DNA of 64,000 bases from Tamilnaduibacter salinus. GTDB taxonomy: Bacteria; Pseudomonadota; Gammaproteobacteria; Pseudomonadales; Oleiphilaceae. Below, in pieces: positions 1 to 64,000 of this stretch; the first letter of the stretch is position 1; the number at the start of each line of letters is the position of its first letter. The stretch covers positions 124,001 through 188,000 of the forward strand of contig NZ_QEKQ01000008.1 in the NCBI RefSeq assembly GCF_003096655.1, given 5' to 3'. The position numbers and the translations under genes are program-made. The notes beneath the pieces are model-generated. The model did not search any database. It had not been told where the DNA came from and was given only the letters and a program-made list of their open reading frames with translations.

Positions 1-1138
1 GTCGGACAACGCGTCCGGCGGCACCGCGTTGCGCTCCGCCAGTCTCTCGGTGGGGCAGTTCGTGGCGGGAGATCTCTCGTTCGAGCGGCTTGGCATCGAA
101 GCGGAGCGTTTGTCAGAGTCCTGGGAGCTGGCACTGTCCGGTCCGGACATGAGCGGGACCATCTCGATACCGGATGGCCCGTCGGAAGCCGTCGATGCCC
201 GGTTCGACCGATTGGCGCTGAGCGCCGGGGATGATGCCAGCCGGGCCTCGGCAACTGAGGATGACACCATGCCCCGGTTTTTGGCGCTGTCCGTCGCCGA
301 CTGGCCGGATGTCGACCTGACGGTTGAGCAGTTGCAGCAGGGGAGTCGGAACATGGGGCGCTGGTCGTTGCAGATGCGTACCGGGACGGACCAGCTGACG
401 ATTGATCCGCTGACCGTACGGACCGGTTCCATGGCGTTCGAGGGGGAGCTGTCCTGGGCGCTGTCGTCAGACCGGATGCACGAAAGTACACGGCTCGACG
501 GTCGCTTCAGCGGTGAGAACCTGGCGGACCTGAGCGCCTGGATTGACGGCAGTATTCCGGTGCGCAGCGAGAAAACCCGCGCGGAACTCCGTCTGAACTG
601 GCCCGGAGGGCCCGCGGATCTTGATGTTGCGGAGCTTGGGGGAGATCTGAGTTTTCGCCTTGAGAACGGGGCGATCCTGGAGCAGGGCAACACCGCCCAG
701 ATGTTCCGCGTCTTTGGCATTCTGAACTCTGACACGCTCTGGCGGCGGTTGCAGCTGGACTTTTCGGATCTCTATGAAGCGGGCGTGACGTTTGATGCCA
801 TGTCCGGCAAGGCGCTGATCCGTGGTGGGGAACTGACCTGGCAGCCGGAAATGCAGATTGCCGGGCCCTCCGGCGCATTCCGTCTGACCGGCCGGACGGA
901 TCTGGCCACCGAGGCGCTGGACATGGAGCTGGTGGTCGTCCTGCCGCTGACCCAGAACCTGCCTCTGGCGGCGGTGCTTATGGGCGCGTCCGCTCCGATC
1001 GGTGGTGCCCTGTTCGTTCTTGATAAACTGTTGGGGGATCCGTTAAGCAAGCTGACCAGCGCAACTTACTCGGTTCAGGGCACCTGGGATCAGCCCCGGG
1101 TGAACATGAAGACGGTGTTCGACACAGGTGGGGAGTGA
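1..1138 (+). CDS. yhdP: YhdP/AsmA-like protein, C-terminal part (5' truncated by window edge)
   Basis: The frame is open from base 2 to the stop at 1136-1138 with no start required inside the window, so this is the last 378 residues of a much longer protein. The sequence shows the amphipathic beta-strand pattern of the AsmA-like C-terminal domain (stretches such as GRFSGENLADLSAWIDGSIP and a late hydrophobic segment PLTQNLPLAAVLMGASAPIG). YhdP proteins (around 1,270 aa) span from inner membrane to outer membrane and help move phospholipids outward. The stop is one base before the start of the nitrilase gene, an order (yhdP-nit) conserved in pseudomonads. Family call is good; the N-terminal anchor cannot be seen. 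Confidence 0.8.
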   Translation, partial: SDNASGGTALRSASLSVGQFVAGDLSFERLGIEAERLSESWELALSGPDMSGTISIPDGPSEAVDARFDRLALSAGDDASRASATEDDTMPRFLALSVADWPDVDLTVEQLQQGSRNMGRWSLQMRTGTDQLTIDPLTVRTGSMAFEGELSWALSSDRMHESTRLDGRFSGENLADLSAWIDGSIPVRSEKTRAELRLNWPGGPADLDVAELGGDLSFRLENGAILEQGNTAQMFRVFGILNSDTLWRRLQLDFSDLYEAGVTFDAMSGKALIRGGELTWQPEMQIAGPSGAFRLTGRTDLATEALDMELVVVLPLTQNLPLAAVLMGASAPIGGALFVLDKLLGDPLSKLTSATYSVQGTWDQPRVNMKTVFDTGGE

Positions 1139-1139
1139 T

Positions 1140-1970
1140 ATGAGCGATCAGCGTGTGGCTGTCATCCAGATGGTGAGTGGACACGAACCTGAAACCAACC
1201 TCGCCGACGCCAGCCGCCAGCTGGAACAAGCCCGCGATGCGGGTGCCCGGGTGGCCGTGCTGCCGGAGAATTTTGCGGTGCTGAGCACACGTCAGATGCT
1301 GGAACGGGGCCAGTCGGAGATCTCACCCGATGGCCCAATCCGGCACTTCCTGGCGAGCGAGAGCCGTCGTCTGGGACTCTGGATTGTGGGTGGGTCGCTG
1401 CCCGCCGCTGTGCGGCCCGACGGCAGCCCGATTGAGGACCGGGTCCGGGCGGCTTGTTTCGTGTTTGATGACAAGGGACAGGAAGTGGCTCGCTACGACA
1501 AGATCCACCTCTTCGATGCGGAAGTGTCGGATGCGCAGGGCCGTTACCGCGAGTCGGACACGTTTGAGCCGGGGGAGTCGGTGGAAGTCATCGATACCCC
1601 GGTCGGGCGCCTTGGGCTGGCGATCTGCTACGACCTGCGTTTTCCAGAGCTGTTCCGGGCATTGCGGGAACGGGGTGCGGAGTGGGTGACCCTTCCCAGC
1701 GCCTTCACCTATCAGACCGGCTTCGCCCACTGGCACCCGCTGATCCGGGCCCGGGCCATCGAGAATCAGGTGTGGATGGTCGCCCCGGACCAGGGGGGCT
1801 GGCACTCCAGCAAGCGTCGGACCTATGGTCACTCGATGATCGTGGACCCCTGGGGTGCCGTCATTGCTGAGGCCGACGAGGGCCCGGACATCCGAACGGC
1901 CGATCTCGATCCACAGACCCTGGCCGGGTTGCGCGAGCGCATGCCGGTGTGGGGGCACCGGCGTTTGTAG
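1140..1970 (+). CDS. Carbon-nitrogen hydrolase (Nit/omega-amidase type)
   Basis: A 276-aa nitrilase-superfamily amidase. The catalytic triad is visible: Glu43 in LPENFAVL, Lys121 in YDKIHLFD and Cys163 in AICYDLRFPEL. Enzymes of this branch hydrolyse small amides; the Nit1/Nit2 relatives deaminate alpha-keto-acid amides or repair deaminated glutathione, and the substrate cannot be decided from sequence. The ATG at 1140 is preceded by GGGGAG and lies one base after the yhdP stop, so the two are probably co-transcribed. In Pseudomonas the next genes are tldD, yjgA and pmbA; here tldD is absent and an A repeat plus mgtE follow. Confidence 0.88.
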   Translation: MSDQRVAVIQMVSGHEPETNLADASRQLEQARDAGARVAVLPENFAVLSTRQMLERGQSEISPDGPIRHFLASESRRLGLWIVGGSLPAAVRPDGSPIEDRVRAACFVFDDKGQEVARYDKIHLFDAEVSDAQGRYRESDTFEPGESVEVIDTPVGRLGLAICYDLRFPELFRALRERGAEWVTLPSAFTYQTGFAHWHPLIRARAIENQVWMVAPDQGGWHSSKRRTYGHSMIVDPWGAVIAEADEGPDIRTADLDPQTLAGLRERMPVWGHRRL

Positions 1971-1983
1971 CAAGAGAGTGTTG

Positions 1984-2130
1984 GCCACGGAAAGACACGG
2001 AAAGCACGGACGAAAAGTCGCAAGTCATAAGCCGCCCTCGTTCTCAGCGCGTGAGAGAAGCTCGATTGTGACGTGCCGTGTCGTTTTTCGCCCGAAGGGC
2101 GTTTCCGTGCTTTCCGTGTTCTTCCGTGGC
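1984..2130 (+). repeat. Family A repeat element, full copy
   Basis: Left arm GCCACGGAAAGACACGGAAA with a third CACGG unit; right arm is its inverted counterpart ending TTCCGTGGC. A GCCCGAAGGGC mini-hairpin sits just inside the right arm and defines the orientation. Lies between the nitrilase gene and the mgtE promoter; no coding content inside. Confidence 0.9.
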
Positions 2131-2189
2131 AGATCGGTATCATTTCCCTCGTCTGCTCACGATTCTTCGCCTATCCGTACAACCAATCA

Positions 2190-2218
2190 TCACCCGGGCT
2201 CGCTAAGTCCGCTATAAT
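2190..2218 (+). promoter_or_regulatory. Candidate mgtE promoter
   Basis: A perfect TATAAT hexamer at 2213-2218 lies 40 bases before the mgtE start. No good -35 hexamer is visible at 17 bases upstream, so the call rests on the -10 box and position. Confidence 0.4.
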
Positions 2219-2258
2219 ACGGGCGTTTCGTCGAAGTCCCCGTGAAGGTGGGTGATCC

Positions 2259-3620
2259 ATGTCCGATATCCTGGAGAAAAGTCAGGCCCGTCAGCGGCTC
2301 CGCACCCTGGGAGAAGCGCTGGACAGTGGCGCGCTGCAACAGGTGGCGCGGATTCTCAATGGTGGCCTGAGTCCCAGTGATATCGCTCACCTGCTGGAAT
2401 CCTCGCCCCCGCGCCAGCGTGCGGTCCTCTGGAACCTGGTAGACAAGGACCTGGAAGGGGATGTCCTTCAGTACCTGAATGACGACATCCGGAGCTATTT
2501 CCTGAGCAAACTGAATGCGCAGGAACTGGCGGCGGTGATTGAGGACTTCGAATCGGACGACCTGGCAGACCTGCTTCAGCAGCTGCCTGATGCGGTGATT
2601 CAGGAAGTCCTGGACACCATGGATGCCCAGGACCGGGAGCGTGTCGAAGAAGTCCTGTCCTACCCGGAGGACACGGCTGGCGGCCTGATGAACACGGACA
2701 CCGTGACGGTGCGTCCGGACATCAGCATTGATGTGGTGCAGCGTTATCTGCGCCGTCACCGGAGCCTGCCGCCCATGACCGACAGCCTGATCGTGGTCAA
2801 CCGCAAGGATGAGTACGTGGGGGTGATGTCGCTGACCCGGATGCTGGTATCGAGCCCGAGCGCGACGGTCCGTGAAATCATGGACACCGATGTGGAACCC
2901 ATTCCCGTGACCATGCCGGACAACCGCGTTGCCACCCTGTTTGAGCGGTACGACCTGATTTCCGCGCCGGTCGTGGGCGATAATGGCAAGCTATTGGGGC
3001 GGATCACCATCGACGACGTCGTTGACGTGATTCGTGAGGATGCCGATCACTCGCTGATGAGCCTGGCCGGTCTCGATGAGGACGAGGACACATTTGCTCC
3101 CATCTTCCGCACCAGTCGGCGTCGCGCCGTGTGGCTGGGTGTGAACGTGGTGACCGCCTTCACCTCAGCCACAGTGATCGGTCTCTTTGAAGGCACCATC
3201 CAGAAAGTGGTGGCGCTCGCGGTTCTGATGCCCATTGTCGCCAGTATGGGCGGCATCGCCGGCAGTCAGACCCTGACGCTGGTGATCCGGGGCATGGCTT
3301 TGGGGCAGATCAGCCGGGACAACCTGCGCTGGCTGTTGAACCGGGAGTTTCTCTCGACCATTCTCAACAGCCTGCTGTTTTCGGTCATTGTTGCCGGGGT
3401 GGCGGTAGCCTGGTTTGGTCAACCCACCATCGGGCTGGTGATCGGGCTGGCGTTGATCATCAACCTATCCATCGCTTCAGTGGTGGGGACGCTGTTGCCG
3501 CTGTTTCTAAAGAAACGCAATATCGATCCGGCTCTGGCCGGCGGGGTGGTGTTGCTGACAGTCACAGACGTGATGGGCTTTCTGTCTTTTCTCGGCCTCG
3601 CGACGATTTTTTATGGATAA
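2259..3620 (+). CDS. mgtE: Magnesium transporter MgtE
   Basis: A 453-aa protein of the usual MgtE length. An acidic helical N-terminal domain (residues ~1-130, repeated LESSPPRQR / LLQQLPDAVIQ motifs) is followed by two CBS domains (~135-260) and a five-helix membrane domain (~285-453) with the family PIVASMGGIAGSQTLTLVIR signature in the first helices. MgtE is a dimeric Mg2+ channel gated by Mg2+ bound between the N and CBS domains. The ATG at 2259 follows AAGGTGGG at good spacing. It interrupts the usual nit-tldD-yjgA order. Very secure. Confidence 0.95.
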   Translation: MSDILEKSQARQRLRTLGEALDSGALQQVARILNGGLSPSDIAHLLESSPPRQRAVLWNLVDKDLEGDVLQYLNDDIRSYFLSKLNAQELAAVIEDFESDDLADLLQQLPDAVIQEVLDTMDAQDRERVEEVLSYPEDTAGGLMNTDTVTVRPDISIDVVQRYLRRHRSLPPMTDSLIVVNRKDEYVGVMSLTRMLVSSPSATVREIMDTDVEPIPVTMPDNRVATLFERYDLISAPVVGDNGKLLGRITIDDVVDVIREDADHSLMSLAGLDEDEDTFAPIFRTSRRRAVWLGVNVVTAFTSATVIGLFEGTIQKVVALAVLMPIVASMGGIAGSQTLTLVIRGMALGQISRDNLRWLLNREFLSTILNSLLFSVIVAGVAVAWFGQPTIGLVIGLALIINLSIASVVGTLLPLFLKKRNIDPALAGGVVLLTVTDVMGFLSFLGLATIFYG

Positions 3621-3629
3621 AAAGACACC

Positions 3630-4166
3630 ATGAGCGACGAACACGATCGCCCGGACGACCCTGAAGAGTCGGGCACGGAATGGGTCAGCAAGACCCAGCG
3701 GAAACGGGATATGGAGGAGTTACAGCGGCTTGGTCGCCGGTTGACCGAGCTGCAGGTGGATCAGGCAGCGGGCATGCCGATGAGCGACCGCTTGCGGGAT
3801 GCCGTCGCCGAGTCCCAGCGGATCCGCAAACGTGAGGCTCGACGTCGCCACCTCCAGTACATCGGCAAACTGATGCGGGAGGAGGAGCACCTCGACGACC
3901 TGATTCGTGGCATCGAAGCACTCGATGCCGGCAGCGCCGAACACACCCGGCGCCACCATCTGGCGGAACGCTGGCGGGAACGGCTGATCGGGGAGGGCAA
4001 TGAGGCGATGAGCGAGTTCATTGCCTACTGCCCGGAGACCGACGTCCAGCACCTGCGCAACCTGGTCCGCAACGCCAAGAAGGAGCGGCAGGACAACAGG
4101 AACATCGGGCAGGCGAAGAAGTTGTTCCGGTATCTGCGGGAGTGCATCGACGAGCAGGAGAACTGA
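3630..4166 (+). CDS. yjgA: Ribosome biogenesis factor YjgA/DarP (DUF615)
   Basis: 178 aa, highly charged, with the family hallmarks: an acidic N-terminus, VSKTQRKRDMEELQRLG, the central basic segment RIRKREARRRHLQYIGKLMR, and a C-terminal helix that includes NAKKERQ. DarP associates with late 50S assembly intermediates in E. coli. It starts nine bases after the mgtE stop and may be co-transcribed with it. In related genomes it lies between tldD and pmbA; neither is here. Confidence 0.92.
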   Translation: MSDEHDRPDDPEESGTEWVSKTQRKRDMEELQRLGRRLTELQVDQAAGMPMSDRLRDAVAESQRIRKREARRRHLQYIGKLMREEEHLDDLIRGIEALDAGSAEHTRRHHLAERWRERLIGEGNEAMSEFIAYCPETDVQHLRNLVRNAKKERQDNRNIGQAKKLFRYLRECIDEQEN

Positions 4167-4174
4167 AGGGGTTG

Positions 4175-4272
4175 GCCACGGAAAGGCACGGAAAACACAG
4201 AAACGCCCTGCGGGCGAACAGTCAGTCGTTGGTTGGGCTGTTTGTTCCGTGCTTTCCGTGTTTTTCCGTGGC
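4175..4272 (-). repeat. Family A repeat element, reverse orientation
   Basis: Arms GCCACGGAAAGGCACGGAAA and TTTCCGTGTTTTTCCGTGGC. The CGCCCTGCGGGCG mini-hairpin is next to the left arm rather than the right, so this copy is flipped relative to most. Sits between convergent yjgA and ptsO. Confidence 0.9.
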
Positions 4273-4293
4273 GACCACAGTCGGTTGCGGGGC

Positions 4294-4563
4294 TTACTCC
4301 CCCTCCCCAAAATAATCGTCAATCAACGCCACCAGCGCCTCCCGGGCCTCCTCCTCATCGTCGCCGTCAATAATCAGGTCGATCTCGGTGCCCTGACTGG
4401 CGGCGAGCATCATGACGGACATGATGCTCTTGCCATCCACAGTCTGCTCGCCCTTGCGGATTTTGACGTCGCTGTTGTATTCCGACGCCGTGCTGACCAG
4501 CTTTGCCGCGGCCCGGGCGTGGAGTCCGAGTTTGTTGATGATGGTGATGGGCGTTTCGATCAT
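4294..4563 (-). CDS. ptsO: HPr-like phosphocarrier NPr of the nitrogen PTS
   Basis: 89 aa, full length for an HPr. The phosphorylated histidine is His16 in KLGLHARAAAK; the Ser46-type segment is GKSIMSVMMLAA. NPr relays phosphate from EI-Ntr to EIIA-Ntr (PtsN), whose gene lies two genes upstream in the same operon. The ATG overlaps the rapZ stop by four bases (ATGA), indicating translational coupling, which rules out longer upstream starts in this frame. Confidence 0.93.
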   Translation of the reverse strand: MIETPITIINKLGLHARAAAKLVSTASEYNSDVKIRKGEQTVDGKSIMSVMMLAASQGTEIDLIIDGDDEEEAREALVALIDDYFGEGE

Positions 4564-5453
4564 GACGAGCCGGTCCCCTGCTGAGTGGTATGCAGGTGGG
4601 GCAGCTCCGTGTGGCGGATCTGGACGTTGCTGTACTGCTGCTCGAAGTGGCGGGCCAACTGATCGCAGACATACACCGAGCGGTGCTGACCGCCGGTGCA
4701 GCCGATCGAAATGGTCATGTAGCTGCGATTGCTGTGCCGGAAGGCCGGTAGCCATTGCTCCATAAACCCGGTCAGGCTCGCCAGCATGTCGGTTGTCGCG
4801 CTCTGCTCCCCCAGAAACTGCTGAATCTCCGGGTCGAGGCCGGTAAACCGTCGGAGACTCTGATGCCAGTAGGGGTTTGGCAGACAACGGACATCGAACA
4901 CATAGTCCGAGTCCAGCGGCACGCCGTGCTTGTAGCCGAAGGACTGGAACAGCAATGCCAGTTCCTGTTCACGGCGCCCGACGATGCGTTGGCGGACCAT
5001 GTCCCGGAGCTCGTACATCGACAGCTCCGTGGTATCAATGTGCAGGTCCGCCAGTCGCGCGATGGGTTCCAGCAGCCGTTTCTCGTGATTGATGGCTTCC
5101 CGGAGCGACGTGCGTTCATCGCTCAGTGGATGCTTGCGTCGGGTGGCGTGAAAACGCTGCAGGAGTGAGGGGTCAGAGGCGTCCAGGAAGATGGTCTCTA
5201 CCTGCATCTCGGACTGCCCCAGGCGCTCGTGAATGGTCTCGAAGTCACTGATCTCATCCGCGAGGTTTCGCGCGTCGATGCTCACGGCAATATGACGGAG
5301 CCGCTTGGGGGAGGCCTGGGCTGCCTGTTCGGTCAGGGGAAACAGCAGCCCGATGGGCAGGTTGTCGATACAGTAATAGCCCAGGTCCTCGAGGACGTGC
5401 AGAGCCGTACTTTTGCCGGAGCCGGAGCGGCCGCTGACGATGATCAGTTTCAT
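4560..5453 (-). CDS. rapZ: RNase adapter protein RapZ
   Basis: 297 aa. Walker A GRSGSGKS at residues 8-15, then the conserved EDLGYYCIDNLP and, in the C-terminal domain, ISIGCTGGQHRSVYV. In enteric bacteria RapZ binds GlcN6P and hands GlmZ sRNA to RNase E, tuning amino-sugar synthesis; in other gammaproteobacteria the role is inferred. Located between ptsN and ptsO, the standard rpoN-operon order. Confidence 0.94.
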   Translation of the reverse strand: MKLIIVSGRSGSGKSTALHVLEDLGYYCIDNLPIGLLFPLTEQAAQASPKRLRHIAVSIDARNLADEISDFETIHERLGQSEMQVETIFLDASDPSLLQRFHATRRKHPLSDERTSLREAINHEKRLLEPIARLADLHIDTTELSMYELRDMVRQRIVGRREQELALLFQSFGYKHGVPLDSDYVFDVRCLPNPYWHQSLRRFTGLDPEIQQFLGEQSATTDMLASLTGFMEQWLPAFRHSNRSYMTISIGCTGGQHRSVYVCDQLARHFEQQYSNVQIRHTELPHLHTTQQGTGSS

Positions 5454-5463
5454 GAGATTCCTC

Positions 5464-5931
5464 TCAGGACGATCGGGTCATTTCGCGATAGAGGCTCTCC
5501 GAGTCTTCGCACTGACGGAGGCGCTCACAGAAGGTGCGATTATTGAAGGTCTCCGCCAGTTGGCTCAGTAACTCCAGATGTTCGCTGGTGGCCTCCCGAG
5601 GCACAATCAGGGTGAACACCAGATCCACGGGCTGATGATCAATGGCGTCGAACGAGATGCCATCCTCAAGGGTCATCAGGACACCGACCACCCGGTCGCA
5701 ATTCTCCAGGCGACAATGGGGAATGGCGATCCCCTCTCCAATGCCCGTGCTGCCGAGGCGCTCCCGGCTGATCAGATTGTTGAAGATCCGCGTGGATTCC
5801 AGTTCCGGGTACTGACGCGCCACGTTCTCGGCGATCAGCTCCAGAATGCGTTTCTTACTGGTCCCGGGCACACCGCACAGGGTGAGCTCCGGGGCCAGGA
5901 TGGACTCAATGGATAAAGAGGTTTCCGTCAT
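5464..5931 (-). CDS. ptsN: PTS IIA-like nitrogen regulatory protein PtsN
   Basis: 155 aa EIIA-Ntr. The active-site histidine is His72 in GIAIPHCRLEN. Its phosphorylation state regulates K+ uptake systems and other targets rather than sugar import. Ten bases separate it from rapZ; upstream lies hpf. The family length and all conserved segments are intact. Confidence 0.94.
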   Translation of the reverse strand: MTETSLSIESILAPELTLCGVPGTSKKRILELIAENVARQYPELESTRIFNNLISRERLGSTGIGEGIAIPHCRLENCDRVVGVLMTLEDGISFDAIDHQPVDLVFTLIVPREATSEHLELLSQLAETFNNRTFCERLRQCEDSESLYREMTRSS

Positions 5932-5960
5932 GAGTGGACTGCAATCCCCTGACAGCGTGT

Positions 5961-6269
5961 TTAGCGACCAGCCGCGCCATGCATGCGATCAACTTTCTTC
6001 TCCTTGTGCTTGAGAATCTGTCGATCCAGCTTATCGATCAGAGCATCGATGGCCGCGTACATGTCGCCGCTTTCGGCCTCGGCGTGAATATCACCACCGA
6101 CCACATGGAAAGTGGCCTCGGCGAATTGACGTTGTTTCTGGACAGCCAGGGTCACCTGGCAGGTGCTGATGTGATCAAAGTGACGTTCGAGCTTCTCGAA
6201 CTTTTCGGAGACGTAATCTTTCAGTGCGGGTGTCAGTTCAACATGGTGACCTGAGATATTGAGTTGCAT
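5961..6269 (-). CDS. hpf: Short ribosome hibernation promoting factor HPF
   Basis: 102 aa: MQLNISGHHVELTPALKDY at the start, then the beta-alpha-beta core typical of S30AE/YfiA proteins, no long-form C-terminal extension. It binds the 30S decoding centre in stationary phase and promotes 100S dimers. The ATG at 6269 is preceded by CAGGAGAAG; a longer frame upstream has no family similarity. The 119-bp gap to rpoN contains a GC-rich inverted repeat (CCGCCGG...CCGGCGG), so partial separation of the transcripts is possible. Confidence 0.92.
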   Translation of the reverse strand: MQLNISGHHVELTPALKDYVSEKFEKLERHFDHISTCQVTLAVQKQRQFAEATFHVVGGDIHAEAESGDMYAAIDALIDKLDRQILKHKEKKVDRMHGAAGR

Positions 6270-6388
6270 ACGCTTCTCCTGTTGTCGAGCGAGCCAGCGC
6301 CGAGTCTGGCCTGCGTCTCCACCGCCGGACCTACCCGGCGGTATTTTCGAGTGCCGGTTCGTCTCACACGAGCCGGCTCCGCACCCCG

Positions 6389-7879
6389 TCAAACGAGACG
6401 CTTACGCTCGTTCGACGGTGGAATATGCATGGCCTCGCGATACTTGGCGACGGTACGCCGTGCCACCTTGATGCCCTGATCTCCGAGCAGAGCCGCAATC
6501 TTGCTGTCGCTGAGAGGCTTCTTTGGCGTTTCCCCGGCCACCAGTTTCTTGATCATGGCACGGATTGCCGTGGACGAACACTCCCCGCCCTCATCCGTGC
6601 TCACGTGGCTGGAGAAGAAGTACTTGAGTTCGAAAATGCCCCGGGGGGTGTGCATGTACTTCTGGGTGGTCACCCGTGAAATGGTGGACTCATGCATCTC
6701 CACGGCCTGGGCAATATCGGAGAGAATGAGCGGCTTCATCGCCTCCTCGCCGTGATCCAGAAAGCCCTGTTGGTGTTCGACGATACGGGTCGCCACCTTC
6801 AAAAGCGTTTCATTACGACTCTGGAGACTCTTGATGAACCACTTGGCCTCCTGCAGCTGATCCCGCAGGTACGTGTTGTCGGAACTGCTGTCTGCCCGGC
6901 GGATCATGGCGGCGTAGGTCGCGTTGACCCGAATGCGCGGGGCAATCTCCGGGTTGAGCTCAACGCGCCAGCGGCCTTTGTCGCGCTTGACGACGACGTC
7001 CGGGACGACGTAATCCGGCTCGCCTGAATCCAGCACGTCGCCCGGGCGCGGATTAAGGGTCTGGATCAGTTCCAGAACGGACCGGAGCTGATCCTCCTTG
7101 AGGCGGCTCCGGCGCAGCAACTGCGTGTAGTCGCGGTTTCCGAGCAGGCTGATGTAGTGACTGACCACGCGCTGAGCCTGGCCGAGCCAGGGGGTCTCCG
7201 GCGGAAGCTGGTTGAGCTGGATCATCAGGCATTCCTGAAGATCCCGGGCATAGACGCCAGCGGGATCAAAATGCTGGAGCCGGCGCAGCACCGCCTCGAC
7301 CTCATCCAGCTCGAGTGGGTCCTCGTCCTCCTCATTCGTCAGGCCGGAATGGATCTCTTCCAGCGGCATGGTGAGGTAGCCATGAGAGTCCACAGCGTCC
7401 GTTAACGCGTGAGCGATGGCGCGATCCCGCTCGGACATGGGGGTCAGGTTGAGCTGCCAGTGCAGATGGTCCTGGAGCGTCTCGCTGACCGAGTTGCGGG
7501 ATTCGAAATCGGTGTCGTCGTCCTCGGCCCGGGGGGCGGGCGCCGGTGCCGATTGATAGATGTCGTCCCAGGCCGTGTCAACCGGCAGGTCATCGGGAAT
7601 CTCACTGCTGCTGTCACCGGCAGAGGCGGTTGGCTCGGGAGCGTCGTCCCAGTCGCTCTCGTTGTCCGATGAGTCGTCGTTGCGATCCGTGTCCTCGCTG
7701 GCGGCATCGGCCTCATCGTCCTCGCCATTCTCCAGCATGGGGTTGGATTCTAGCGCCTGTTGAATCTCCTGCTGAAGATCCAGCGTGGACAGCTGTAACA
7801 GGCGGATGGCCTGTTGCAGCTGGGGCGTCATGGTGAGTTGTTGGCCCAGCTTCAGCTGTAAAGACGCTTTCATTACCAT
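6389..7879 (-). CDS. rpoN: RNA polymerase sigma-54 factor
   Basis: 496 aa. Glutamine/leucine-rich region I ([19 protein letters not shown]), a long acidic region II (about residues 54-115, Asp/Glu/Ser rich), the core-binding and HTH domains, and the RpoN box [10 protein letters not shown] at ~473-482. An ATG at 7879 has AGGA eight bases upstream; the ATG two codons later (7873) is the one matching the E. coli start, so the start is uncertain by two residues. A sigma-54 site precedes pilA in this same window. Confidence 0.96.
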
Positions 7880-8118
7880 CTATCAGGTCCTGACAGTTCT
7901 ATGGAGCTTTGTGTCTCGTCTGATCAAAAAATTGACCGGGCGGAAGACGCAAGGTCCCTGTACCGCATGAGCTTTCATGGAAATCCGCGCCGGAAAATGG
8001 GCGCGGCAAGCAAAATCTTTGCCGAAGTCTACTGGCATGGCCACCCCAATGACAATATCTGCACTGTCAGTCTAGTCATTTGTGTCCAATCTGGCGATTC
8101 AAGACCCCGCCTGAGACA

Positions 8119-8844
8119 TCACAACCGGAACTCATCACCCAGGTAGACATCCTTGACCTGCTGGTTGGCAAGAATGTCGTCGGCTGCCCCGGAGGCAATA
8201 ATATGGCCCTCGCTGACGATGTAGGCGTTTTCGCAGATATCCAGCGTTTCACGGACGTTATGATCCGTGATCAACACGCCAATGCCCTTGTCTCGCAGGT
8301 GGCGGATGATCTGCTTGATATCGCTGACCGAAATCGGGTCCACACCCGCGAACGGTTCGTCCAGCAGGATGAACGCCGGTTCCGTGGCCAATGCCCGGGC
8401 GATTTCCACGCGCCGCCGCTCGCCGCCGGACAGGGCCATTCCCAGGCTGTCCCGGATGTGGGTGATATGAAACTCCTGTAACAGGCTTTCCAGCTTCTCG
8501 TCCCGGTCCCGTCGTTTGAGGTCCTTGCGGGTTTCAAGAATGGCCATGATGTTGTCCCGTACGCTCAGCTTGCGGAAGACCGACGCTTCCTGAGGCAGGT
8601 AGCCAATGCCGGCCCGGGCGCGGCCATGCATGGAGTAGGCGGTCAGGTCCCGGTCATCAATCCGGACCCGACCCTGATCCGCCGGAACCAGTCCAACGAT
8701 CATGTAGAAACAGGTGGTCTTGCCTGCGCCGTTGGGGCCGAGAAGCCCAACGATTTCGCCGCTGCGGATCTCCAGGGACACGTCCTTGACCACACTGATA
8801 TGCTTGTAGCTCTTTGCCAGATTGCTCGCACGCAGGACCGCCAT
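8119..8844 (-). CDS. lptB: LPS export ABC transporter ATP-binding protein LptB
   Basis: 241 aa. Walker A GPNGAGKT (36-43), signature [10 protein letters not shown], Walker [14 protein letters not shown] and the H-loop ITDHN. LptB dimers power LPS extraction by LptFG and transit via LptC-LptA. Start overlaps lptA stop by one base. The 239-bp gap to rpoN has no other gene and probably carries the rpoN promoter. Confidence 0.95.
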
Positions 8845-9392
8845 CAGCGATTGTCCCCGCTCTGGTTGCCCGGCTGGATAATCATCTCCACGCGCCCGTC
8901 CGGATTGGTGTCGCTGCCGGTGGCGGTGACCACCCGTTTGGCCGTGTCGTAATCAATGCGTTCACCGCGGAACACATTGCCGGCCTGGCGAATGACGGCC
9001 TGTTGGCGCAGGAGGATGCGGTTGTCCCCCGCCGAATAGATGATGACGTGGGCTTCGGCATCCGTTTTCGGGCGGTCATTGCGGGCGGGCTGGGTGTAGT
9101 GGGCGGGCTCGCCGGTCGCCTCAATCTGTTTCAGGACACCGTCTTGGCGATGCAGGACCACTTTCTCTGCCGTTAGTGTCGTTTCGTTCTGGCGAACGAT
9201 GACATTGCCCGTGTATGTCGCTTCGCCAGCGCCTTCGTCGATCCGGGCATGGTCGGCGTTCACCCGGATCGGCGCGTCCGATTGCAGATCGAAGGCACCG
9301 GCGAGGGCGGGCATCATCAGGCCGAGCAGGGCGATAAGAAGTCGGGCCCCGACGCGCGGGAATGGGTCATGGCGATGACGAGCGGAGGTCAT
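8844..9392 (-). CDS. lptA: Periplasmic LPS transport protein LptA
   Basis: 182 aa with a signal peptide (hydrophobic [16 protein letters not shown], cleavage likely after AGA) followed by the OstA/LptA beta-jellyroll repeats ([35 protein letters not shown]). LptA forms the bridge carrying LPS across the periplasm. The ATG at 9392 has AGGACG just upstream and lies inside the lptC 3' end (26-bp overlap). Confidence 0.92.
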
Positions 9393-9960
9393 AACGTCCT
9401 TCTACCTGTGACTGAAGCTCCAGAACCCGGTCGTCAATCCAGCCCTTGAGACCGACGGCGTGCGTCACACCACGGGGGGAGTCCAGCACGACCGGGGCGT
9501 CAGTGTGCACAATGCGGCGGCGGTTATCCAGTGTCAGCCGGTCGCTGCTCAGCCGAGCCTGGGCGCCGTCATCCAGCGGCCGGGTAATGGCGACATTGCC
9601 CGAGAGGTGGAGTTGTTCCTGATTGCGTTCGTAGCGTCCTTCTGCCGCCTCCAGCACCCAGGGTTGCTCGGTGCCGGTGTTTCGGATGACCGCACGGGGG
9701 GACATCAGGTGGGCCACCTTGCGGTTATCGAACTGCTCAATGCGTTCGCTGTGGAGTTCGCTCTTGAGAGCACCATCCTCGGAATAGGAGCGGAAAACGC
9801 CGTTGACGACAAAACTGTCCGGCTCGTCCGGGCCCCGCAGGTCTGCAGCACTGTCGGGGTGGCTCTGTTCATCGCTTTGCCACAGCAGGGCAACCAGCGC
9901 CATCGCAATGACAACAATCAGCAGGTGGCGCAGTCGGGGTATTTGCTGGCGCAGCGACAT
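9367..9960 (-). CDS. lptC: LPS export protein LptC
   Basis: 197 aa, a single N-terminal transmembrane helix (LLIVVIAMALVALLW) and a periplasmic jellyroll (YSEDGALKSELHSERIEQFD). It anchors LptA to the LptBFG transporter. The start at 9960 (MSLRQQIPRLRH) is used because the upstream part of the frame runs into kdsC. Ten bases separate it from kdsC. Confidence 0.9.
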   Translation of the reverse strand: MSLRQQIPRLRHLLIVVIAMALVALLWQSDEQSHPDSAADLRGPDEPDSFVVNGVFRSYSEDGALKSELHSERIEQFDNRKVAHLMSPRAVIRNTGTEQPWVLEAAEGRYERNQEQLHLSGNVAITRPLDDGAQARLSSDRLTLDNRRRIVHTDAPVVLDSPRGVTHAVGLKGWIDDRVLELQSQVEGRYDLRSSSP

Positions 9961-9970
9961 GGTGGCGCCC

Positions 9971-10516
9971 TCAGACCATGGTTTCGTAGGTCTGGTGGAT
10001 GTCGGCCAGCGCCTCATGGGCCTGCAGGATCAGATCGCACAGCTCGCGTACTGCGCCGTCCCCGCCTGCTGTCTCCGTGCAGAAGTCGGCCTGCGCACGG
10101 ACGTACCAGTGGCCATTCGGAACACTGGCGCCCAGCCCCGCCAGGCGAATGGCGCCAAGGTCCGGCAGATCGTCGCCCATATAGGCGACGGCGTCCGGGC
10201 TCAGTGACAGTTCATCCAGCAACTCCCGCAACGCAGCCGCCTTGTCCGACCGGCCCTGACGCAGGTGAGTAATGCCCAGGTCCTGCATCCGGCGTTCGGT
10301 CAGCGGTGACTGACGACCGGTTATGACCGCCACCGCAATACCGGCGCTCTGGAGCTGCTTGATGCCCTGGCCGTCGAGGCTGTGGAAGGCCTTGATCTCG
10401 TCGCCGGAAGCGGAGAAATACAGCTTGCCGTCCGTCATGACACCATCGACATCCAGGGCAAGCAGGCGAATGTCAGCGGCCTTGGTGATCAGATCTTCAG
10501 GCAGTGGACGCTCCAT
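9971..10516 (-). CDS. kdsC: KDO-8-phosphate phosphatase KdsC
   Basis: 181 aa HAD-family phosphatase. Nucleophile motif LLALDVDGVMTDG, motif II VITGRQSP, and late MGDDLPDL for Mg2+ binding. It dephosphorylates Kdo-8-P in inner-core LPS synthesis and adjoins kdsD and the lpt genes. The ATG at 10516 (MERPLPEDL) follows AAGGAGTC; the upstream frame extension overlaps kdsD's start of non-homologous sequence. Confidence 0.93.
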   Translation of the reverse strand: MERPLPEDLITKAADIRLLALDVDGVMTDGKLYFSASGDEIKAFHSLDGQGIKQLQSAGIAVAVITGRQSPLTERRMQDLGITHLRQGRSDKAAALRELLDELSLSPDAVAYMGDDLPDLGAIRLAGLGASVPNGHWYVRAQADFCTETAGGDGAVRELCDLILQAHEALADIHQTYETMV

Positions 10517-10547
10517 GGCGACTCCTTGTTCGGTAGTTGGGTTCCTG

Positions 10548-11522
10548 TCACAGCACGCCAGCGCGCAGCAGGTCGTGCATATTGATGGCCCCCACCAGCA
10601 CATTGTGCTGATCGGTCACGGGCAGGGCGTTGATGCGGATGTCGTCCATGATATTGAGCGCTTCCGCTGCCAACTGCTCGCGTCCGATGGTTCGTCCGTT
10701 GCGCGTCATAACATCGGCGATGGGGGTGGTGTGCACGTCGACGTTGCGGTCCAGGGTGCGGCGCAGGTCGCCGTCGGTGAAGATCCCAATCAGGTGATCG
10801 TCGTCATCGACAATGGTCGTCATACCGAGGCCTTTGCGGGATATCTCCAGAAGCGCGCCGCTCAGACGCGTGTCCGGCGAAACGCGAGGAATTCGCTCGC
10901 CGGTGTGCATGATGTCATCGACCCGCAGTAGCAAGCGTCGCCCAAGACTGCCGCCCGGATGGGACAGCGCGAAGTCTTCGGCGCTGAAGCCCCGGGCTTC
11001 CAGTAGCGAAACGGCCAGCGCGTCCCCCATCACCAGCGTCGCGGTCGTGCTGCTCGTCGGTGCCAGGCCGAGCGGGCAGGCCTCCTGTGGCACGCTGATG
11101 TCCAGATTGGCGACGGCCTCCCGCGCCAGTGTGGACGCCGGGTTGCCCGTCATGCTGATCAACGGCGCCCCCATGCGTTTGATGAGCGGCAGGATGGTGA
11201 GCACTTCAGAGGTGTTGCCGGAGTTGGAGATGGCGAGCACCACGTCCTGGCCGGTGATCATGCCGAGATCGCCGTGGCTGGCCTCCCCGGGATGAACGAA
11301 GAAGGCGGGCGTACCGGTGCTGGCGAGAGTGGCGGCAATCTTTTTGCCGATGTGACCGGACTTGCCCATCCCGGTCACGACCACGCGTCCCCGGCATGCG
11401 ATGATCGTGTCGCACGCCCTGTCGAAGCGCTCGTCGATGCGCTCGGTCAGTGCGTCGATGGCCTCACGCTGAATGGCAATGGCCTGTTGTGCGGATTGGC
11501 GGTAGCTCCTTGGCGTCGACAT
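10548..11522 (-). CDS. kdsD: D-arabinose 5-phosphate isomerase KdsD
   Basis: 324 aa. N-terminal SIS domain (GRVVVTGMGKSGHIGKKIAA, ISNSGNTSEVL) and two C-terminal CBS domains. It converts ribulose-5-P to arabinose-5-P, the first committed step to Kdo. Only six bases separate it from the upstream antiporter gene, so yrbG-kdsD-kdsC-lptCAB looks like one transcript. Confidence 0.95.
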   Translation of the reverse strand: MSTPRSYRQSAQQAIAIQREAIDALTERIDERFDRACDTIIACRGRVVVTGMGKSGHIGKKIAATLASTGTPAFFVHPGEASHGDLGMITGQDVVLAISNSGNTSEVLTILPLIKRMGAPLISMTGNPASTLAREAVANLDISVPQEACPLGLAPTSSTTATLVMGDALAVSLLEARGFSAEDFALSHPGGSLGRRLLLRVDDIMHTGERIPRVSPDTRLSGALLEISRKGLGMTTIVDDDDHLIGIFTDGDLRRTLDRNVDVHTTPIADVMTRNGRTIGREQLAAEALNIMDDIRINALPVTDQHNVLVGAINMHDLLRAGVL

Positions 11523-11528
11523 CCTTGC

Positions 11529-12497
11529 TTAACCTCCCCGGGCTGCCTGATAGAGCACAATGGAATAGCCGATGTAAATGACCAGCAGTATACCACCCTC
11601 GAAACGCGCCAGTTTGCCCTTCTTCTGCATGCTGTAGGCGAAAATCGCCAGCAGCACGGTCAGTCCCGCCATAACGGCATAATCCCGATACAACGCTTCC
11701 GGGTCGATGGTCAGCGGGTTCAGCAGGGCCGGCATGGCAAGTACTGCCAGCAGATTGAACAGGTTGGAGCCGACGATGTTGCCCAGTGCCACGTCGTGAT
11801 GGCCTTTCAGGGCGCTGGCCACCGAAGCCGCCAGCTCAGGCAGGCTGGTGCCGATCGCAATGATGGTCAGGCCGATGACCAGCTCACTGACGCCCAGAGT
11901 CAGGGCCAGCTCGGTTGCGCCCCACACCAGCATACGGGAACTGGCGATCAGCAGTACCAGCCCGACGGCAAACCACATCACGGCCCGTCTGGTGTCCAGT
12001 TCGGGCATTTCCTCCAGCTCTTCAACAAACTCGGGGGACTCCCCACTCTCTGAGCCTTTTGCCAGAAGTGTCAGGGCGACCACAAGCATGACGAGAAACA
12101 TCAGGCCGTCGATCGGTGTCAGTGACAGATCCATAAGGAACAGGAGCGCCGCGCCGGTAACGGCGAGCAGGATCGGAAATTCTCGCTTGAGGACAGCCCG
12201 GCGCAGCGGAACCGGTGAGACGAGGACGGTAATCCCGAGGACCAGGCCGATGTTGGCGATATTGGAACCAATGGCGTTACCGACGGCCATGGCGGGCGCA
12301 TCGGTCAGCGCCGCCGTAGCGGAGACCAGCATTTCCGGTGCGGAGGTGCCAAAGGCGACGATGGTCAGCCCGATCAGCAGGGGCGGCATGCCCGCATTGC
12401 TGGCAATGCCTACTGAGCCCTCGATGAACCGATCAGCACTCCAGATCAACAGAATCAGACCGACGATAATGGCCCCAATGAAGGGAAGCAGTGACAT
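11529..12497 (-). CDS. yrbG: Calcium/sodium antiporter (YrbG family)
   Basis: 322 aa with ten predicted membrane helices in two inverted halves, each carrying an exchanger alpha-repeat: LTIVAFGTSAPEMLVSATAA and LTIIAIGTSLPELAASVASA, with paired GNAIGSNIANIG and GNIVGSNLFNLLAV. These are the ion-binding signatures of the K+-independent Na+/Ca2+ exchanger-like family. First gene of the minus-strand LPS cluster and divergent from mlaF. Confidence 0.92.
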   Translation of the reverse strand: MSLLPFIGAIIVGLILLIWSADRFIEGSVGIASNAGMPPLLIGLTIVAFGTSAPEMLVSATAALTDAPAMAVGNAIGSNIANIGLVLGITVLVSPVPLRRAVLKREFPILLAVTGAALLFLMDLSLTPIDGLMFLVMLVVALTLLAKGSESGESPEFVEELEEMPELDTRRAVMWFAVGLVLLIASSRMLVWGATELALTLGVSELVIGLTIIAIGTSLPELAASVASALKGHHDVALGNIVGSNLFNLLAVLAMPALLNPLTIDPEALYRDYAVMAGLTVLLAIFAYSMQKKGKLARFEGGILLVIYIGYSIVLYQAARGG

Positions 12498-12699
12498 GCA
12501 GACGCTCTCGAATCCAGTGGTGTGACGATACCGTAATGTCAGGCCAGCGAATGAAACAGACGGGATGCTGGTTGCACCCGGTCACCCCCTGCCGCGTTCC
12601 GGTCGGCGTAGGAGGGCGAATTGTGCGGTACAGGATGAGCGGTGGCAACATCGGCCCGGTTGTTCAGATGGTTTGATCAGAACGGTCAGTTAAACCTGA

Positions 12700-12728
12700 T
12701 TGAGGTCTGTGGGGAGTTGTCATACTGT
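12700..12728 (+). promoter_or_regulatory. Candidate promoter of the mla operon
   Basis: TTGAGG (12700-12705), 17-bp spacer, TACTGT (12723-12728), about 33 bases before the mlaF ATG. Both hexamers match consensus at 4 of 6 positions, so this is only a candidate. Confidence 0.35.
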
Positions 12729-12760
12729 ACGCCTCTGTTGATAGGGATCAGGACCATGTC

Positions 12761-13573
12761 ATGACCGAATCGCGGCCTTACATCGAGATCCGCGACCTTG
12801 TGTTCCAGCGCGGTGGAAAGACCATCTTTGATGGCATCAACCTTGACATCCCGCGTGGTCAGGTGACGGCCATCATGGGGCCCAGTGGGACAGGGAAGAC
12901 GACACTGCTGAAGCTGATCGGTGGACAGCTCCGCCCGGACAGCGGGTCGATCCATGTGGATGGTCGGCCGGTTCATGAACTGAGCCGCAAATCGCTGTAT
13001 GCGCTCCGGGCGCGGATGGGCATGTTGTTTCAGAGCGGCGCGCTGTTCACGGATATCAGCGTCTTTGAGAACGTCGCCTTTCCCCTGCGGGTGCACACGG
13101 ACCTGCCGGAAGACATGATCCGGGATATCGTTTTGATGAAGCTTGAAGCCGTCGGGCTGCGCGGGGCCCGTTGGCTGATGCCCTCCGAGCTGTCCGGCGG
13201 TATGACCCGGCGCGTGGCGCTGGCCCGCAGCATTGCGCTCGACCCGGAACTGATCATGTACGACGAGCCGTTTACCGGCCAGGACCCGATTGCCAAAGGG
13301 GTGTTGGTGGAGCTGATCCGGAATTTGAATGACACCATGGGGTTGACCAGTGTGCTGGTGTCACACGACGTCCCGGAATCGCTCAGCATCTGCCACTATG
13401 CCTGTATCGTTGCCGATGGCCGCGTGGTCGGCGAGGGCACGCCACAGAGCCTGGAGCGTCACTCTTCGGAGCGCGTTCGTCAGTTCCTCAATGGCGAGCC
13501 GGACGGGCCCGTTCCCTTTCACTACCCCGCTCCCGACATGGCGTCCGATGTACGCCGGGGAGGCGCTCTGTGA
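12761..13573 (+). CDS. mlaF: Mla phospholipid transport ATPase MlaF
   Basis: 270 aa ABC ATPase. Walker A GPSGTGKT (40-47), signature [13 protein letters not shown], Walker [14 protein letters not shown]. MlaFEDB is the inner-membrane complex that exchanges phospholipids with periplasmic MlaC and keeps the outer leaflet asymmetric. First gene of a compact mlaFEDCB operon; its stop overlaps the mlaE start (GTGA). Confidence 0.95.
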
Positions 13574-14352
13574 TCGACCGGGTCGCCTCGTTGGGGCGTG
13601 GCGCGTTTGATCTGCTCGCCGCCATCGGGCGGGCGGCGTCATTGCTCTGGGGCGTGCTGTATGCCGCGCCGAAGCCGCGCACAGGGTTCCCTTTGCTGGT
13701 AAAGCAGATCTACCGGGTTGGCGTTCTTTCGCTGGCAATTGTCGTTGTGTCCGGCCTGTTTATCGGAATGGTGCTGGGGCTGCAGGGGTACAACATTCTC
13801 TCCGACTATGGGTCTGAGCAGGCGATCGGGCAGATGGTTGCCCTGACGCTGGTGCGGGAGTTGGGGCCGGTGGTCACGGCGTTGCTGTTCGCCGGTCGCG
13901 CCGGATCGGCGTTGACCGCGGAAATCGGTCTGATGAAAGCCACGGAGCAGCTTTCCAGCCTGGAAATGATGGGTGTGGATCCGCTGCGCCAGATCATCGC
14001 GCCGCGGCTCTGGGCGGGCTTCATGACGCTGCCGCTGCTGGCGATGATTTTTTCAGTGGTCGGTATCTGGGGTGGCATGCTCGTTGGTGTCGACTGGCTG
14101 GGCGTCTTTGAGGGCTCCTACTGGTCCAACATGCAGTCGTCCGTCGATTTCCTGGACGATGTGGTCAATGGCATCATCAAAAGCGTGGTGTTTGGCCTGG
14201 TCTGCACCTGGATCGCGGTTCACCAGGGCTATGACTGCGTTCCCACATCCGAGGGAATCAGCACCGCGACGACCAAGACGGTTGTTTACTCGTCCCTGGC
14301 TGTGCTTGGTCTCGATTTCATACTGACAGCCGTCATGTTCGGAGATTTCTGA
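13570..14352 (+). CDS. mlaE: Mla phospholipid transport permease MlaE
   Basis: 260 aa permease with five or six membrane segments and conserved features of the MlaE/Ttg2B family: [20 protein letters not shown] and [23 protein letters not shown] start at 13570 overlaps mlaF by four bases. It forms the membrane core of MlaFEDB. Confidence 0.94.
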
Positions 14353-14801
14353 TGCAACAGAAAACAATGGAAGTGGTGGTCGGGAGTTTCGTGCTTGCGG
14401 GTATCCTCGCGCTCCTGTTCCTTGCGCTCCAGGTCAGCGGTCTGACGCCCCGATCAGCAGATGCCACCTACACGGTGTACGCCAACTTCAACGATATCGG
14501 CGGTCTTTCCGAGCGCGGTATGGTGTCGATGGCCGGCGTCACGGTGGGGCGTGTGTCCGCCATCACGCTGGACCCCAAGACGTATCAGGCCCGAGTCGCC
14601 ATGGAAATCCGGGAGGACTACCGGATCATTCCAACCGATAGTTCCGCGATCATCCGCACATCCGGGTTGTTGGGTGAGAAGTACGTCGATATTTCCATTG
14701 GGGCGGACCAGCAGACCATGGCCGATGGAGACACCTTTTACGGCACGCAGTCCGCCCTGAACCTGGAACGACTGATCAGTAACTTTGCGACCGGCCAGTA
14801 G
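14352..14801 (+). CDS. mlaD: Outer-membrane lipid asymmetry protein MlaD (MCE domain)
   Basis: 149 aa: N-terminal anchor (VVGSFVLAGILALLFLAL), then one MCE domain (YTVYANFNDIGGLSERGMVS, VGRVSAITLD) and the short C-terminal helix that lines the hexameric lipid tunnel. The ATG overlaps the mlaE stop by one base (TGATG). Length matches the Pseudomonas-type short MlaD. Confidence 0.94.
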   Translation: MQQKTMEVVVGSFVLAGILALLFLALQVSGLTPRSADATYTVYANFNDIGGLSERGMVSMAGVTVGRVSAITLDPKTYQARVAMEIREDYRIIPTDSSAIIRTSGLLGEKYVDISIGADQQTMADGDTFYGTQSALNLERLISNFATGQ

Positions 14802-14838
14802 TCGCGAGAAATCCTGAAGCGAGGGTAGGAGAAGGCCC

Positions 14839-15492
14839 ATGACCATGATGACCCGAAGTCTTGTTGTGCTTTGTGCCTGGCTGTTCGGTATGGCCGGTAT
14901 GGTGCACGCGGACGAGAAAGCGCAGTTGCAGCAGTATGTTGAGGACAGCTCTCAGGAACTCATTCAGAAGCTGGACGAGAACCGCGACCTGTACAAGGAG
15001 GACCCGGAGGCCTTCTACGCCAGCATGGAAGAGGCGCTTTCCGGTTTTGTCGATTTCCGCCGCATTGCCGCCCGCGTGATGGGTCGATACGCCCGTCAGG
15101 CCAGCCCGGAGCAGCGCGATCAGTTCGTGCGGGCGTTCAAGCGCAGTCTTTTCGATGCCTACGCTCGGGCATTGGTGGAGTCCGGCCAGTTCTCGATCAC
15201 GGTGACCGAGGTGGATATGAAGCCGGACTTTGCGGATCGGGCCTCTGTCCTGACTGAAATCGAAACCGATTCCGGTAACCGTTACCCCGTCGCCTATTCC
15301 ATGCACCGTGACGACAACGGCACCTGGAAAATGGAAAACGTCATCGTCGAGGGCGTGAACATCGGCCTGGCCTTCCGCGACCGGTTCGCTCAGGAAATGG
15401 AGGCCAAGCGCGGCAATGTGCAGGCCGTGATTGATGGTTGGAATGAGACCGTCAAGGATCTGAGTCTCGAAAACGAAGTGGAAGAGTCATGA
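14839..15492 (+). CDS. mlaC: Periplasmic phospholipid-binding protein MlaC
   Basis: 217 aa with a cleavable signal peptide (LVVLCAWLFGMAGMVHA|DEK). The Tol-tolerance/MlaC fold is recognisable from DFRRIAARVMGRYARQASPEQ and FVRAFKRSLFDAYA. It ferries phospholipids between MlaA-porin in the outer membrane and MlaFEDB. The stop overlaps the mlaB start. Confidence 0.93.
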   Translation: MTMMTRSLVVLCAWLFGMAGMVHADEKAQLQQYVEDSSQELIQKLDENRDLYKEDPEAFYASMEEALSGFVDFRRIAARVMGRYARQASPEQRDQFVRAFKRSLFDAYARALVESGQFSITVTEVDMKPDFADRASVLTEIETDSGNRYPVAYSMHRDDNGTWKMENVIVEGVNIGLAFRDRFAQEMEAKRGNVQAVIDGWNETVKDLSLENEVEES

Positions 15493-15818
15493 CCGGTCAC
15501 GCGCCCAGCCTGACGGTGGATCGTGACGGCCGCTTTTTGCTGGCCGGGCGGGTTGGGGCGTCCGATGTCGTGCGTCTTCGCGAGGAGGGCGAGCGAGCCA
15601 TTGCCGGGGTGACTGGTGATGACTGCCGTCTCGATCTTTCCGGTCTGGACAACGCCAGCAGTATTATCGTCTCTCTCCTTTTGCGCTGGCAGCAGTCGGC
15701 GGCTCGTCAGGGGGTGTCGCTGCGCTGTCTGGGCGCCAGCGACGATCTCTGTGCGATGGCCCGGATGGGCGGGGTGGCGCACACCATTCCCGGCCTGGTT
15801 GAGGGGCGGGGGCTTTGA
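15489..15818 (+). CDS. mlaB: STAS-domain protein MlaB
   Basis: 109 aa STAS domain: DCRLDLSGLDNASSIIVSLLLRW carries the conserved loop around Ser (DNASS) seen in MlaB and SpoIIAA relatives; here shown in part only. MlaB binds MlaF and is needed for transporter assembly. ATGA overlap with mlaC. Confidence 0.88.
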   Translation: MTGHAPSLTVDRDGRFLLAGRVGASDVVRLREEGERAIAGVTGDDCRLDLSGLDNASSIIVSLLLRWQQSAARQGVSLRCLGASDDLCAMARMGGVAHTIPGLVEGRGL

Positions 15819-15898
15819 CGCCATGGGCTTTGCCTATCCATCCCACCCGCAAGTTCGATACAATCCGGGTTTTCCATATTCAGAGTTTGAGGTAAGCG

Positions 15899-16138
15899 AT
15901 GCAGCCTGAAGCGGTGGCAGAGCGAGTCCGTCAGGAATTGCCGGATTGCGAGATTCATGTTGAAAACGAAGGCAACCACTATCTGGTGGTCGCCGTCGGC
16001 GAGCGGTTCAAAGGAATGACGCCGGTCAAGAAGCAGCAGCTGATTTACGGTGCCCTGAATGATGAGCTGGCCGATGGCACCATTCACGCGCTGACCATCC
16101 GGGCGTTTACCCCGGAGCAGTGGGCCGAGCGTCAATAA
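15899..16138 (+). CDS. ibaG: BolA-family protein IbaG
   Basis: 79 aa, class of BolA proteins with the FKGMTPVKKQQLIYGAL segment and the invariant helix-turn-helix-like RhP-type region. IbaG partners monothiol glutaredoxin in Fe-S handling and is encoded between mlaB and murA across gammaproteobacteria, as here. The ATG at 15899 is preceded by GAGGTAAGCG. Confidence 0.92.
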   Translation: MQPEAVAERVRQELPDCEIHVENEGNHYLVVAVGERFKGMTPVKKQQLIYGALNDELADGTIHALTIRAFTPEQWAERQ

Positions 16139-17416
<1,278 letters not shown>

Positions 17417-17428
17417 CGGGAAGAGATT

Positions 17429-18067
17429 ATGAGTGAGAGCATCACCATCGCCCTGTCCAAGGGCCGGATTCTGGAAGAGACTCTGCCGCTGCTGGCAGAG
17501 GCCGGCATTGAGCCGGTGGATGACATCGAAAAGACCCGCAAGCTGGTCTTTCCAACCACGGACGAGCGGGTACGGCTGCTGATCATCCGTGCGACGGATG
17601 TGCCGACCTATGTGCAGTACGGCGGCGCGGACCTCGGTGTGACCGGCAAAGACGTGCTCATGGAGCATGGTGGCGCCGGGCTCTATGAACCGCTCGACCT
17701 CAATATCGCCCGTTGCAAGCTGATGACGGCCGGCCCGAAAGAAGGTGGCGCGCCGCAGGGCCGTCTACGCGTGGCCACAAAATTTGTGGATCTCGCCCGC
17801 CAGCACTACGCCTCCCAGGGTCGTCAGGCGGACATTATCAAACTGTATGGTGCGATGGAGCTTGCTCCGATTCTGGGTCTCGCCGATGAAATCGTCGACA
17901 TAGTGGACACGGGCAACACGTTGCGGGCAAATGGCCTGGAGCCCCGCGAGCTGATCAGCTATATCAGCACGCGCCTGATTGCCAACCGGGCGTCGATGAA
18001 GATGAAACATCGCGATATTCACCCCATTATTGAGAAGATGGGCGCGGCTGTTGCCGCCAGCGCCTGA
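17429..18067 (+). CDS. hisG: ATP phosphoribosyltransferase catalytic subunit, short form
   Basis: 212 aa, lacking the C-terminal regulatory domain, so it is HisG-S and needs HisZ, which is not in this window. PRPP-binding segment [18 protein letters not shown] is intact. First step of histidine biosynthesis. Followed by hisD and hisC, the conserved partial his cluster downstream of murA. Confidence 0.95.
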
Positions 18068-18104
18068 TGTTGTCACACCCTGTTTCGTATTTGAGGTGTT
18101 ACCC

Positions 18105-19433
18105 ATGACGGATGTGTCCATACAGCGCATGACAGCGGGTGCCGATGGCTTTGACGCCGCACTCCGCAAACTCCTAGCCTGGGACGACAGTGTCGATCAT
18201 CAGGTCGGGGAATCGGTGCGTCACATCCTCCATGACGTGCGGACCCGGGGCGATGCCGCCGTTCTTGAGCTTACCGAACGGTTCGACGAGGTATCGGCGA
18301 GTCAGCTCAGTGACCTCGAGATTCCCCGCGAGCGCCTGGAACAGGCACTGGCGAACCTGCCTGAGGAGGAGCGCTGGGCGCTGGAGCAGGCGGGGGAGCG
18401 CATTCGTCGCTACCACGATAAACAGCAATCCGAGTCCTGGCAGTACCAGGAGTCGGACGGGACGGTGCTGGGCCAGCAGGTTCGTCCACTCGACCGCGCC
18501 GGTCTCTACGTGCCGGGCGGAAAGGCGGCCTATCCGTCGTCCGTCATGATGAATGCCATGCCGGCCCGTGTGGCGGGAGTGGGAGAGATCATCATGGTGG
18601 TGCCCACACCCAAAGGCGTGGTCAATGAGCTGGTGCTGGCGGCCGCGGCCGTGGGCGGTGTTGACCGGGTATTCACCATTGGCGGTGCCCAGGCCGTTGC
18701 CGCGCTGGCCTACGGCACTGAGACGGTGCCGCCAGTGGACAAGATCGTGGGGCCAGGCAATATCTTCGTCGCCACAGCCAAGCGTGAGGTCTTTGGAACG
18801 GTCGGGATCGATATGATCGCCGGACCATCGGAAATCCTTGTCATTGCAGACGGACGGACCGATCCGGACTGGATCGCGATGGATCTGTTCTCGCAGGCCG
18901 AACACGATGAGCAGGCGCAGTCCATTCTGATCAGTCCCGATGCAGACTATCTGGATCGTGTCGAAGAGAGCATTCGCAGGCTGTTGCCGACGATGGAGCG
19001 GGCCGACATCATTGCGACATCACTCCGGGACCGTGGTGCCTTTATCAAAGTGGCGGATCTGGACGAAGCGGCCGATGTCGCCAACCGCATTGCGCCAGAG
19101 CACCTTGAGCTATCCGTGGCCGATCCGGAGTCGATGCTGCCTGCCATCCGGCACGCTGGCGCGATTTTCATGGGCCGGTACACGGCCGAAGCGCTGGGTG
19201 ATTACTGCGCCGGGCCGAATCACGTGCTGCCCACCGGGAGCACGGCCCGCTTCTCATCACCGCTGGGCGTCTATGATTTCCAGAAACGCTCCTCAATCAT
19301 CGGGTTTTCCGGGGAAGGTGCCAGTCGTACAGGTCGCATTGCCTCGGTGCTGGCGCGGGGTGAAGGGCTGACTGCGCATGCCCGGTCGGCGGAGTATCGG
19401 ATTCGGAACGACGAACAGGAAGACAGCGAATGA
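18105..19433 (+). CDS. hisD: Histidinol dehydrogenase
   Basis: 442 aa. Family signature near [18 protein letters not shown] and [15 protein letters not shown]; the catalytic Glu/His pair is in [12 protein letters not shown] and the late GPNHVLPTG. Catalyses the last two oxidations to histidine. The ATG at 18105 gives MTDVSIQRM; upstream codons in frame overlap hisG and are not family-like. Overlaps hisC by four bases. Confidence 0.95.
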
Positions 19434-20509
19434 GCCGTTACTGGAGCCCGTTTGTTCACAACCTGGTGCCGTACGTGCCGGGCGAGCAACCGAAAATGCC
19501 GGATCTGGTGAAGCTGAACACCAACGAAAACCCCTATGGGCCGTCACCGCGTGTGAACGAGGCGATTGCCGGTCAACTGGGCGACGGTTTGCGCCTGTAC
19601 CCGGACCCCTCCAGCGACGCGCTGAAGGGGACCATCGCCCGTTACCATGGTGTCCGCAGTAATCACGTTTTTGTCGGCAACGGCTCGGATGAGGTGCTTG
19701 CACATATCTTTCAGGGGCTGTTCGGGCATGGTAAGCCGTTGCTGTTCCCGGACGTGACCTACAGCTTTTATCCGGTGTACTGCGGCCTTTATGGTATTGA
19801 GCCCAAGCCGGTACCGCTGGATGACGATTTCCGGATTCACCCCGACATGTTCCAGGGGGAATGCAGCGGCATTATTTTTCCGAATCCCAACGCCCCCACG
19901 GGGCGTCTGTTGCCGCTGAGTGACATCGAAACGATCCTCAAGGCCCACCCTGATGTCGTGGTGGTCGTGGATGAAGCTTATGTCGACTTTGGCGGCGAGA
20001 CCGCCATTGGTCTTGTCGATCAGTACTCCAACCTGCTGGTGACCCAGACGCTGTCCAAATCACGGTCGCTGGCGGGTTTACGGGTCGGCTTTGCCGTGGG
20101 TCATCCCGACCTGATTGAGGCGCTGGAACGAATCAAGAACAGCTTCAACTCCTACCCGATCGACCGGCTGGCCCTGGCCGGCGCCATCGCCGCCTATGAA
20201 GACGAGGAGCACTTTCAGAGCACCCGCAAGGCCGTCATGGCCGAGCGTAGCCGGGTGACTGAGGGGCTTGAGGCTCTTGGCTTCCGTGTGCTGCCGTCAA
20301 GTGCCAACTTCGTTTTCACGGAACACCCCGACCACGAAGGCGCCGACATTGCCGGGCATCTGCGGGAACATGGCATCATCGTGCGCCATTTCAACAAACC
20401 GCGCATCGGCAACTTCCTGCGCATCACCATTGGCAACCCGGAGCAGAACGGTCGGTTGCTGGCGACGCTGGGGGATATTCTCAAGCGGTTTGATCGGGAG
20501 TATCGCTAG
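19430..20509 (+). CDS. hisC: Histidinol-phosphate aminotransferase
   Basis: 359 aa class-II PLP aminotransferase. PLP lysine is Lys210 in [29 protein letters not shown] and [11 protein letters not shown] are intact. ATGA overlap with hisD. In Pseudomonas algW follows; here an A repeat with a nested palindrome follows and then convergent nif3. Confidence 0.95.
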
Positions 20510-20541
20510 GCGGTTCGGGGAAAGAGGTTGATTGTTTTTTG

Positions 20542-20761
20542 GCCACGGAAAGGCACGGAAGAACACGGAAAAGAACGGTTTTAAAGTTTGAACGTTGGGC
20601 TGACGCAGGAAGCCCAACAGTGTCAATCGAGCATACCGATGTTGCCTGGTGGCAGTCACGAAGCTTTGTTGGGCTTCCTGCGTCAGCCCAACCTACGGCT
20701 TCCAGAGTCTTTTCGTTTCCGCCCGAAGGGCGCTTCCGTGCTTTCCGTGTCTTTCCGTGGC
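20542..20761 (+). repeat. Family A repeat element containing a nested palindrome
   Basis: Arms GCCACGGAAAGGCACGGAAG and CTTTCCGTGTCTTTCCGTGGC with GCCCGAAGGGC inside the right arm. Its centre holds a separate element, a perfect 25-bp inverted repeat at 20594-20618 and 20668-20692. Lies between convergent hisC and the Nif3-like gene. Confidence 0.9.
20594..20692. repeat. 25-bp perfect inverted repeat pair (GTTGGGCT family)
   Basis: Left arm starts GTTGGGCTGACGCAGGAAGC and the right arm is its exact reverse complement; each arm is itself an imperfect palindrome (GTTGGGCT...AGCCCAAC). Separated by 49 bases. REP/BIME-like; inserted in the loop of a family A element. Confidence 0.88.
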
Positions 20762-20773
20762 AAACCTCCCCGA

Positions 20774-21523
20774 CTACACCGGATTATCAATATCGATATA
20801 CCGGTGCTCGATCCCAAACGTCTCGGCTAATCGCTCACCCAGGGCCTGCACGCCGTAGCGCTCCGTGGCGTGGTGGCCGGCGGCGAAGTAGTGAATGCCG
20901 CACTCACGGGCGGTGTGTGTTGTTGGCTCTGAGATCTCGCCACTGACATACGCATCGGCTCCGGCGGCCAGGGCCTCGTCGATGAAGCCCTGAGCGGCGC
21001 CGGTGCACCAGGCAATCGTCCTGATCCGGTCGGGACCGGTGCCAACGTGAAGTGGTGCCCGGCCGAGCCGTTGCGACAAGTGTGCCGACAGCGCCTCTGG
21101 CGTCATTGGCTCAGACAGCTCGCCAATCCAGACCAGGCCACCGGGCGCCAGTGGCCGAGCGCGCTGAAATGAGAGAATGTCAGCGAGCTGACGGTTGTTG
21201 CCCAGTGTTTCATGGGCGTCCAGCGGCAGGTGATAGGCCAGCAGGTTCACGTCATGAGTCAAGAGCGTCCTGAGCCGGCGCTGTTTCATGCCCCGGATGC
21301 GCTGGTCTTCGCCTTTCCAGAAGTAACCGTGGTGGACCAGGACGAGATCGGCATTGTCCTCGATTGCTGCGTCGAGAAACGCCTGGCAGGCCGTCACGCC
21401 GGACACGATCCGACGCACATCCGCCTTGCCTTCCGATTGCAAGCCGTTCGGGTTGTAGTCCTTGAAGGCGTCCGGCTGAAGCCACTCTTCTGTCTGGCGA
21501 ATGATGTCATCGCGGTGGGCCAT
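20774..21523 (-). CDS. Nif3-like dinuclear metal-centre hexameric protein
   Basis: 249 aa, YbgI/NIF3 family. Metal ligands are visible as the pair HHGYFW near residue 64 and the late GHHATERYGVQALGERLAE (His plus Glu), with THDVNLLAYHLPLDAH between. The biochemical role of the family is unsettled (GTP cyclohydrolase-like and other claims exist). Convergent with hisC; followed upstream by zapG at three bases' distance. Confidence 0.9.
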   Translation of the reverse strand: MAHRDDIIRQTEEWLQPDAFKDYNPNGLQSEGKADVRRIVSGVTACQAFLDAAIEDNADLVLVHHGYFWKGEDQRIRGMKQRRLRTLLTHDVNLLAYHLPLDAHETLGNNRQLADILSFQRARPLAPGGLVWIGELSEPMTPEALSAHLSQRLGRAPLHVGTGPDRIRTIAWCTGAAQGFIDEALAAGADAYVSGEISEPTTHTARECGIHYFAAGHHATERYGVQALGERLAETFGIEHRYIDIDNPV

Positions 21524-21526
21524 GGG

Positions 21527-21988
21527 TTACTGCCTCGGCGGTGTCTGCTCAGTGTCCTCGGGTTCATTGTCCAGGCCGTAGTCTTCGGCGAGCGTGCCCT
21601 TTTCCTCCGGATCGGCTTTCGGAGCGTAATCGCGGGGCGGTTCCGGGTCGTCCGCACTCCGCCCGAGCCGGGCCTGTGCGTTGCTCTCCAGGGCGAATTC
21701 GTCGGTCCAGTCCTCGTCATGGCACAGGCGGCTGGCGCCGCGTGCCATGTGCCGGTTGATGTCACGGTAGGCGTCATTGAATCGGCGCAGCATATGAGCC
21801 GACTCGACGAAATGCTCGTTCACCTGGGCCTGGTACCGCGTGTACTCGCTGCGCAGCTCGTCAATCTGTTGCTCCAGCCGGCGTTGCTGGAGGCCACCGG
21901 CGGAGCCTGAGCGGCCGATGAAGTAGCCGGCGACCAGGCCGGCAATGAGGATGCCGATGGCAATCGCGACGATCATGATGGTGCTCAT
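21527..21988 (-). CDS. zapG: Cell-division/envelope protein ZapG (YhcB, DUF1043)
   Basis: 153 aa. One N-terminal membrane helix (MIVAIAIGILIAGLVAGYFI) ending in GRS, then a coiled coil (QQRRLEQQIDELRSEYTRYQ) with HFVESAHMLRRFNDAYRDI, and an acidic, proline-rich tail. These match YhcB, which links envelope growth and division. ATG at 21988 has AGGGGT upstream; the longer frame lacks family features. Divergent from zapE, as in related genomes. Confidence 0.88.
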   Translation of the reverse strand: MSTIMIVAIAIGILIAGLVAGYFIGRSGSAGGLQQRRLEQQIDELRSEYTRYQAQVNEHFVESAHMLRRFNDAYRDINRHMARGASRLCHDEDWTDEFALESNAQARLGRSADDPEPPRDYAPKADPEEKGTLAEDYGLDNEPEDTEQTPPRQ

Positions 21989-22221
21989 AATACCCCTGGA
22001 GTTGATCTGGTTGCGGGCGTGGTCGGCGACCACTGGAGTCCCTGAGTATACAAAGTCAGAGGCGCTTCGCACACGGGGGCTTGATGGGGTGGCGCCCCGA
22101 CAAAGGTGTAAGGACCGAATCACTGGCCGCGCCAGTCCTGTAATGTGGTCAAACACCGGCGATTGGGAGACAATAGCGGTTTTTTCGTCCACATGGTCTG
22201 GCAAGGAGCAATCACGCAGTC

Positions 22222-23319
22222 ATGACGCCCTGGGAACGCTACCAGAACGATCTGGCCCGGTCCGGTTTTGAGCCGGACAAGGCACAGGAAGACGCGGTCA
22301 AGCGCCTGCAATCCCTGCACGATGCCCTCATTGCGGCTGAAGAACAACGCCAGCGTCCATTGGCGCGATTCCGGCGGGCCTTGCGCAAAGGGCGGGAGAC
22401 TCCGGTCCAGGGGCTGTACTTCTGGGGCGGCGTGGGTCGCGGGAAGACGTACCTGATGGACAATTTCTATGAGAGTCTGCCGTTTGACCGCAAAATGCGT
22501 GTGCATTTCCATCGCTTCATGCAGCGGGTCCACAATGAGTTGAAGAATCTGCAGAACACCAGTGATCCTCTCGACGTCGTTGCGCGCCGGTTTGCCGACG
22601 AAGCGACGGTAATCTGCTTTGACGAGTTCTTCGTCTCGGACATCGGCGACGCCATGATTCTCGCAACGCTGCTGGATGGGCTGTTCCAGCGGGGCGTGAC
22701 CCTGGTCTGCACCTCCAACATCGTGCCGGACGGGTTGTACGAAAATGGTCTTCAGCGTGCCCGCTTCCTTCCGGCGATTGACCTGTTGAACCAACACACG
22801 GATGTGGTGAATGTGGACGGTGGCGTGGACTACCGGCTGCGGACCCTTGAGCAGGCCAAGCTGTTCTATCACCCGCTTGATGACGGAGCGGACGCGAGCC
22901 TGCGGGAGAGTTTTGACCGGCTTGCCGTCGAAGCGGCCTGCCACGACCTGGACCTGGACATTAACGGCCGCCCCATCAAGGCCCGGGCGCACGCGGACGA
23001 CGTGGTCTGGTTCGAGTTCCGGGAACTGTGTGACGGGCCCCGGAGTCAGAATGACTACATCGAACTTGCGCGGGAGTTCCACGCCATCCTCGTCAGTAAT
23101 GTGCCGGTGTTCCACGCCGATTCGGACGATCTCGCGCGGCGATTCATCAACATGGTGGACGAATTCTACGACCGTAACGTCAAGGTGATCCTGTCGGCAG
23201 AGGCGCCGATCACCGAGCTCTACAGCGGCGGGCGGCTGGGTTTCGAGTTCGAGCGGACCGAATCGCGGCTGCTGGAGATGCAGAGCCATGAATACCTCGA
23301 GGCGCCGCATCGGGCTTAA
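22222..23319 (+). CDS. zapE: AFG1-type ATPase, cell division protein ZapE
   Basis: 365 aa. Walker A WGGVGRGKT (69-76), Walker B VICFDEFFVSDIGDA, sensor region TLVCTSNIVPDGLY. ZapE is a Z-ring associated ATPase in E. coli; mitochondrial Afg1 is a quality-control factor. In Pseudomonas rplM-rpsI follow; here a degenerate repeat and a thiolase follow. Confidence 0.93.
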   Translation: MTPWERYQNDLARSGFEPDKAQEDAVKRLQSLHDALIAAEEQRQRPLARFRRALRKGRETPVQGLYFWGGVGRGKTYLMDNFYESLPFDRKMRVHFHRFMQRVHNELKNLQNTSDPLDVVARRFADEATVICFDEFFVSDIGDAMILATLLDGLFQRGVTLVCTSNIVPDGLYENGLQRARFLPAIDLLNQHTDVVNVDGGVDYRLRTLEQAKLFYHPLDDGADASLRESFDRLAVEAACHDLDLDINGRPIKARAHADDVVWFEFRELCDGPRSQNDYIELAREFHAILVSNVPVFHADSDDLARRFINMVDEFYDRNVKVILSAEAPITELYSGGRLGFEFERTESRLLEMQSHEYLEAPHRA

Positions 23320-23332
23320 AAATCGTTTTATA

Positions 23333-23455
23333 ACCACGGAAAGACAAAAAAGAAGGTTTTAAGGTCTTAAAGTCTGAATGTTTTAAGGCGGATAAGCCTC
23401 TGGGGCGCAATCCCTCCCAACTTTAAAACCTTCAGACTTTAAAACGTTCAGCCCT
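23333..23455. repeat. Degenerate A arm plus family D (TTTAAAACCTTCAGAC) inverted repeat
   Basis: A weak A-type left arm (CCACGGAAAGACAAAAA) is followed by GGTTTTAAGGTCTTAAAGTC and, 50 bases later, the inverted form CTTTAAAACCTTCAGACTTT. The TTAAAACCTTCAGAC motif recurs at 35424, 49898, 50992, 58392 and 63154. Confidence 0.7.
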
Positions 23456-23488
23456 CTTTTTTCTGTGACACAACGTAGGAGAGAACCA

Positions 23489-24682
23489 ATGACCAACCAC
23501 GTGGTAATTCTCAGCGGCGCCCGTACGCCAATGGGTGGGTTTCAGGGCAGTCTGTCGCCCGTGGGTGCCACCGATCTGGGCGCGATCAGTATCCGGGAAT
23601 CGGTTCGGCGTGCCTCGCTCCAGCCGACGGATGTGCAGGAAGTCATCATGGGCAACGTACTGCCCGCGGGGCTGAAGCAGGGGCCGGCCCGCCAGGCGAT
23701 GCGCGGCGCGGGGCTGCCAGACAGCACTGGCGCGACGACCATCAACAAGCTGTGCGGCTCCGGTATGAAGGCCGCCATGTTCGCCCATGACCTGATCAAG
23801 GCGGGGACCAATGACATCATGGTGGCCGGCGGGATGGAGAGCATGTCTAACGCCCCCTACATCCTGACGGACGCCCGCAAGGGCTACCGGATGGGGCCGG
23901 GGGCGGCCCCTCAGGACCACATGTTCCTTGATGGCCTTGAGGACGCGGAAACCGGCCGCCTGATGGGCGCGTTCGCCCAGGACATGGCGGACGAGAAGGG
24001 GTACTCGCGCGAGGCGATGGACGAGTACGCCATCCGTTCACTGGAGCGGGCAAAGGCGGCGATCGAGCAGGGCACATTGGCCGATGAGATCGTGCCGGTG
24101 ATCGTCAGCACCCGGAAGGGAGAGACCGTTGTCGAGAATGACGAGCAGCCGATGACCGCCGATCTCGACAAGATTCCGCAGATGCGTCCGGCGTTCAAAA
24201 AGGACGGCACGGTAACGGCGGCCAACGCCTCTTCGATTTCCGATGGCGCTTCCGCGCTGGTGCTGTCGAGCGAAGCCGAGGCGGAGCGCCGCGGTTTGAC
24301 ACCCATGGCACGGATCGTCGCCCATGCGACGCATTCCCGGCATCCCTCCGAGTTCACCTGCGCGCCGGTCGATGCGATTCGTAATGTCCTGGAAAAGGCG
24401 GGCTGGTCGACGGACGAGGTGGATCTGTATGAGATCAACGAAGCATTTGCGATGGTGGCCATGATGCCCATCCGAGAGCTCTCGCTGGACCCTGAGAAGG
24501 TGAATGTCCACGGCGGCGCCTGCGCGCAGGGGCATCCGGTCGGCTCCACCGGCTCTCGTCTGATCGTTACGTTGATGCACGCGCTCCGCCGCCAGGGAAT
24601 GAGCAAGGGGGTGGCCGCGCTGTGCATCGGAGGCGGTGAAGCAACGGCGGTTGCGATTGAGGTGTCGGAGTCTGCGCGATAG
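23489..24682 (+). CDS. Acetyl-CoA C-acetyltransferase (thiolase)
   Basis: 397 aa thiolase II. Acyl-accepting Cys89 in INKLCGSGMKA, catalytic His in CAQGHPVGSTGSR, second Cys in ALCIGGGEATAV. Condenses or cleaves acetoacetyl-CoA; PHB synthesis and ketogenic degradation are both possible and no neighbour decides. ATG at 23489 follows AGGAGAG. The last four codons (E-S-A-R) and the TAG are the end of a 160-bp palindromic element rather than native thiolase sequence; family members usually end about at AIEV. Confidence 0.93.
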   Translation: MTNHVVILSGARTPMGGFQGSLSPVGATDLGAISIRESVRRASLQPTDVQEVIMGNVLPAGLKQGPARQAMRGAGLPDSTGATTINKLCGSGMKAAMFAHDLIKAGTNDIMVAGGMESMSNAPYILTDARKGYRMGPGAAPQDHMFLDGLEDAETGRLMGAFAQDMADEKGYSREAMDEYAIRSLERAKAAIEQGTLADEIVPVIVSTRKGETVVENDEQPMTADLDKIPQMRPAFKKDGTVTAANASSISDGASALVLSSEAEAERRGLTPMARIVAHATHSRHPSEFTCAPVDAIRNVLEKAGWSTDEVDLYEINEAFAMVAMMPIRELSLDPEKVNVHGGACAQGHPVGSTGSRLIVTLMHALRRQGMSKGVAALCIGGGEATAVAIEVSESAR

Positions 24683-24828
24683 ACAGTCGCGCTGCCGCGA
24701 CCGTCCCACTGGGGTCCCTCTTGAGCGCTCATTATCGTTAGATGGAACCACTATGCGCCTCATATCACCGTCAAAATGGCCTCGCATTGGGACGATCTCG
24801 CCGGGCACGATTTCTACCGGGCAGACTC
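24668..24828 (+). repeat. 160-bp palindromic MITE-like element, copy 1
   Basis: Terminal inverted repeats GAGTCTGCGCGATAG / CTACCGGGCAGACTC, with inner complementary segments around CCCACTGGGGTCCC and GCATTGGGAC. Very similar along its whole length to the reverse complement of 31858-32017. Its first 15 bases encode E-S-A-R-stop of the thiolase. Confidence 0.9.
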
Positions 24829-25089
24829 ATAGGCAAGACACTCACTGGCCCCAGTCCCGTTTTGTGGCTATATTGAGGCCAACTGTGGGAGATTCCCACC
24901 GCAGCGGGGTGGCTCTGGAGGCCACCCAAAATCATACTTTTGACTGATCAAAGCTGGTTCGTGGCTTCGCTATAGTGCTGGGATAACAACGTCTTGGTTT
25001 TGACAGTCACTCTCACACGGGGCCTGGCGTGATCGCCGGTCCCGGAGACTTTCAGCAGCGACATAGAACAACAACGGAGTAGCCTTCCA
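24829..25089 (+). promoter_or_regulatory. Upstream region of the DUF1302/DUF1329 operon
   Basis: Non-coding. Contains a GGGTGGC...GCCACCC-type hairpin at about 24907-24927 and a TATAGT -10-like box at 24971-24976 (no -35 at standard spacing). Probably carries the promoter of the 25090 gene. Confidence 0.3.
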
Positions 25090-26940
25090 ATGACAAGAAA
25101 AACTCACCAGCGGCATCTGTGGGCCAAACTACCCCTCGCGGCGGCCGTCGCCGCCACGATGTCGACGCCGACAGCCGCTTACCAGTTCTACATGGGGGAC
25201 GTCGAAGCCTCGTTTGATACCACGCTGACGGCCGGGGCGGGCTGGCGGGTGGAGGACCCGGACAAACGCCTGATCGCTCGGGGCAACCTGTCCACGGCCG
25301 ATGCGGCTCAGGGGAAGGGGGCGTCAACAACCAACTATGATGACGGCAACCTGAACTTTGAGAAGGGCAAGACCTACAGCAAGATCGTCAAAGGCACGAG
25401 CGATCTGTTTCTGAACTACCGGGTGAACAGTGACTATCTCACCCGTGTGGGCGGTTTCGCTCGTGGGCGTTACTACTACGATTTCGAGCTCAAGGACGAA
25501 CACCGCCATCGGGACGTGAATGGTAACGTCCGTCCGCTCAACACTGAGGCGAAGAAGAATGCCTCTGGTGCCGAATTTCTGGATGCCTACGTCTTCTCTG
25601 ACTGGTATTTCGGGAACGTGCCAGTCAGCATCCGTTACGGCAAGCAGGTTGTGAGCTGGGGTGAAAGTACTTTCATCCAGGGTGGCGTCAATATCATCAA
25701 CCCTGTGGATGTGAATGCCATCCGGGCACCGGGTGCCCAGCTTAAGGACGCTTTGCTGCCGGTTGAAATGCTTTATACCTCTGCCGGTATCACCCAGAAC
25801 GTCTCTGTGGAGGCTTTCGTCCAGACCGATTGGGAAAAGGTCGAGCCGGATGACTGTGGCACGTTCTTTTCAACCAATGACTTTGCGCCCGATGGCTGCG
25901 GTCCGGTCTTTGAAGCTGGGCAGGTGTCGGAGTTTCAGGCCCGACAGGCGGGTGCGGTGATCGACCGCGCGGCTGATCGCAAGCCTGATGATAAGGACCA
26001 GTTCGGTGCGGCTGTTCGTTGGTATGTGCCGGCGCTGAACGACTCCGAACTTGGCCTCTACTACATCAAGTACAACAGCCGCCTCCCCTATGTGAGCGGT
26101 ATTGTTAGCAGCGGCATCGGTTCGTCAACGCTTCCGGATTACTTCATCGAGTACCCGGAGAATATTGACCTGTATGGCCTCAGTATCAATACAACAGCTC
26201 CTGGCGGCTGGTCTGTCGGCGCGGAATACAGTTTTCGACCGAATATGCCGCTGCAGTGGAACGCATTCGAGCTGCTCGCCGGCGGGGCGCAACTCCGTCT
26301 TCCCAATGGGCAGCCTGTTAGCTTGCTGGAACGTCAGCGCCTTTCCGAGGCTGGCGGTGCAAATCTTTCGGATCAACCCGTAAAAGGGTACGACCGATTC
26401 AAGGTATCCCAGGCTCAGATGACGCTGGTCAATTTCTTTGATCAGATCATGGGTGCGAGTCGCATGACGTTCATCGGGGAGGTCGGCGCGACGTATGTTC
26501 ACGATCTGCCAGGCTATGATGAAGCGCGCTACGGTCGTCCTGGGACATTTGGGATTGGGACGATCCCGTTTGAGACAGGTGCCGGCACAGCCGATGCGTG
26601 TCCGGGCTCCAATCTCAACCCGGAGTACTGCAACAACGAAGGCTTCACGACCGACTTTTCCTGGGGCTACGTCATGCGGGCAAGTTGGGAGTACAACGGC
26701 GTGTACGCCGGCGTGAACCTGGAGCCTCAGATTGCCTTTGCGCACGATGTGCAGGGTTATGCGCCGGCCCCGGGGGGTAACTTTATCGAAGGCAGCAAAT
26801 CCGTTGGACTGTCATTGAGCGGGACCTATCAGAACCGCTACGAGGCGTCGATCGGCTATACGAATTATTTCGGCGGTAAGCCGTACAACGACCTGACCGA
26901 TCGTGACAATGTAACGGCGAGCGTGTCTGTCTCCTTCTGA
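25090..26940 (+). CDS. DUF1302 family outer-membrane beta-barrel protein
   Basis: 616 aa with a signal peptide (LPLAAAVAATMSTPTAA). The start of the mature protein, QFYMGDVEASFDTTLTAGAG, is typical of DUF1302, and later segments (VSIRYGKQVVSWGESTFIQG, SVSVSF at the terminus ending in Phe) fit an outer-membrane barrel. The family is often encoded with DUF1329, RND/MMPL transporters and lipid or sterol catabolism genes; the exact substrate is unknown. Start ATG preceded by ACAACGGAG. Forms an operon with the DUF1329 gene 34 bases downstream. Confidence 0.88.
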   Translation: MTRKTHQRHLWAKLPLAAAVAATMSTPTAAYQFYMGDVEASFDTTLTAGAGWRVEDPDKRLIARGNLSTADAAQGKGASTTNYDDGNLNFEKGKTYSKIVKGTSDLFLNYRVNSDYLTRVGGFARGRYYYDFELKDEHRHRDVNGNVRPLNTEAKKNASGAEFLDAYVFSDWYFGNVPVSIRYGKQVVSWGESTFIQGGVNIINPVDVNAIRAPGAQLKDALLPVEMLYTSAGITQNVSVEAFVQTDWEKVEPDDCGTFFSTNDFAPDGCGPVFEAGQVSEFQARQAGAVIDRAADRKPDDKDQFGAAVRWYVPALNDSELGLYYIKYNSRLPYVSGIVSSGIGSSTLPDYFIEYPENIDLYGLSINTTAPGGWSVGAEYSFRPNMPLQWNAFELLAGGAQLRLPNGQPVSLLERQRLSEAGGANLSDQPVKGYDRFKVSQAQMTLVNFFDQIMGASRMTFIGEVGATYVHDLPGYDEARYGRPGTFGIGTIPFETGAGTADACPGSNLNPEYCNNEGFTTDFSWGYVMRASWEYNGVYAGVNLEPQIAFAHDVQGYAPAPGGNFIEGSKSVGLSLSGTYQNRYEASIGYTNYFGGKPYNDLTDRDNVTASVSVSF

Positions 26941-26974
26941 CAGAGCCTGAATTCATTTAATGGGGTATGTGTCA

Positions 26975-28336
26975 ATGAAACTGAACAAAAAGCTGCTGAC
27001 AGGCGGGATCCTGGCAGTGTCCCTGGCGGCTGGACCGGCTCTGGGCGCGGTGTCTCAGGAAGAGGCGGCAAAACTGGGTGATTCCCTGACCCCGATTGGC
27101 GCGACAAAAGCCGGTAACGGGGGTGCGATTCCGGCCTGGGATGGCGGTCTTCAGGAAGCCCCCAGCGGGTATGACGGGGACGGGATCTACGTGAATCCGT
27201 ACCCGGACGACCAAGAGAAGTTCCGCATCGACCAGTCCAATGTGGACCAGTACGCGGATAAGCTCTCGCCGGGACAGGTGAAGATGATCAATCAGTACGA
27301 TGATTTCTTCATCCCGGTCTACCCGACACGGCGTTCGGCGGCCTATCCGCAGAAGATCTACGACGCCAGCGTTGAGAATGCAACGGAAACCTCGCTGATC
27401 CCCAGCGGTAACGGGATGGAAGATTACACCACCGGTGTGCCGTTCCCGATTCCGCAGAATGGTCTCGAGGTCATCTGGAACCACATCACCCGCTACCGGG
27501 GTGGTTCTGTGGCCCGGAACGTGGGGCAGGTGACGCCGACGGCCGATGGGGACTTCAGTGTGGTCAAGTTCCAGGACGAGTTGACCTGGCGGACGGCTCT
27601 GGAAGACTTCGATCCGGATCAGGATCCGAACGTCCTGTTCTACTTCAAGCAGGCCATCACCGCGCCGGCTCGTCTGGCGGGGAACGTCCTGCTGGTCCAC
27701 GAGACCATCAACCAGGTCAAGGAGCCGCGTCGGGCATGGGTCTACAATGCGGGCCAGCGGCGGGTGCGTCGCGCGCCTCAGGTCGCGTATGACGGGCCGG
27801 GTACGGCTGCCGATGGCATGCGGACCTCGGATAACTTCGACATGTTTAACGGGGCACCGGATCGTTACAACTGGGAGCTGGTCGGCAAGAAGGAAATGTA
27901 CATCCCGTACAACTCCTACAAGCTGGTTGACCGTGATCTGAGCTACGATCAGATCATCAATGCCGGTCACATCAACCAGGAGTACACGCGGTATGAGCTG
28001 CACCGGGTCTGGCATGTTCGTGCCACACTCAAGGACGGCTCGCGTCACATCTACGCCAAGCGTGACTTCTATATCGATGAAGACACCTGGCAGGCGGCGG
28101 TCATCGACCACTATGATGGCCGTGGCGAGCTCTGGCGAGTGGCGGAAGCCCACGCCATGCAGTTCTATGATGTGGACGTGCCCTGGTACGCCATTGAAAC
28201 CTTGTACGACACACTGTCCGGTCGTTACCTGGTCCTGGGGCTGACCAACGAAGAAACGAACCCCTACAGCTTCGGCACGAGCCGTCGCTCACGCGAATAC
28301 ACGCCTGCGGCTCTGCGCCGGGCGGGCACGCGCTAA
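26975..28336 (+). CDS. DUF1329 family periplasmic/outer-membrane lipoprotein-fold protein
   Basis: 453 aa. Signal peptide (LTGGILAVSLAAGPALGA), then the DUF1329 start SQEEAAKLGDSLTPIGATKAG and GNGGAIPAWDGG. The fold resembles LolB/LolA-like lipid carriers, suggesting transfer of hydrophobic molecules with DUF1302; function not proven. Start at 26975 is chosen because it gives the signal peptide and has GGGGT upstream; an ATG five codons earlier is possible. A strong terminator follows. Confidence 0.88.
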   Translation: MKLNKKLLTGGILAVSLAAGPALGAVSQEEAAKLGDSLTPIGATKAGNGGAIPAWDGGLQEAPSGYDGDGIYVNPYPDDQEKFRIDQSNVDQYADKLSPGQVKMINQYDDFFIPVYPTRRSAAYPQKIYDASVENATETSLIPSGNGMEDYTTGVPFPIPQNGLEVIWNHITRYRGGSVARNVGQVTPTADGDFSVVKFQDELTWRTALEDFDPDQDPNVLFYFKQAITAPARLAGNVLLVHETINQVKEPRRAWVYNAGQRRVRRAPQVAYDGPGTAADGMRTSDNFDMFNGAPDRYNWELVGKKEMYIPYNSYKLVDRDLSYDQIINAGHINQEYTRYELHRVWHVRATLKDGSRHIYAKRDFYIDEDTWQAAVIDHYDGRGELWRVAEAHAMQFYDVDVPWYAIETLYDTLSGRYLVLGLTNEETNPYSFGTSRRSREYTPAALRRAGTR

Positions 28337-28364
28337 CCGACCGGCTGTTTTACCAGCACGACAT

Positions 28365-28391
28365 GGGCCTCCTTCGGGAGGCCCTTTTTTT
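28365..28391 (+). terminator. Rho-independent terminator after the DUF1302/DUF1329 operon
   Basis: GGGCCTCC-TTCG-GGAGGCCC stem with a UUCG tetraloop followed by seven T. Textbook intrinsic terminator. Confidence 0.93.
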
Positions 28392-28432
28392 GTACGGTCG
28401 GACAGCCCTGACCATCGCATCGGCCTGATGGG

Positions 28433-29656
28433 GTGTGTTTGCATCGCGAATGTGCGTTCGCCATTGATGGGTCATCCACTCTGCGCTTTGCCGCCGTACG
28501 TGGTTTGTATTACCCTTCATCCGTGATGGAATCTCAGCACTCTATGGAGCCGAACGATCTCAGACCGATGTCGTCGTCCTGGTCGACCGGAAGTACGCCC
28601 GTTAATGGTGAGGCATTGTCTCCGGAGCGCGCTGACAATGGGACTCTGGATAATGGCGATGCGCACCCGTTAGTGACCGTGGCGTCCCAAGGGGCTGGTA
28701 TCGGCACCACCGAACAGGTGCGCCGCTTACGTCTCAACCTCGCGCTGCAGCACTGGCATCGTGGTGAGCTGACCGAAGCCATTGCGTGCCTGGGACCCGA
28801 AGACGATGCGGTCGCGACGAACGATGCGGGTCCAGAAACCGTTCTGGAGGGCGTCCTCCGGGGATTTGTGGCCCGGGCGCGGAGTGTCGAGGACGTTGCG
28901 ATTCGCGGATTGTCCCGGCTGGAGCGCGGCATTCTCAAGCTGCCGCTCGAATCCGTCTGGTCTGCACTGCCCAGTCTTTTGCATTGTGGACTGGCGTTGG
29001 ATGCCGACAACACCAGTGAGGCCGCCAATGCGATGCGTCGTTTATCGCTGATGCCCGCCTCCGCACGACGCGAGATGAATGCGCTATTTCCCGGTATGCT
29101 GATGGCCAGCAAGCTCCGCTTTGCCCGTCAACAGGGTCGTCATGGGTTCCGGCCGTTCCGCACCGTGGGCGATCGGCTGAATCTGAGCGCGTTTCCCCAG
29201 ATTCCGCTTTATCACCAACTGATGGAGACGATCCGCCGCTTCGACTCCGGATCTGGCCATGGTCTGGCGTTACTCCGCACGACGGCTCGAGCGGCATCAG
29301 AAGCTCATGTTGTGAGTCCGATATTGGACTTCCGTGCCGAGTTGCAGGCCCGGTTTGAACACACCCGTTTGGCGGAGCTGATGGCTGAAGAGGGGCTGGA
29401 TCGGCTTTACCCGCTGTTCGAGCTTGAGCCTAGTGGTTCAGGCGAGGCGACACCAATGCATGAGCCCATCAGTGATCGGGAGCGGAGCGTTCTCGAACTC
29501 ATCGCCAATGGCCTGTCGAACCAGTCCATTGCGGACCGGTTGCATATATCCCTACACACCGTGAAGACGCACGCCCGACGCATCAACGCCAAACTGGGGG
29601 TCCGCTCCCGGACCCAGGCGATTGTCCGGGCCCGGGAACTCGGCGTTATCGTGTAA
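28433..29656 (+). CDS. LuxR C-terminal HTH regulator (MalT/AlkS-like without ATPase)
   Basis: 407 aa from GTG 28433, or 376 aa from ATG 28526; neither start has a clear ribosome site and the first 30 residues look non-conserved, so the shorter form is plausible. The C-terminus is a LuxR HTH (SDRERSVLELIANGLSNQSI, ADRLHISLHTVKTHARRINA). The middle is alpha-helical with tetratricopeptide-like character as in the C-terminal third of MalT-type regulators. No AAA/NACHT domain is present. Regulators like this accompany DUF1302/DUF1329 genes; direct control is an inference. Its 3' end overlaps the convergent acyltransferase by 11 bases. Confidence 0.82.
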   Translation: MCLHRECAFAIDGSSTLRFAAVRGLYYPSSVMESQHSMEPNDLRPMSSSWSTGSTPVNGEALSPERADNGTLDNGDAHPLVTVASQGAGIGTTEQVRRLRLNLALQHWHRGELTEAIACLGPEDDAVATNDAGPETVLEGVLRGFVARARSVEDVAIRGLSRLERGILKLPLESVWSALPSLLHCGLALDADNTSEAANAMRRLSLMPASARREMNALFPGMLMASKLRFARQQGRHGFRPFRTVGDRLNLSAFPQIPLYHQLMETIRRFDSGSGHGLALLRTTARAASEAHVVSPILDFRAELQARFEHTRLAELMAEEGLDRLYPLFELEPSGSGEATPMHEPISDRERSVLELIANGLSNQSIADRLHISLHTVKTHARRINAKLGVRSRTQAIVRARELGVIV

Positions 29657-30563
29657 TCGCTGCCGGGACCGTGTCGGCCATGATGGCCTCGATGCGCTCG
29701 TCTTTCTCAGACCAGATCCTTGCGATCCACTCCTGGAATTCTCTCTTGATCGCCTCGTCGCTGGTGTAGTCCATACCGAGAAACTGTGACGGAATCTCGA
29801 CCGTCCGAATGTGGATGACCACCCGCTGGACCCGTCCGCAGAGGTAATCCCAGAAGCCGTGCCGGCGGTCCGGGTAGACGATCGTCACGTCCAACAGTTT
29901 ATGCAGCATATCCCCCATGGCACCGAGAACAAACGCTGTACCACCGGCCCGGGGCTTTAGCAGGTGACGATAGGGGGTGCCCTGTGCCGCCTGCTTTTCA
30001 GGGGTGAATCGTGTGCCTTCCATGAAGTTGAACACGGTCACCGGCGTGTACCGGAATTTTTCGCAGGCCGCCCGAGTGGTCTCCAGATCCTTGCCCTTCA
30101 GGGACGGCTTCTTCTCGATCTGTTCTTTGGAGTAGCGTCGCATGAACGGGAAATCCAGAGCCCACCAGGCCACCCCCAGAAACGGCACCCAGATCAGTTC
30201 CTGTTTCAGGAAAAACTTAAGGAGCGGAATGCGGGGGTTCAGAACATGCTGTATCACCGGAATATCCGCCCAGGACTGATGATTACAGGTCACGAGATAC
30301 CAGTCGGAACGGCTCAGGTCGTCCGCCCCTTCCACCTGCCAGTCGATGGCGTGCAGGGTATCGGCCAGCTTGTTATTGAACCCGATCCAGAGCCGCGCTA
30401 TCCCGTCCAGAAGCGTGGTGCACAGCGTCCGGAAGGGCGTAATCGGAATCAGCAGTTTCAGAAAGGCGATCACAAGCAGAAAGGGGAAAAGGATCAGTGT
30501 CTGGGCCAGAATCCCGAGGACAGCAATAATGCCTTTCAGCGGGCCAGGAGGAAGCTGTTTCAT
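29646..30563 (-). CDS. 1-acyl-sn-glycerol-3-phosphate acyltransferase-like (YihG type)
   Basis: 305 aa. Two hydrophobic N-terminal stretches (IIAVLGILAQTLILFPFLLV), then the PlsC motifs: NHQSWAD with His95-x4-Asp100, FMRRYSKEQI, and FMEGTRFTPEK. Transfers acyl groups to lysophosphatidate or a related lipid at the inner membrane; E. coli YihG/YihG-like enzymes add polyunsaturated or vaccenoyl chains. The start ATG at 30563 gives the expected N-terminus. Confidence 0.9.
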   Translation of the reverse strand: MKQLPPGPLKGIIAVLGILAQTLILFPFLLVIAFLKLLIPITPFRTLCTTLLDGIARLWIGFNNKLADTLHAIDWQVEGADDLSRSDWYLVTCNHQSWADIPVIQHVLNPRIPLLKFFLKQELIWVPFLGVAWWALDFPFMRRYSKEQIEKKPSLKGKDLETTRAACEKFRYTPVTVFNFMEGTRFTPEKQAAQGTPYRHLLKPRAGGTAFVLGAMGDMLHKLLDVTIVYPDRRHGFWDYLCGRVQRVVIHIRTVEIPSQFLGMDYTSDEAIKREFQEWIARIWSEKDERIEAIMADTVPAAITR

Positions 30564-30666
30564 GGTCCGTCAAAACTCCAAAAGCGTGGCATTGTGCCAT
30601 GGAAACCGGAATGCCGCACGGATCTCAGGTGGGCGGTTTGGGCCAATTCGTGTCAAAAGGGCGAGC

Positions 30667-30823
30667 GCCACTGAAAGACACAGAAAACACGGAAAAGAAT
30701 GCATTAAAGTGCTGAATAGGGTTGGGTGCCTGAGGAGGCAGCGGCGCGCCTAACGACGAGCCGTCAGAGCCTTTTGGATTCGCCCGAACGGGCATTTCCG
30801 TGCTTTCCGTGCCCTTCCGTGGC
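30667..30823 (+). repeat. Family A repeat element, full copy
   Basis: Left arm GCCACTGAAAGACACAGAAA, right arm TTTCCGTGCCCTTCCGTGGC, with GCCCGAACGGGC beside the right arm. Ends four bases before the stop of the Bax-like gene. Confidence 0.88.
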
Positions 30824-30827
30824 AACG

Positions 30828-31739
30828 TCATCCTTCTCGTTTGGCTTGGTCCCCCATCGCCAACGTCTCCGACCCGGTCAGCACATCCCTCAGGGCCAGG
30901 TTTCCTCGATCGAGCAGGGTCTGGTATCGGTCATCGTACCGAGTGAGCTTGTTGTATCGGATCATGCTCTGAATTTCCTCGACGTAGGCGTGGCCACGCT
31001 CGGAATAGCTCTCAAGCCCTGTGGCGAGTCCGACCCCGTTCGGGAAATACCCGCGCCGCCGCGAGGCCAGTCGGACGTCACGGAGTCCCTGGTACGCATC
31101 GTGACGGTTGAGGTTCTCAATGTAGGCGCGTACGGAATGGTAGGGCGAGGAGAAGCTGGCAACCTCATGGGAGGCGCCAGCACTGCGTTTGGCGGGCACG
31201 ATGCCGCATCCGGCCGAGAAGCACCACTGACCAAAGAGGTTGTTCCCCTTGCGGGCGAAGCGCGACGTACCCCAGGCCGATTCGTTGGCGGCCTGTGCCA
31301 TGACCAGCGACGGGGGAATCACGTCCAGATGCTCGCGCAATTCCAGAATAATCGCCTCGGGAGCGAGCTCCGTGTCAATTCGCAGGCGCTTGGCCTGCCG
31401 GGTCAACCATGCTTCGTCGTCGGCTGTGAGAGGCGCTTTGTTATCCAGTGTCATCAGATGATGGCGCAGCGCCAGTACCCGGGTGTTCGCAAGCACAATG
31501 CGTGGATAGAGGAACGAGAAGAACGCGTCTTTTTTCGTCTGGACATCCGAGTACTGGGAAAAATCGGGCAGGGCGTTCGTGCTCCATCCGGGGAGAGCCG
31601 GAAGTTGGGCGATGCCGTCAAATTCGCGCTCCTGAATGTGAAAACGGCGCTCGGCCGGAGGTGGCGTGTACAGCGCACCGATCACAAAGGCCAGTACCAG
31701 GGTGATGATCAGGGCCAGGAGGTTACGGCTTACTCCCAT
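30828..31739 (-). CDS. Bax-like glucosaminidase domain protein
   Basis: 303 aa. An N-terminal membrane anchor (LLALIITLVLAFVIGALY) then a glucosaminidase (GH73-like) domain with the acidic catalytic residue in MAQAANESAWGTSRFARKGN and the substrate-cleft segment NNLFGQWCFSAGCGIVP. Similar to E. coli Bax, a predicted peptidoglycan hydrolase. The following upstream 115 bases lead to the palindromic element. Confidence 0.88.
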   Translation of the reverse strand: MGVSRNLLALIITLVLAFVIGALYTPPPAERRFHIQEREFDGIAQLPALPGWSTNALPDFSQYSDVQTKKDAFFSFLYPRIVLANTRVLALRHHLMTLDNKAPLTADDEAWLTRQAKRLRIDTELAPEAIILELREHLDVIPPSLVMAQAANESAWGTSRFARKGNNLFGQWCFSAGCGIVPAKRSAGASHEVASFSSPYHSVRAYIENLNRHDAYQGLRDVRLASRRRGYFPNGVGLATGLESYSERGHAYVEEIQSMIRYNKLTRYDDRYQTLLDRGNLALRDVLTGSETLAMGDQAKREG

Positions 31740-31857
31740 GAGTCGCTCCGTCTGTCCAAAATGGTTAAGGGTTCATTCACGGACTCAGTCAGCAAATGAC
31801 CCGGACGCGACAGTGGAGTGTAGCATGTCACTCCTGGCCGGGTCGGATGGACGCTAG

Positions 31858-32017
31858 GAGTCTGCGCGGTAGAAATCGTGCCAGGCGAGATCGTCCCACT
31901 GCGGTCCATTTTGACGGTCATTTGAGGCGCATAGTGGTTCTATGTAACGAAAATGAGCGCTCAAAAGGGACCGCAGTGGGGCGGTCGCAGCGGTGCGACT
32001 TTCTACCGCGCAGACTC
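31858..32017 (-). repeat. 160-bp palindromic MITE-like element, copy 2
   Basis: Termini GAGTCTGCGCGGTAGAAA and TTTCTACCGCGCAGACTC are perfect 18-bp inverted repeats; inner arms CCCACTGCGGTCC / GGACCGCAGTGGG are also perfect. Near-identical to copy 1 in opposite strand orientation, but the same orientation relative to the upstream gene. Its end encodes the last E-S-A-R-stop of the 738-aa lipoprotein. Confidence 0.92.
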
Positions 32018-34219
32018 CTGGCGCCGGTAGGCGAGAAGCAATCCCAGCCGTTCCTCATTGCCGACGGTTTGCCGGTACTGGAGCACCATCACGTCCTCGC
32101 CGGCGTTGCTGTAACCGGTGAGAGTCACGCCGCTACCGGTGAACTGCAGCTGGCCGGATGAATCGTCGCAGCCATTGCAGGTCAGGTTCAGTGAGTTGCC
32201 GGCCAGTTCCGACGGAGTGTCCAGCGAGCCATCTGCAAGTGACTGGGACACATCGTGCCCTGATGGTGTCAACGTGGTGGCGCCGCCAGCAACGATCGCC
32301 AACTGCGCATTTTGCCATTGCTGAAGACGGTTCTCGTCCTGGGACAGGCCTGTAATGACACCCTGCACTTGGAACGTGCCGGTGATTTCTTTCCCGGTTG
32401 CGGGCGGCTTGACCGCCATGAGAAGGCCAGTCCCGTCGCCGGGGTTATCGAGCGTGAACGCGAGCACGCCGCCATCCGGTGACGCGGCGCCGATCGCTAA
32501 CGAGAGCTGTTCCAGGTCATTACCCAGGCTGCTATTGCTGTCGAGATTCAGCCGACCAGTGTCCTGTTCATTGAGGCCGCCCTCCGAGTCGTTGACCAGA
32601 GACGTTCGGTTGCTGATAACGAGGTCAGCCCGATTCGAATTGACCACATCGTTGGCGGAAATCGTACCGTCAATGGCTCGCGAAATACGTCGTCCTGTTG
32701 CCGTCTGCTTGTAGGTTTGTTCCGTGTTCGTGCCGGATTGGCGAGACCATTTGCCCACATAGGAATCGGCACGAAAACGGGGGCTGCTCTCCTCGCTCAG
32801 TTGAGCGGAGAAGCTGACAACCCGGTATTCCTCCTTCAGCGTTGTGACCGCAAAGCCCTCGCTTTGAGCGAGGCTGATGTCGAAGATGCCGGAAAAACTC
32901 TCCTCCTGAGTTGCCAGTCGCGTGTAGTCGCCACTGTGGCCTCCCAGCTCAATGGCTTTCGTGCCGCTCAGGTAGCTGGCCACCAGGCCTCTCGTGTTGC
33001 TCTTGCCACCCAGAAGATGCCCGTCCAGCGGGAATGGGTTGCGGGTCCAGCCCAGGGTCTGGCTGCTTCCTTCGCCGGTGATGCTCTGGAACAGACTCCG
33101 GCCGGCACGAAGCCGGGACTGGCCTTCAATCGTCGCGCCACCCGGCGAGGTGCTGTGTGTGTTGACGGTCCAGAACTCCGGCGCACGGTAGTCGAGGTTG
33201 CCACTGGGGAAGTTGGCCAGTGTCGTCCGTTCGTAGGGGATGTCTGTGGAAATGCCGGTGATGTTCAGAATGCCGCTTCCACTGAAGTTTGTGAACGTCT
33301 TGCTCGGATAGACCCTCGCCCCATCTGAAATGGATTCCTCCGCACCCCGGAGCAGCCCCCATTGCCCCGCCTGATTGGAACCGCTGGCAATCAGTTGCGT
33401 ACTGCCCAGCTCGAGGCCAAAGAAAACCGCATTCATGTTCACATTCTCGCCGTCAATGGTCTCGCCGGAGCCGGGTGGCAGCGTGGCCAGCTGCGCCATG
33501 TCGTCCACATACCGCGTCAGATCGGAACGTTCTCGCAGTTGTGTGATGGCACTGCTGAGCGTGGCATTGTCCGCAATGGCGATCTCAAAATCGTGAATCT
33601 GGTCGGACAGCGTTCTCCACGCCACGGCGTTCAGGCAGAGAATGCCGTCGTCCGTGTTGTTGTTGATGCAGTCGAGAGCGGCCTGGTAGTCCGACTGGGA
33701 GTAGCCTCCCAGCCCGTCCCGAACCAGGAATTCGGAGAACGGGTTGATCTTGACGTCGCGGTCGGTATCCGTCGCCAGCCCGCGCAGGGTCTGACCGTTG
33801 ACGGTCGCTTCGATCACGATATTGGGCGCCAGCGGCTGGCCATTGGGGAGTTTCAGCACGGTGAACCCGTCATCGTCCGTGCGACGCGTCACGTCGACGC
33901 TACCCAGATCGTTGAGTGTGTGGTTGGTGCGATAGACCCTCAGCGAATCCGGCTGCACAAGGCGCAGGTTACGGCGGGACCGCTCGGCGTCCGGGGCCAG
34001 GCTGCCGGGGACTTCAACCGTCACCCGGATTTCGTTCTGCTCGAGCCCGCTGTTGTTACTGCTGTCCCCGGTGCTCTGCTCGGAAAACCCGTTGGCGGGA
34101 TTCTTGTTGCCGGGGAAGCTGTTGGGCTGGCTGCCAGCATCTTTAATGGCATCGTCGCCACCACCACAGCCGGTGATGAGTAGTCCAGTCATAATGATGA
34201 TGGTCAGGCGACGTGGCAT
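32003..34219 (-). CDS. Large hypothetical lipoprotein
   Basis: 738 aa, not recognised beyond a lipoprotein signal: hydrophobic LTIIIMTGL then lipobox LITGC, with a glycine-rich, low-complexity tether (GGGDDAIKD, SNNSGLEQNE). The first part of the mature protein (VRVTVEVPGSL-like region, LPNGQPLAPNIVIEATVNGQ) resembles surface-protein beta domains; the rest is rich in Ser, Thr, Asn and Gly. The ATG at 34219 with GGAG upstream is chosen; the open frame runs further upstream but through an A repeat, which is not protein-like. Its last four residues and stop come from the palindromic element at 31858-32017. Confidence 0.7.
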   Translation of the reverse strand: MPRRLTIIIMTGLLITGCGGGDDAIKDAGSQPNSFPGNKNPANGFSEQSTGDSSNNSGLEQNEIRVTVEVPGSLAPDAERSRRNLRLVQPDSLRVYRTNHTLNDLGSVDVTRRTDDDGFTVLKLPNGQPLAPNIVIEATVNGQTLRGLATDTDRDVKINPFSEFLVRDGLGGYSQSDYQAALDCINNNTDDGILCLNAVAWRTLSDQIHDFEIAIADNATLSSAITQLRERSDLTRYVDDMAQLATLPPGSGETIDGENVNMNAVFFGLELGSTQLIASGSNQAGQWGLLRGAEESISDGARVYPSKTFTNFSGSGILNITGISTDIPYERTTLANFPSGNLDYRAPEFWTVNTHSTSPGGATIEGQSRLRAGRSLFQSITGEGSSQTLGWTRNPFPLDGHLLGGKSNTRGLVASYLSGTKAIELGGHSGDYTRLATQEESFSGIFDISLAQSEGFAVTTLKEEYRVVSFSAQLSEESSPRFRADSYVGKWSRQSGTNTEQTYKQTATGRRISRAIDGTISANDVVNSNRADLVISNRTSLVNDSEGGLNEQDTGRLNLDSNSSLGNDLEQLSLAIGAASPDGGVLAFTLDNPGDGTGLLMAVKPPATGKEITGTFQVQGVITGLSQDENRLQQWQNAQLAIVAGGATTLTPSGHDVSQSLADGSLDTPSELAGNSLNLTCNGCDDSSGQLQFTGSGVTLTGYSNAGEDVMVLQYRQTVGNEERLGLLLAYRRQESAR

Positions 34220-34244
34220 TGAAACACTCCATTGATGAGTCAGG

Positions 34245-34391
34245 GCCACGGAAAAACGCTGAAAACACGGAAAAGGCAGTATTGAATATCGTCGGTTTGG
34301 CGTCCTTCGTTCACCCAACCGAGCTCTTTTTTCAGACCTTTTGGGGTTCGCCCGCAGGGCGTTTCCGTGCTTTCCTGTGTTCTTCCGTGGC
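34245..34391 (+). repeat. Family A repeat element, full copy
   Basis: GCCACGGAAAAACGCTGAAA on the left, TTTCCTGTGTTCTTCCGTGGC on the right, CGCCCGCAGGGCG beside the right arm. Lies in the divergent gap between the lipoprotein and the YfaZ-like gene, the only copy in a clear promoter region. The remaining bases to 34575 hold no gene. Confidence 0.88.
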
Positions 34392-34575
34392 AACTTGTAT
34401 TCCCGCGTGGTCTCTGCGGATTCTGAGGCCTATCATACTATTACCCAACCGGCGTCACAGTGCACCAATTAACAGAACCCGTCCTCTGGAGCTTAACTTA
34501 CCGGATTGTCAGTTGAGCGACCCGAGCCCTGCGGATACCATGGCGAAAACTCAGCGGACGCGAGGTAGTACCTTT

Positions 34576-35130
34576 ATGTTTCGTCGCCTTACTGCACTGT
34601 CGTTAGCACTGGGGCTGGCAGCTCCGGTCGCGGCGGCCGACTTTGACCTCAGCCTGACGGATGACTCCGTGAAGGGCCAGTTCAACACCATGCCACGTCA
34701 GTCAGAGATTCAACTGGGGGCGGGTTACACCTACCACGAAGGCAGTCGCCACATCCTCAACCTGGATCTGCACGCACAGGGCCAGACGGCGATCGGTAAT
34801 CTCCCGACGACGGCCGGCATCGGTTTTCGGGCGATTGGCTGGGATGACGATCCGGCGGATGGCGGTGCCGTGGGCGTGGGTGGTTTTGCCACGGTCAACG
34901 TCCCCAACGTGCCCGGTCTGTCCGTCGGTGGCAGCCTTCACTACGCGCCGTCCATTCTGTCCTTCGGCGATTCCGATGACATGACCAGCTTCGACGCGCA
35001 GGCCAGCTATCGCCTGATCCGCAACGCCGAAATCTTCGGCGGCTATCGCTACGTCAACACCGACCTCGACCCACGAGGCGACCTCACGCTGGACGAGGGT
35101 GTGATGGCGGGGATCCGGTTGTTTTTCTGA
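34576..35130 (+). CDS. YfaZ-family outer-membrane protein
   Basis: 184 aa. Signal peptide (LTALSLALGLAAPVAAA), then an eight-stranded-barrel pattern with alternating strands (IQLGAGYTYHEGSRHILNLD, SVGGSLHYAPSIL) and a C-terminal aromatic end RLFF. Matches the YfaZ precursor family; function unknown. ATG 34576 gives a clean signal peptide; the frame continues upstream through the A repeat, which I exclude. Confidence 0.78.
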   Translation: MFRRLTALSLALGLAAPVAAADFDLSLTDDSVKGQFNTMPRQSEIQLGAGYTYHEGSRHILNLDLHAQGQTAIGNLPTTAGIGFRAIGWDDDPADGGAVGVGGFATVNVPNVPGLSVGGSLHYAPSILSFGDSDDMTSFDAQASYRLIRNAEIFGGYRYVNTDLDPRGDLTLDEGVMAGIRLFF

Positions 35131-35172
35131 GACGGTTGGAAGAAGGTTTGAAAGTCGGTGGCGGCTGGCAAA

Positions 35173-35402
35173 TGTAGCCGATGTCTCCGACTTCGGAGTT
35201 GCCCGCCAAGGCAACCAGCGGGCCCGGATCGATTCCTGGACCAACCTGTAGGAGCTTGCTTGCAAGCGACTGGTTTGACGCCCGGTATCAGTGCCAAAAA
35301 CGCTGACTATGTCGCGAGCAAGCTCGCTCCTACAAGACAGAATGTGGTGTATATCGAACCGTCGTCCGGCGGACGACTCCGAAGTCGGAGACATCGGCTA
35401 CA
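35173..35402. repeat. Family C 27-bp perfect inverted repeat enclosing a REP pair
   Basis: Left arm 35173-35199 starts TGTAGCCGATGTCTCCGACT; right arm 35376-35402 is its exact reverse complement. Between them lies an inverted pair of Pseudomonas-type REPs. Other single C arms occur at about 50945-50971, 55854-55882 and 58340-58372. Confidence 0.9.
35247..35334. repeat. REP/BIME inverted pair
   Basis: TGTAGGAGCTTGCTTGCAAG at 35247 and the inverted TCGCGAGCAAGCTCGCTCCT ending TACA at 35334. This is the well-known Pseudomonas-type REP sequence. No RAYT transposase is in the window. Confidence 0.88.
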
Positions 35403-35423
35403 GGTAACGATCGATCCGATCTT

Positions 35424-35457
35424 TCAAACCTTCAGACCTTAAAACCTTCAGACATTC
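35424..35457. repeat. Family D motif
   Basis: CAAACCTTCAGACC then TTAAAACCTTCAGAC, matching the other D sites. Confidence 0.65.
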
Positions 35458-35464
35458 TCGGTTT

Positions 35465-35506
35465 CGCCCGAAGGGCGCTTCCGTGCTTTCCGTGTCCTTC
35501 CGTGGC
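35465..35506 (+). repeat. Family A right half-element
   Basis: CGCCCGAAGGGCG hairpin plus right arm ending TTCCGTGGC; no left arm is present upstream. Confidence 0.85.
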
Positions 35507-35518
35507 AAACCGTCGCTC

Positions 35519-35554
35519 TCTTTTTCCGCGTCCTTCCGCGGATTCCGCGGCGAA
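35519..35554 (+). repeat. Family B right arm
   Basis: TTTTTCCGCGTCCTTCCGCG followed by GATTCCGCGGCGAA. Ends on the base next to the yacG stop codon. Confidence 0.88.
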
Positions 35555-35770
35555 TCAAAGAAAATCCCGCTTCCCATCATCGTCCTCTTCCACCTCAGAG
35601 GATCCTTGATCCAGATCATCCGGCGACGCAGTCTCCGCCGGAATCCGATACTCCTCATTGGACCAGGCACCCAGGTCGATCATCTTGCAGCGCTCCGAGC
35701 AAAAGGGCAGCCAGCGATTGCTTGAGTCCCATTCCAGGACGGTCTTGCACGTGGGGCAGGTGACGTTCAT
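35555..35770 (-). CDS. yacG: DNA gyrase inhibitor / zinc-ribbon protein YacG
   Basis: 71 aa. Four-cysteine zinc site: CPTC near the N-terminus and FCSERC, with KMIDLGAW following, as in YacG. E. coli YacG inhibits gyrase by binding GyrB. Normally the last gene of pilBCD-coaE-(zapD)-yacG; here it is about 4 kb from coaE with unrelated genes between. ATG 35770 gives the family N-terminus MNVTCPTC. A B repeat arm abuts its stop. Confidence 0.9.
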   Translation of the reverse strand: MNVTCPTCKTVLEWDSSNRWLPFCSERCKMIDLGAWSNEEYRIPAETASPDDLDQGSSEVEEDDDGKRDFL

Positions 35771-35833
35771 GGCGGTGTATCGTTCTTCAATCGGTTCGCG
35801 AAGTGGCCACAACAAGGGAGGCGATACGCTGCC

Positions 35834-37759
35834 TCAGGACGTGGCCGTTTGGGTTGGTTGGCTCGATGGGCAGAAGTTTTCCAGACACCGATGCAGCTTT
35901 TCAAGGCTCACGGGTTTTGCGAGGAAAGCATTCATGCCCGAAACGTGGGCCTGTTGCTCGTCCGACGCCATAGCGCTGGCGCTCAGCGCGATGACGGGGA
36001 TTGGATGCCGTTGATGGGCTTTTTCCCAGATGCGCAATTGTCGGGTGGCATCGAAACCGTCCATGCGGGGCATGACACAGTCCATCAGAACCACGTCAAA
36101 TGCCTCAGTCCGTAACCGGGCGAGGGCCCGGTCGCCGTCTTCGGCCGTTTCCACCTGACAGCCGAGCTTCTCCAGAAGTCGTTGGGTGAGCATCCGGTTC
36201 ACCGGATTGTCTTCGACCAACAGGACATGCATGTCGGAACAACGGAGTTGCGGAGGTGCATGATCCGCGGGTAAGGGGTTGATCGAGAACCGGGTCAGGA
36301 ACCGGCGCTCGCCGCGCTCACGGTCCTCAATCAGCCGGTTCAGCATGGGGGCAAGGCGGGATTCGCGCAGCGATTTGCCCAGGAACGCATCCGCACCGGC
36401 CCCTTTGAAATGCCGGGCATCGCCGCGATGGACCGTGGTTGAGAGAATCAGCAGGCGCGTCTCCGAGCAGCCCGGTTCCTGGCGAATCGACTCGCAGAGT
36501 GCCTCGCTGGTCGTATCCGGCATGAAGCTATCCACGATGACAACATCGAATGGCGCGCCAATCTCGACTGCCTGCCGGATGACAGCGATGGCGTCGCTAC
36601 CGGATTTGCATGCCTCTATGTCGACGTTGTGGCGGGCCAGCATCTCCAGCGTAATCTTCAGAGACAGGGCATAGGAGTCGATCACCAGAATGCGGCCGCC
36701 GTTCAGCCTGCGGTCATCCGGACGGATCTGTGACAGACCATCGGTGGGTTGGGGCATGGGTAGATCCACCCAGAATGCGGTGCCCTGTCCCCGCTCGCTC
36801 TGGACATCGAGCGAGCCGCTCATCAGGCCAACCAGTTGGTTGCAGATGGTCAGCCCCAAGCCAGCCCCCATACCGGAACGGGCCGTGTGTTCGTCGGGTT
36901 GGGAGAAGGGTTCCCGGATCCGGGCCATGTCCTCGCTCGTCAGACCAATGCCCGTATCCTCAACGGTGAAACGCAGTTTGGTAGCGTCTCGTGTGCTATC
37001 GAGCACTTCGGCGCTGATCAGGACGTGACCGGCGTCGGTAAAATGAATGGCGTTTGCCGTCAGGTTGAGCAGTACCTGCCTCAGTCTCAGCGGGTCGCCG
37101 ATAACCGCGATGGGCAGGTTTTCATCCACGCGAAGCTCAAGGGCCAGGCCCTTTTCCTGGGCCCGCTCGCCGAGCATGGCGACCAGATCATCCAGAGTCG
37201 TGCGGGGGTCGAAGACGACCGGGTCGAGTATCAGTCGCCCGGCTTCCATGCTGGAGATATCAAGCAGATCCTCGACCAGACCCGATAGGGTCTCCGCCGA
37301 GCGATGCAGTGTCTGGAGGTAATCCCGCTGTTCGCTGTCGAGATGGCTGTCCTCCAACAGGCTCGCACACCCCAGAACCGATTGCAGGGGGGTGCGTAAC
37401 TCGTGGCTTACATTGGCGAGGAACCGGGTCTTGCCGAGATTGGCGGCAATGGCGCGGTCCCTTTCCTCTCTGGCCGCACGGGCTTCTTCCTGCACCGGGA
37501 GCAGTGCCTCATCCGTCGTTTCGTTGGTCGCGGCGCTCTCGCTCAACTGTTGCATGGGGGCGGCGATGTGCCGTTGCCAACTGATGCCGACGCAGGCGAT
37601 ACCGAGCACGACGGTGACCACCTGCCATAACACCACTTCACTGGGCGCCAGTGGTAGCCATGCAGAGGCAATCAACGCCGCCATCGTGGTCAGCGACCAG
37701 ACGAGAGGCCAGCCGATACGAAGTCGGAGAGGTGATTGGCGTCTTATCCTTAAGGGCAC
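35834..37759 (-). CDS. Hybrid sensor histidine kinase with two receiver domains
   Basis: 641 aa. Two N-terminal membrane helices (residues ~18-60) with almost no periplasmic loop, a short coiled coil, HisKA H-box NVSHELRTPLQ (His119), HATPase_c with NLTANAIHFTD and GMGAGLGLTI, then two receivers: REC1 (~355-475, Asp in VIVDSFMPD) and REC2 (~505-630, Asp in VLMDCVMPRMDG). The C-terminal part stops soon after REC2, so no HPt domain; phosphate must go to a separate HPt. GTG start at 37757-37759 is the likely start but lacks a good ribosome site. Confidence 0.88.
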   Translation of the reverse strand: MPLRIRRQSPLRLRIGWPLVWSLTTMAALIASAWLPLAPSEVVLWQVVTVVLGIACVGISWQRHIAAPMQQLSESAATNETTDEALLPVQEEARAAREERDRAIAANLGKTRFLANVSHELRTPLQSVLGCASLLEDSHLDSEQRDYLQTLHRSAETLSGLVEDLLDISSMEAGRLILDPVVFDPRTTLDDLVAMLGERAQEKGLALELRVDENLPIAVIGDPLRLRQVLLNLTANAIHFTDAGHVLISAEVLDSTRDATKLRFTVEDTGIGLTSEDMARIREPFSQPDEHTARSGMGAGLGLTICNQLVGLMSGSLDVQSERGQGTAFWVDLPMPQPTDGLSQIRPDDRRLNGGRILVIDSYALSLKITLEMLARHNVDIEACKSGSDAIAVIRQAVEIGAPFDVVIVDSFMPDTTSEALCESIRQEPGCSETRLLILSTTVHRGDARHFKGAGADAFLGKSLRESRLAPMLNRLIEDRERGERRFLTRFSINPLPADHAPPQLRCSDMHVLLVEDNPVNRMLTQRLLEKLGCQVETAEDGDRALARLRTEAFDVVLMDCVMPRMDGFDATRQLRIWEKAHQRHPIPVIALSASAMASDEQQAHVSGMNAFLAKPVSLEKLHRCLENFCPSSQPTQTATS

Positions 37760-37855
37760 AGGCCGAATCCGTGGTTATTCCAGTTGGTGGCGATGATCAC
37801 GCCCTGACGATCCATTATCAGGCTGTCATATCGACAGTGTACGACAGATTTGGCG

Positions 37856-38581
37856 TCAAGCCAGGGCTTGGTCAACAGGAATGAGATCCAGAACCTCAAC
37901 CGTGTCGTCGTCGAAACGGAATCGCACATCCTGATCATAGAGTTGGACACCGTAAACGCGCCGTTCGTTCCCCCCACGGCGAAATCCGGGGCGTGGATCG
38001 CAGGTGAGCAGGTCCGCGATCAACTGCCGAAAGTCCGGGTAGGAGGTTGGTGAGAGGTGGGCGAGCCGGGTTTCGGCCTCGGCTGAAAAGCGGACGGTGT
38101 GTGTGGCCTGTGGTGCCTCTCCCGACCAGCGCATGGTGGCCTGCGGATGGCTGTCCGCCCAGGGTAGGTACGGTTTGATGTCGTAAATCGGTGTGCCATC
38201 GATCAGGTCGTGATCCTGAATGAGCAGCACCCGTTCTTTTCCGCGCCGTTCCAGGCCGTGGTGCCGGACCACCGACAGCCCCAGTTGATTCGGGCGAAAC
38301 GGCGAGCGCGTGGCGAAAACGCCCACTTTCTGGTTGCCACCAAGCCGCGGCGGCCGCACTGTCGGGCGCCAGCCGCCGGCCTCGTGGAAATGGAACGTCA
38401 GCCACAGGTGTGAGCAATCGTCCAGCCCCCGGAACGCCTCTTCGCGGTTGTAGGGAGGCTGAATCACCAGTTCGGCGTGTGCGTGGCGTGTCTGACCCGG
38501 CTGGCGTGGCACCGCGAATTTTTCCCGGAAGCAGGAGCGCGTGATGGCGATGGGTTCAAGGGTCAGGGAGTGGCCCGTCAT
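37856..38581 (-). CDS. trmO: tRNA (N6-threonylcarbamoyladenosine-N6)-methyltransferase TrmO
   Basis: 241 aa, the TsaA/YaeB fold: LEPIAITRSCFREKFAVPRQ at the start and FATRSPFRPNQLGLSVVRH, the family's SAM-binding stretch, then DLIDGTPIYDIKPYLPWAD. TrmO methylates t6A37 of certain tRNA-Thr. Translationally coupled: its ATG overlaps the upstream gene's stop by four bases. Confidence 0.93.
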   Translation of the reverse strand: MTGHSLTLEPIAITRSCFREKFAVPRQPGQTRHAHAELVIQPPYNREEAFRGLDDCSHLWLTFHFHEAGGWRPTVRPPRLGGNQKVGVFATRSPFRPNQLGLSVVRHHGLERRGKERVLLIQDHDLIDGTPIYDIKPYLPWADSHPQATMRWSGEAPQATHTVRFSAEAETRLAHLSPTSYPDFRQLIADLLTCDPRPGFRRGGNERRVYGVQLYDQDVRFRFDDDTVEVLDLIPVDQALA

Positions 38582-39627
38582 CGGAAATTCCTCGCAAAGA
38601 ACATCTCAATTCGTAAGGTCAGGGAGCTGTGACTGTCGAAGCTGTCTTCCCGGCGGAAATTGATCGCCGGGATGACCTCGCTGTAAAGCCAGTCGTCATA
38701 GAGCCGGTAACGCCAGTTGAGGTCCGTGAAGTACTCGGTTGTGCGCCAGCCCGGCTGACTCTCGCCCAGAATGCCAATACGCGGATTGAACGTGGAACGG
38801 TTGTTGGCGCGATGGAACCCACTGACAATCTGGGAGAACTCGAACTCCCGGTTGCGGTGCACCCAGCGCAGCTCCGACGCCGCTCGAAAGTCCCATTCGC
38901 CAATGGTTCGGTCGAAGGCTACCCAGGTGCTTTCGCCCCAGCCGTCCTGATTGAAGTAGTACAGCCGCTGGTCGATGTGCGTGAGCCAGTGCTGGCCGAG
39001 CTTGAAGTAGCCGGTTGAACGCACCCGTGCGAAGGTGTTGAGCGGCAGACCACCGCGAATGCCAACGTCCGTCGAGAGATTCACAGTGTCGCTGAGGCGG
39101 CCCAGGTAGCGCAGAGCACCCGTAATGTCGCCCTCGGTGCGGGTTTCGCTGGTCAGTTGCCGATCCCGCTGACGCTCGGACAGCGGCAGATTCTCCTCGC
39201 TGTCGCTCTCGATCACCAGCCGGAGCTTCTCTTCCACCGTTGGAAGATCCAGCCGGAAGCGGGCTTCCGGTTCCATCTTTGCCAGCTCACCCGTCTCCGA
39301 TTGAGTCGCGAAGCCCACACGCAGATAGCTTTCATTATCGGGCACAGCCCGTCGACTTCCGGACAGTGTCTGATCCGCCCACAGGCCCAATGAATGCACC
39401 TGCCTGGAACGCACCGATTGCTGGCGGATCACCCATTCCGACGGGCTGAGCCAGAACGTCTCCTTGTCCGGGTAATAGCGCTCGTCCGGCTCATAGGTGA
39501 AAAAAGACGGACCGAGGCCGTCGGGATTCAGAGGGGCGAGGTTGATGGCGTTATCCGGAGACTGCGCCGCAACAGGCGCACTGAGGAGCAGGCCGGTCAG
39601 CAACAGAACAGGATGCCGGTCTACCAT
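38578..39627 (-). CDS. Hypothetical outer-membrane protein
   Basis: 349 aa with signal peptide (PVLLLTGLLLSAPVAA) and alternating beta-strand pattern, tyrosine and arginine rich, ending in FFARNFR. Not recognised. ATG 39627 is chosen since it gives a clean signal sequence; codons further upstream run into an A repeat. Sits directly before trmO (ATGA overlap). Confidence 0.7.
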   Translation of the reverse strand: MVDRHPVLLLTGLLLSAPVAAQSPDNAINLAPLNPDGLGPSFFTYEPDERYYPDKETFWLSPSEWVIRQQSVRSRQVHSLGLWADQTLSGSRRAVPDNESYLRVGFATQSETGELAKMEPEARFRLDLPTVEEKLRLVIESDSEENLPLSERQRDRQLTSETRTEGDITGALRYLGRLSDTVNLSTDVGIRGGLPLNTFARVRSTGYFKLGQHWLTHIDQRLYYFNQDGWGESTWVAFDRTIGEWDFRAASELRWVHRNREFEFSQIVSGFHRANNRSTFNPRIGILGESQPGWRTTEYFTDLNWRYRLYDDWLYSEVIPAINFRREDSFDSHSSLTLRIEMFFARNFR

Positions 39628-39666
39628 TTGGCGATTTGAGCGGAGATGCCAGGAGGTGTTTGGTTT

Positions 39667-39853
39667 GCCACAGAAAAACACAGAAAGCACGGAAACCATT
39701 AATGAATCTGACATTGAAGACGGATGCAGTGGTCGCGCGGTTTCGAGTCCTTCGTTTCTTCGGACGGGTGCCTTCTCATCGATCTAGATGTTCCATTCTG
39801 AGTATTCTTCTCGCCCGAAGGGCGTTTCCGTGTTTTCAGTGTTTTTCTGTGGC
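39667..39853 (+). repeat. Family A repeat element, full copy
   Basis: GCCACAGAAAAACACAGAAA to TTTTCAGTGTTTTTCTGTGGC, with GCCCGAAGGGC inside the right arm. The last C is also the final base of the coaE stop codon (TAG read on the minus strand). Confidence 0.9.
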
Positions 39854-40470
39854 TACCCTATCTCTGTCAGTTGCCGGTGAATTGCCTTCACCGTCTCACG
39901 CACCGAGCCTTCGTCCCGATCATTGTCAATCCGAATGTCCGCCTTCGCCAATCGGTCGTTCCGTGGCATCTGGGCGTCGATGATCTTTCGCACCTGCTCC
40001 GGCGTGTTGTCGTCACGGGCGGTGGTTCGCTGGATCTGAACAGACTCGGGCACGTCCACCACAATGACCTGCTCGACCAGATGATGCTGATCGGTCTCCA
40101 GCAGCAGCGGCGACACCAGCAGGGTATACCCCGGGGCATAATCCGAGGGGGCCGGGGTATCCGGATGAATCCAGAGCTGACGTGTCAGTTCTTCCTCGAT
40201 AATGGGGTGGAGAAGCTTTTCCAGCCACTCCCGTTCTGAAGGCGTTTCGAATATGACCGACCGAAGCGCTGCCCGGTCCAGAGCGCCGTCGGCCTGGAGA
40301 ATGTCCTTCCCGAAATGATCCGCAATGGCCGCCAGAGCGGGCGTCCCCGGTTCCACCACCTCGCGCGCCACATCATCGGCATCCACCGCATGAACGCCCA
40401 GCTCCTGAAAAAAACGCGCGACCGTCGATTTACCACTGCCAATACCGCCTGTGAGGCCGATGGTTTTCAT
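39853..40470 (-). CDS. coaE: Dephospho-CoA kinase
   Basis: 205 aa. Walker A GGIGSGKS (8-15), DADDVAREVVEPG and later VIVVDVPESVQIQRTTARD. Last step of CoA synthesis. ATG at 40470 gives MKTIGLTGGIG; upstream codons lie in an A repeat. The stop TAG shares a base with the A element at 39667-39853. Genome order pilB-pilC-pilD-coaE is conserved in gammaproteobacteria. Confidence 0.94.
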   Translation of the reverse strand: MKTIGLTGGIGSGKSTVARFFQELGVHAVDADDVAREVVEPGTPALAAIADHFGKDILQADGALDRAALRSVIFETPSEREWLEKLLHPIIEEELTRQLWIHPDTPAPSDYAPGYTLLVSPLLLETDQHHLVEQVIVVDVPESVQIQRTTARDDNTPEQVRKIIDAQMPRNDRLAKADIRIDNDRDEGSVRETVKAIHRQLTEIG

Positions 40471-40497
40471 AGGTGTTTCATGCCTTAGTGAGTATTT

Positions 40498-40642
40498 GCC
40501 ACGGAATCCACGAAAGGACACGGAAAAAGTAGCAAGTTAGAAGTAGCAAGAAAGGCTTTAGCCTCTTACGGTTGTCGCTATCCTATTGCCACTATTTTCC
40601 GCCCGCAGGGCGCTTTCCGTGCCCTTCTGTGTTTTCCGTGGC
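40498..40642 (+). repeat. Family A repeat element, full copy
   Basis: Between pilD and coaE. Arms GCCACGGAATCCACGAAAGG and TTCTGTGTTTTCCGTGGC; CGCCCGCAGGGCG inside the right arm. The interior carries GTAGCAAGTTAGAAGTAGCA, like the heptanucleotide tandem repeat at 49789. Confidence 0.9.
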
Positions 40643-40661
40643 GAAACAATCGTTCTCTTTA

Positions 40662-41540
40662 TCACCGCACCCCAAGATACCCATACCAGGCCGACAGTAT
40701 CTCTGGTCCGAACCAGAGACAGAGTAACCCGGCTGCCGCCAGATATGGTCCAAACGGAATGGGCACTTCGCGCCCGTGGCTGCGGAAGACAATCAGGGTG
40801 ATGCCGACGACGGCGCCGACCAGTGACGACAACAGAATAATGGCCGGCAGAAGCTCCCAGCCCAGCCAGGCGCCCAGGGCGGCGAGCAGCTTGAAATCGC
40901 CGTGCCCCATGCCTTCCTTGCCTGTGACGATCTTGAAGAGCCAGTAGACGGACCACAGGGACAGATAACCGGCGACGGCACCCCAGAGGGCGGTCCCGAG
41001 GTCGGTGAATACGCCGAAATAGTTCAGTATCAGCCCCAGCCAGAGCAGGGGGAGAGTCATGTTGTCAGGCAGTAACTGCGTATCGTAGTCAATCACCGTC
41101 AGGGCGATCAGCCCCCAGACAAGCACCAGGGCCCAGAACGCCGGAGCGCCATAGCCGAACCAGTAGAAGGTAAACAGCGAGAAGAGGGCGGTGATCAGCT
41201 CAATGATCGGGTACCGCACCGAGATACCGGTACCGCACGACGCGCACTTGCCCCGTAGGAACAGGTAGCTCACCACCGGAATATTTTCGATGGCCCGGAT
41301 CTGGTGCTCGCACTTCGGACAGGTCGACCGGGGGCGGGAAAGGGTGACCGTCGACTCATCCGAACGCTGGCTCTCGGGCACCTCCAGCAACATCTCACAC
41401 TGGCCCCGCCACTCCTGCTCCATCATCCGGGGCAGGCGCAGAATGACGACATTCAGAAAGCTGCCAATGCAGAGCGAGAAAATGAAAAAGAGGGGATAGA
41501 AAAGCCAGGGGTTCGTCAGGATGGGATCGAATAGGGACAT
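40662..41540 (-). CDS. pilD: Type IV prepilin peptidase / N-methyltransferase PilD
   Basis: 292 aa. The cytoplasmic zinc/methyltransferase loop with four cysteines CPKCEHQI...CASC, and the aspartyl-protease aspartates in VIDYDTQLLPD and GMGHGDFKLLAALG. Cleaves the leaders of pilins and pseudopilins. Upstream pilC is separated by a 158-bp A element, so processing or termination there may uncouple the genes. Confidence 0.94.
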   Translation of the reverse strand: MSLFDPILTNPWLFYPLFFIFSLCIGSFLNVVILRLPRMMEQEWRGQCEMLLEVPESQRSDESTVTLSRPRSTCPKCEHQIRAIENIPVVSYLFLRGKCASCGTGISVRYPIIELITALFSLFTFYWFGYGAPAFWALVLVWGLIALTVIDYDTQLLPDNMTLPLLWLGLILNYFGVFTDLGTALWGAVAGYLSLWSVYWLFKIVTGKEGMGHGDFKLLAALGAWLGWELLPAIILLSSLVGAVVGITLIVFRSHGREVPIPFGPYLAAAGLLCLWFGPEILSAWYGYLGVR

Positions 41541-41567
41541 TGGGGCATCTTAGTGATTTTGGTTTTA

Positions 41568-41725
41568 GCCACGGAAAGACACGGAAAGCACTGACGGAAA
41601 GAGGCAAGAAACCAATAAAAAGTGGCGAGAGGCATGTTCACCACCAATAACAGAGCAGAATTCTCTTGCCTCTGTCCTGCGCGCCCAGAGGGCGCTTTCC
41701 GTGTCAGTCCGTGTTTTTCTGTGGC
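41568..41725 (+). repeat. Family A repeat element, full copy
   Basis: TAGCCACGGAAAGACACGGAAAGCAC start and TTTCTGTGGC end, GCCCAGAGGGC inside the right arm. Sits between pilC and pilD. Its interior includes AGAGGCAAGAAA and a complementary TCTTGCCTCT. Confidence 0.9.
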
Positions 41726-41758
41726 GACATATCAGTAATTGGAAGCAATCAGTTGGCG

Positions 41759-42982
41759 TTAACCAACCACCTGACCCATCTGGAAGATCGGAAGGTACAT
41801 TGCGATGATTAGCCCACCCACAAGCACCCCCAGTACCGACATGATGATCGGCTCCATCAGGGAGGTCAGGTTATCGACCATGTCATCGACAACGGCTTCA
41901 TAGTGCTCGGCCACCTTGGCCAGCATTTCATCCAGATTACCGGATTCCTCACCGATCGCCGTGAGCTGAACGGCCATCACCGGAAATACTTCGGCCAAGC
42001 GCATAGCCGCCTGGAGTTGGGTGCCGCTGGACACGTCATCTTTGATTTGCAGAACGGCATCCCGATACACGGCATTGCCAGTGGCACCGGAAACAGAGTC
42101 CAGAGCATCCACCAGAGGAACGCCGGCCGCAAAGGTGGTGGAAAGAACGCGGCCAAACTTGGCAACCGCGGACTTGTCCAGAATCTCACCCACAATCGGG
42201 AACTTGAGAAGCATCTTGTCTACGGAGTCAGAGAATTTCGGGGAGCGTTTCAGCGCTTCCCTGAAAATGAAAATCGTGGCGACGATTCCGAGAAGAACGA
42301 TAAACCAGTAAGCCTGCATCCACTCCGATAAATTCACCACCATTTGCGTGAAAACGGGCAGGTCCGCACCAAAGCCCTGAAACAGGCTCTCGAACTGCGG
42401 CACAACCTTCACCAGAAGGATCGCCGTAACGATGATCGCGACCACGATAACGGCAATCGGATAGGTCATGGCTTTCTTGACCTTCTTCTTGAGTCCCTCT
42501 GTCTTCTCCAGATAGGTGGCAATCCGATCCAGCATCTGTTCAAGGGCGCCCGCACGCTCACCGGAATCCACCAGGTTGCAATAGAGGTCATTAAAGTGAT
42601 TCGGGTGTTTCCGCAGCGCACCGGCGAAACTGGTGCCGGAGGCCACGTCGTTCCGGACGCTGGAGAGCAGTTCCTGCAGCCCCTTATGGTCAAGGCCGTC
42701 CGCCACAATATCGAAGCTTTGCACCAGTGGAACACCCGCTTTCATCATCGTCGCCAGCTGCCGTGTGAGCATCGCGATGTCGAACGGCGTCACTTTCTTA
42801 CTGCCACCACCAAACAACGGCTTCGGCTTTTTCTTGACCTTATCGGGCATGATGCCCTGCTTGCGTAGCTGGGCCTTTACAAGAGCCGCGTTGGCGCCCA
42901 TCGTCTCGCCCTTGGACTTGTTGCCCTTACGATCCTTGCCTTCCCAGACAAAGGTCGTGAGCTTGTCCGCGTTCTCTGCCAT
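41759..42982 (-). CDS. pilC: Type IV pilus inner-membrane platform protein PilC
   Basis: 407 aa with two GspF domains (about 75-195 and 275-395) and three membrane helices (IAVIVVAIIVTAILLV, WFIVLLGIVATIFIF, SVLGVLVGGLIIAMYLPIF). Interacts with PilB. Five bases from pilB. Confidence 0.94.
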   Translation of the reverse strand: MAENADKLTTFVWEGKDRKGNKSKGETMGANAALVKAQLRKQGIMPDKVKKKPKPLFGGGSKKVTPFDIAMLTRQLATMMKAGVPLVQSFDIVADGLDHKGLQELLSSVRNDVASGTSFAGALRKHPNHFNDLYCNLVDSGERAGALEQMLDRIATYLEKTEGLKKKVKKAMTYPIAVIVVAIIVTAILLVKVVPQFESLFQGFGADLPVFTQMVVNLSEWMQAYWFIVLLGIVATIFIFREALKRSPKFSDSVDKMLLKFPIVGEILDKSAVAKFGRVLSTTFAAGVPLVDALDSVSGATGNAVYRDAVLQIKDDVSSGTQLQAAMRLAEVFPVMAVQLTAIGEESGNLDEMLAKVAEHYEAVVDDMVDNLTSLMEPIIMSVLGVLVGGLIIAMYLPIFQMGQVVG

Positions 42983-42987
42983 GGTGG

Positions 42988-44706
42988 TTAGTCCTTCGTC
43001 ACACGGTTCGCTTCTTCCAGGCTGGTGACGCCCTGCATCACCTTCTCAAGGGCCGATTGCCTCAGGTTGGGGAAGCCTTCCTTGCGGGCCTGCTTTTCGA
43101 TCTGGATGGAGCTTGCCTCCTCCATAATCATGTTTTCCAGCTCTTCGGTGATCTTGACCACTTCGTAAATCCCAACGCGGCCCTTGTAGCCTCCATTGCA
43201 TTTATCACAGCCCTTGGGGCGGTACAACGTGAAGCCTGTTTCAATTTGTTCCTCCGTGAAGCCCTCCGCAATCAGGACGTCACGGGGAACATCCGCCGGC
43301 TCCTTACAGGCCTTGCACAGGCGCCGTCCCAGCCGCTGGGCAATGATCAGGCTCACGGACGTCGCGATGTTGAACGAGGCCACCCCCATGTTCATCATCC
43401 GGGTCAGGGTTTCCGCCGCGCTGTTGGTGTGCAGTGTCGAGAGCACCAGGTGACCGGTCTGGGCCGCCTTGATGGCGATGTTGGCCGTTTCCAGGTCCCG
43501 GATTTCGCCCACCATGATCACGTCCGGGTCCTGGCGCAGGAATGATCGAAGCGCCGCCGCGAAATCCAGGCCGACCTTGTTGTTGACGTTGACCTGGTTA
43601 ATGCCCTCCAGGTTGATCTCCGCCGGATCTTCCGCCGTGGAAATATTGCGCTCGGGCGTGTTCAGGATGTTGAGACCGGTGTACAGAGAGACCGTCTTGC
43701 CGGAACCGGTCGGGCCGGTCACGAGAATCATGCCTTGTGGCTGGCTCAGGGCATTCATGTACAGCTCTTTCTGGTCTTCTTCGTACCCGAGCTGATCGAT
43801 GCCCATCTGGGCGGCCGTCGGGTCCAGAATCCGCAGAACGATCTTCTCGCCCCAGAGTGTGGGTAGGGTGTTGACCCGGAAATCGATCGCCTTCGTTTTG
43901 GACAGCTTCATCTTGATGCGGCCATCCTGCGGCACCCGGCGCTCGGAAATGTCGAGCTGGGCCATGATCTTCACGCGCGCCGAGATCTTCGGGGCGAGTT
44001 TGATGGATGGCTTCGACATTTCCTTGAGAACCCCGTCCGTCCGGTACCGAACGCGATAGGTCTTCTCATAGGGCTCGAAGTGGATGTCTGAGGCGCCACC
44101 GCGAATGGCGTCGAGCAGTAGTTTGTTGACGTACTTGACGATAGGGGCGTCGTCGACATCGGACGGCTTGACGGCATCGGTGTCATCGTCATCCTCGCCG
44201 CCTTCGACATCGATATCCTCCAGATCATCATCGCCCAGATCGCCCATGGACTCTTCCTGGGATTCCAGGTAGCGATCAATCAGGCCATGGAGCTTGCCGT
44301 CATCGGCGAGCACCGCATCGGTGCTGAGGCCGGTGTTGAACTTGATTTCATCGAGCGCCTGAATGTTCGTCGGATCTGAGACCGCCAGGAACAGGCGATT
44401 GCCTCTCTTGTACAGGGGGAGAGCGCTATGCTTCCGGACCAGCTTCTCGTCAACGATCTTTTCCGGCAGCATCTCCGGGACGAACGCGCTCAGGTCAATC
44501 ACCGGCATGCCGAACTCCAGCGCCGCCGCATAGGCCAGGCGACCACTGTCCGCCAACTGGTTCTGGACCAGATAGGTGATCAACGGAATCTTGTTATTGG
44601 ACGCCTGAAGGAACGCATCCTTCGCCGCATCCTCATCCAGCAGACCATCATCCACGAAGCGTCGTGCAAGGCCAGTCAGCCGGATGTTCTTGTTCTCTGG
44701 AGGCAT
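42988..44706 (-). CDS. pilB: Type IV pilus assembly ATPase PilB
   Basis: 572 aa. N1/N2 domain with acidic stretch (DLGDDDLEDIDVEGG), Walker A GPTGSGKT, Asp box and His box (EIRDLETA, TGHLVLSTLHTNSA), and a tetracysteine zinc site CKACKEP...CDKCNGGYKG. Powers pilus extension. The upstream 550-bp gap to pilA contains nested B/A elements and the pilA promoter; pilB's own promoter is not obvious. Confidence 0.95.
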   Translation of the reverse strand: MPPENKNIRLTGLARRFVDDGLLDEDAAKDAFLQASNNKIPLITYLVQNQLADSGRLAYAAALEFGMPVIDLSAFVPEMLPEKIVDEKLVRKHSALPLYKRGNRLFLAVSDPTNIQALDEIKFNTGLSTDAVLADDGKLHGLIDRYLESQEESMGDLGDDDLEDIDVEGGEDDDDTDAVKPSDVDDAPIVKYVNKLLLDAIRGGASDIHFEPYEKTYRVRYRTDGVLKEMSKPSIKLAPKISARVKIMAQLDISERRVPQDGRIKMKLSKTKAIDFRVNTLPTLWGEKIVLRILDPTAAQMGIDQLGYEEDQKELYMNALSQPQGMILVTGPTGSGKTVSLYTGLNILNTPERNISTAEDPAEINLEGINQVNVNNKVGLDFAAALRSFLRQDPDVIMVGEIRDLETANIAIKAAQTGHLVLSTLHTNSAAETLTRMMNMGVASFNIATSVSLIIAQRLGRRLCKACKEPADVPRDVLIAEGFTEEQIETGFTLYRPKGCDKCNGGYKGRVGIYEVVKITEELENMIMEEASSIQIEKQARKEGFPNLRQSALEKVMQGVTSLEEANRVTKD

Positions 44707-44813
44707 AGATAAGGTCGTAATGATCGGGAAAAATAAGTGTGAAAAGTAGTTTAGATGGCCGCGCCGTAGATTGAAAGGCGCAGGCCTTGTACCGAAGCGG
44801 CTGGCCGCCGTTA

Positions 44814-45028
44814 TTCGCCGCGGAATCCGCAGAAGGACGCGGAAAAGAAATGGTGTTTGCCACGGAAAAACACAGAACGCACGGAAAAGTATCGAGAAGC
44901 CCTCCGAGTTTTGTGCGGCTGGATTTTACCGTCCTGCTACTTTCCTTTCGCGCCTAAAGGGCGCTTTCCGTGTGTTTCCGTGGCTGAATCTTCTTTTTTC
45001 CGCGTCCTTCCGCGGATTCCGCGGCGAA
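44814..45028 (+). repeat. Family B element with family A nested concentrically inside
   Basis: Outer B arms: TTCGCCGCGGAATCCGCAGA at 44814 and the inverted TTCCGCGGATTCCGCGGCGAA ending 45028 (read in two pieces). The centre is an intact A element at 44859-44984. A similar nesting recurs at 59787-59982. Confidence 0.88.
44859..44984 (+). repeat. Family A element nested in family B
   Basis: GCCACGGAAAAACACAGAAC left arm, TTTCCGTGTGTTTCCGTGGC right arm, GCGCCTAAAGGGCGC hairpin inside the right arm. Confidence 0.88.
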
Positions 45029-45156
45029 AAGAACTGACAAAAAACGTCACATACCGCCAATAATCGACAGCAACGAGGTGACGATTCAGCGGTAACCTGT
45101 TGTTACAGTTGAGGTAGTAGTCTGAATTGGCGCCATTTTTTAACACAATCTTGCAG

Positions 45157-45173
45157 TTGGCACGGTCGCTGCT
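45157..45173 (+). promoter_or_regulatory. Sigma-54 promoter of pilA
   Basis: TTGGCACGGTCGCTGCT: GG and GC dinucleotides ten bases apart, matching the TGGCACG-N4-TTGCW consensus with one substitution. Lies 90 bases before the pilA ATG, as expected for RpoN/PilR-controlled pilin genes. rpoN is at 6389-7879; no pilRS is in the window. Confidence 0.8.
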
Positions 45174-45262
45174 TGCGTCTAGACAGGCTCAAGCGGTACC
45201 GGTCACGCAAACCGGCAGCCGGGCCGATTCGAGACAACAAACGACGTCAAAGAGGTCTTCTC

Positions 45263-45787
45263 ATGAAGAACATCAAGATGAATCAAGGGCAACAGGGCTT
45301 CACGCTCATCGAACTGATGATCGTGGTCGCCATCATCGGCATCCTGGCCGCGATTGCCATTCCGCAGTACCAGACTTATGTGGCCAGCTCACAGGTCGGT
45401 CGTGTGATGGGTGAAGTCGGTGCGCTCCGGACGGCGACTGAAGACTGTCTCCTAAAAGGCCTGAGCGAGTCTGACTGTAATTTCGGTTGGAGTAACAGTA
45501 ACGTGCTTGCCGGGGCAGAGGATCTCCAGGGGTCTGGTGGATCTGGCACGGCCGGTTTGACGGCGACTTTTGCAGATTCGAGCGTTTCTTTGACGGCAAC
45601 GTTTGGTGGCAATGCGTCAGTGGATATAGATGGAGATAATCTTCAATGGGTTCGCACCACTGGAGGCGAGTGGTTTTGTGAGACGACTGTTGATACAGCA
45701 TACACCCCGGCGGGTTGCAACCAGACAGACAGCCTGACCGATGCTGCTAACGATCTTGACGCGGTCCCTGATTACAGCTCGAATTAG
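45263..45787 (+). CDS. pilA: Type IV major pilin-like protein PilA (first copy)
   Basis: 174 aa. Prepilin site Gly|Phe-Thr-Leu-Ile-Glu after a 12-residue leader (MKNIKMNQGQQG), hydrophobic alpha-1 (LMIVVAIIGILAAIAIP), a cysteine pair late in the protein (WFCETT...AGCNQ) consistent with the D-loop, and a long acidic tail. ATG 45263 has AGAGG upstream. Preceded by a sigma-54 site. Confidence 0.92.
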   Translation: MKNIKMNQGQQGFTLIELMIVVAIIGILAAIAIPQYQTYVASSQVGRVMGEVGALRTATEDCLLKGLSESDCNFGWSNSNVLAGAEDLQGSGGSGTAGLTATFADSSVSLTATFGGNASVDIDGDNLQWVRTTGGEWFCETTVDTAYTPAGCNQTDSLTDAANDLDAVPDYSSN

Positions 45788-45835
45788 TAAATCTTTAGGG
45801 CAGGATTAAGTTTAAGCACTAAGCTTTTACTGGTA

Positions 45836-45869
45836 TGCCCTCTGGCTAAGCTAGGGGGCATTTTCATTT
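45836..45869 (+). terminator. Terminator after the first pilin
   Basis: TGCCCTCT and AGGGGGCA form an eight-pair stem (one G-U-type mismatch) followed by TTTTCATTT. Confidence 0.7.
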
Positions 45870-45896
45870 AATAACTGTTATTGTTTCTCAGCTGAC

Positions 45897-47108
45897 ATGA
45901 AGTTAGTGCCGTTCCGGCGAAAAAAGTTGAAGAGGGTGATTGTTGTTGCGGCGCTTTTGGCCTTTTTTGTATGGCTTTCTCACCTTGTTATTGCCCGCCC
46001 TCTTGCTTTCTCCCGCTTCATCTATCCAATAGAGGCTAGCTTGTCGGAATTGACAGGCAGCTGTTCAACTGGGTCTCCTGCTTGGATGGATAAGGTCGTA
46101 GCTGATGTCCGTCGAAATGGAGGTGGTCTCGCCAATCAGGTTGCTTACGTTTCGCCTAATGGCACCCTTCACCACTGCGAAAATGGATGGCAGAAGGCGC
46201 CGTTTTTTTCAGATAAAGTGAGACCGGAAACACGTTTTCGGTATGCCAGCACCACAAAGCTGTTTACGGCAGATGCAATTCTGGGACTGGTTGATGAAGG
46301 GCGCTTGAGCTTTGAGTCCAGGCTTCTGGAGTTCTTGCCTCCCGTTAGAGAGTTAAAGGATGAGCGTATTGCCGACATCACGATTCAGGATCTTTTGAAT
46401 CACACCTCCGGTTTTAATCGAACTATCGGCATGCCTGACATGCTGCAGCTAAACAAAACCCCATGGTGTCCCGGGAGTCTGAAGCGTATATCGGAAAGAA
46501 CGTTGGAGCACGAACCGGGCACTCAGCCGGCCTATTCCAACCTGGGGTATTGCCTGCTGGGCGTTGTCATTGAGCAAACAACCGGTGTTGGCTACCGCGA
46601 ATACATCAAAGAGCGATATGCTATCGGTGAGCACGGGATTCGGTTCATTGATGGCCCTTACCTTGACGATGAGGTCCGTTACGATTTCAGGCACAGCAAC
46701 TTCCTGTCGGATGATTATTACAGGTATTGGGATTTCGCCGCACTATCGTCTTCTGCGGGGCTGTCGGGAAATGCGGTCGCTCTGGCCCGGCAAGTTCGGG
46801 GGATGCTGGTCAGCAGGCCGCTGAACGTCACCTCTTACGATTACCAGTCCGACAAGTGCTCTCCTACCAATATTAGAGGCTGCTATGGGTACGCCGCGTA
46901 TCAATACCAGCCTGAGGATGGCCCGTTCCCAGTGTACATTCAGGGCGGGCATCTCCCTGGTGCCTCCAGCATGGTCATGATGGATGACCGGGGTGGGGTT
47001 CTGGTGTGGCTGGGAGCCGGCCAGCCGCCGAATGGGTTTGAGTCCAAGAAGATGCTGTATCAGCGGTTCTACAACCGACTTGCTGACTTCTATTCAGACA
47101 AAGAGTGA
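45897..47108 (+). CDS. Serine hydrolase / class C beta-lactamase-related protein
   Basis: 403 aa. One N-terminal membrane anchor (VIVVAALLAFFVWLSHLV) then a penicillin-binding fold: SxxK as STTK in RYASTTKLFTAD, YxN as YSN in AYSNLGYCLLG, and HTSG in DLLNHTSGFNR. Likely a periplasmic D-amino-acid or ester hydrolase. It lies between two pilin genes and is visibly lower in GC than its neighbours, which suggests transfer together with the pilin locus. Six cysteines are unusual for the family. No pilin-modifying role is documented to my knowledge. Confidence 0.82.
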   Translation: MKLVPFRRKKLKRVIVVAALLAFFVWLSHLVIARPLAFSRFIYPIEASLSELTGSCSTGSPAWMDKVVADVRRNGGGLANQVAYVSPNGTLHHCENGWQKAPFFSDKVRPETRFRYASTTKLFTADAILGLVDEGRLSFESRLLEFLPPVRELKDERIADITIQDLLNHTSGFNRTIGMPDMLQLNKTPWCPGSLKRISERTLEHEPGTQPAYSNLGYCLLGVVIEQTTGVGYREYIKERYAIGEHGIRFIDGPYLDDEVRYDFRHSNFLSDDYYRYWDFAALSSSAGLSGNAVALARQVRGMLVSRPLNVTSYDYQSDKCSPTNIRGCYGYAAYQYQPEDGPFPVYIQGGHLPGASSMVMMDDRGGVLVWLGAGQPPNGFESKKMLYQRFYNRLADFYSDKE

Positions 47109-47182
47109 TCCCCGGGCAATAAGTCGTGAAGCTGGCCCGTATGTTGCTGCCATCTACACAAACGCACCAGAGGAGATTGGCA

Positions 47183-47620
47183 ATGGAACGGGGCTTCACG
47201 TTAATCGAGTTGATGATCGTTCTGGCGATCATCGGCATTCTGGCTGCAATCGCCATACCCTCATATCAGGATTATGTGGTGAGCTCTCAGGTTTCACGAG
47301 CGCATGGCGAGCTTGCCAGCTATAAGAGCGCTGTTGAAAAACAGTTGGTCGAGGGGAATACCGCCATCGACAACACAGATCTTGGTTATTCGCCCTCAGG
47401 GCTTACCACCGGCAGTAAATCGGTCGATATTGCCAGCTTCAACACTGACGGATCGGGGCAGCTCGAGGTGACCCTCGGCGGCAATGTCAGCTCGAAAGTG
47501 TCAGGCATTATTATCCGGCTTGAGAGAGACACCAACGGCATGTGGACCTGCCAGGTGGATAACTCGGCGGCGGTTGGCACCTGGGAGGCGCGGTTCATGC
47601 CGGAGGGCTGCACCCTCTAA
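47183..47620 (+). CDS. pilA: Type IV pilin-like protein (second copy)
   Basis: 145 aa. Very short leader MERG followed by FTLIELMIVLAIIGILAAIA; Glu5 present. C-terminal disulphide pair in WTCQVDNS and PEGCTL, the classical D-loop. ATG 47183 with AGGAGAT upstream. Closest to group I PilA pilins, whose gene borders tRNA-Thr in pseudomonads, as it does here (46 bases). Confidence 0.92.
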   Translation: MERGFTLIELMIVLAIIGILAAIAIPSYQDYVVSSQVSRAHGELASYKSAVEKQLVEGNTAIDNTDLGYSPSGLTTGSKSVDIASFNTDGSGQLEVTLGGNVSSKVSGIIIRLERDTNGMWTCQVDNSAAVGTWEARFMPEGCTL

Positions 47621-47666
47621 AACCCCTTGCCGACCCATCGCCAATTGGCTACTATCCTGCCCGGTC

Positions 47667-47742
<76 letters not shown>

Positions 47743-47752
47743 CAGATTCAGT

Positions 47753-47787
47753 AGAAGGGCTGCCTGCGGGTGGCCCTTCTTTGTTTT
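47753..47787 (+). terminator. tRNA-Thr terminator
   Basis: AGAAGGGC...GCCCTTCT stem with T-rich TTGTTTT tail, 10 bases after the tRNA. Confidence 0.85.
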
Positions 47788-47820
47788 GAGTACTGCGCTG
47801 GAAGTTCAGTAAACACGTTG

Positions 47821-47849
47821 TTGACCATTAGTAAACATGGAAGTACGTT
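47821..47849 (+). promoter_or_regulatory. Candidate promoter/operator of the TA island
   Basis: TTGACC (47821-47826), 17-bp spacer, TACGTT (47844-47849). Overlapped by a direct repeat AGTAAACA...CGTTG-T-GAC (copies near 47808 and 47830), likely the binding site of the XRE protein encoded just downstream. Confidence 0.45.
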
Positions 47850-47878
47850 GATAGACACCGGCGTGGAGATGCGTACAA

Positions 47879-48298
47879 ATGACGGTTCAGGTGATTGAAA
47901 AAGAAGGGGCGCCAGAGTGGGCGGTGATTCCGTATGATGAATATCAGGCGCTGCTTCGGTTGGCTGAAGACGCACAGGATGTTGCCGATGCTCACGAGGC
48001 GATGCGGGACGTTGCGGAAGGTAAGGATGAGCTGATTCCGGGCGATGTGGTGGAGCGCCTGGTCTCCGGCGATGAGCACCCGCTCAGGGTTTGGAGAACC
48101 TATCGTGGTCTCACGCAGGAGGCCCTGGGTCGCTCGGCTGGCGTTGGAAAATCGTATGTGTCCCAGATCGAGTCTGGTCGCAAGACCGGCTCAGCCACCA
48201 TGTTGAGCCGCCTGGCGAAAGCGCTTAACGTCGATGTTGACGATCTTTTGATGTCTGACGATGTCAAAGGGCGGGTTCTCGACGGGGTGGGTCCGTGA
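47879..48298 (+). CDS. PHD-like N-terminus plus XRE HTH antitoxin-type regulator
   Basis: 139 aa. Residues 1-35 (VIEKEGAPEWAVIPYDEYQA) resemble a Phd/YefM-type beginning; residues ~78-130 are an XRE HTH (TYRGLTQEALGRSAGVGKSY, SGRKTGSATMLSRLAKALNV). Such proteins usually autoregulate toxin operons. The partner toxin is not adjacent in a recognisable form; the next genes are an AbrB-PIN pair. ATG 47879 with GGAGAT upstream. Confidence 0.75.
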   Translation: MTVQVIEKEGAPEWAVIPYDEYQALLRLAEDAQDVADAHEAMRDVAEGKDELIPGDVVERLVSGDEHPLRVWRTYRGLTQEALGRSAGVGKSYVSQIESGRKTGSATMLSRLAKALNVDVDDLLMSDDVKGRVLDGVGP

Positions 48299-48340
48299 CT
48301 ATTGTCTGGTCACCACACGCTTTCTTGATGGAGGTTGGTG

Positions 48341-48565
48341 ATGTACGCAATCGAATTTGAGGCGAATATTGAGAACGGAATTGTCAGGATTCCGGAACAG
48401 TATGAGCGTCTCAAGAATAGCCACGCGAAAGTGGTTGTCATGGTCGACGAGAATGTGGCAGAAGCAGCGGATGAAGTGGGTCTGGATTTCTCTGGTTGTG
48501 TGATTCATTCGTTTGAAGGCCAGGATGGCCTTCAGGTGCAGAGAACGATGCGGGATGACTGGTAG
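48341..48565 (+). CDS. AbrB/VapB-like antitoxin candidate
   Basis: 74 aa, small acidic protein with MYAIEFEANIENGIVRIPEQ, the pattern of DUF2281/AbrB-type antitoxins. Strong GGAGG upstream. Its stop overlaps the following PIN gene by 11 bases, typical of toxin-antitoxin pairs. Confidence 0.7.
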   Translation: MYAIEFEANIENGIVRIPEQYERLKNSHAKVVVMVDENVAEAADEVGLDFSGCVIHSFEGQDGLQVQRTMRDDW

Positions 48566-48932
48566 ATATTTTCTGGACACGAACGCGTGGATTTACGCGA
48601 TCAACGGTCGTGTCAAGCTCCCAGGCTATCGTTATTTCACATCCGTGATTACGGAAATGGAGCTTCTGTCCTGGCCCGCTCTCACGGCATCTGAGGAGCG
48701 TGTTCTTCGAGATATTCTCACTGGAATCCATGTAATCGGATTGACCTCGGACGTGAAGGATCGAGCGATTGAGATTCGAAAAGCAACGTCGCTGAAGTTG
48801 CCGGACAGTATTGTTTCAGCCTCCGCGCAACTGGCTGATGGGGTACTGGTGACGAACGACAGAAAGCTGAGGGAACGTCATGGCGGGGCATCGGTCACTC
48901 TGGAAGAGTTGCTGGAGCAGAGTTCAGGTTGA
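48555..48932 (+). CDS. vapC: PIN-domain toxin VapC-like
   Basis: 125 aa PIN nuclease. Acidic site: Asp8 in YFLDTNAWIYA, Glu in SVITEMELL, Asp in KLPDSIVSASA, Asp in VTNDRKLRE. VapC toxins cleave tRNA or rRNA and are neutralised by the upstream antitoxin. Start at the ATG in CGGGATGAC inside the antitoxin 3' end. Confidence 0.88.
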   Translation: MTGRYFLDTNAWIYAINGRVKLPGYRYFTSVITEMELLSWPALTASEERVLRDILTGIHVIGLTSDVKDRAIEIRKATSLKLPDSIVSASAQLADGVLVTNDRKLRERHGGASVTLEELLEQSSG

Positions 48933-48947
48933 ACGCGGCTTGGTGGT

Positions 48948-49256
48948 ATGCGACTGACCAACGAAGAGCAGAAAACCATAGTGCGGATTGTGGAAAAGCA
49001 TCTCGGAACGCAGGCAGAAGTCAGCGTCTTCGGCTCACGCGTTGATGACAGTCGCCGTGGCGGTGACCTGGATCTCTACATTGAAACTGCGGATCACGCC
49101 TCAGTCCGAGTGCGTGCGCGTCTCAAAATGGCTCTGGAAAACGCTTTGCAACTGCCTGTCGACGCCGTGTTTCACCAGAAAGGGCAATCGTTCACCCCAT
49201 TTGAGAACATTGCGAGAGAGTCTGCCGTGGCGATTCAGGAGAGCGGTGCGCAATGA
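48948..49256 (+). CDS. MNT nucleotidyltransferase antitoxin (MntA-like)
   Basis: 102 aa minimal nucleotidyltransferase with FGSRVDDSRRGGDLDLYIE, the GSx9DxD catalytic motif. In type VII toxin-antitoxin pairs MntA AMPylates the HEPN toxin at the tyrosine of Rx4HxY. Stop overlaps the HEPN start by four bases. Confidence 0.85.
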   Translation: MRLTNEEQKTIVRIVEKHLGTQAEVSVFGSRVDDSRRGGDLDLYIETADHASVRVRARLKMALENALQLPVDAVFHQKGQSFTPFENIARESAVAIQESGAQ

Positions 49257-49801
49257 CGGTCACCGAACAGGAAATGCGCTATCTGTCGCAGTTGCTGGAA
49301 GCCTGTCAGCGATGCGTTTTTTTTCTTTCGTCGTCGTCATCAAAAATCCTCTGGCCTCTGGATTCTTCGATTCTGGAGCAAAGGAACAAGGATGCCGAGT
49401 TTTTCGAGACGTTGTCGGCGGTCAACGAGCGGTTTGCAAAACTACAGGACACACTGGCCCTGTCGATGAGGCATGCTGCGGAGTTGTTGGGTGAGCCGGT
49501 GGATTACTTCCTCAAGGTGATCGTTTTATTTGAAAAACTGGGCGTCATCAGTTCGCGTGAGGCGTGGCAAGAGGGGAGAGTCGTCCGCAATATGGCGGCC
49601 CATGACTATGAGACGGATTACCAGCTGATTGCAGAACATTTCAACGCGCTGCACGAACTCGAACCCATGCTTTATCAGACGGCTGCCAACCTGATGGATT
49701 GTTCGGAAAAAGCATTGGGCGTAAAACCGGCATCCAACACGTTTCAGCCTGAATTTGATGCGGTTATCGAGAGAATGCAGGCTTCCGTAAGTAGCAAGTA
49801 G
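49253..49801 (+). CDS. HEPN-domain toxin (HepT-like)
   Basis: 182 aa HEPN protein; catalytic motif RNMAAHDY (Rx4HxY) is intact. Forms an RNase dimer, partner of the upstream MNT protein. Its stop (aag-tag) falls inside a heptanucleotide tandem repeat, so the last codons (S-S-K) are repeat-derived. Confidence 0.84.
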   Translation: MTVTEQEMRYLSQLLEACQRCVFFLSSSSSKILWPLDSSILEQRNKDAEFFETLSAVNERFAKLQDTLALSMRHAAELLGEPVDYFLKVIVLFEKLGVISSREAWQEGRVVRNMAAHDYETDYQLIAEHFNALHELEPMLYQTAANLMDCSEKALGVKPASNTFQPEFDAVIERMQASVSSK

Positions 49802-49830
49802 CAAGTAGCAAGTAGCAAGTAGCAAGTAGC
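49789..49830 (+). repeat. Six tandem copies of AAGTAGC
   Basis: A perfect 7-bp tandem array at the 3' end of the HEPN gene. Related CAAGT-rich stretches occur inside A elements at about 2018, 40528, 50780 and in yjbH at 55808. Confidence 0.9.
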
Positions 49831-49897
49831 AAGTTCCGGTCTTCCCGCGCGGCCCAGCGGTTCCCGCCCCTTTTGTCACTTGAGACTTGCCATTCGT

Positions 49898-49930
49898 AAC
49901 TCCGACCTTAAAACTTTCAAACCTTAAGAC
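49898..49930. repeat. Family D motif
   Basis: ACCTTAAAACTTTCAAACCT followed by TAAGAC, directly before cysQ. Confidence 0.6.
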
Positions 49931-49937
49931 GGATTGT

Positions 49938-50702
49938 ATGCACTATTCCTCACTCATCCCGGATGTCATCCGGATTGCCGAACAGGCCAGCGAGAAAGTC
50001 CTCTCCATCTACCAGACGGACTTTTCGGTGCAGTTCAAGGACGACGAGTCGCCCATTACCGCGGCCGATATCGCGTCCCACGACATCATCTCCCGGGCCC
50101 TGCGCAACCTGACTCCGGACATTCCGATTCTGTCCGAGGAGTCCGCCAGTGCGCCCTGGAGCGAGCGGCGCCACTGGCACCAGTTCTGGCTGGTGGACCC
50201 GATCGACGGGACCAAGGATTTCACCAACCGCACCGGCGAATTCACGGTCAACATCGCCTTGATTGAGGGCGGGGAACCGGTCATGGGCGTTGTGACCGTG
50301 CCGGCGAAGCATGAAGTGTATTACGGCACAAAACGCGAGGGCGCCTGGAAGCGTGAGCGCAACGGCCGCACCCGTCGTCTCCACGTTGTGGTGCCGCCGG
50401 AAGAGAAGCGGGTTGTGGCCAGCAAGAGCCACCTCAACGAGGAAACTCGGGCGTTCATTGACAACCTCGGCCCCCACCAGTTGGTACAGGCCGGCAGCTC
50501 CCTCAAGTTCTGCCGCGTCGCCGAAGGCCACGCCGACATCTACCCACGCCTTGGCCCCACCTGCGAGTGGGACACCGGCGCCGCCCACGCCATCCTCAAC
50601 GCCGCCGGCGGAAAAGTCCGCACCCTCGACGGCGACCCGGTCGTTTACGGCAAGGAAAACGTGAAAAATCCCTACTTCGTGGCGTCCGGCAGCTGGTACT
50701 GA
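49938..50702 (+). CDS. cysQ: 3'(2'),5'-bisphosphate nucleotidase CysQ
   Basis: 254 aa inositol-monophosphatase superfamily. Metal-binding LSEESA, DPIDGTKDF and late CEWDTGAAHAIL are all present. Hydrolyses PAP produced in sulfate assimilation or sulfotransfer. ATG 49938 gives MHYSSLIPDVIRIA. Together with the SLC13 permease and cysC it forms a dispersed sulfate-activation group. Confidence 0.93.
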   Translation: MHYSSLIPDVIRIAEQASEKVLSIYQTDFSVQFKDDESPITAADIASHDIISRALRNLTPDIPILSEESASAPWSERRHWHQFWLVDPIDGTKDFTNRTGEFTVNIALIEGGEPVMGVVTVPAKHEVYYGTKREGAWKRERNGRTRRLHVVVPPEEKRVVASKSHLNEETRAFIDNLGPHQLVQAGSSLKFCRVAEGHADIYPRLGPTCEWDTGAAHAILNAAGGKVRTLDGDPVVYGKENVKNPYFVASGSWY

Positions 50703-50728
50703 GTCTGGGTAACTGAGGAAGGTTGTTT

Positions 50729-50879
50729 GCCACGGAAGAACACGGAACGACACGGAAACGCCCTCCGGGCGAAGAAGAAGTGCAAGTCACAAGTTGCTCG
50801 AGTGTGTCACCCCTCAGCTTGAAGACCAGCACTTCTTGTCGCTTGTTTTTCGTCCGTGTTTTCCGTGTCCTTCGGTGGC
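50729..50879 (-). repeat. Family A element, reverse orientation
   Basis: CGCCCTCCGGGCG hairpin next to the left arm, arms GCCACGGAAGAACACGGAAC and TTTCCGTGTCCTTCGGTGGC. Interior holds CAAGTCACAAGTTGC. Confidence 0.88.
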
Positions 50880-50882
50880 AAA

Positions 50883-51036
50883 CACCGTCTTTTCCGAGTC
50901 ATTCCGTGGATTCCGCGGCGAAAACAGGTTGCCTTCGCAGGCAACTCCGAAGCCGGAGACATCGGCTACAGTTGCCAACCGTCACCGACTTTAAAACCTT
51001 CAGACTTTAAAACGTTCAGACCTTTGTTGGCGTTTC
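50883..51036. repeat. Composite: B right arm, C arm, D motif
   Basis: TTTTCCGAGTCATTCCGTGG plus ATTCCGCGGCGAA (B), then ACTCCGAAGCCGGAGACATC plus GGCTACA (C, 50950-50970), then TTTAAAACCTTCAGACTTTA (D, 50992 on). Ends just before the convergent rfaH stop. No gene. Confidence 0.75.
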
Positions 51037-51045
51037 AGCGGCGAA

Positions 51046-51531
51046 TCACTCCCTCTTCCGAACCCCAGCCACCGGCACCGACACCCGTTGCTGCGTGTGC
51101 ATGAAGTTCATCAACACAATGGCTCGCTCCTCACCGTCGTAGGCCTCAAAAACAGCCTGAATACCCTGGAATGGCCCGTTATCCACTTCAACGGGCTGGC
51201 CTGGCTGAATGCCGCCGGCGTCGGCCACTTTGTCCAGGCTGTCCCGGATATGATCGATCACCGCATCGTCAATCGGAGCGGGTTTGCCGGCGAAGCTCAC
51301 CACGCGGCCCACGCCCCGGGTCGAGCGTAGCTTGGCCCAGAGCGGGTCGGTCTGCTCGATGTTGATGAACAGATACCCGGGAAATAACGGCTCCAGCCGC
51401 TTCTGCCGCTTATTGCCCCGAATGCGTTCCACTTCGATCTTCGGATAGAAGCACGACGCACCCTGGTTCTGCAGATTCGCCAACGCCCGATCCCCCTGCG
51501 CCGGCTTGTGCTGGATCGCGTACCACGGCAT
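51046..51531 (-). CDS. rfaH: Transcription antitermination protein RfaH
   Basis: 161 aa NusG paralogue of RfaH size. N-terminal NGN domain (MPWYAIQHKPAQGDRALANL), RNA-polymerase contact region GYLFINIEQTD and RSTRGVGRVVSFAGKPAPID, then the short C-terminal domain that refolds between alpha and beta forms. RfaH recognises ops in the non-template strand. An ops sequence lies at 55022-55033 before the polysaccharide export genes. ATG at 51531. Confidence 0.9.
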   Translation of the reverse strand: MPWYAIQHKPAQGDRALANLQNQGASCFYPKIEVERIRGNKRQKRLEPLFPGYLFINIEQTDPLWAKLRSTRGVGRVVSFAGKPAPIDDAVIDHIRDSLDKVADAGGIQPGQPVEVDNGPFQGIQAVFEAYDGEERAIVLMNFMHTQQRVSVPVAGVRKRE

Positions 51532-51580
51532 GGCTTCAACTCCTTTAAAGCGGGTTACGGATTGTAACCGAATAGTGTGG

Positions 51581-51758
51581 GCCACGGAAAAACACAGAAA
51601 GCACGGAAAAATGAGATTCGAAAACGACATTTGGTCATGTTGTCGGTCGATAGAAGCCAGAGACGTAAGGGGTTCGGAGCATCAGTATCTGCAGGTCGTT
51701 TCTTCTAACTTCTTTCCGCCCGAAGGGCGTTTCCGTGCTTTCTGTGTCTTTCCGTGGC
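51581..51758 (+). repeat. Family A repeat element
   Basis: GCCACGGAAAAACACAGAAA left arm, TTTCTGTGTCTTTCCGTGGC right arm, GCCCGAAGGGC inside the right arm. Upstream of rfaH. A degenerate B right arm (TTCTCGGGTTTCGCGGCGAA) follows to 51806. Confidence 0.88.
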
Positions 51759-51872
51759 CAATATAGTCCTTTCCTCGTTCCTTCTCGGGTTTCGCGGCGA
51801 ATCCATAAAGGCTGTAGCAACTTCGCCGTGTCGCCGCTATCCTGTCGCCATCCAAGGATGTGAACCCAATCT

Positions 51873-53639
51873 ATGTCACCCGACGCACACCTCACCCTCC
51901 TGACTATCGGCGCTGTGTTTGCCACTCTGATTTTTACCCGCGTGTCAGCGGACCTGGTCCTGGCGGCCGCCATGGCGGTCCTGCTGGTGCTGGGAGTGCT
52001 CACGCCCGAGCAGGCTCTGGTGGGATTCAGCAACCCCGGCGTGCTGACCGTGGCCGTGCTTTATGTGATTGCTGCGGGCCTGAAACAGACCGGGGCCGTG
52101 CGGTGGTTGGCGGATCAGCTGCTCGGCGTCCCTCGTAGTGCCCGCGGTGCGCAGTTCCGGCTGATCGCCCCAACGGCAGGGCTCAGTGCATTCATGAACA
52201 ACACGGCGGTTGTGGCCATGTTCATCCCGGCGGTGCAGGAGTGGAGCCGCCGCCTGGGGCTGTCTGCGTCGCGCCTGCTTATGCCACTGTCCTATTTCGC
52301 CATCCTTGGCGGCACCTGCACGCTGATCGGAACCAGCACCAACCTGGTTGTGGACGGTCTGATCCAGTCCACCTCCGGTGACGCGCTGGGTCTGTTTGAG
52401 CTGGCCTGGGTGGGGGTGCCGCTGATTCTCGTCGGGTCTATTGTGTTTCTTCTGATTGCCCACCGGTTTCTGCCCGACCGTGGCGGGCTGATGCAACAGA
52501 TGGAGAGCGCCCGCGAGTACAGCGTTGACATGCGGGTTCCGGAGGCCAGTTTCCTGGCCGGGAAAACCATCGTCGAGGCCGGCCTGCGGAACCTGGCCTA
52601 CGGCTATCTGATGGAAATTGAGCGTGGCGGGCGACTCATGTCCGCTGTTGGCCCGGAGACAGTGCTTGAGGCCGGCGACCTGCTTCGTTTTATCGGGGAA
52701 CCGCGCTGCGCCGACGAGGTGCGCTCCATCCGGGGGTTGGCGCCGGCCAATGGCGGCTCCGAAAAACTGGCGCTGGAAAGCCATCGCCGTTGTCTGATTG
52801 AAGTCGTTCTGGGGCCGGACTTCCCGGGGTTGGGGAAGAACGTGCGAGACGCCCGCTTCCGGTCCAACTACGGCGCCGCCATTCTCGCGATTTCCCGCCG
52901 CGGTGAGCGCCTGAAGGGCAAGATCGGTGATATCCGCCTTCAGGTTGGCGATACGCTGCTGCTGGAAGGCAGTCCGGATTTCGTGGATCAATACCGTTTT
53001 CGCCGTGACTTCCTGCTGGTCAGCCTACTGAACGACGCCGGGCGCATTGATCACCGTAAAGCACCACTGTCCGCCCTGATCCTCGTCGGGATGGTGCTTT
53101 TGAACGTTGTTGGGCTGCTCAGCGTGTTCGAATCGGCACTGGTTGCCGCCGGCGCAATGCTGGCCACCCGTTGCGTCACCAGCACCCAGGCCCGGCGCGC
53201 CATCGACTATCAGGTACTCACGGTTATAGCCGCCTCGTTTGCGCTCGGGCAGGCCATGCAGGTCTCCGGCGCTGCGGACAGCATTGCCGGCCTGATACTC
53301 GGCGACGCCAGCCTCCATCCCTGGGTAGCGCTGGCACTGGTGTACCTGATCACCGCCATCATGACCGAGCTGATCACCAACAATGCCGCCGCTGTGTTGA
53401 TGTTCCCCATTGCCGTGGCTCTGGCGAACCAGCTGGACGTCAGCTTCATGCCCTACGCCATCACCGTCATGTTCGCCGCCTCAGCCAGCTTCCTCAGCCC
53501 CATCGGCTACCAGACCAACCTGATGGTGATGGGCCCCGGCGGTTACCACTTCACCGACTACCTCCGCACCGGCCTGCCCATGACGCTGGCAGTCGGTTCG
53601 ACGGTGGTTGGGTTGGTGCCGTTGATTTGGGGGTTTTAG
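51873..53639 (+). CDS. SLC13-family permease with two TrkA-C domains
   Basis: 588 aa. Two membrane halves (about 10-190 and 395-588) carrying the family motifs NNTAVVAMFIPAV and TNNAAAVLMFPIAVA, with GTSTNLVVDG in the first; between them two TrkA_C/RCK-C domains (~205-290 and ~295-375). Bacterial members of this type are thought to be sulfate transporters, and flanking cysQ and cysC support that. The stop codon TAG is the beginning of an A element (TAGCCACGG). Confidence 0.88.
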   Translation: MSPDAHLTLLTIGAVFATLIFTRVSADLVLAAAMAVLLVLGVLTPEQALVGFSNPGVLTVAVLYVIAAGLKQTGAVRWLADQLLGVPRSARGAQFRLIAPTAGLSAFMNNTAVVAMFIPAVQEWSRRLGLSASRLLMPLSYFAILGGTCTLIGTSTNLVVDGLIQSTSGDALGLFELAWVGVPLILVGSIVFLLIAHRFLPDRGGLMQQMESAREYSVDMRVPEASFLAGKTIVEAGLRNLAYGYLMEIERGGRLMSAVGPETVLEAGDLLRFIGEPRCADEVRSIRGLAPANGGSEKLALESHRRCLIEVVLGPDFPGLGKNVRDARFRSNYGAAILAISRRGERLKGKIGDIRLQVGDTLLLEGSPDFVDQYRFRRDFLLVSLLNDAGRIDHRKAPLSALILVGMVLLNVVGLLSVFESALVAAGAMLATRCVTSTQARRAIDYQVLTVIAASFALGQAMQVSGAADSIAGLILGDASLHPWVALALVYLITAIMTELITNNAAAVLMFPIAVALANQLDVSFMPYAITVMFAASASFLSPIGYQTNLMVMGPGGYHFTDYLRTGLPMTLAVGSTVVGLVPLIWGF

Positions 53640-54131
53640 CCACGGAAATACACGGAAGGCACGGAAAGGACAGAGAAACAGATCTCCATGGAAGGAAATG
53701 GGCATGAATCACCGCAATTTATTGGCTTCAGAGCTTACTTATTCGATCAAAGGTGCAATATTCGAGGTGTCCCGTGAGCTGGGGTACGGTTTTTTGGAGA
53801 GGGTCTACCAAAAGGCCCTGGTTGAAGAGCTTCTCTCGAGAGGTTTGAGTGTGGAGCAGGAGTATCCAGTCAACGTTCGGTACAAAGGGAAAGAGGTAGC
53901 GGACTTCCGTTTGGATCTCTTGGTCGAGAATCAGGTCATCATAGAGCTCAAAGCGCAGAGCAGGATGCCTGTCGGTGCAGAAGCGCAGTTGATCAACTAT
54001 TTAAGAGCAACTCGGTTCCAGATCGGTCTCCTGGTCAAACTTTTCCTATCCCAAGGCAAACGTGAAAAGAATTGTCTTGTAGGTTTCGCGCCCGAAGGGC
54101 GCTTTCCGTGCTTTCTGTGTTTTTCCGTGGC
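53639..54131 (+). mobile_element. Family A element carrying a GxxExxY gene (493 bp)
   Basis: Left arm GCCACGGAAATACACGGAAG with a third CACGG unit, immediately after the SLC13 stop; right arm ends TTTCTGTGTTTTTCCGTGGC with GCCCGAAGGGC inside it. The only thing inside is one GxxExxY gene. The arms match those of the empty A elements in this window. I propose this is the coding parent type of the short ones. Confidence 0.75.
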
Positions 54132-54177
54132 TAATCTCTGCTCTTCGCGAACCAGCCACCCCATGCTATCGTTATAA
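53704..54177 (+). CDS. GxxExxY protein, frameshifted at its 3' end
   Basis: 157 aa as read. The defining motif is GFLERVY (Gly29, Glu32, Tyr35); a PD-(D/E)XK-like core follows with DFRLDLLVE and VIIELKAQ. Function of the family is unknown. After LLV the frame becomes unlike the family and runs through the right arm of the A element. Removing one A from AAA at 54037-54039 would give LLVNFSYPKANVKRIVL and a stop at 54080-54082, the family ending, so this copy has a one-base insertion. The ATG at 53704 has AGGA eight bases upstream. Confidence 0.8.
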   Translation: MNHRNLLASELTYSIKGAIFEVSRELGYGFLERVYQKALVEELLSRGLSVEQEYPVNVRYKGKEVADFRLDLLVENQVIIELKAQSRMPVGAEAQLINYLRATRFQIGLLVKLFLSQGKREKNCLVGFAPEGRFPCFLCFSVANLCSSRTSHPMLSL

Positions 54178-54216
54178 ACTTATTTCAAATCTGGCACACA
54201 ACGGTACGACGCACGA

Positions 54217-54816
54217 ATGGACATCGTCTGGCACGACCACAAGATCACCCGCGCGGAGCGCGCCGAGCCCAAGCATCAACGCCCCTGTCTGCTCTGGTTC
54301 ACCGGCCTGAGCGGGTCTGGTAAGTCCACCATTGCCAACGCTCTGGACGTTGCCCTCTATCGACGGGGCTACCACACCTTTTTGCTGGACGGTGACAACG
54401 TGCGCCATGGTCTCAACAAAGACCTTGGCTTCAGTGACTCGGACCGTGTTGAGAACATCCGTCGCATCGGCGAGGTCAGCAAGCTGTTCACGGACGCCGG
54501 CCTGATCGTGCTCAGTGCCTTCATCTCGCCATTCACCAGCGACCGTCGCATGGTGCGTAACCTCTTTCCCTCCGGCGAGTTCATTGAAGTGTTCATGGAT
54601 ACGCCGCTTGAAACCTGCGAAGACCGTGATCCCAAGGGGCTTTATGAGAAGGCCCGGGAAGGAAAGATCAAGCACTTCACGGGCATCGATTCCCCCTACG
54701 AACCCCCGGAGCATGCCGAAGTCGTGCTGGACACGTCCCGGCAGTCGGTTGAAGACTGCATCGATCAGCTCATTGGCTACCTTCTCGAACACGGCGTTGT
54801 TCTCGAAAGCCGCTGA
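54217..54816 (+). CDS. cysC: Adenylylsulfate kinase CysC
   Basis: 199 aa. Walker A GLSGSGKS (30-37), [39 protein letters not shown] and [12 protein letters not shown]. Makes PAPS from APS. No sulfotransferase is in the window, but the nearby polysaccharide export genes make a sulfated polymer possible. Confidence 0.95.
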
Positions 54817-55021
54817 TTTCACAGGGTTTAACGGCGCTGCCGTTGTGAATGGACGGTAAGCGCCTAGAATCGGGGTTTACCGATTACTATCGTTGTCATA
54901 AAACGTGTTAGAGAATGCCAGCCAGGGACGAGCTGGAACCTTGTACTCCTTTCCTCCGTCCCTGACTCGAAATCGCATTGCGCCGTCGCCAGGCCCTGAA
55001 CGCACCAGAACCGGTCGGTGG

Positions 55022-55033
55022 GGCGGTAGCGTG
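55022..55033 (+). promoter_or_regulatory. ops element (RfaH recruitment site)
   Basis: GGCGGTAGCGTG, a perfect match to the E. coli ops consensus, 20 bases before the yjbH start and in the leader of the export gene block. Upstream a CCAGC...GCTGG hairpin (54919-54937) is consistent with a JUMPStart-like leader. RfaH is encoded at 51046-51531. Confidence 0.85.
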
Positions 55034-55053
55034 CCTGAATCGTCCATAGACTT

Positions 55054-57084
55054 ATGAGGTTGAGCATCAAACATCGGTTACGTCCCCTCCTCGCGATGCC
55101 GTTTCTCGCGGTGTCTCCCTCCCTCCTGGCAGCGGATATCGCCTTTCCTGGATACAGTGGCTATCTGAATGTGCCGTCGGCGACGGCGCTGCCGCATGGT
55201 CAGGCCGACGTTCAGTTTTCCGATCAGGGCTATATGCGGGGGCGCTACGGGCATTACAAAAACGTCTCCGGTGGCTTCGGCGTGTTCCCAAAGGTGGAGG
55301 TCGGGGGGCGCGTGGCATGGAATCGGACTCAGACGAACTGCTTCCGCGTGGGGTGCGACATCCGGGATCTCTCGGCCAACATCAAGCTTCAGGCGCCATT
55401 GATTCCGGAAGAGTGGTTCTCGCTTGCCGCCGGTGTACAGGATCTTGGCGGGGAAGCCAATTTCTTTGATGCCACCTACATCGTCGCCGGTCGTTCCCTC
55501 GGCCCTGTGGACCTGTCGGCCGGCTATGGAGACCCTGATATCGAGGGGCGCTACCTCGACGGGGCCTTCGGCGCCATCCAGTACAGCCCCGTCGAGTGGG
55601 CTGGCGTGATCGCCGAACATGACGCACAGGATGCTCGCGCGGGCCTGAGGCTGAACAGCCCCAAGGGCCTGTTGCCATTTGGTGCGCAGGTGAAAAGCAA
55701 GGTGCTGCTCTGGAACGAGGGCGATTCCGAGAGTGACCGGCGGTTTTTCTCCGTTGGCATCAGCATCCCGTTTGGCAACGAGGCGTCTAAGACGCACCTG
55801 AAATCAGTTGCAAGTGACAAGTTACAAGTGGCAAGAGGGGATGAGACGGCACCTGTAGCCGATGTCTCCGACTTCGGAGCTGCCCGGGAGGGCAGCCCAA
55901 ATGAGTCGTATCAGCCACGGAAAGACACTGAAAAACACGGAAACACGGAAGAAAAGCGCATTGAGGAAGCCGCTGGCATTGGTGCTGCGCTCGTGGGCGA
56001 AGGCTATGAACACGTCCGCGTTCGCTCAGAGGGTAAGGTGCTGACCGTCCGCTGGGAGAACAATCTGTACAACCGGGACGAGCGGGATTCGATCTATGAT
56101 GTGGCCCGCCTGGTTCAGTCCAGAGCGGAAACCCATGAGACGGCGCGGCTGGTGCTGACGAATCAGCGCATTCCGGTCATTCGTCACACGGTGCCGCTGT
56201 CGGGCGACGAAGCGGCGTTGTACGCCACCGAGACCGACTTCCCCGAGTGGCAGCCCCAGACGGATCAGGACTGGGACTTTGAGGGCAGTTACGGCTGGGA
56301 TCACAAACCGCGCCTGACCCTGCGCCCGAACCTGAGCACCGGCGTGGCAACGGAATACGGGGTGTGGGACTACTCACTGGCCGTCAATGCCAGCCTGTCG
56401 GCTTCCCTATGGCCCGGGGCGCTCGCCAGTGCCAGCTACAACGCCGAAGTGGCCCGGTCGGAGGATTTCGACGAGGACGGTGTGTTCTATGACAGCCGCC
56501 AGCGGACGGATTTCATCGAGGCGGAAGTGCAGCAGACACTGAAACCGCATCCGCAGGTGTATACGAGCTTTCACGGCGGACGTTATGCGCTGGACTACAA
56601 TGGTGGCCTCAACGAGAGCCTGTGGTTGTCACCAAACGGTCGCCACACGCTGGGGTGGATTGTCGGCCGGTTCCAGCATAAAAAGTTCGAGGACATCAGC
56701 CGGACCCAGACGCTCGCGCGCTACAGCTACTTCAATCCGGACTACAATGCCGATGTGACGGTCTACGGCGGTCGGTTCTTCGCTGAAGATCAGGGATTCC
56801 GCGTGGACAGCCGGTTCTGGTTCGGCGACTATGCCATTACCCTGTCCTACAAGGACACCGACGCGCAGTTCGTCAGCCTGGGCTGGACCATTCCCCTGAC
56901 ACCAACGCGGGACGCCAATTTCCGCTATGGTCAGATCAAAGGCGATGCGGATTGGAACTACAGTGTTCAGACCCGCGTTAATGAAGACCGTAATGACGTC
57001 TCATTCGGCGGTGCTCAGGTGCTTGAGTCCGCCCATCCGATCCGGGAGCGGCATCTCAATCGCGGTCGGCTGACCAGCCATTAA
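55054..57084 (+). CDS. yjbH: YjbH/GfcD-family outer-membrane protein with an in-frame repeat insertion
   Basis: 676 aa, exopolysaccharide-related outer-membrane protein. Signal peptide (LAMPFLAVSPSLLA), then the YjbH start AFPGYSGYLNVPSATALPHG and barrel repeats through to the C-terminus. Residues about 252-301 (55807-55955) are not protein-family sequence but a joined set of repeat pieces: a CAAGT stretch, a C arm and an A left arm, all kept in frame without a stop. Flanking segments (ISIPFGNEASK before, AALVGEGYEHVRVRSEGK after) fit the family. ATG 55054 lacks a good ribosome site. Preceded by ops. Confidence 0.83.
   Translation: MRLSIKHRLRPLLAMPFLAVSPSLLAADIAFPGYSGYLNVPSATALPHGQADVQFSDQGYMRGRYGHYKNVSGGFGVFPKVEVGGRVAWNRTQTNCFRVGCDIRDLSANIKLQAPLIPEEWFSLAAGVQDLGGEANFFDATYIVAGRSLGPVDLSAGYGDPDIEGRYLDGAFGAIQYSPVEWAGVIAEHDAQDARAGLRLNSPKGLLPFGAQVKSKVLLWNEGDSESDRRFFSVGISIPFGNEASKTHLKSVASDKLQVARGDETAPVADVSDFGAAREGSPNESYQPRKDTEKHGNTEEKRIEEAAGIGAALVGEGYEHVRVRSEGKVLTVRWENNLYNRDERDSIYDVARLVQSRAETHETARLVLTNQRIPVIRHTVPLSGDEAALYATETDFPEWQPQTDQDWDFEGSYGWDHKPRLTLRPNLSTGVATEYGVWDYSLAVNASLSASLWPGALASASYNAEVARSEDFDEDGVFYDSRQRTDFIEAEVQQTLKPHPQVYTSFHGGRYALDYNGGLNESLWLSPNGRHTLGWIVGRFQHKKFEDISRTQTLARYSYFNPDYNADVTVYGGRFFAEDQGFRVDSRFWFGDYAITLSYKDTDAQFVSLGWTIPLTPTRDANFRYGQIKGDADWNYSVQTRVNEDRNDVSFGGAQVLESAHPIRERHLNRGRLTSH
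55807..55955 (+). repeat. Repeat cassette inside the yjbH coding sequence
   Basis: CAAGTGACAAGTTACAAGT, then TGTAGCCGATGTCTCCGACT (C arm) and GCCACGGAAAGACACTGAAA (A left arm with three CACGGAA-type units). About 149 bp, open in the yjbH frame. Confidence 0.88.
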
Positions 57085-57135
57085 TCGAACTGTAAGAGAG
57101 AAATAACGAAAATAGGAGGACTCCACTCCCTATCC

Positions 57136-57163
57136 TTGCGTTTTAACAGACCTAACTTATAGT
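57136..57163 (+). promoter_or_regulatory. Candidate promoter of the lipoprotein gene
   Basis: TTGCGT (57136-57141), 16-bp spacer, TATAGT (57158-57163), 93 bases before the ATG. Confidence 0.45.
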
Positions 57164-57255
57164 ACGTGTAGGGTTTTGGGATGGGCCGTCCAGACAATAA
57201 CCCGTGCCAACAATGCGTTGCCAATAAAGCAAAACCAGGAGAACTGAGGCTGATT

Positions 57256-58188
57256 ATGACTCACGTAACAGAAAGGAAAACCGCATCAAAACTTGCCACC
57301 ATGGCATTGCTGGCGCCGCTGGCCGGCCTGACGGCCTGCACGAGCAGCTCCAGCTCGGACACATCCGGCGCGACCGCCTCTGGCGTCGTATACGACGGGT
57401 ACCTCCAGAACGCCCGTGTCTGTGTGGACGTGAACCTCAATAAGCAGTGTGACGACGGGGAACCCATTAGCGCCACGGATGCAGACGGCAAATTCTCGAT
57501 CGCCGGGCTGAACGAAGACCAGGCACTGCGCCCGCTGCTGGCCGTCGTCGGTGCCGGTACGACCGATGCTGACAATGGCAATGCCGTTGATCCGAACCTG
57601 AAGTTCTCAGCACCGCCGAAGTCCGAAGCCGTTAGCGCACTGTCGACCATCGTTCAGAGCCGGGTTGAAACCGCTTTGGCCAGTGGCTCGTCAGAAACGA
57701 TCTCTCAGCTGAAACAAAAGTTTTCCACGCAATTGGCGACTGATCTAGGCCTGCCTTCCGGCTTTGACGACCCGCTCAGCTACGACCCGATTGCCGCGAA
57801 GAACGACGAGTCCGCAAGCGACGCGGATCGACTGATTGCTGCCAAGACGCATCTGGTCAACAAAGTCCTGAGCCGTCAGGTCGCAACGCTGAATGGCAAC
57901 ACTGGCGGTACCACGGCCGGGTTCAACGCGTCCATCAAGAAGCTGAACGCCCAGGATGTGCGCAACGCCGTTGAGAACGACACGAGTGGCCTGGCTCTGG
58001 CCGACATCGCCACAGCCGTTGCCGAACAGGTGACCAGCGAAGCACAACCGGCGGTTCCGAGTCAGCAGGAGATCCAGCAGGCTGAGCAGGAACAGCAGAC
58101 GCTGAAAAACAACTACGACAAGGCAGTTGAAGAAGAAACCGGCGGCACTGGCGCAACCGGCGGCACCGGCGGTTCCGGCACATCATAA
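57256..58188 (+). CDS. Hypothetical lipoprotein of the polysaccharide export block
   Basis: 310 aa. Lipobox LTAC after a hydrophobic stretch (LATMALLAPLAG), a Ser-rich tether, then a small calcium-dockerin-like segment (CVDVNLNKQCDDGEPISATD, ADGKFSIAG) and a helical, Gln/Glu-rich tail ending in Gly-Gly-Thr repeats. Not recognised. The ATG at 57256 is preceded by GAGG. Position between yjbH and wzi suggests a link to surface polysaccharide. Confidence 0.72.
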   Translation: MTHVTERKTASKLATMALLAPLAGLTACTSSSSSDTSGATASGVVYDGYLQNARVCVDVNLNKQCDDGEPISATDADGKFSIAGLNEDQALRPLLAVVGAGTTDADNGNAVDPNLKFSAPPKSEAVSALSTIVQSRVETALASGSSETISQLKQKFSTQLATDLGLPSGFDDPLSYDPIAAKNDESASDADRLIAAKTHLVNKVLSRQVATLNGNTGGTTAGFNASIKKLNAQDVRNAVENDTSGLALADIATAVAEQVTSEAQPAVPSQQEIQQAEQEQQTLKNNYDKAVEEETGGTGATGGTGGSGTS

Positions 58189-58339
58189 AACCATGATGGC
58201 AGGGCACACCCCGAACCCCGGGGTGTGCCATCCCTCCCAAACGAGTTCACCGGAAAGACGAGATTCTGATGGTCGCTTCTTTCCTGTGCACTCGAGAAAA
58301 CGCAGCGAAATAGTCAGGCAAAAAATGTGTCTCGGGCTC

Positions 58340-58434
58340 AATGTCGCCGACATCTCCAACTTCGGAGTTGTCCGACAGCGCATCCGCCAGCACCCTGACC
58401 TTAAAACCTTAAAACCTTAAAACCTTAAAACCTT
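58340..58434. repeat. C arm and D motif
   Basis: TGTCGCCGACATCTCCAACT plus TCGGAGTTGTCCG (C, 58340-58372), then CTTAAAACC repeated four times (58390-58432, D). The bases 58189-58339 show no feature I recognise. Confidence 0.65.
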
Positions 58435-58443
58435 GATCGGCCC

Positions 58444-58518
58444 CCTTTCCGTGTCATTCCGTGTTCTTCCGTGGCAACCCCCTTTCCGCGTCCTTCCGAG
58501 GATTCCGCGGCGAAAAGC
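58444..58518 (+). repeat. A right arm followed by B right arm
   Basis: TTTCCGTGTCATTCCGTGTT plus CTTCCGTGGC (A, to 58475), then TTTCCGCGTCCTTCCGAGGA plus TTCCGCGGCGAAAAG (B). Same A-then-B order as at 35465-35554. These bases encode the start of the wzi reading frame. Confidence 0.85.
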
Positions 58519-59782
58519 AGCCGTTCCTCTTCTGCTCGTAGCAGCAACGGCCCACGCCGCCCCCTGGGTATCGCCGGAAGACCAGCGCCTCAACCATGCG
58601 GCGACACTTCTGAGTGATCTTGACGCGGACCTCCCGCCGGCCACCACATGGCCGGTTTCCTGGCGCCTAAGCGGGGCATCCGCATCAAAGACGACGGCGC
58701 TATCCCGCGCTTACCTCCGCTTCGAGAGAGCCGAACGGGCCCCAATGGGCTGGCGGGGCGACCTGAGCCTGGGTGGGCAGATTGGCAATGGCGTCTCCCG
58801 AGGGCGGGCGGAACGGCTCCCGGAACAGGATGGGCTGGCGCAACTCCGCATCGAATACCTGGGCGAATGGCTGGCATTGGGCCTGGCCCCAGGCTACGCC
58901 CCATCACCGGATGACAATACCGAATGGCGCTATGACGGCACCTACGTCGCCGTTAATCAGCGGGGCTGGACACTGGCCGCAGGCGCCACGGACCGGTGGT
59001 GGGGGCCGGGACAGCAAAGCAGCTTCCTCTTTGAAAGCCAGAGCCGACCAATACCAGCCGTGAGCCTACGGCGTCATGCCGACTCGCGCAGCCCACTGGC
59101 CAGCATGACCGGTCCCTGGTCCGTCACGATCATGGGCGCGCGACTGGCCGACAGACAGGACGGCCCGAGCGACGACTTCAGCCTGTCAGAAACGCTCTAC
59201 GGTGCCCGCTGGACCATCAAGCCGACCGCCGGCCTTACCCTCGGCGCTGGTGCCCACAAACAGGACGCCGCCGGGCGAAATCGAGACGACATCGACACGA
59301 TGGCACTGGACGCCCGATACGCCCATGCCATCGGCACGAACATGATTGGCATTTATGGCCAACTGGCACGACAGACCGTTGATCAAACCGACAGCAACGG
59401 CTGGCTGGCCGGCCTGGACTGGGTCACCACCGCCTGGCACGGCGAACAACGCTGGTTCACCGAATACGAAACCCACGACGACGATGCCCGGGCAAACGCA
59501 CCGAGCCATCACGGCGACCCGATCAACCAGTTCGGCGCCCAACAGGACCGGACCACCAGCCTCGGCGTCCATCACTACGCCGGCACCGGCTGGAACACCG
59601 GCCTCGTCCTCCAGCACCGGAACAACCCGACAACCGACAACCTCAACGTCGCCCGAATCACCTACGGCCACCAACTACTGGCAGGCTGGCTCACCCTCAA
59701 CGCCCAGATCGCCGACGACGACCTCGACACCCAGAGCGGCGAGAACTGGACAGCAGGGGCAGAGTGGACGTACCGATTTTGA
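58451..59782 (+). CDS. wzi: Capsule assembly protein Wzi family
   Basis: About 443 aa from GTG 58451 (TTG 58433 is also in frame). Mature protein from about APWVSPEDQRLN; RWWGPGQQSSFLF and the C-terminal WTYRF fit the Wzi barrel that binds capsule at the cell surface. There is no ATG or ribosome site before the mature part: the start and the n-region of the signal peptide (FRVLPWQPPFRVLPRIPRRK) are translated A and B repeat arms, joined to a real hydrophobic core AAVPLLLVAATAHA. Either the repeats replaced the original start, or the gene is poorly expressed. Confidence 0.78.
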   Translation: MSFRVLPWQPPFRVLPRIPRRKAAVPLLLVAATAHAAPWVSPEDQRLNHAATLLSDLDADLPPATTWPVSWRLSGASASKTTALSRAYLRFERAERAPMGWRGDLSLGGQIGNGVSRGRAERLPEQDGLAQLRIEYLGEWLALGLAPGYAPSPDDNTEWRYDGTYVAVNQRGWTLAAGATDRWWGPGQQSSFLFESQSRPIPAVSLRRHADSRSPLASMTGPWSVTIMGARLADRQDGPSDDFSLSETLYGARWTIKPTAGLTLGAGAHKQDAAGRNRDDIDTMALDARYAHAIGTNMIGIYGQLARQTVDQTDSNGWLAGLDWVTTAWHGEQRWFTEYETHDDDARANAPSHHGDPINQFGAQQDRTTSLGVHHYAGTGWNTGLVLQHRNNPTTDNLNVARITYGHQLLAGWLTLNAQIADDDLDTQSGENWTAGAEWTYRF

Positions 59783-59786
59783 TATG

Positions 59787-59982
59787 GCCGCGGAATCCTC
59801 AGAATAGTGCGGAAGAGTGAATGGTCAGCCACGGAATCCACTGAAGAACACGGAAAATGAGCGTGAACATGTTCAATATGCCACTTTTCTCACGCCCGGA
59901 GGGCGCTTCCGTGTTTTTCGGTGTTCTTCCGTGGCAAATACAATCTCTTTTTCCGCGTCCTTCCGAGGTTTCCGCGGCGAAA
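59787..59982 (+). repeat. Family B element with family A nested inside
   Basis: Outer arms GCCGCGGAATCCTCAGAATA and TTTCCGCGTCCTTCCGAGG plus TTTCCGCGGCGAA; inner A at 59828-59935 (GCCACGGAATCCACTGAAGA to CTTCCGTGGC, CGCCCGGAGGGCG hairpin). Same architecture as 44814-45028. Confidence 0.86.
59828..59935 (+). repeat. Family A element nested in family B
   Basis: Full A arms with the hairpin inside the right arm; centred in the B element. Confidence 0.86.
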
Positions 59983-60014
59983 CAACGATCTGAACGCAGC
60001 AATAACGAGAACGC

Positions 60015-62537
60015 ATGAACCGACTTGTCAGAAACCTTGTTGCTCTTTCCGTAACGGTCACGGCTCCCTTTGCGGGAGCGCAATCCCTCTCCCAATCCCA
60101 GATCGACCGCTTCATGTCGCTCCCCCAGGCCCAGCAGGAAGCGCTGGCGGAGCAATATGGAGTGGATCTGGAGAACCTGCGCGAGCAGACCGGTGGGTCC
60201 GACCAGCCCGAGGAGCCCCCTCAACCGGTGGTCAAACCGCTTGCTGAGGCGGAAAGCGAGGAGGAATCGGGAAGATCGGACTCGTCGAAGCCATCAACCG
60301 ACGACCAGGGGGAAGCACAGGGCAGCGGTGAAGACTCGCTGGAGCCGTATGGCTACGAACTCTTTGCGGGCGCGCCCAGTACCTTCGCACCGGTGACCGA
60401 AATTCCTATGCCGTCGGATTACGTGATCGGGCCGGGGGATGTGGTTCGGGTTCAGCTGTATGGCAAGAAAAACGCCCAGTTTGAGTTGGCGGTTAACCGG
60501 GATGGGAATATCGAGATCCCCGAGATCGGCCCTCACAACGTGGCTGGCCAGACGTTCCGTGAGCTTCAGGCCAACATCAAGAACCTCATCTCAGAAAGCT
60601 TCATCGGCGTGCGTGCGAGTGTCAGCCTGGGTGAGCTGCGCAGCATGCGCATCTTTGTGCTGGGCGAGGCGCGGACTCCGGGCGCTTACACCGTCAGCTC
60701 GCTGTCGACCATTACCAACGCTCTGTTTGTCTCCGGTGGTGTTCAGCGTTCCGGCTCCTTGCGACGCATTAAACACAAGCGCGATGGTGAGGTCATTGGT
60801 GAGCTCGACCTGTACGACCTGCTTCTGGACGGGGACACCTCCGACGACGCTCGCCTTCAGCCGGGCGACGTCATCTTCATACCCCCGGTTGGACCGAGGG
60901 TCGGCATCAGCGGCGAGGTCTACCGCCCGGCGCTCTACGAGCTGGACGGTGCCACCACGGTCGAACAGGCGGTTCAGCTTGCCGGGGGGATGACCGCACA
61001 GGCCTACCCGCAGATCACCCGTATCGAACGGACCAACGACGACTATCTCCGGGTTATCGCCGAAGCCAATCTGACGAAAGCGGCCGGCCGGCAAATGGCC
61101 GTTCAGCCCGGTGATCGCATCAGTATTGCGGCCATTTCCGACATCACCGGCCAGTACGTGGAAGTGAAGGGTGCCGCCACCCGCACCGGCCGCTTCGCCT
61201 GGGTGCCGGGCATGCGCATCAGTTCCCTGTTCACCTCGCTGGACGCCAGCCTCATGCCGGTGGCCGACAAGCGCTACGCCGCCGTAGTACGGACTGATCC
61301 GGACGATGACACCATTTCCGTCATCAACGTTCGCCTACGGAACGCGGTCCAGAATCCGGGCAGTGCCGCCGATATCCAGCTTCAGGAAAAGGACCAGCTC
61401 CTGGTTTTCTCGGATGCCGGGAAGGTGAAGGGCGGTGAGGAAGGTCGCAACTTCACTCGCGAGCAACTGTTTAACCCCGTTCTGCGTCGCCTGAAAGCCC
61501 AGGCCGGCCCGGGCCATCCGCAGCAGACCGTGAGTATTTCCGGCCCCGTGCGATACCCGGGTGAATATCCCATGCCAGCGTCCCACGCTGTGCGGGATGC
61601 CATTTGGGTGGCCGGGGGGCTCAAGGACTCCGCTTCCCTGTACGCCGCCGAAATCGCCCGTTATGAAACGCCCGAGCAGGGCAGCACCGAAACCCGAATC
61701 ATTGAAATCAACCTCAAAACAGCAATGAACGGCAACGGCGCTGAGCGTCTTCAGAGCCGGGACCGGCTGCTCGTTAAACGCATCCCGGAGTATGCACGGC
61801 AGCGCACGGTTTCTCTGGAGGGCGAAATTGAGTACCCGGGCGAATACACGTTCCGCAAGGGAGAGAGTCTCCAGAGCGTGATTCGGCGCGCGGGTGGACT
61901 GACCGACAACGCGTTCCCCAGAGGCGCTGTGTTCACGCGCGAAGACCTCAAGCGTCGGGAGGCTCAGCGCCTGAAGGAAGCGGAGGAGCGCCTCAAGGGT
62001 GACCTGTTGGGGCAGCAACTCCAGGGTGAAGACTTCGGGAATCAGGCGAATGCCGATTCAGAGAGCACATTGGAGGATCTGCTGGACCAAGTCCAGGATG
62101 CCCGTCCTGTCGGACGAATGGTGATCGACCTTCAGGCAGTCCTCAATGAGGGGGAATATCAGTCCATCCGACTGCAGGATGGCGACACCCTCACGGTTCC
62201 GGAGATCCCGCAGTCCGTGTCGGTTTTCGGCGAAGTCCAGTTCCCCACCAGCCACTTGCATAAGCCGGGCCTGACCGCCGAAGACTATATCGACCGCAGC
62301 GGCGGCCCAACGGCCCAGGCCGACGAAGACCGCGTCTACGTCGTCAAAGCCGACGGCTCCGTCATCCTCCCGGAAGACAGCAACTGGTTCGGCGGCACCC
62401 CAACCAACCTCGGCCCCGGCGACACCATCATCATGCCCATCGACGTCGACCGAATCAGCCAGCTGAAACTGTGGACCAACGTCAGCCAGATCGTTTATCA
62501 AATTGCATTGGGCGCAGCGGCAGTGGGTAACTTGTAA
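60015..62537 (+). CDS. Multi-SLBB polysaccharide export protein (Wza-like)
   Basis: 840 aa. Signal peptide (LVALSVTVTAPFAGA), a low-complexity acidic linker (residues ~55-110), the Poly_export domain beginning YVIGPGDVVRVQLYGKKNAQ, and several SLBB domains (SIRVFVLGEARTPGAY-type, ISGEVYRPALYELDG, VSISGPVRYPGEYPMP, VSLEGEIEYPGEYTFRKG and SVFGEVQFPTSHLHKPG). Ends in a hydrophobic stretch (IALGAAAVGNL), the usual outer-membrane helix region. Such long proteins export exopolysaccharide through the outer membrane. Two bits of evidence differ from E. coli Wza: no lipobox and more SLBB repeats. Confidence 0.88.
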   Translation: MNRLVRNLVALSVTVTAPFAGAQSLSQSQIDRFMSLPQAQQEALAEQYGVDLENLREQTGGSDQPEEPPQPVVKPLAEAESEEESGRSDSSKPSTDDQGEAQGSGEDSLEPYGYELFAGAPSTFAPVTEIPMPSDYVIGPGDVVRVQLYGKKNAQFELAVNRDGNIEIPEIGPHNVAGQTFRELQANIKNLISESFIGVRASVSLGELRSMRIFVLGEARTPGAYTVSSLSTITNALFVSGGVQRSGSLRRIKHKRDGEVIGELDLYDLLLDGDTSDDARLQPGDVIFIPPVGPRVGISGEVYRPALYELDGATTVEQAVQLAGGMTAQAYPQITRIERTNDDYLRVIAEANLTKAAGRQMAVQPGDRISIAAISDITGQYVEVKGAATRTGRFAWVPGMRISSLFTSLDASLMPVADKRYAAVVRTDPDDDTISVINVRLRNAVQNPGSAADIQLQEKDQLLVFSDAGKVKGGEEGRNFTREQLFNPVLRRLKAQAGPGHPQQTVSISGPVRYPGEYPMPASHAVRDAIWVAGGLKDSASLYAAEIARYETPEQGSTETRIIEINLKTAMNGNGAERLQSRDRLLVKRIPEYARQRTVSLEGEIEYPGEYTFRKGESLQSVIRRAGGLTDNAFPRGAVFTREDLKRREAQRLKEAEERLKGDLLGQQLQGEDFGNQANADSESTLEDLLDQVQDARPVGRMVIDLQAVLNEGEYQSIRLQDGDTLTVPEIPQSVSVFGEVQFPTSHLHKPGLTAEDYIDRSGGPTAQADEDRVYVVKADGSVILPEDSNWFGGTPTNLGPGDTIIMPIDVDRISQLKLWTNVSQIVYQIALGAAAVGNL

Positions 62538-62541
62538 AAGA

Positions 62542-63018
62542 TTCGCCGCGGAAACCGCGGAGGGACGCGGAAGAAAAAACATAGAGAACAAAGAGGGAGG
62601 TACATGCTCAGGGATGAGGAGCTGACCTATCGGATACGGGGTTGTATCTATGAGGTTTATCGGCAGCTTGGCCACGGGTTTCTGGAAAGCGTTTATCAAA
62701 AGGCGCTGGTGGCAGAGTTAGGGCGACAAGGCCTTGCCGTGGAGCAGGAATGGCCCGTACAGATCTTCTATAAAGGAACCGATGTTGGCGAGTTCAGGTT
62801 AGATCTGGTTGTCGAGCGTCGAGTGATTCTGGAGCTAAAGGCGCAAAAAACGTTACCGCGAGGAGCGGAGACACAACTGCTCAATTACTTGAAAGCAACA
62901 GGAATAAAGCTTGGCCTCCTGGCCAACTTCACGTACCCAAAAACATACGTCAAACGAATCATTTTAGAGAACCAATAATTCATTCATTTCCGCGCCCTTC
63001 CGCGGATTCTGCGGCGAA
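62542..63018 (+). mobile_element. Family B element carrying a GxxExxY gene (477 bp)
   Basis: Left arm TTCGCCGCGGAAACCGCGGA with a third CGCGGAA unit, right arm TTTCCGCGCCCTTCCGCGGA ending GCGGCGAA. Encloses one GxxExxY gene and nothing else; same plan and almost the same length as the A element at 53639-54131. Confidence 0.75.
62604..62978 (+). CDS. GxxExxY protein, intact
   Basis: 124 aa, the normal family length. Motif GFLESVY (Gly25, Glu28, Tyr31), then EFRLDLVVERRVILELKAQ giving the Asp and Glu-x-Lys of a PD-(D/E)XK-type site, and the family end LLANFTYPKTYVKRIIL. About 60% identical by eye to the copy at 53704, which lacks this ending because of a frameshift. Nuclease activity has not been shown for the family to my knowledge. 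ATG 62604 follows GGGAGG. Confidence 0.9.
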   Translation: MLRDEELTYRIRGCIYEVYRQLGHGFLESVYQKALVAELGRQGLAVEQEWPVQIFYKGTDVGEFRLDLVVERRVILELKAQKTLPRGAETQLLNYLKATGIKLGLLANFTYPKTYVKRIILENQ

Positions 63019-63024
63019 AAGAGA

Positions 63025-63153
63025 AGCCTGCTCTATCTGGCGAAGCGACTGAAGATCATTGAGGGTAGGCAGGCAAAGGACCTGATCGAGAAAACCAAGC
63101 TGATCAGCTCAATGCTCCACAGGCTCTCTAAAAGCATCGAGCAAGGAAGCTAG
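63025..63153 (+). pseudogene. Remnant of a four-helix-bundle (23S rRNA IVP-like) protein
   Basis: Forty-two codons, no start. Translated SLLYLAKRLKIIEGRQAKDL continuing with IEKTKLISSMLHRLSKSIEQGS and a TAG, which matches the C-terminal helices of four-helix-bundle proteins (typical ...LEELLEEIEEISKMLNGLIKSL). The 5' part is missing and the fragment begins right at the end of the B element, so the B element or a deletion truncated it. Confidence 0.65.
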
Positions 63154-63236
63154 AAGCTTTAAGACCTTAAAACTTTCAAACTTTAATGCTTTAAAACCAA
63201 AAACTTCCGCGTCCTTCCGCGGGTTCCGCGGCGAAC
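63154..63236 (+). repeat. D motif and B right arm
   Basis: CTTTAAGACCTTAAAACTTT with related TTAAAACC (D), then TTCCGCGTCCTTCCGCGGGT plus TCCGCGGCGAA (B). No gene between here and 63309. Confidence 0.75.
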
Positions 63237-63309
63237 CCCGAGAAGCAGCGAAACCTGACAGAAAAATCAGTTAACCTATAGGACAGGTAAGCCAATCAGC
63301 AGGTGCACC

Positions 63310-63609
63310 ATGCGACTAAGCCCCATTGAGATCAAAGTCATCAAAAATTCCGTCAAGGAAGTCTTCGGCAACAAGGCGGAGGTGTCACTGTTTGGCTCTC
63401 GCACCGACGACGAGGCCAGGGGTGGGGACATTGACCTGTTGGTGAAAACGCCTGATCCCGTCGCACATCCCGCCTGGGATACCGCAAAGCTTCAGGCGAA
63501 AATCATCAAACAGCTGGGTGACCGGAAAGTCGATATATTGCTGGACGCACCGAATATCCCCAAAGCCGGTATCCATCAGGTCGCCAGCTCGCAAGGGATC
63601 GCTCTGTGA
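63310..63609 (+). CDS. MNT nucleotidyltransferase antitoxin (second copy)
   Basis: 99 aa. [19 protein letters not shown] carries GSx9DxD, and VDILLDAPN the third acidic residue. Clearly homologous to the protein at 48948. Overlaps the HEPN start by four bases. Confidence 0.86.
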
Positions 63610-64000
63610 AGACTACCCGGGAAATGGAAGAAAGGCTCAGATTTCTGAGTCGTGTAGTGAGCAAAGAAATAAAACACCTCGATTACGCGGCAAGTCAGGT
63701 CTTTGTCGATGCCTTTACCTTTGAGGCGGTAGAGGCGTTGGATGCCAACCCTGAACTGGCGCTTAAGGTAGAGGCCTTCACAAGCCGTTTCTGCCGCCTA
63801 CAAGACACCCTGGGAGACAAACTTTTGCCGGTGCTGCTTAAAGCGCTGGGAGAACCCGACAGGGCCTTGTTGATCAACCTTGAGAAAGCCGAAAAGTTTG
63901 GTTGGCTGGATTCGGCTGAACAGTGGATCGCGCTCCGGCAGTTGCGTAATCAGATGATTCACGAATACATCGAAGATGCCCGGACTCTGTTTGACGCGCT
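63606..64000 (+). CDS. HEPN toxin partner, truncated by window end
   Basis: GTG start at 63606 overlapping the MNT stop (GTGA). The visible 131 codons read [20 protein letters not shown] at the start and contain RNQMIHEY, the Rx4HxY HEPN motif, near residue 117. The frame is open to the last base. Homologous to the protein at 49253. The 3' end is outside the window. Confidence 0.82.

Follow-up and report, generated by a model that had tools for sequence, protein, structure and literature searches.

GxxExxY genes between inverted arrays of 7-bp units: a candidate one-gene mobile element

The GxxExxY gene described here lies between inverted arms built of 7-bp units, and elements of this kind were found in 14 named bacterial phyla. 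We consider it probable that the whole represents a minimal, selfish mobile element with a single gene, whose product, a Cas4-like PD-(D/E)XK nuclease, recognises the arms of its own element; both the recognition and the mobilisation are inferred. We propose that the nuclease would bind the units of its own arms, for which there are no binding data, and would then cut at the arms or at the target, a cleavage that has not been observed. Host repair after cutting could move the element (no movement was observed), and arm-only relatives might be moved in trans by the same nuclease, as we infer. The element is assigned only broadly, to mobile elements that have inverted arms and gene-less derivatives, since a tested defining feature was not met for RAYT/REPIN systems, for DDE insertion sequences or for 23S rRNA intervening sequences.

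The B element and its relatives in the host genome

The window, that is, the whole stretch of 64,000 nucleotides analysed, contains the following features:

44814..45028, no strand: arm-only B pair around an A pair (nested); the right A arm is below the arm pattern used
53636..54134, + strand: A element with the second GxxExxY gene of the genome; CACGGAA units, steps 10 and 9 bp; gene frameshifted
59784..59981, no strand: arm-only B pair around an arm-only A pair (nested)
62542..62573, + strand: left arm of the B element; three CGCGGAA-type units, steps 9 then 10 bp
62604..62978, + strand: intact GxxExxY gene, 124 aa, predicted PD-(D/E)XK_3 nuclease with the motif residues present
62988..63018, - strand: right arm of the B element, a copy of the left arm in inverted orientation
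63016..63150, + strand: remnant of the C-terminus of a four-helix-bundle protein of the 23S rRNA intervening-sequence type (PF05635, E 0.01, below the curated cut-off)
63204..63235, - strand: third B arm, oriented as the right arm; a 694-bp compound would result from pairing it with the left arm

A preliminary description of this DNA had placed an intact GxxExxY gene within B arms, and this was borne out by an uninterrupted 124-aa ORF with an inverted three-unit array on either side; the length of 477 bp given there is correct. Its statement that the B arms have the spacing of the A arms held only in part, as the steps are 9 then 10 bp in B and 10 then 9 bp in A. It mentioned neither the third B arm nor the S23-type remnant. 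The remnant is located between the right B arm and the third B arm, and its profile match covers positions 71-105 of the 106 in PF05635; the third arm is complementary to the left arm at 94%.

The left B arm starts four bases after the stop codon of an 840-aa SLBB/polysaccharide-export gene. With a protein gene adjoining it, the element is not in 23S rRNA, and this feature of the 23S intervening sequences is unmet. No DDE transposase was found in the B element, the encoded protein matching PDDEXK_3 only in Pfam, and a minus-strand ORF that overlaps the element (62058-62699) had no Pfam family match. The self-complementary CCGCGG is present in both B arms; folding of single arms was no better than that of shuffles in the three arms tested (z -1.09, -0.56 and 0.39), and an Rfam search returned one match, far under its gathering score. 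After the third B arm, 63310-63998 holds a nucleotidyltransferase gene (PF01909) and an overlapping downstream ORF without a Pfam match. We presume that these are perhaps an MntA/HepT-type pair; the likeness of the nucleotidyltransferase to MntA antitoxins is weak and below the cut-off.

The GxxExxY protein matches TIGR04256 over residues 6-120 (E 2.4e-40; 137.5 bits, curated cut-off 35) and, as its only Pfam family, PF13366 (E 3.2e-39; 134.4 bits, curated cut-off 22). It has G25xxE28xxY31, D67, E77, K79 and Q91; across 76 sequences G25, E28, Y31, D67 and K79 are invariant and E77 is kept in at least 90%. No sequence relative of known structure was found (best E 0.17). The AlphaFold2 model made from the 76-sequence alignment (pLDDT 95.9, pTM 0.88) had the Cas4 protein SSO0001 (4ic1) as its top Foldseek match (E 3.8e-5), followed by weaker matches to lambda-type exonucleases, RecE, MGME1, tRNA-splicing endonucleases and Hjc. 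VIA-align gave Z 9.5 for 4ic1 (rmsd 4.4, 103 aligned), 8.3 for the CinA/CinB complex and 8.2 for 3ijm, while Hjc (Z 7.3, rmsd 3.6, 87 aligned) is below 8 and counts as weak. On the basis of this model, we predict a small PD-(D/E)XK nuclease of Cas4/RecB-like fold with intact nuclease motifs and unknown substrate. It has the PD-(D/E)XK fold in common with Cas4, lambda exonuclease and Hjc, but differs from them in its length of 124 aa, its own gene family and an identity of only 9-19% over the first 20 fold matches. Since the similarity to Cas4 and Hjc is one of fold only, it does not show function.

In the host genome (3.40 Mb, 23 contigs) there are two matches to GxxExxY, both of them inside the window. 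The gene of the A element, near 53.7 kb, has its frame broken near the C-terminus, and its family match ends at 104 of 116. The arms are far more numerous than the genes: with up to 2 mismatches allowed, the 3.4-Mb genome has 71 copies of the triple B unit and none of the reversed-pattern control. We counted nesting in the window and in L001-L032, which are the loci from 30 of these 71 matches and the two GxxExxY loci. Of the 16 arm-only B pairs there, 14 contain one A arm or more, and in 8 of the 16 the A arms face both ways, for the most part some 13-26 bp inward of the B arms; the two pairs without an A arm, both in L024, hold TTTGAAAG/TTTTAAAG-type repeats instead. The interiors of the arm-only copies have only their ends, or nothing, in common with those of the gene-bearing elements, and the arm-only copies of this genome are therefore not recent internal deletions, a point that weighs against our explanation. 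The best reading is that A and B are two lineages of the element here, each with its own arm-only copies. A short hairpin of the GCCC-loop-GGGC type was seen by a simple pattern in 19 of 24 A elements, for example at about 2089-2101 and at 54089-54103; in the A copies of the window it is mostly just inside the right arm and is common to gene-bearing and arm-only copies.

Arms and protein across phyla

A scan of genome contigs confirmed at least 572 relatives of the GxxExxY protein, the best 80 of which were used. With other loci added, the set comprised 262 loci, which came to 222 distinct genes after removal of 40 duplicates and to 218 after removal of 4 with short flanks; 71 of these 218 lacked strong units and were excluded from the tree set of 147. 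The distribution of the family is patchy, with GxxExxY in 5 of 293 genomes of an order sample, 44 of 397 of a phylum sample and 18 of 23 in one genus.

Inverted arms were found at 176 of the 218 GxxExxY loci, compared to 8 of 237 decoy positions, 98 of 1304 cross pairs and 3 of 1090 shuffles, and the earlier suggestion that the link between arms and GxxExxY is not due to chance is broadly supported by these counts. The remaining 42 loci, which had no inverted arms by the score used, count against our explanation. Iterated 7-mers flank the gene on both sides in 147 of the 218 loci, and in none of 218 shuffles or 237 decoys. The arms usually consist of two to four 7-bp units with a consensus of about C-R-C-N-R-A-N, mostly at steps of 8-11 bp, which is near one helical turn: 9 bp (285 steps), 10 (207), 8 (79), 11 (29) and 12 (12). 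The unit finder itself accepts only A at position 6 and a purine (A or G) at position 5, with C within positions 1-3 and steps of 8-12 bp, so that position 6 is uninformative and the consensus is in part a product of the search rules. Of the 107 elements with equal unit numbers, 89 have an identical step pattern in both arms, where 14.8 would be expected and 26 was the maximum. Elements have a median outer length of 491 bp and an end consensus of TTTA(A/G)C ahead of the first unit. At the level of sequence, these data establish the arms as a regular part of the GxxExxY element. The left arms of L062 and L103 have grown to 13 and 19 ACAGGAT units, respectively.

Orientation was counted at 132 of the 147 loci, with ORFs of at least 80 aa called mechanically; the 15 loci dropped comprised 11 with a short flank, 2 with a far neighbour and 2 without an ORF. 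Both neighbours are co-directional with the element in 83 of the 132 and both are opposed in 11, and the stop codon of a co-directional upstream neighbour is within 30 bp of the arm in 88 of 103 cases (median 2). As far as these ORF calls go, the elements are demonstrably situated mostly just past a stop codon and just ahead of the next gene, and run the same way as the genes beside them.

The preliminary description had proposed comparing protein phylogeny with arm type, with a lack of correlation as its refutation. The two proved to be correlated in the covariation set of 147 loci, which represents 89 genome labels and 14 named phyla, with 3 loci of unknown phylum (for part of the phylum sample of the window, the label Pseudomonadota was assigned from kinship and the names of other loci). 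On the tree of the 147 proteins, unit position 7 requires 14 changes, compared to a shuffled mean of 62 and a minimum of 56 in 200 shuffles. Fewer changes than in shuffles were likewise needed for position 5 (25 vs 40.6), position 4 (39 vs 57.5), positions 1-3 (41 vs 63.7) and unit spacing in 74 rows (24 vs 43.9). In a first tree of 85 proteins, units ending in G fell, two exceptions aside, within a single clade of 26 (SH-aLRT 97), and clades with ACAGGAT units spanned Verrucomicrobiota, Planctomycetota, Pseudomonadota and Thermodesulfobacteriota. Agreement at position 7 climbs with protein identity over five bins (0.15, 0.25, 0.64, 0.87 and 0.94). The nearest protein of another phylum predicts position 7 in 124 of 144 cases (shuffled mean 52, maximum of 100 shuffles 69) and the complete unit in 34 of these 144; the nearest protein of any other genome does so in 132 and 58 of 147, and the nearest protein of the same genome in 58 (shuffle maximum 51) and 12 of 92. 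The full-unit counts and the counts for any other genome and for the same genome all exceed the highest of 100 shuffles. For pairs from different phyla the Mantel rho was 0.23, the highest of 300 permutations reaching 0.08; within genomes (93 pairs) rho was not significant, being reached by 293 of 2000 permutations. Genome G684 has five GxxExxY copies with five different units. Sequence comparison shows that unit class goes with protein clade across phyla, and that copies within a single genome differ in their unit class. The expectation of one protein subtype per arm subtype was thus met for arm class and protein clade, and was not met in the stricter sense of one arm per protein, the full unit being predicted in only 58 of 147.

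Two protein columns were considered as sites of a residue-to-base code. T or S stands at the column of the window residue N94 in 52 of 56 proteins with G-ending units and in 4 of 91 with other units, and T stands at the column of T8 in 77 of 96 with G at unit position 5 and in 1 of 39 with A; L249 and L250 have units that end in G despite N at the N94 column. We did not retain the attribution of such a code to these columns, as only 4 and 6 independent contrasts fell on supported branches and the sign tests were not significant.

An alternative that we regard as unlikely places the element at the RNA level: the two arms would pair in a polycistronic transcript, a double-strand RNase would excise the element, and the protein would be incidental or would act on RNA. 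It draws on the mostly sense orientation between co-directional genes, on the S23-type remnant adjoining the B element and on the tRNA-splicing endonucleases among the fold matches, and there is a precedent in the Coxiella 23S intervening sequence, for which the accessible part of the report describes excision by RNase III and tandem heptamers by the S23 ORF (PMC4990558). The spacers of the two arms of an element also match each other at 65%, compared to 40% for the spacers of other elements, as pairing would have it. The units, however, match at 94%, and pairing alone predicts no such gap between units and spacers. In addition, the unit class tracks the protein clade, and the top fold matches are DNA nucleases. 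The excess of unit match over spacer match in these alignments favours recognition of sequence over mere pairing, although a role of RNA or of a cruciform still has room.

It is also conceivable, and in our estimation quite improbable, that the arms are a separate repeat family mobilised by an unknown enzyme, with GxxExxY as frequent cargo and the correlation reflecting co-inheritance. The absence of a transposase from the element, the arms without a gene in some genomes and the presence of arms at four-helix-bundle genes as well would all be in keeping with this. Co-inheritance alone is nevertheless a poor account of the covariation, because in pairs from different phyla the outer units become more alike as protein identity increases (from 0.55 to 0.81), whereas the DNA between arm and gene remains near chance similarity (0.25-0.32) and that outside the element is at 0.25-0.29. 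Moreover, several unit classes are found within one genome, and the arms of the four-helix-bundle genes are of another design, namely head-to-tail period-7 repeats.

Empty sites, gene-less copies and inferred movement

Further support for a mobile element with its own nuclease comes from sites that are empty in relatives. We searched the 23 genomes of one genus for the joined flanks of four sites, which from the flanking translations we take to be the pheA-hisC, trpD-trpC, bluB-cobQ and ribF-ileS junctions. At the first (pheA-hisC), 8 of the 13 loci examined were empty (gap -14 to 10 bp) and 5 had inserts. The trpD-trpC site was empty in the single locus examined, and the bluB-cobQ site in 3 of 5. 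One first-site insert (L180) has CACGAAG arms around a GxxExxY piece (query residues 72-118, E 3e-12), and L186, at the ileS site, has kept its arms around GxxExxY residues 24-99 (E 9e-38). These alignments identify both loci as gene-deleted copies that have retained their arms. The other four of the five first-site inserts gave no GxxExxY match, which counts against our explanation.

Exact triples were counted in the 293 genomes of the order sample, which are the host and 292 others. The exact A triple occurs 53 times in the host and 1-5 times in 7 of the others, the matches in G051 and G063 being overlapping tandem arrays; the exact B triple occurs 36 times in the host and once in a single other genome. 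The exact CACAGAG triple, absent from the host, is present 15 times in G226, 9 times in G160 and twice in G263, where one of the two is an arm of the genome’s own gene-bearing element. These are the three sampled genomes with the matching gene class (units CACAAAG, CACTGAG and CACAGAG). None of the three triples was found in genome G060, whose two GxxExxY genes have other units. From these counts, arm-only copies appear largely to track the gene. Against our explanation stand the CACAGAG triples in seven genomes without a detected GxxExxY (G243 with 7, G082 and G266 with 4 each, G282 with 2, and G030, G083 and G142 with a single one), as well as the weaker tie of the exact unit compared to the unit class and the non-significant Mantel rho within genomes. 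These triples are dispersed in G243, G082 and G282, and three of the four in G266 overlap; G243 and G282 belong to the genus of G160 and G263.

Taken together, the empty sites, the gene-deleted copies with arms and the occurrence of exact A and B triples in multiple copies almost only in the host indicate a mobile element. It is highly unlikely that the protein merely autoregulates through its arms as the product of a chromosomal nuclease gene of defence or addiction type, for although three helically phased repeats look like an operator array and a nucleotidyltransferase gene with weak, sub-threshold MntA-antitoxin likeness is a neighbour, there are two inverted arrays, one of them past the stop codon, and dozens of gene-less arm copies, empty sites and deletions that keep the arms.

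How a mobile element of this kind might move can be addressed in part from its copies. In genome G664, two copies whose flanks are unrelated (L326 and L333) share 82% identity over 510 bp, and the differences between the copies are common to both arms of each. Within each copy the arms are identical over the unit array, including the change that distinguishes the copies. Of 48 independent pairs, 34 showed greater similarity between the left and right arms of one element than between the left arms of related elements; in 2 the similarities were equal and in 12 the order was reversed (Wilcoxon p 4e-4). Several pairs of same-site orthologues display the opposite of such homogenisation. That one arm is copied from the other during movement is only suggested by these data. 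No clear target-site duplication was found in 89 elements (best 12 of 110 length-offset combinations). In the same elements, 2-bp duplications were in excess at the terminal dinucleotide (up to 23 vs 6.7), which we read as palindromic ends, and 4-bp duplications numbered 7 vs 3.8 and 2 vs 0.0. In the absence of a clear target-site duplication, there is no indication of movement in the manner of an ordinary DDE transposase, and the exact ends can be placed only to within a few bases.

Carriage by plasmids or phages was considered and set aside: the window protein matched 8 of 72,556 plasmid records, and the L126 protein matched 0 of 50,697 phage records.

Relation to known systems

In RAYT/REPIN systems, a small single gene lies between inverted repeats, many gene-less inverted pairs are present per genome and the repeat type is tied to the protein; RAYTs are Y1/HUH enzymes and REPs are hairpins. 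The element described here is alike in having one small gene, inverted arms, gene-less pairs and a tie between repeat and protein, but its protein is of the PD-(D/E)XK type without a match to Y1 (HUH) transposases, and its arms are 7-mer arrays that gave no sign of hairpin folding beyond that of shuffles in the three arms tested. Insertion sequences and MITEs likewise have inverted terminal arms and come in gene-bearing and gene-less forms, as do our elements, which differ from them in the lack of a transposase match and of a clear target-site duplication.

In size, inverted ends, heptamers and a single small ORF, the element resembles the 23S rRNA intervening sequences, as far as these are documented in the accessible part of the literature. 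That of Coxiella, which has been termed selfish, is described there as a 428-nt sequence with inverted ends and a single small ORF (S23), next to which tandem GACAGAT heptamers are located; its excision is due to RNase III (PMC4990558). Our element differs in encoding PDDEXK_3 instead of an S23 ORF and in being inserted between protein genes, and the heptamers of the intervening sequences are arranged head-to-tail.

Open-access literature in PubMed Central did not yield a description of an inverted heptamer repeat class of this type, and the name PDDEXK_3 was not found there. The passages of this literature that name GxxExxY, so far as accessible, give no function and nothing on arms, and six arm strings had only irrelevant matches in the text available. 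We suggest tentatively, and short of calling it probable, that the elements constitute an undescribed, widespread class of transposable element in which a stand-alone PD-(D/E)XK protein is the sole enzyme and helically phased 7-mer arrays are the ends. Such a class would be further defined by a residue-to-base code with dozens of arm classes, insertion without target duplication at stop-start operon junctions, gene-less pairs that move in trans and the renewal of one arm from the other.

Proteins annotated as GxxExxY occur in many phyla, and our data suggest for them a testable role as part of a mobile element, probably in reading its ends. The natural pairs of protein and repeat offer a ready series for learning how a 124-aa nuclease recognises DNA. 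The elements also account for a class of inverted heptamer repeats, and they may provide a link to the long-unexplained 23S rRNA intervening sequences. Arrays of the heptamer TAACTGA have been reported from Beggiatoaceae, in the portions of the sources at hand (PMC4679880; PMC4853749), and may be kin to the arms of our elements, a kinship that is untested.

S23-type genes (L195-L222) were present in 18 of 40 genomes, and 20 of the 33 matches listed were examined. Inverted arms with a score above 25, reached by 11% of cross pairs, flank 15 of these 20 loci, and the elements measure 408-742 bp. Their arms, head-to-tail period-7 repeats of the GTGAGAT, AAGCTAC and AGTTGAC types, represent a second arm design alongside the one seen with GxxExxY.
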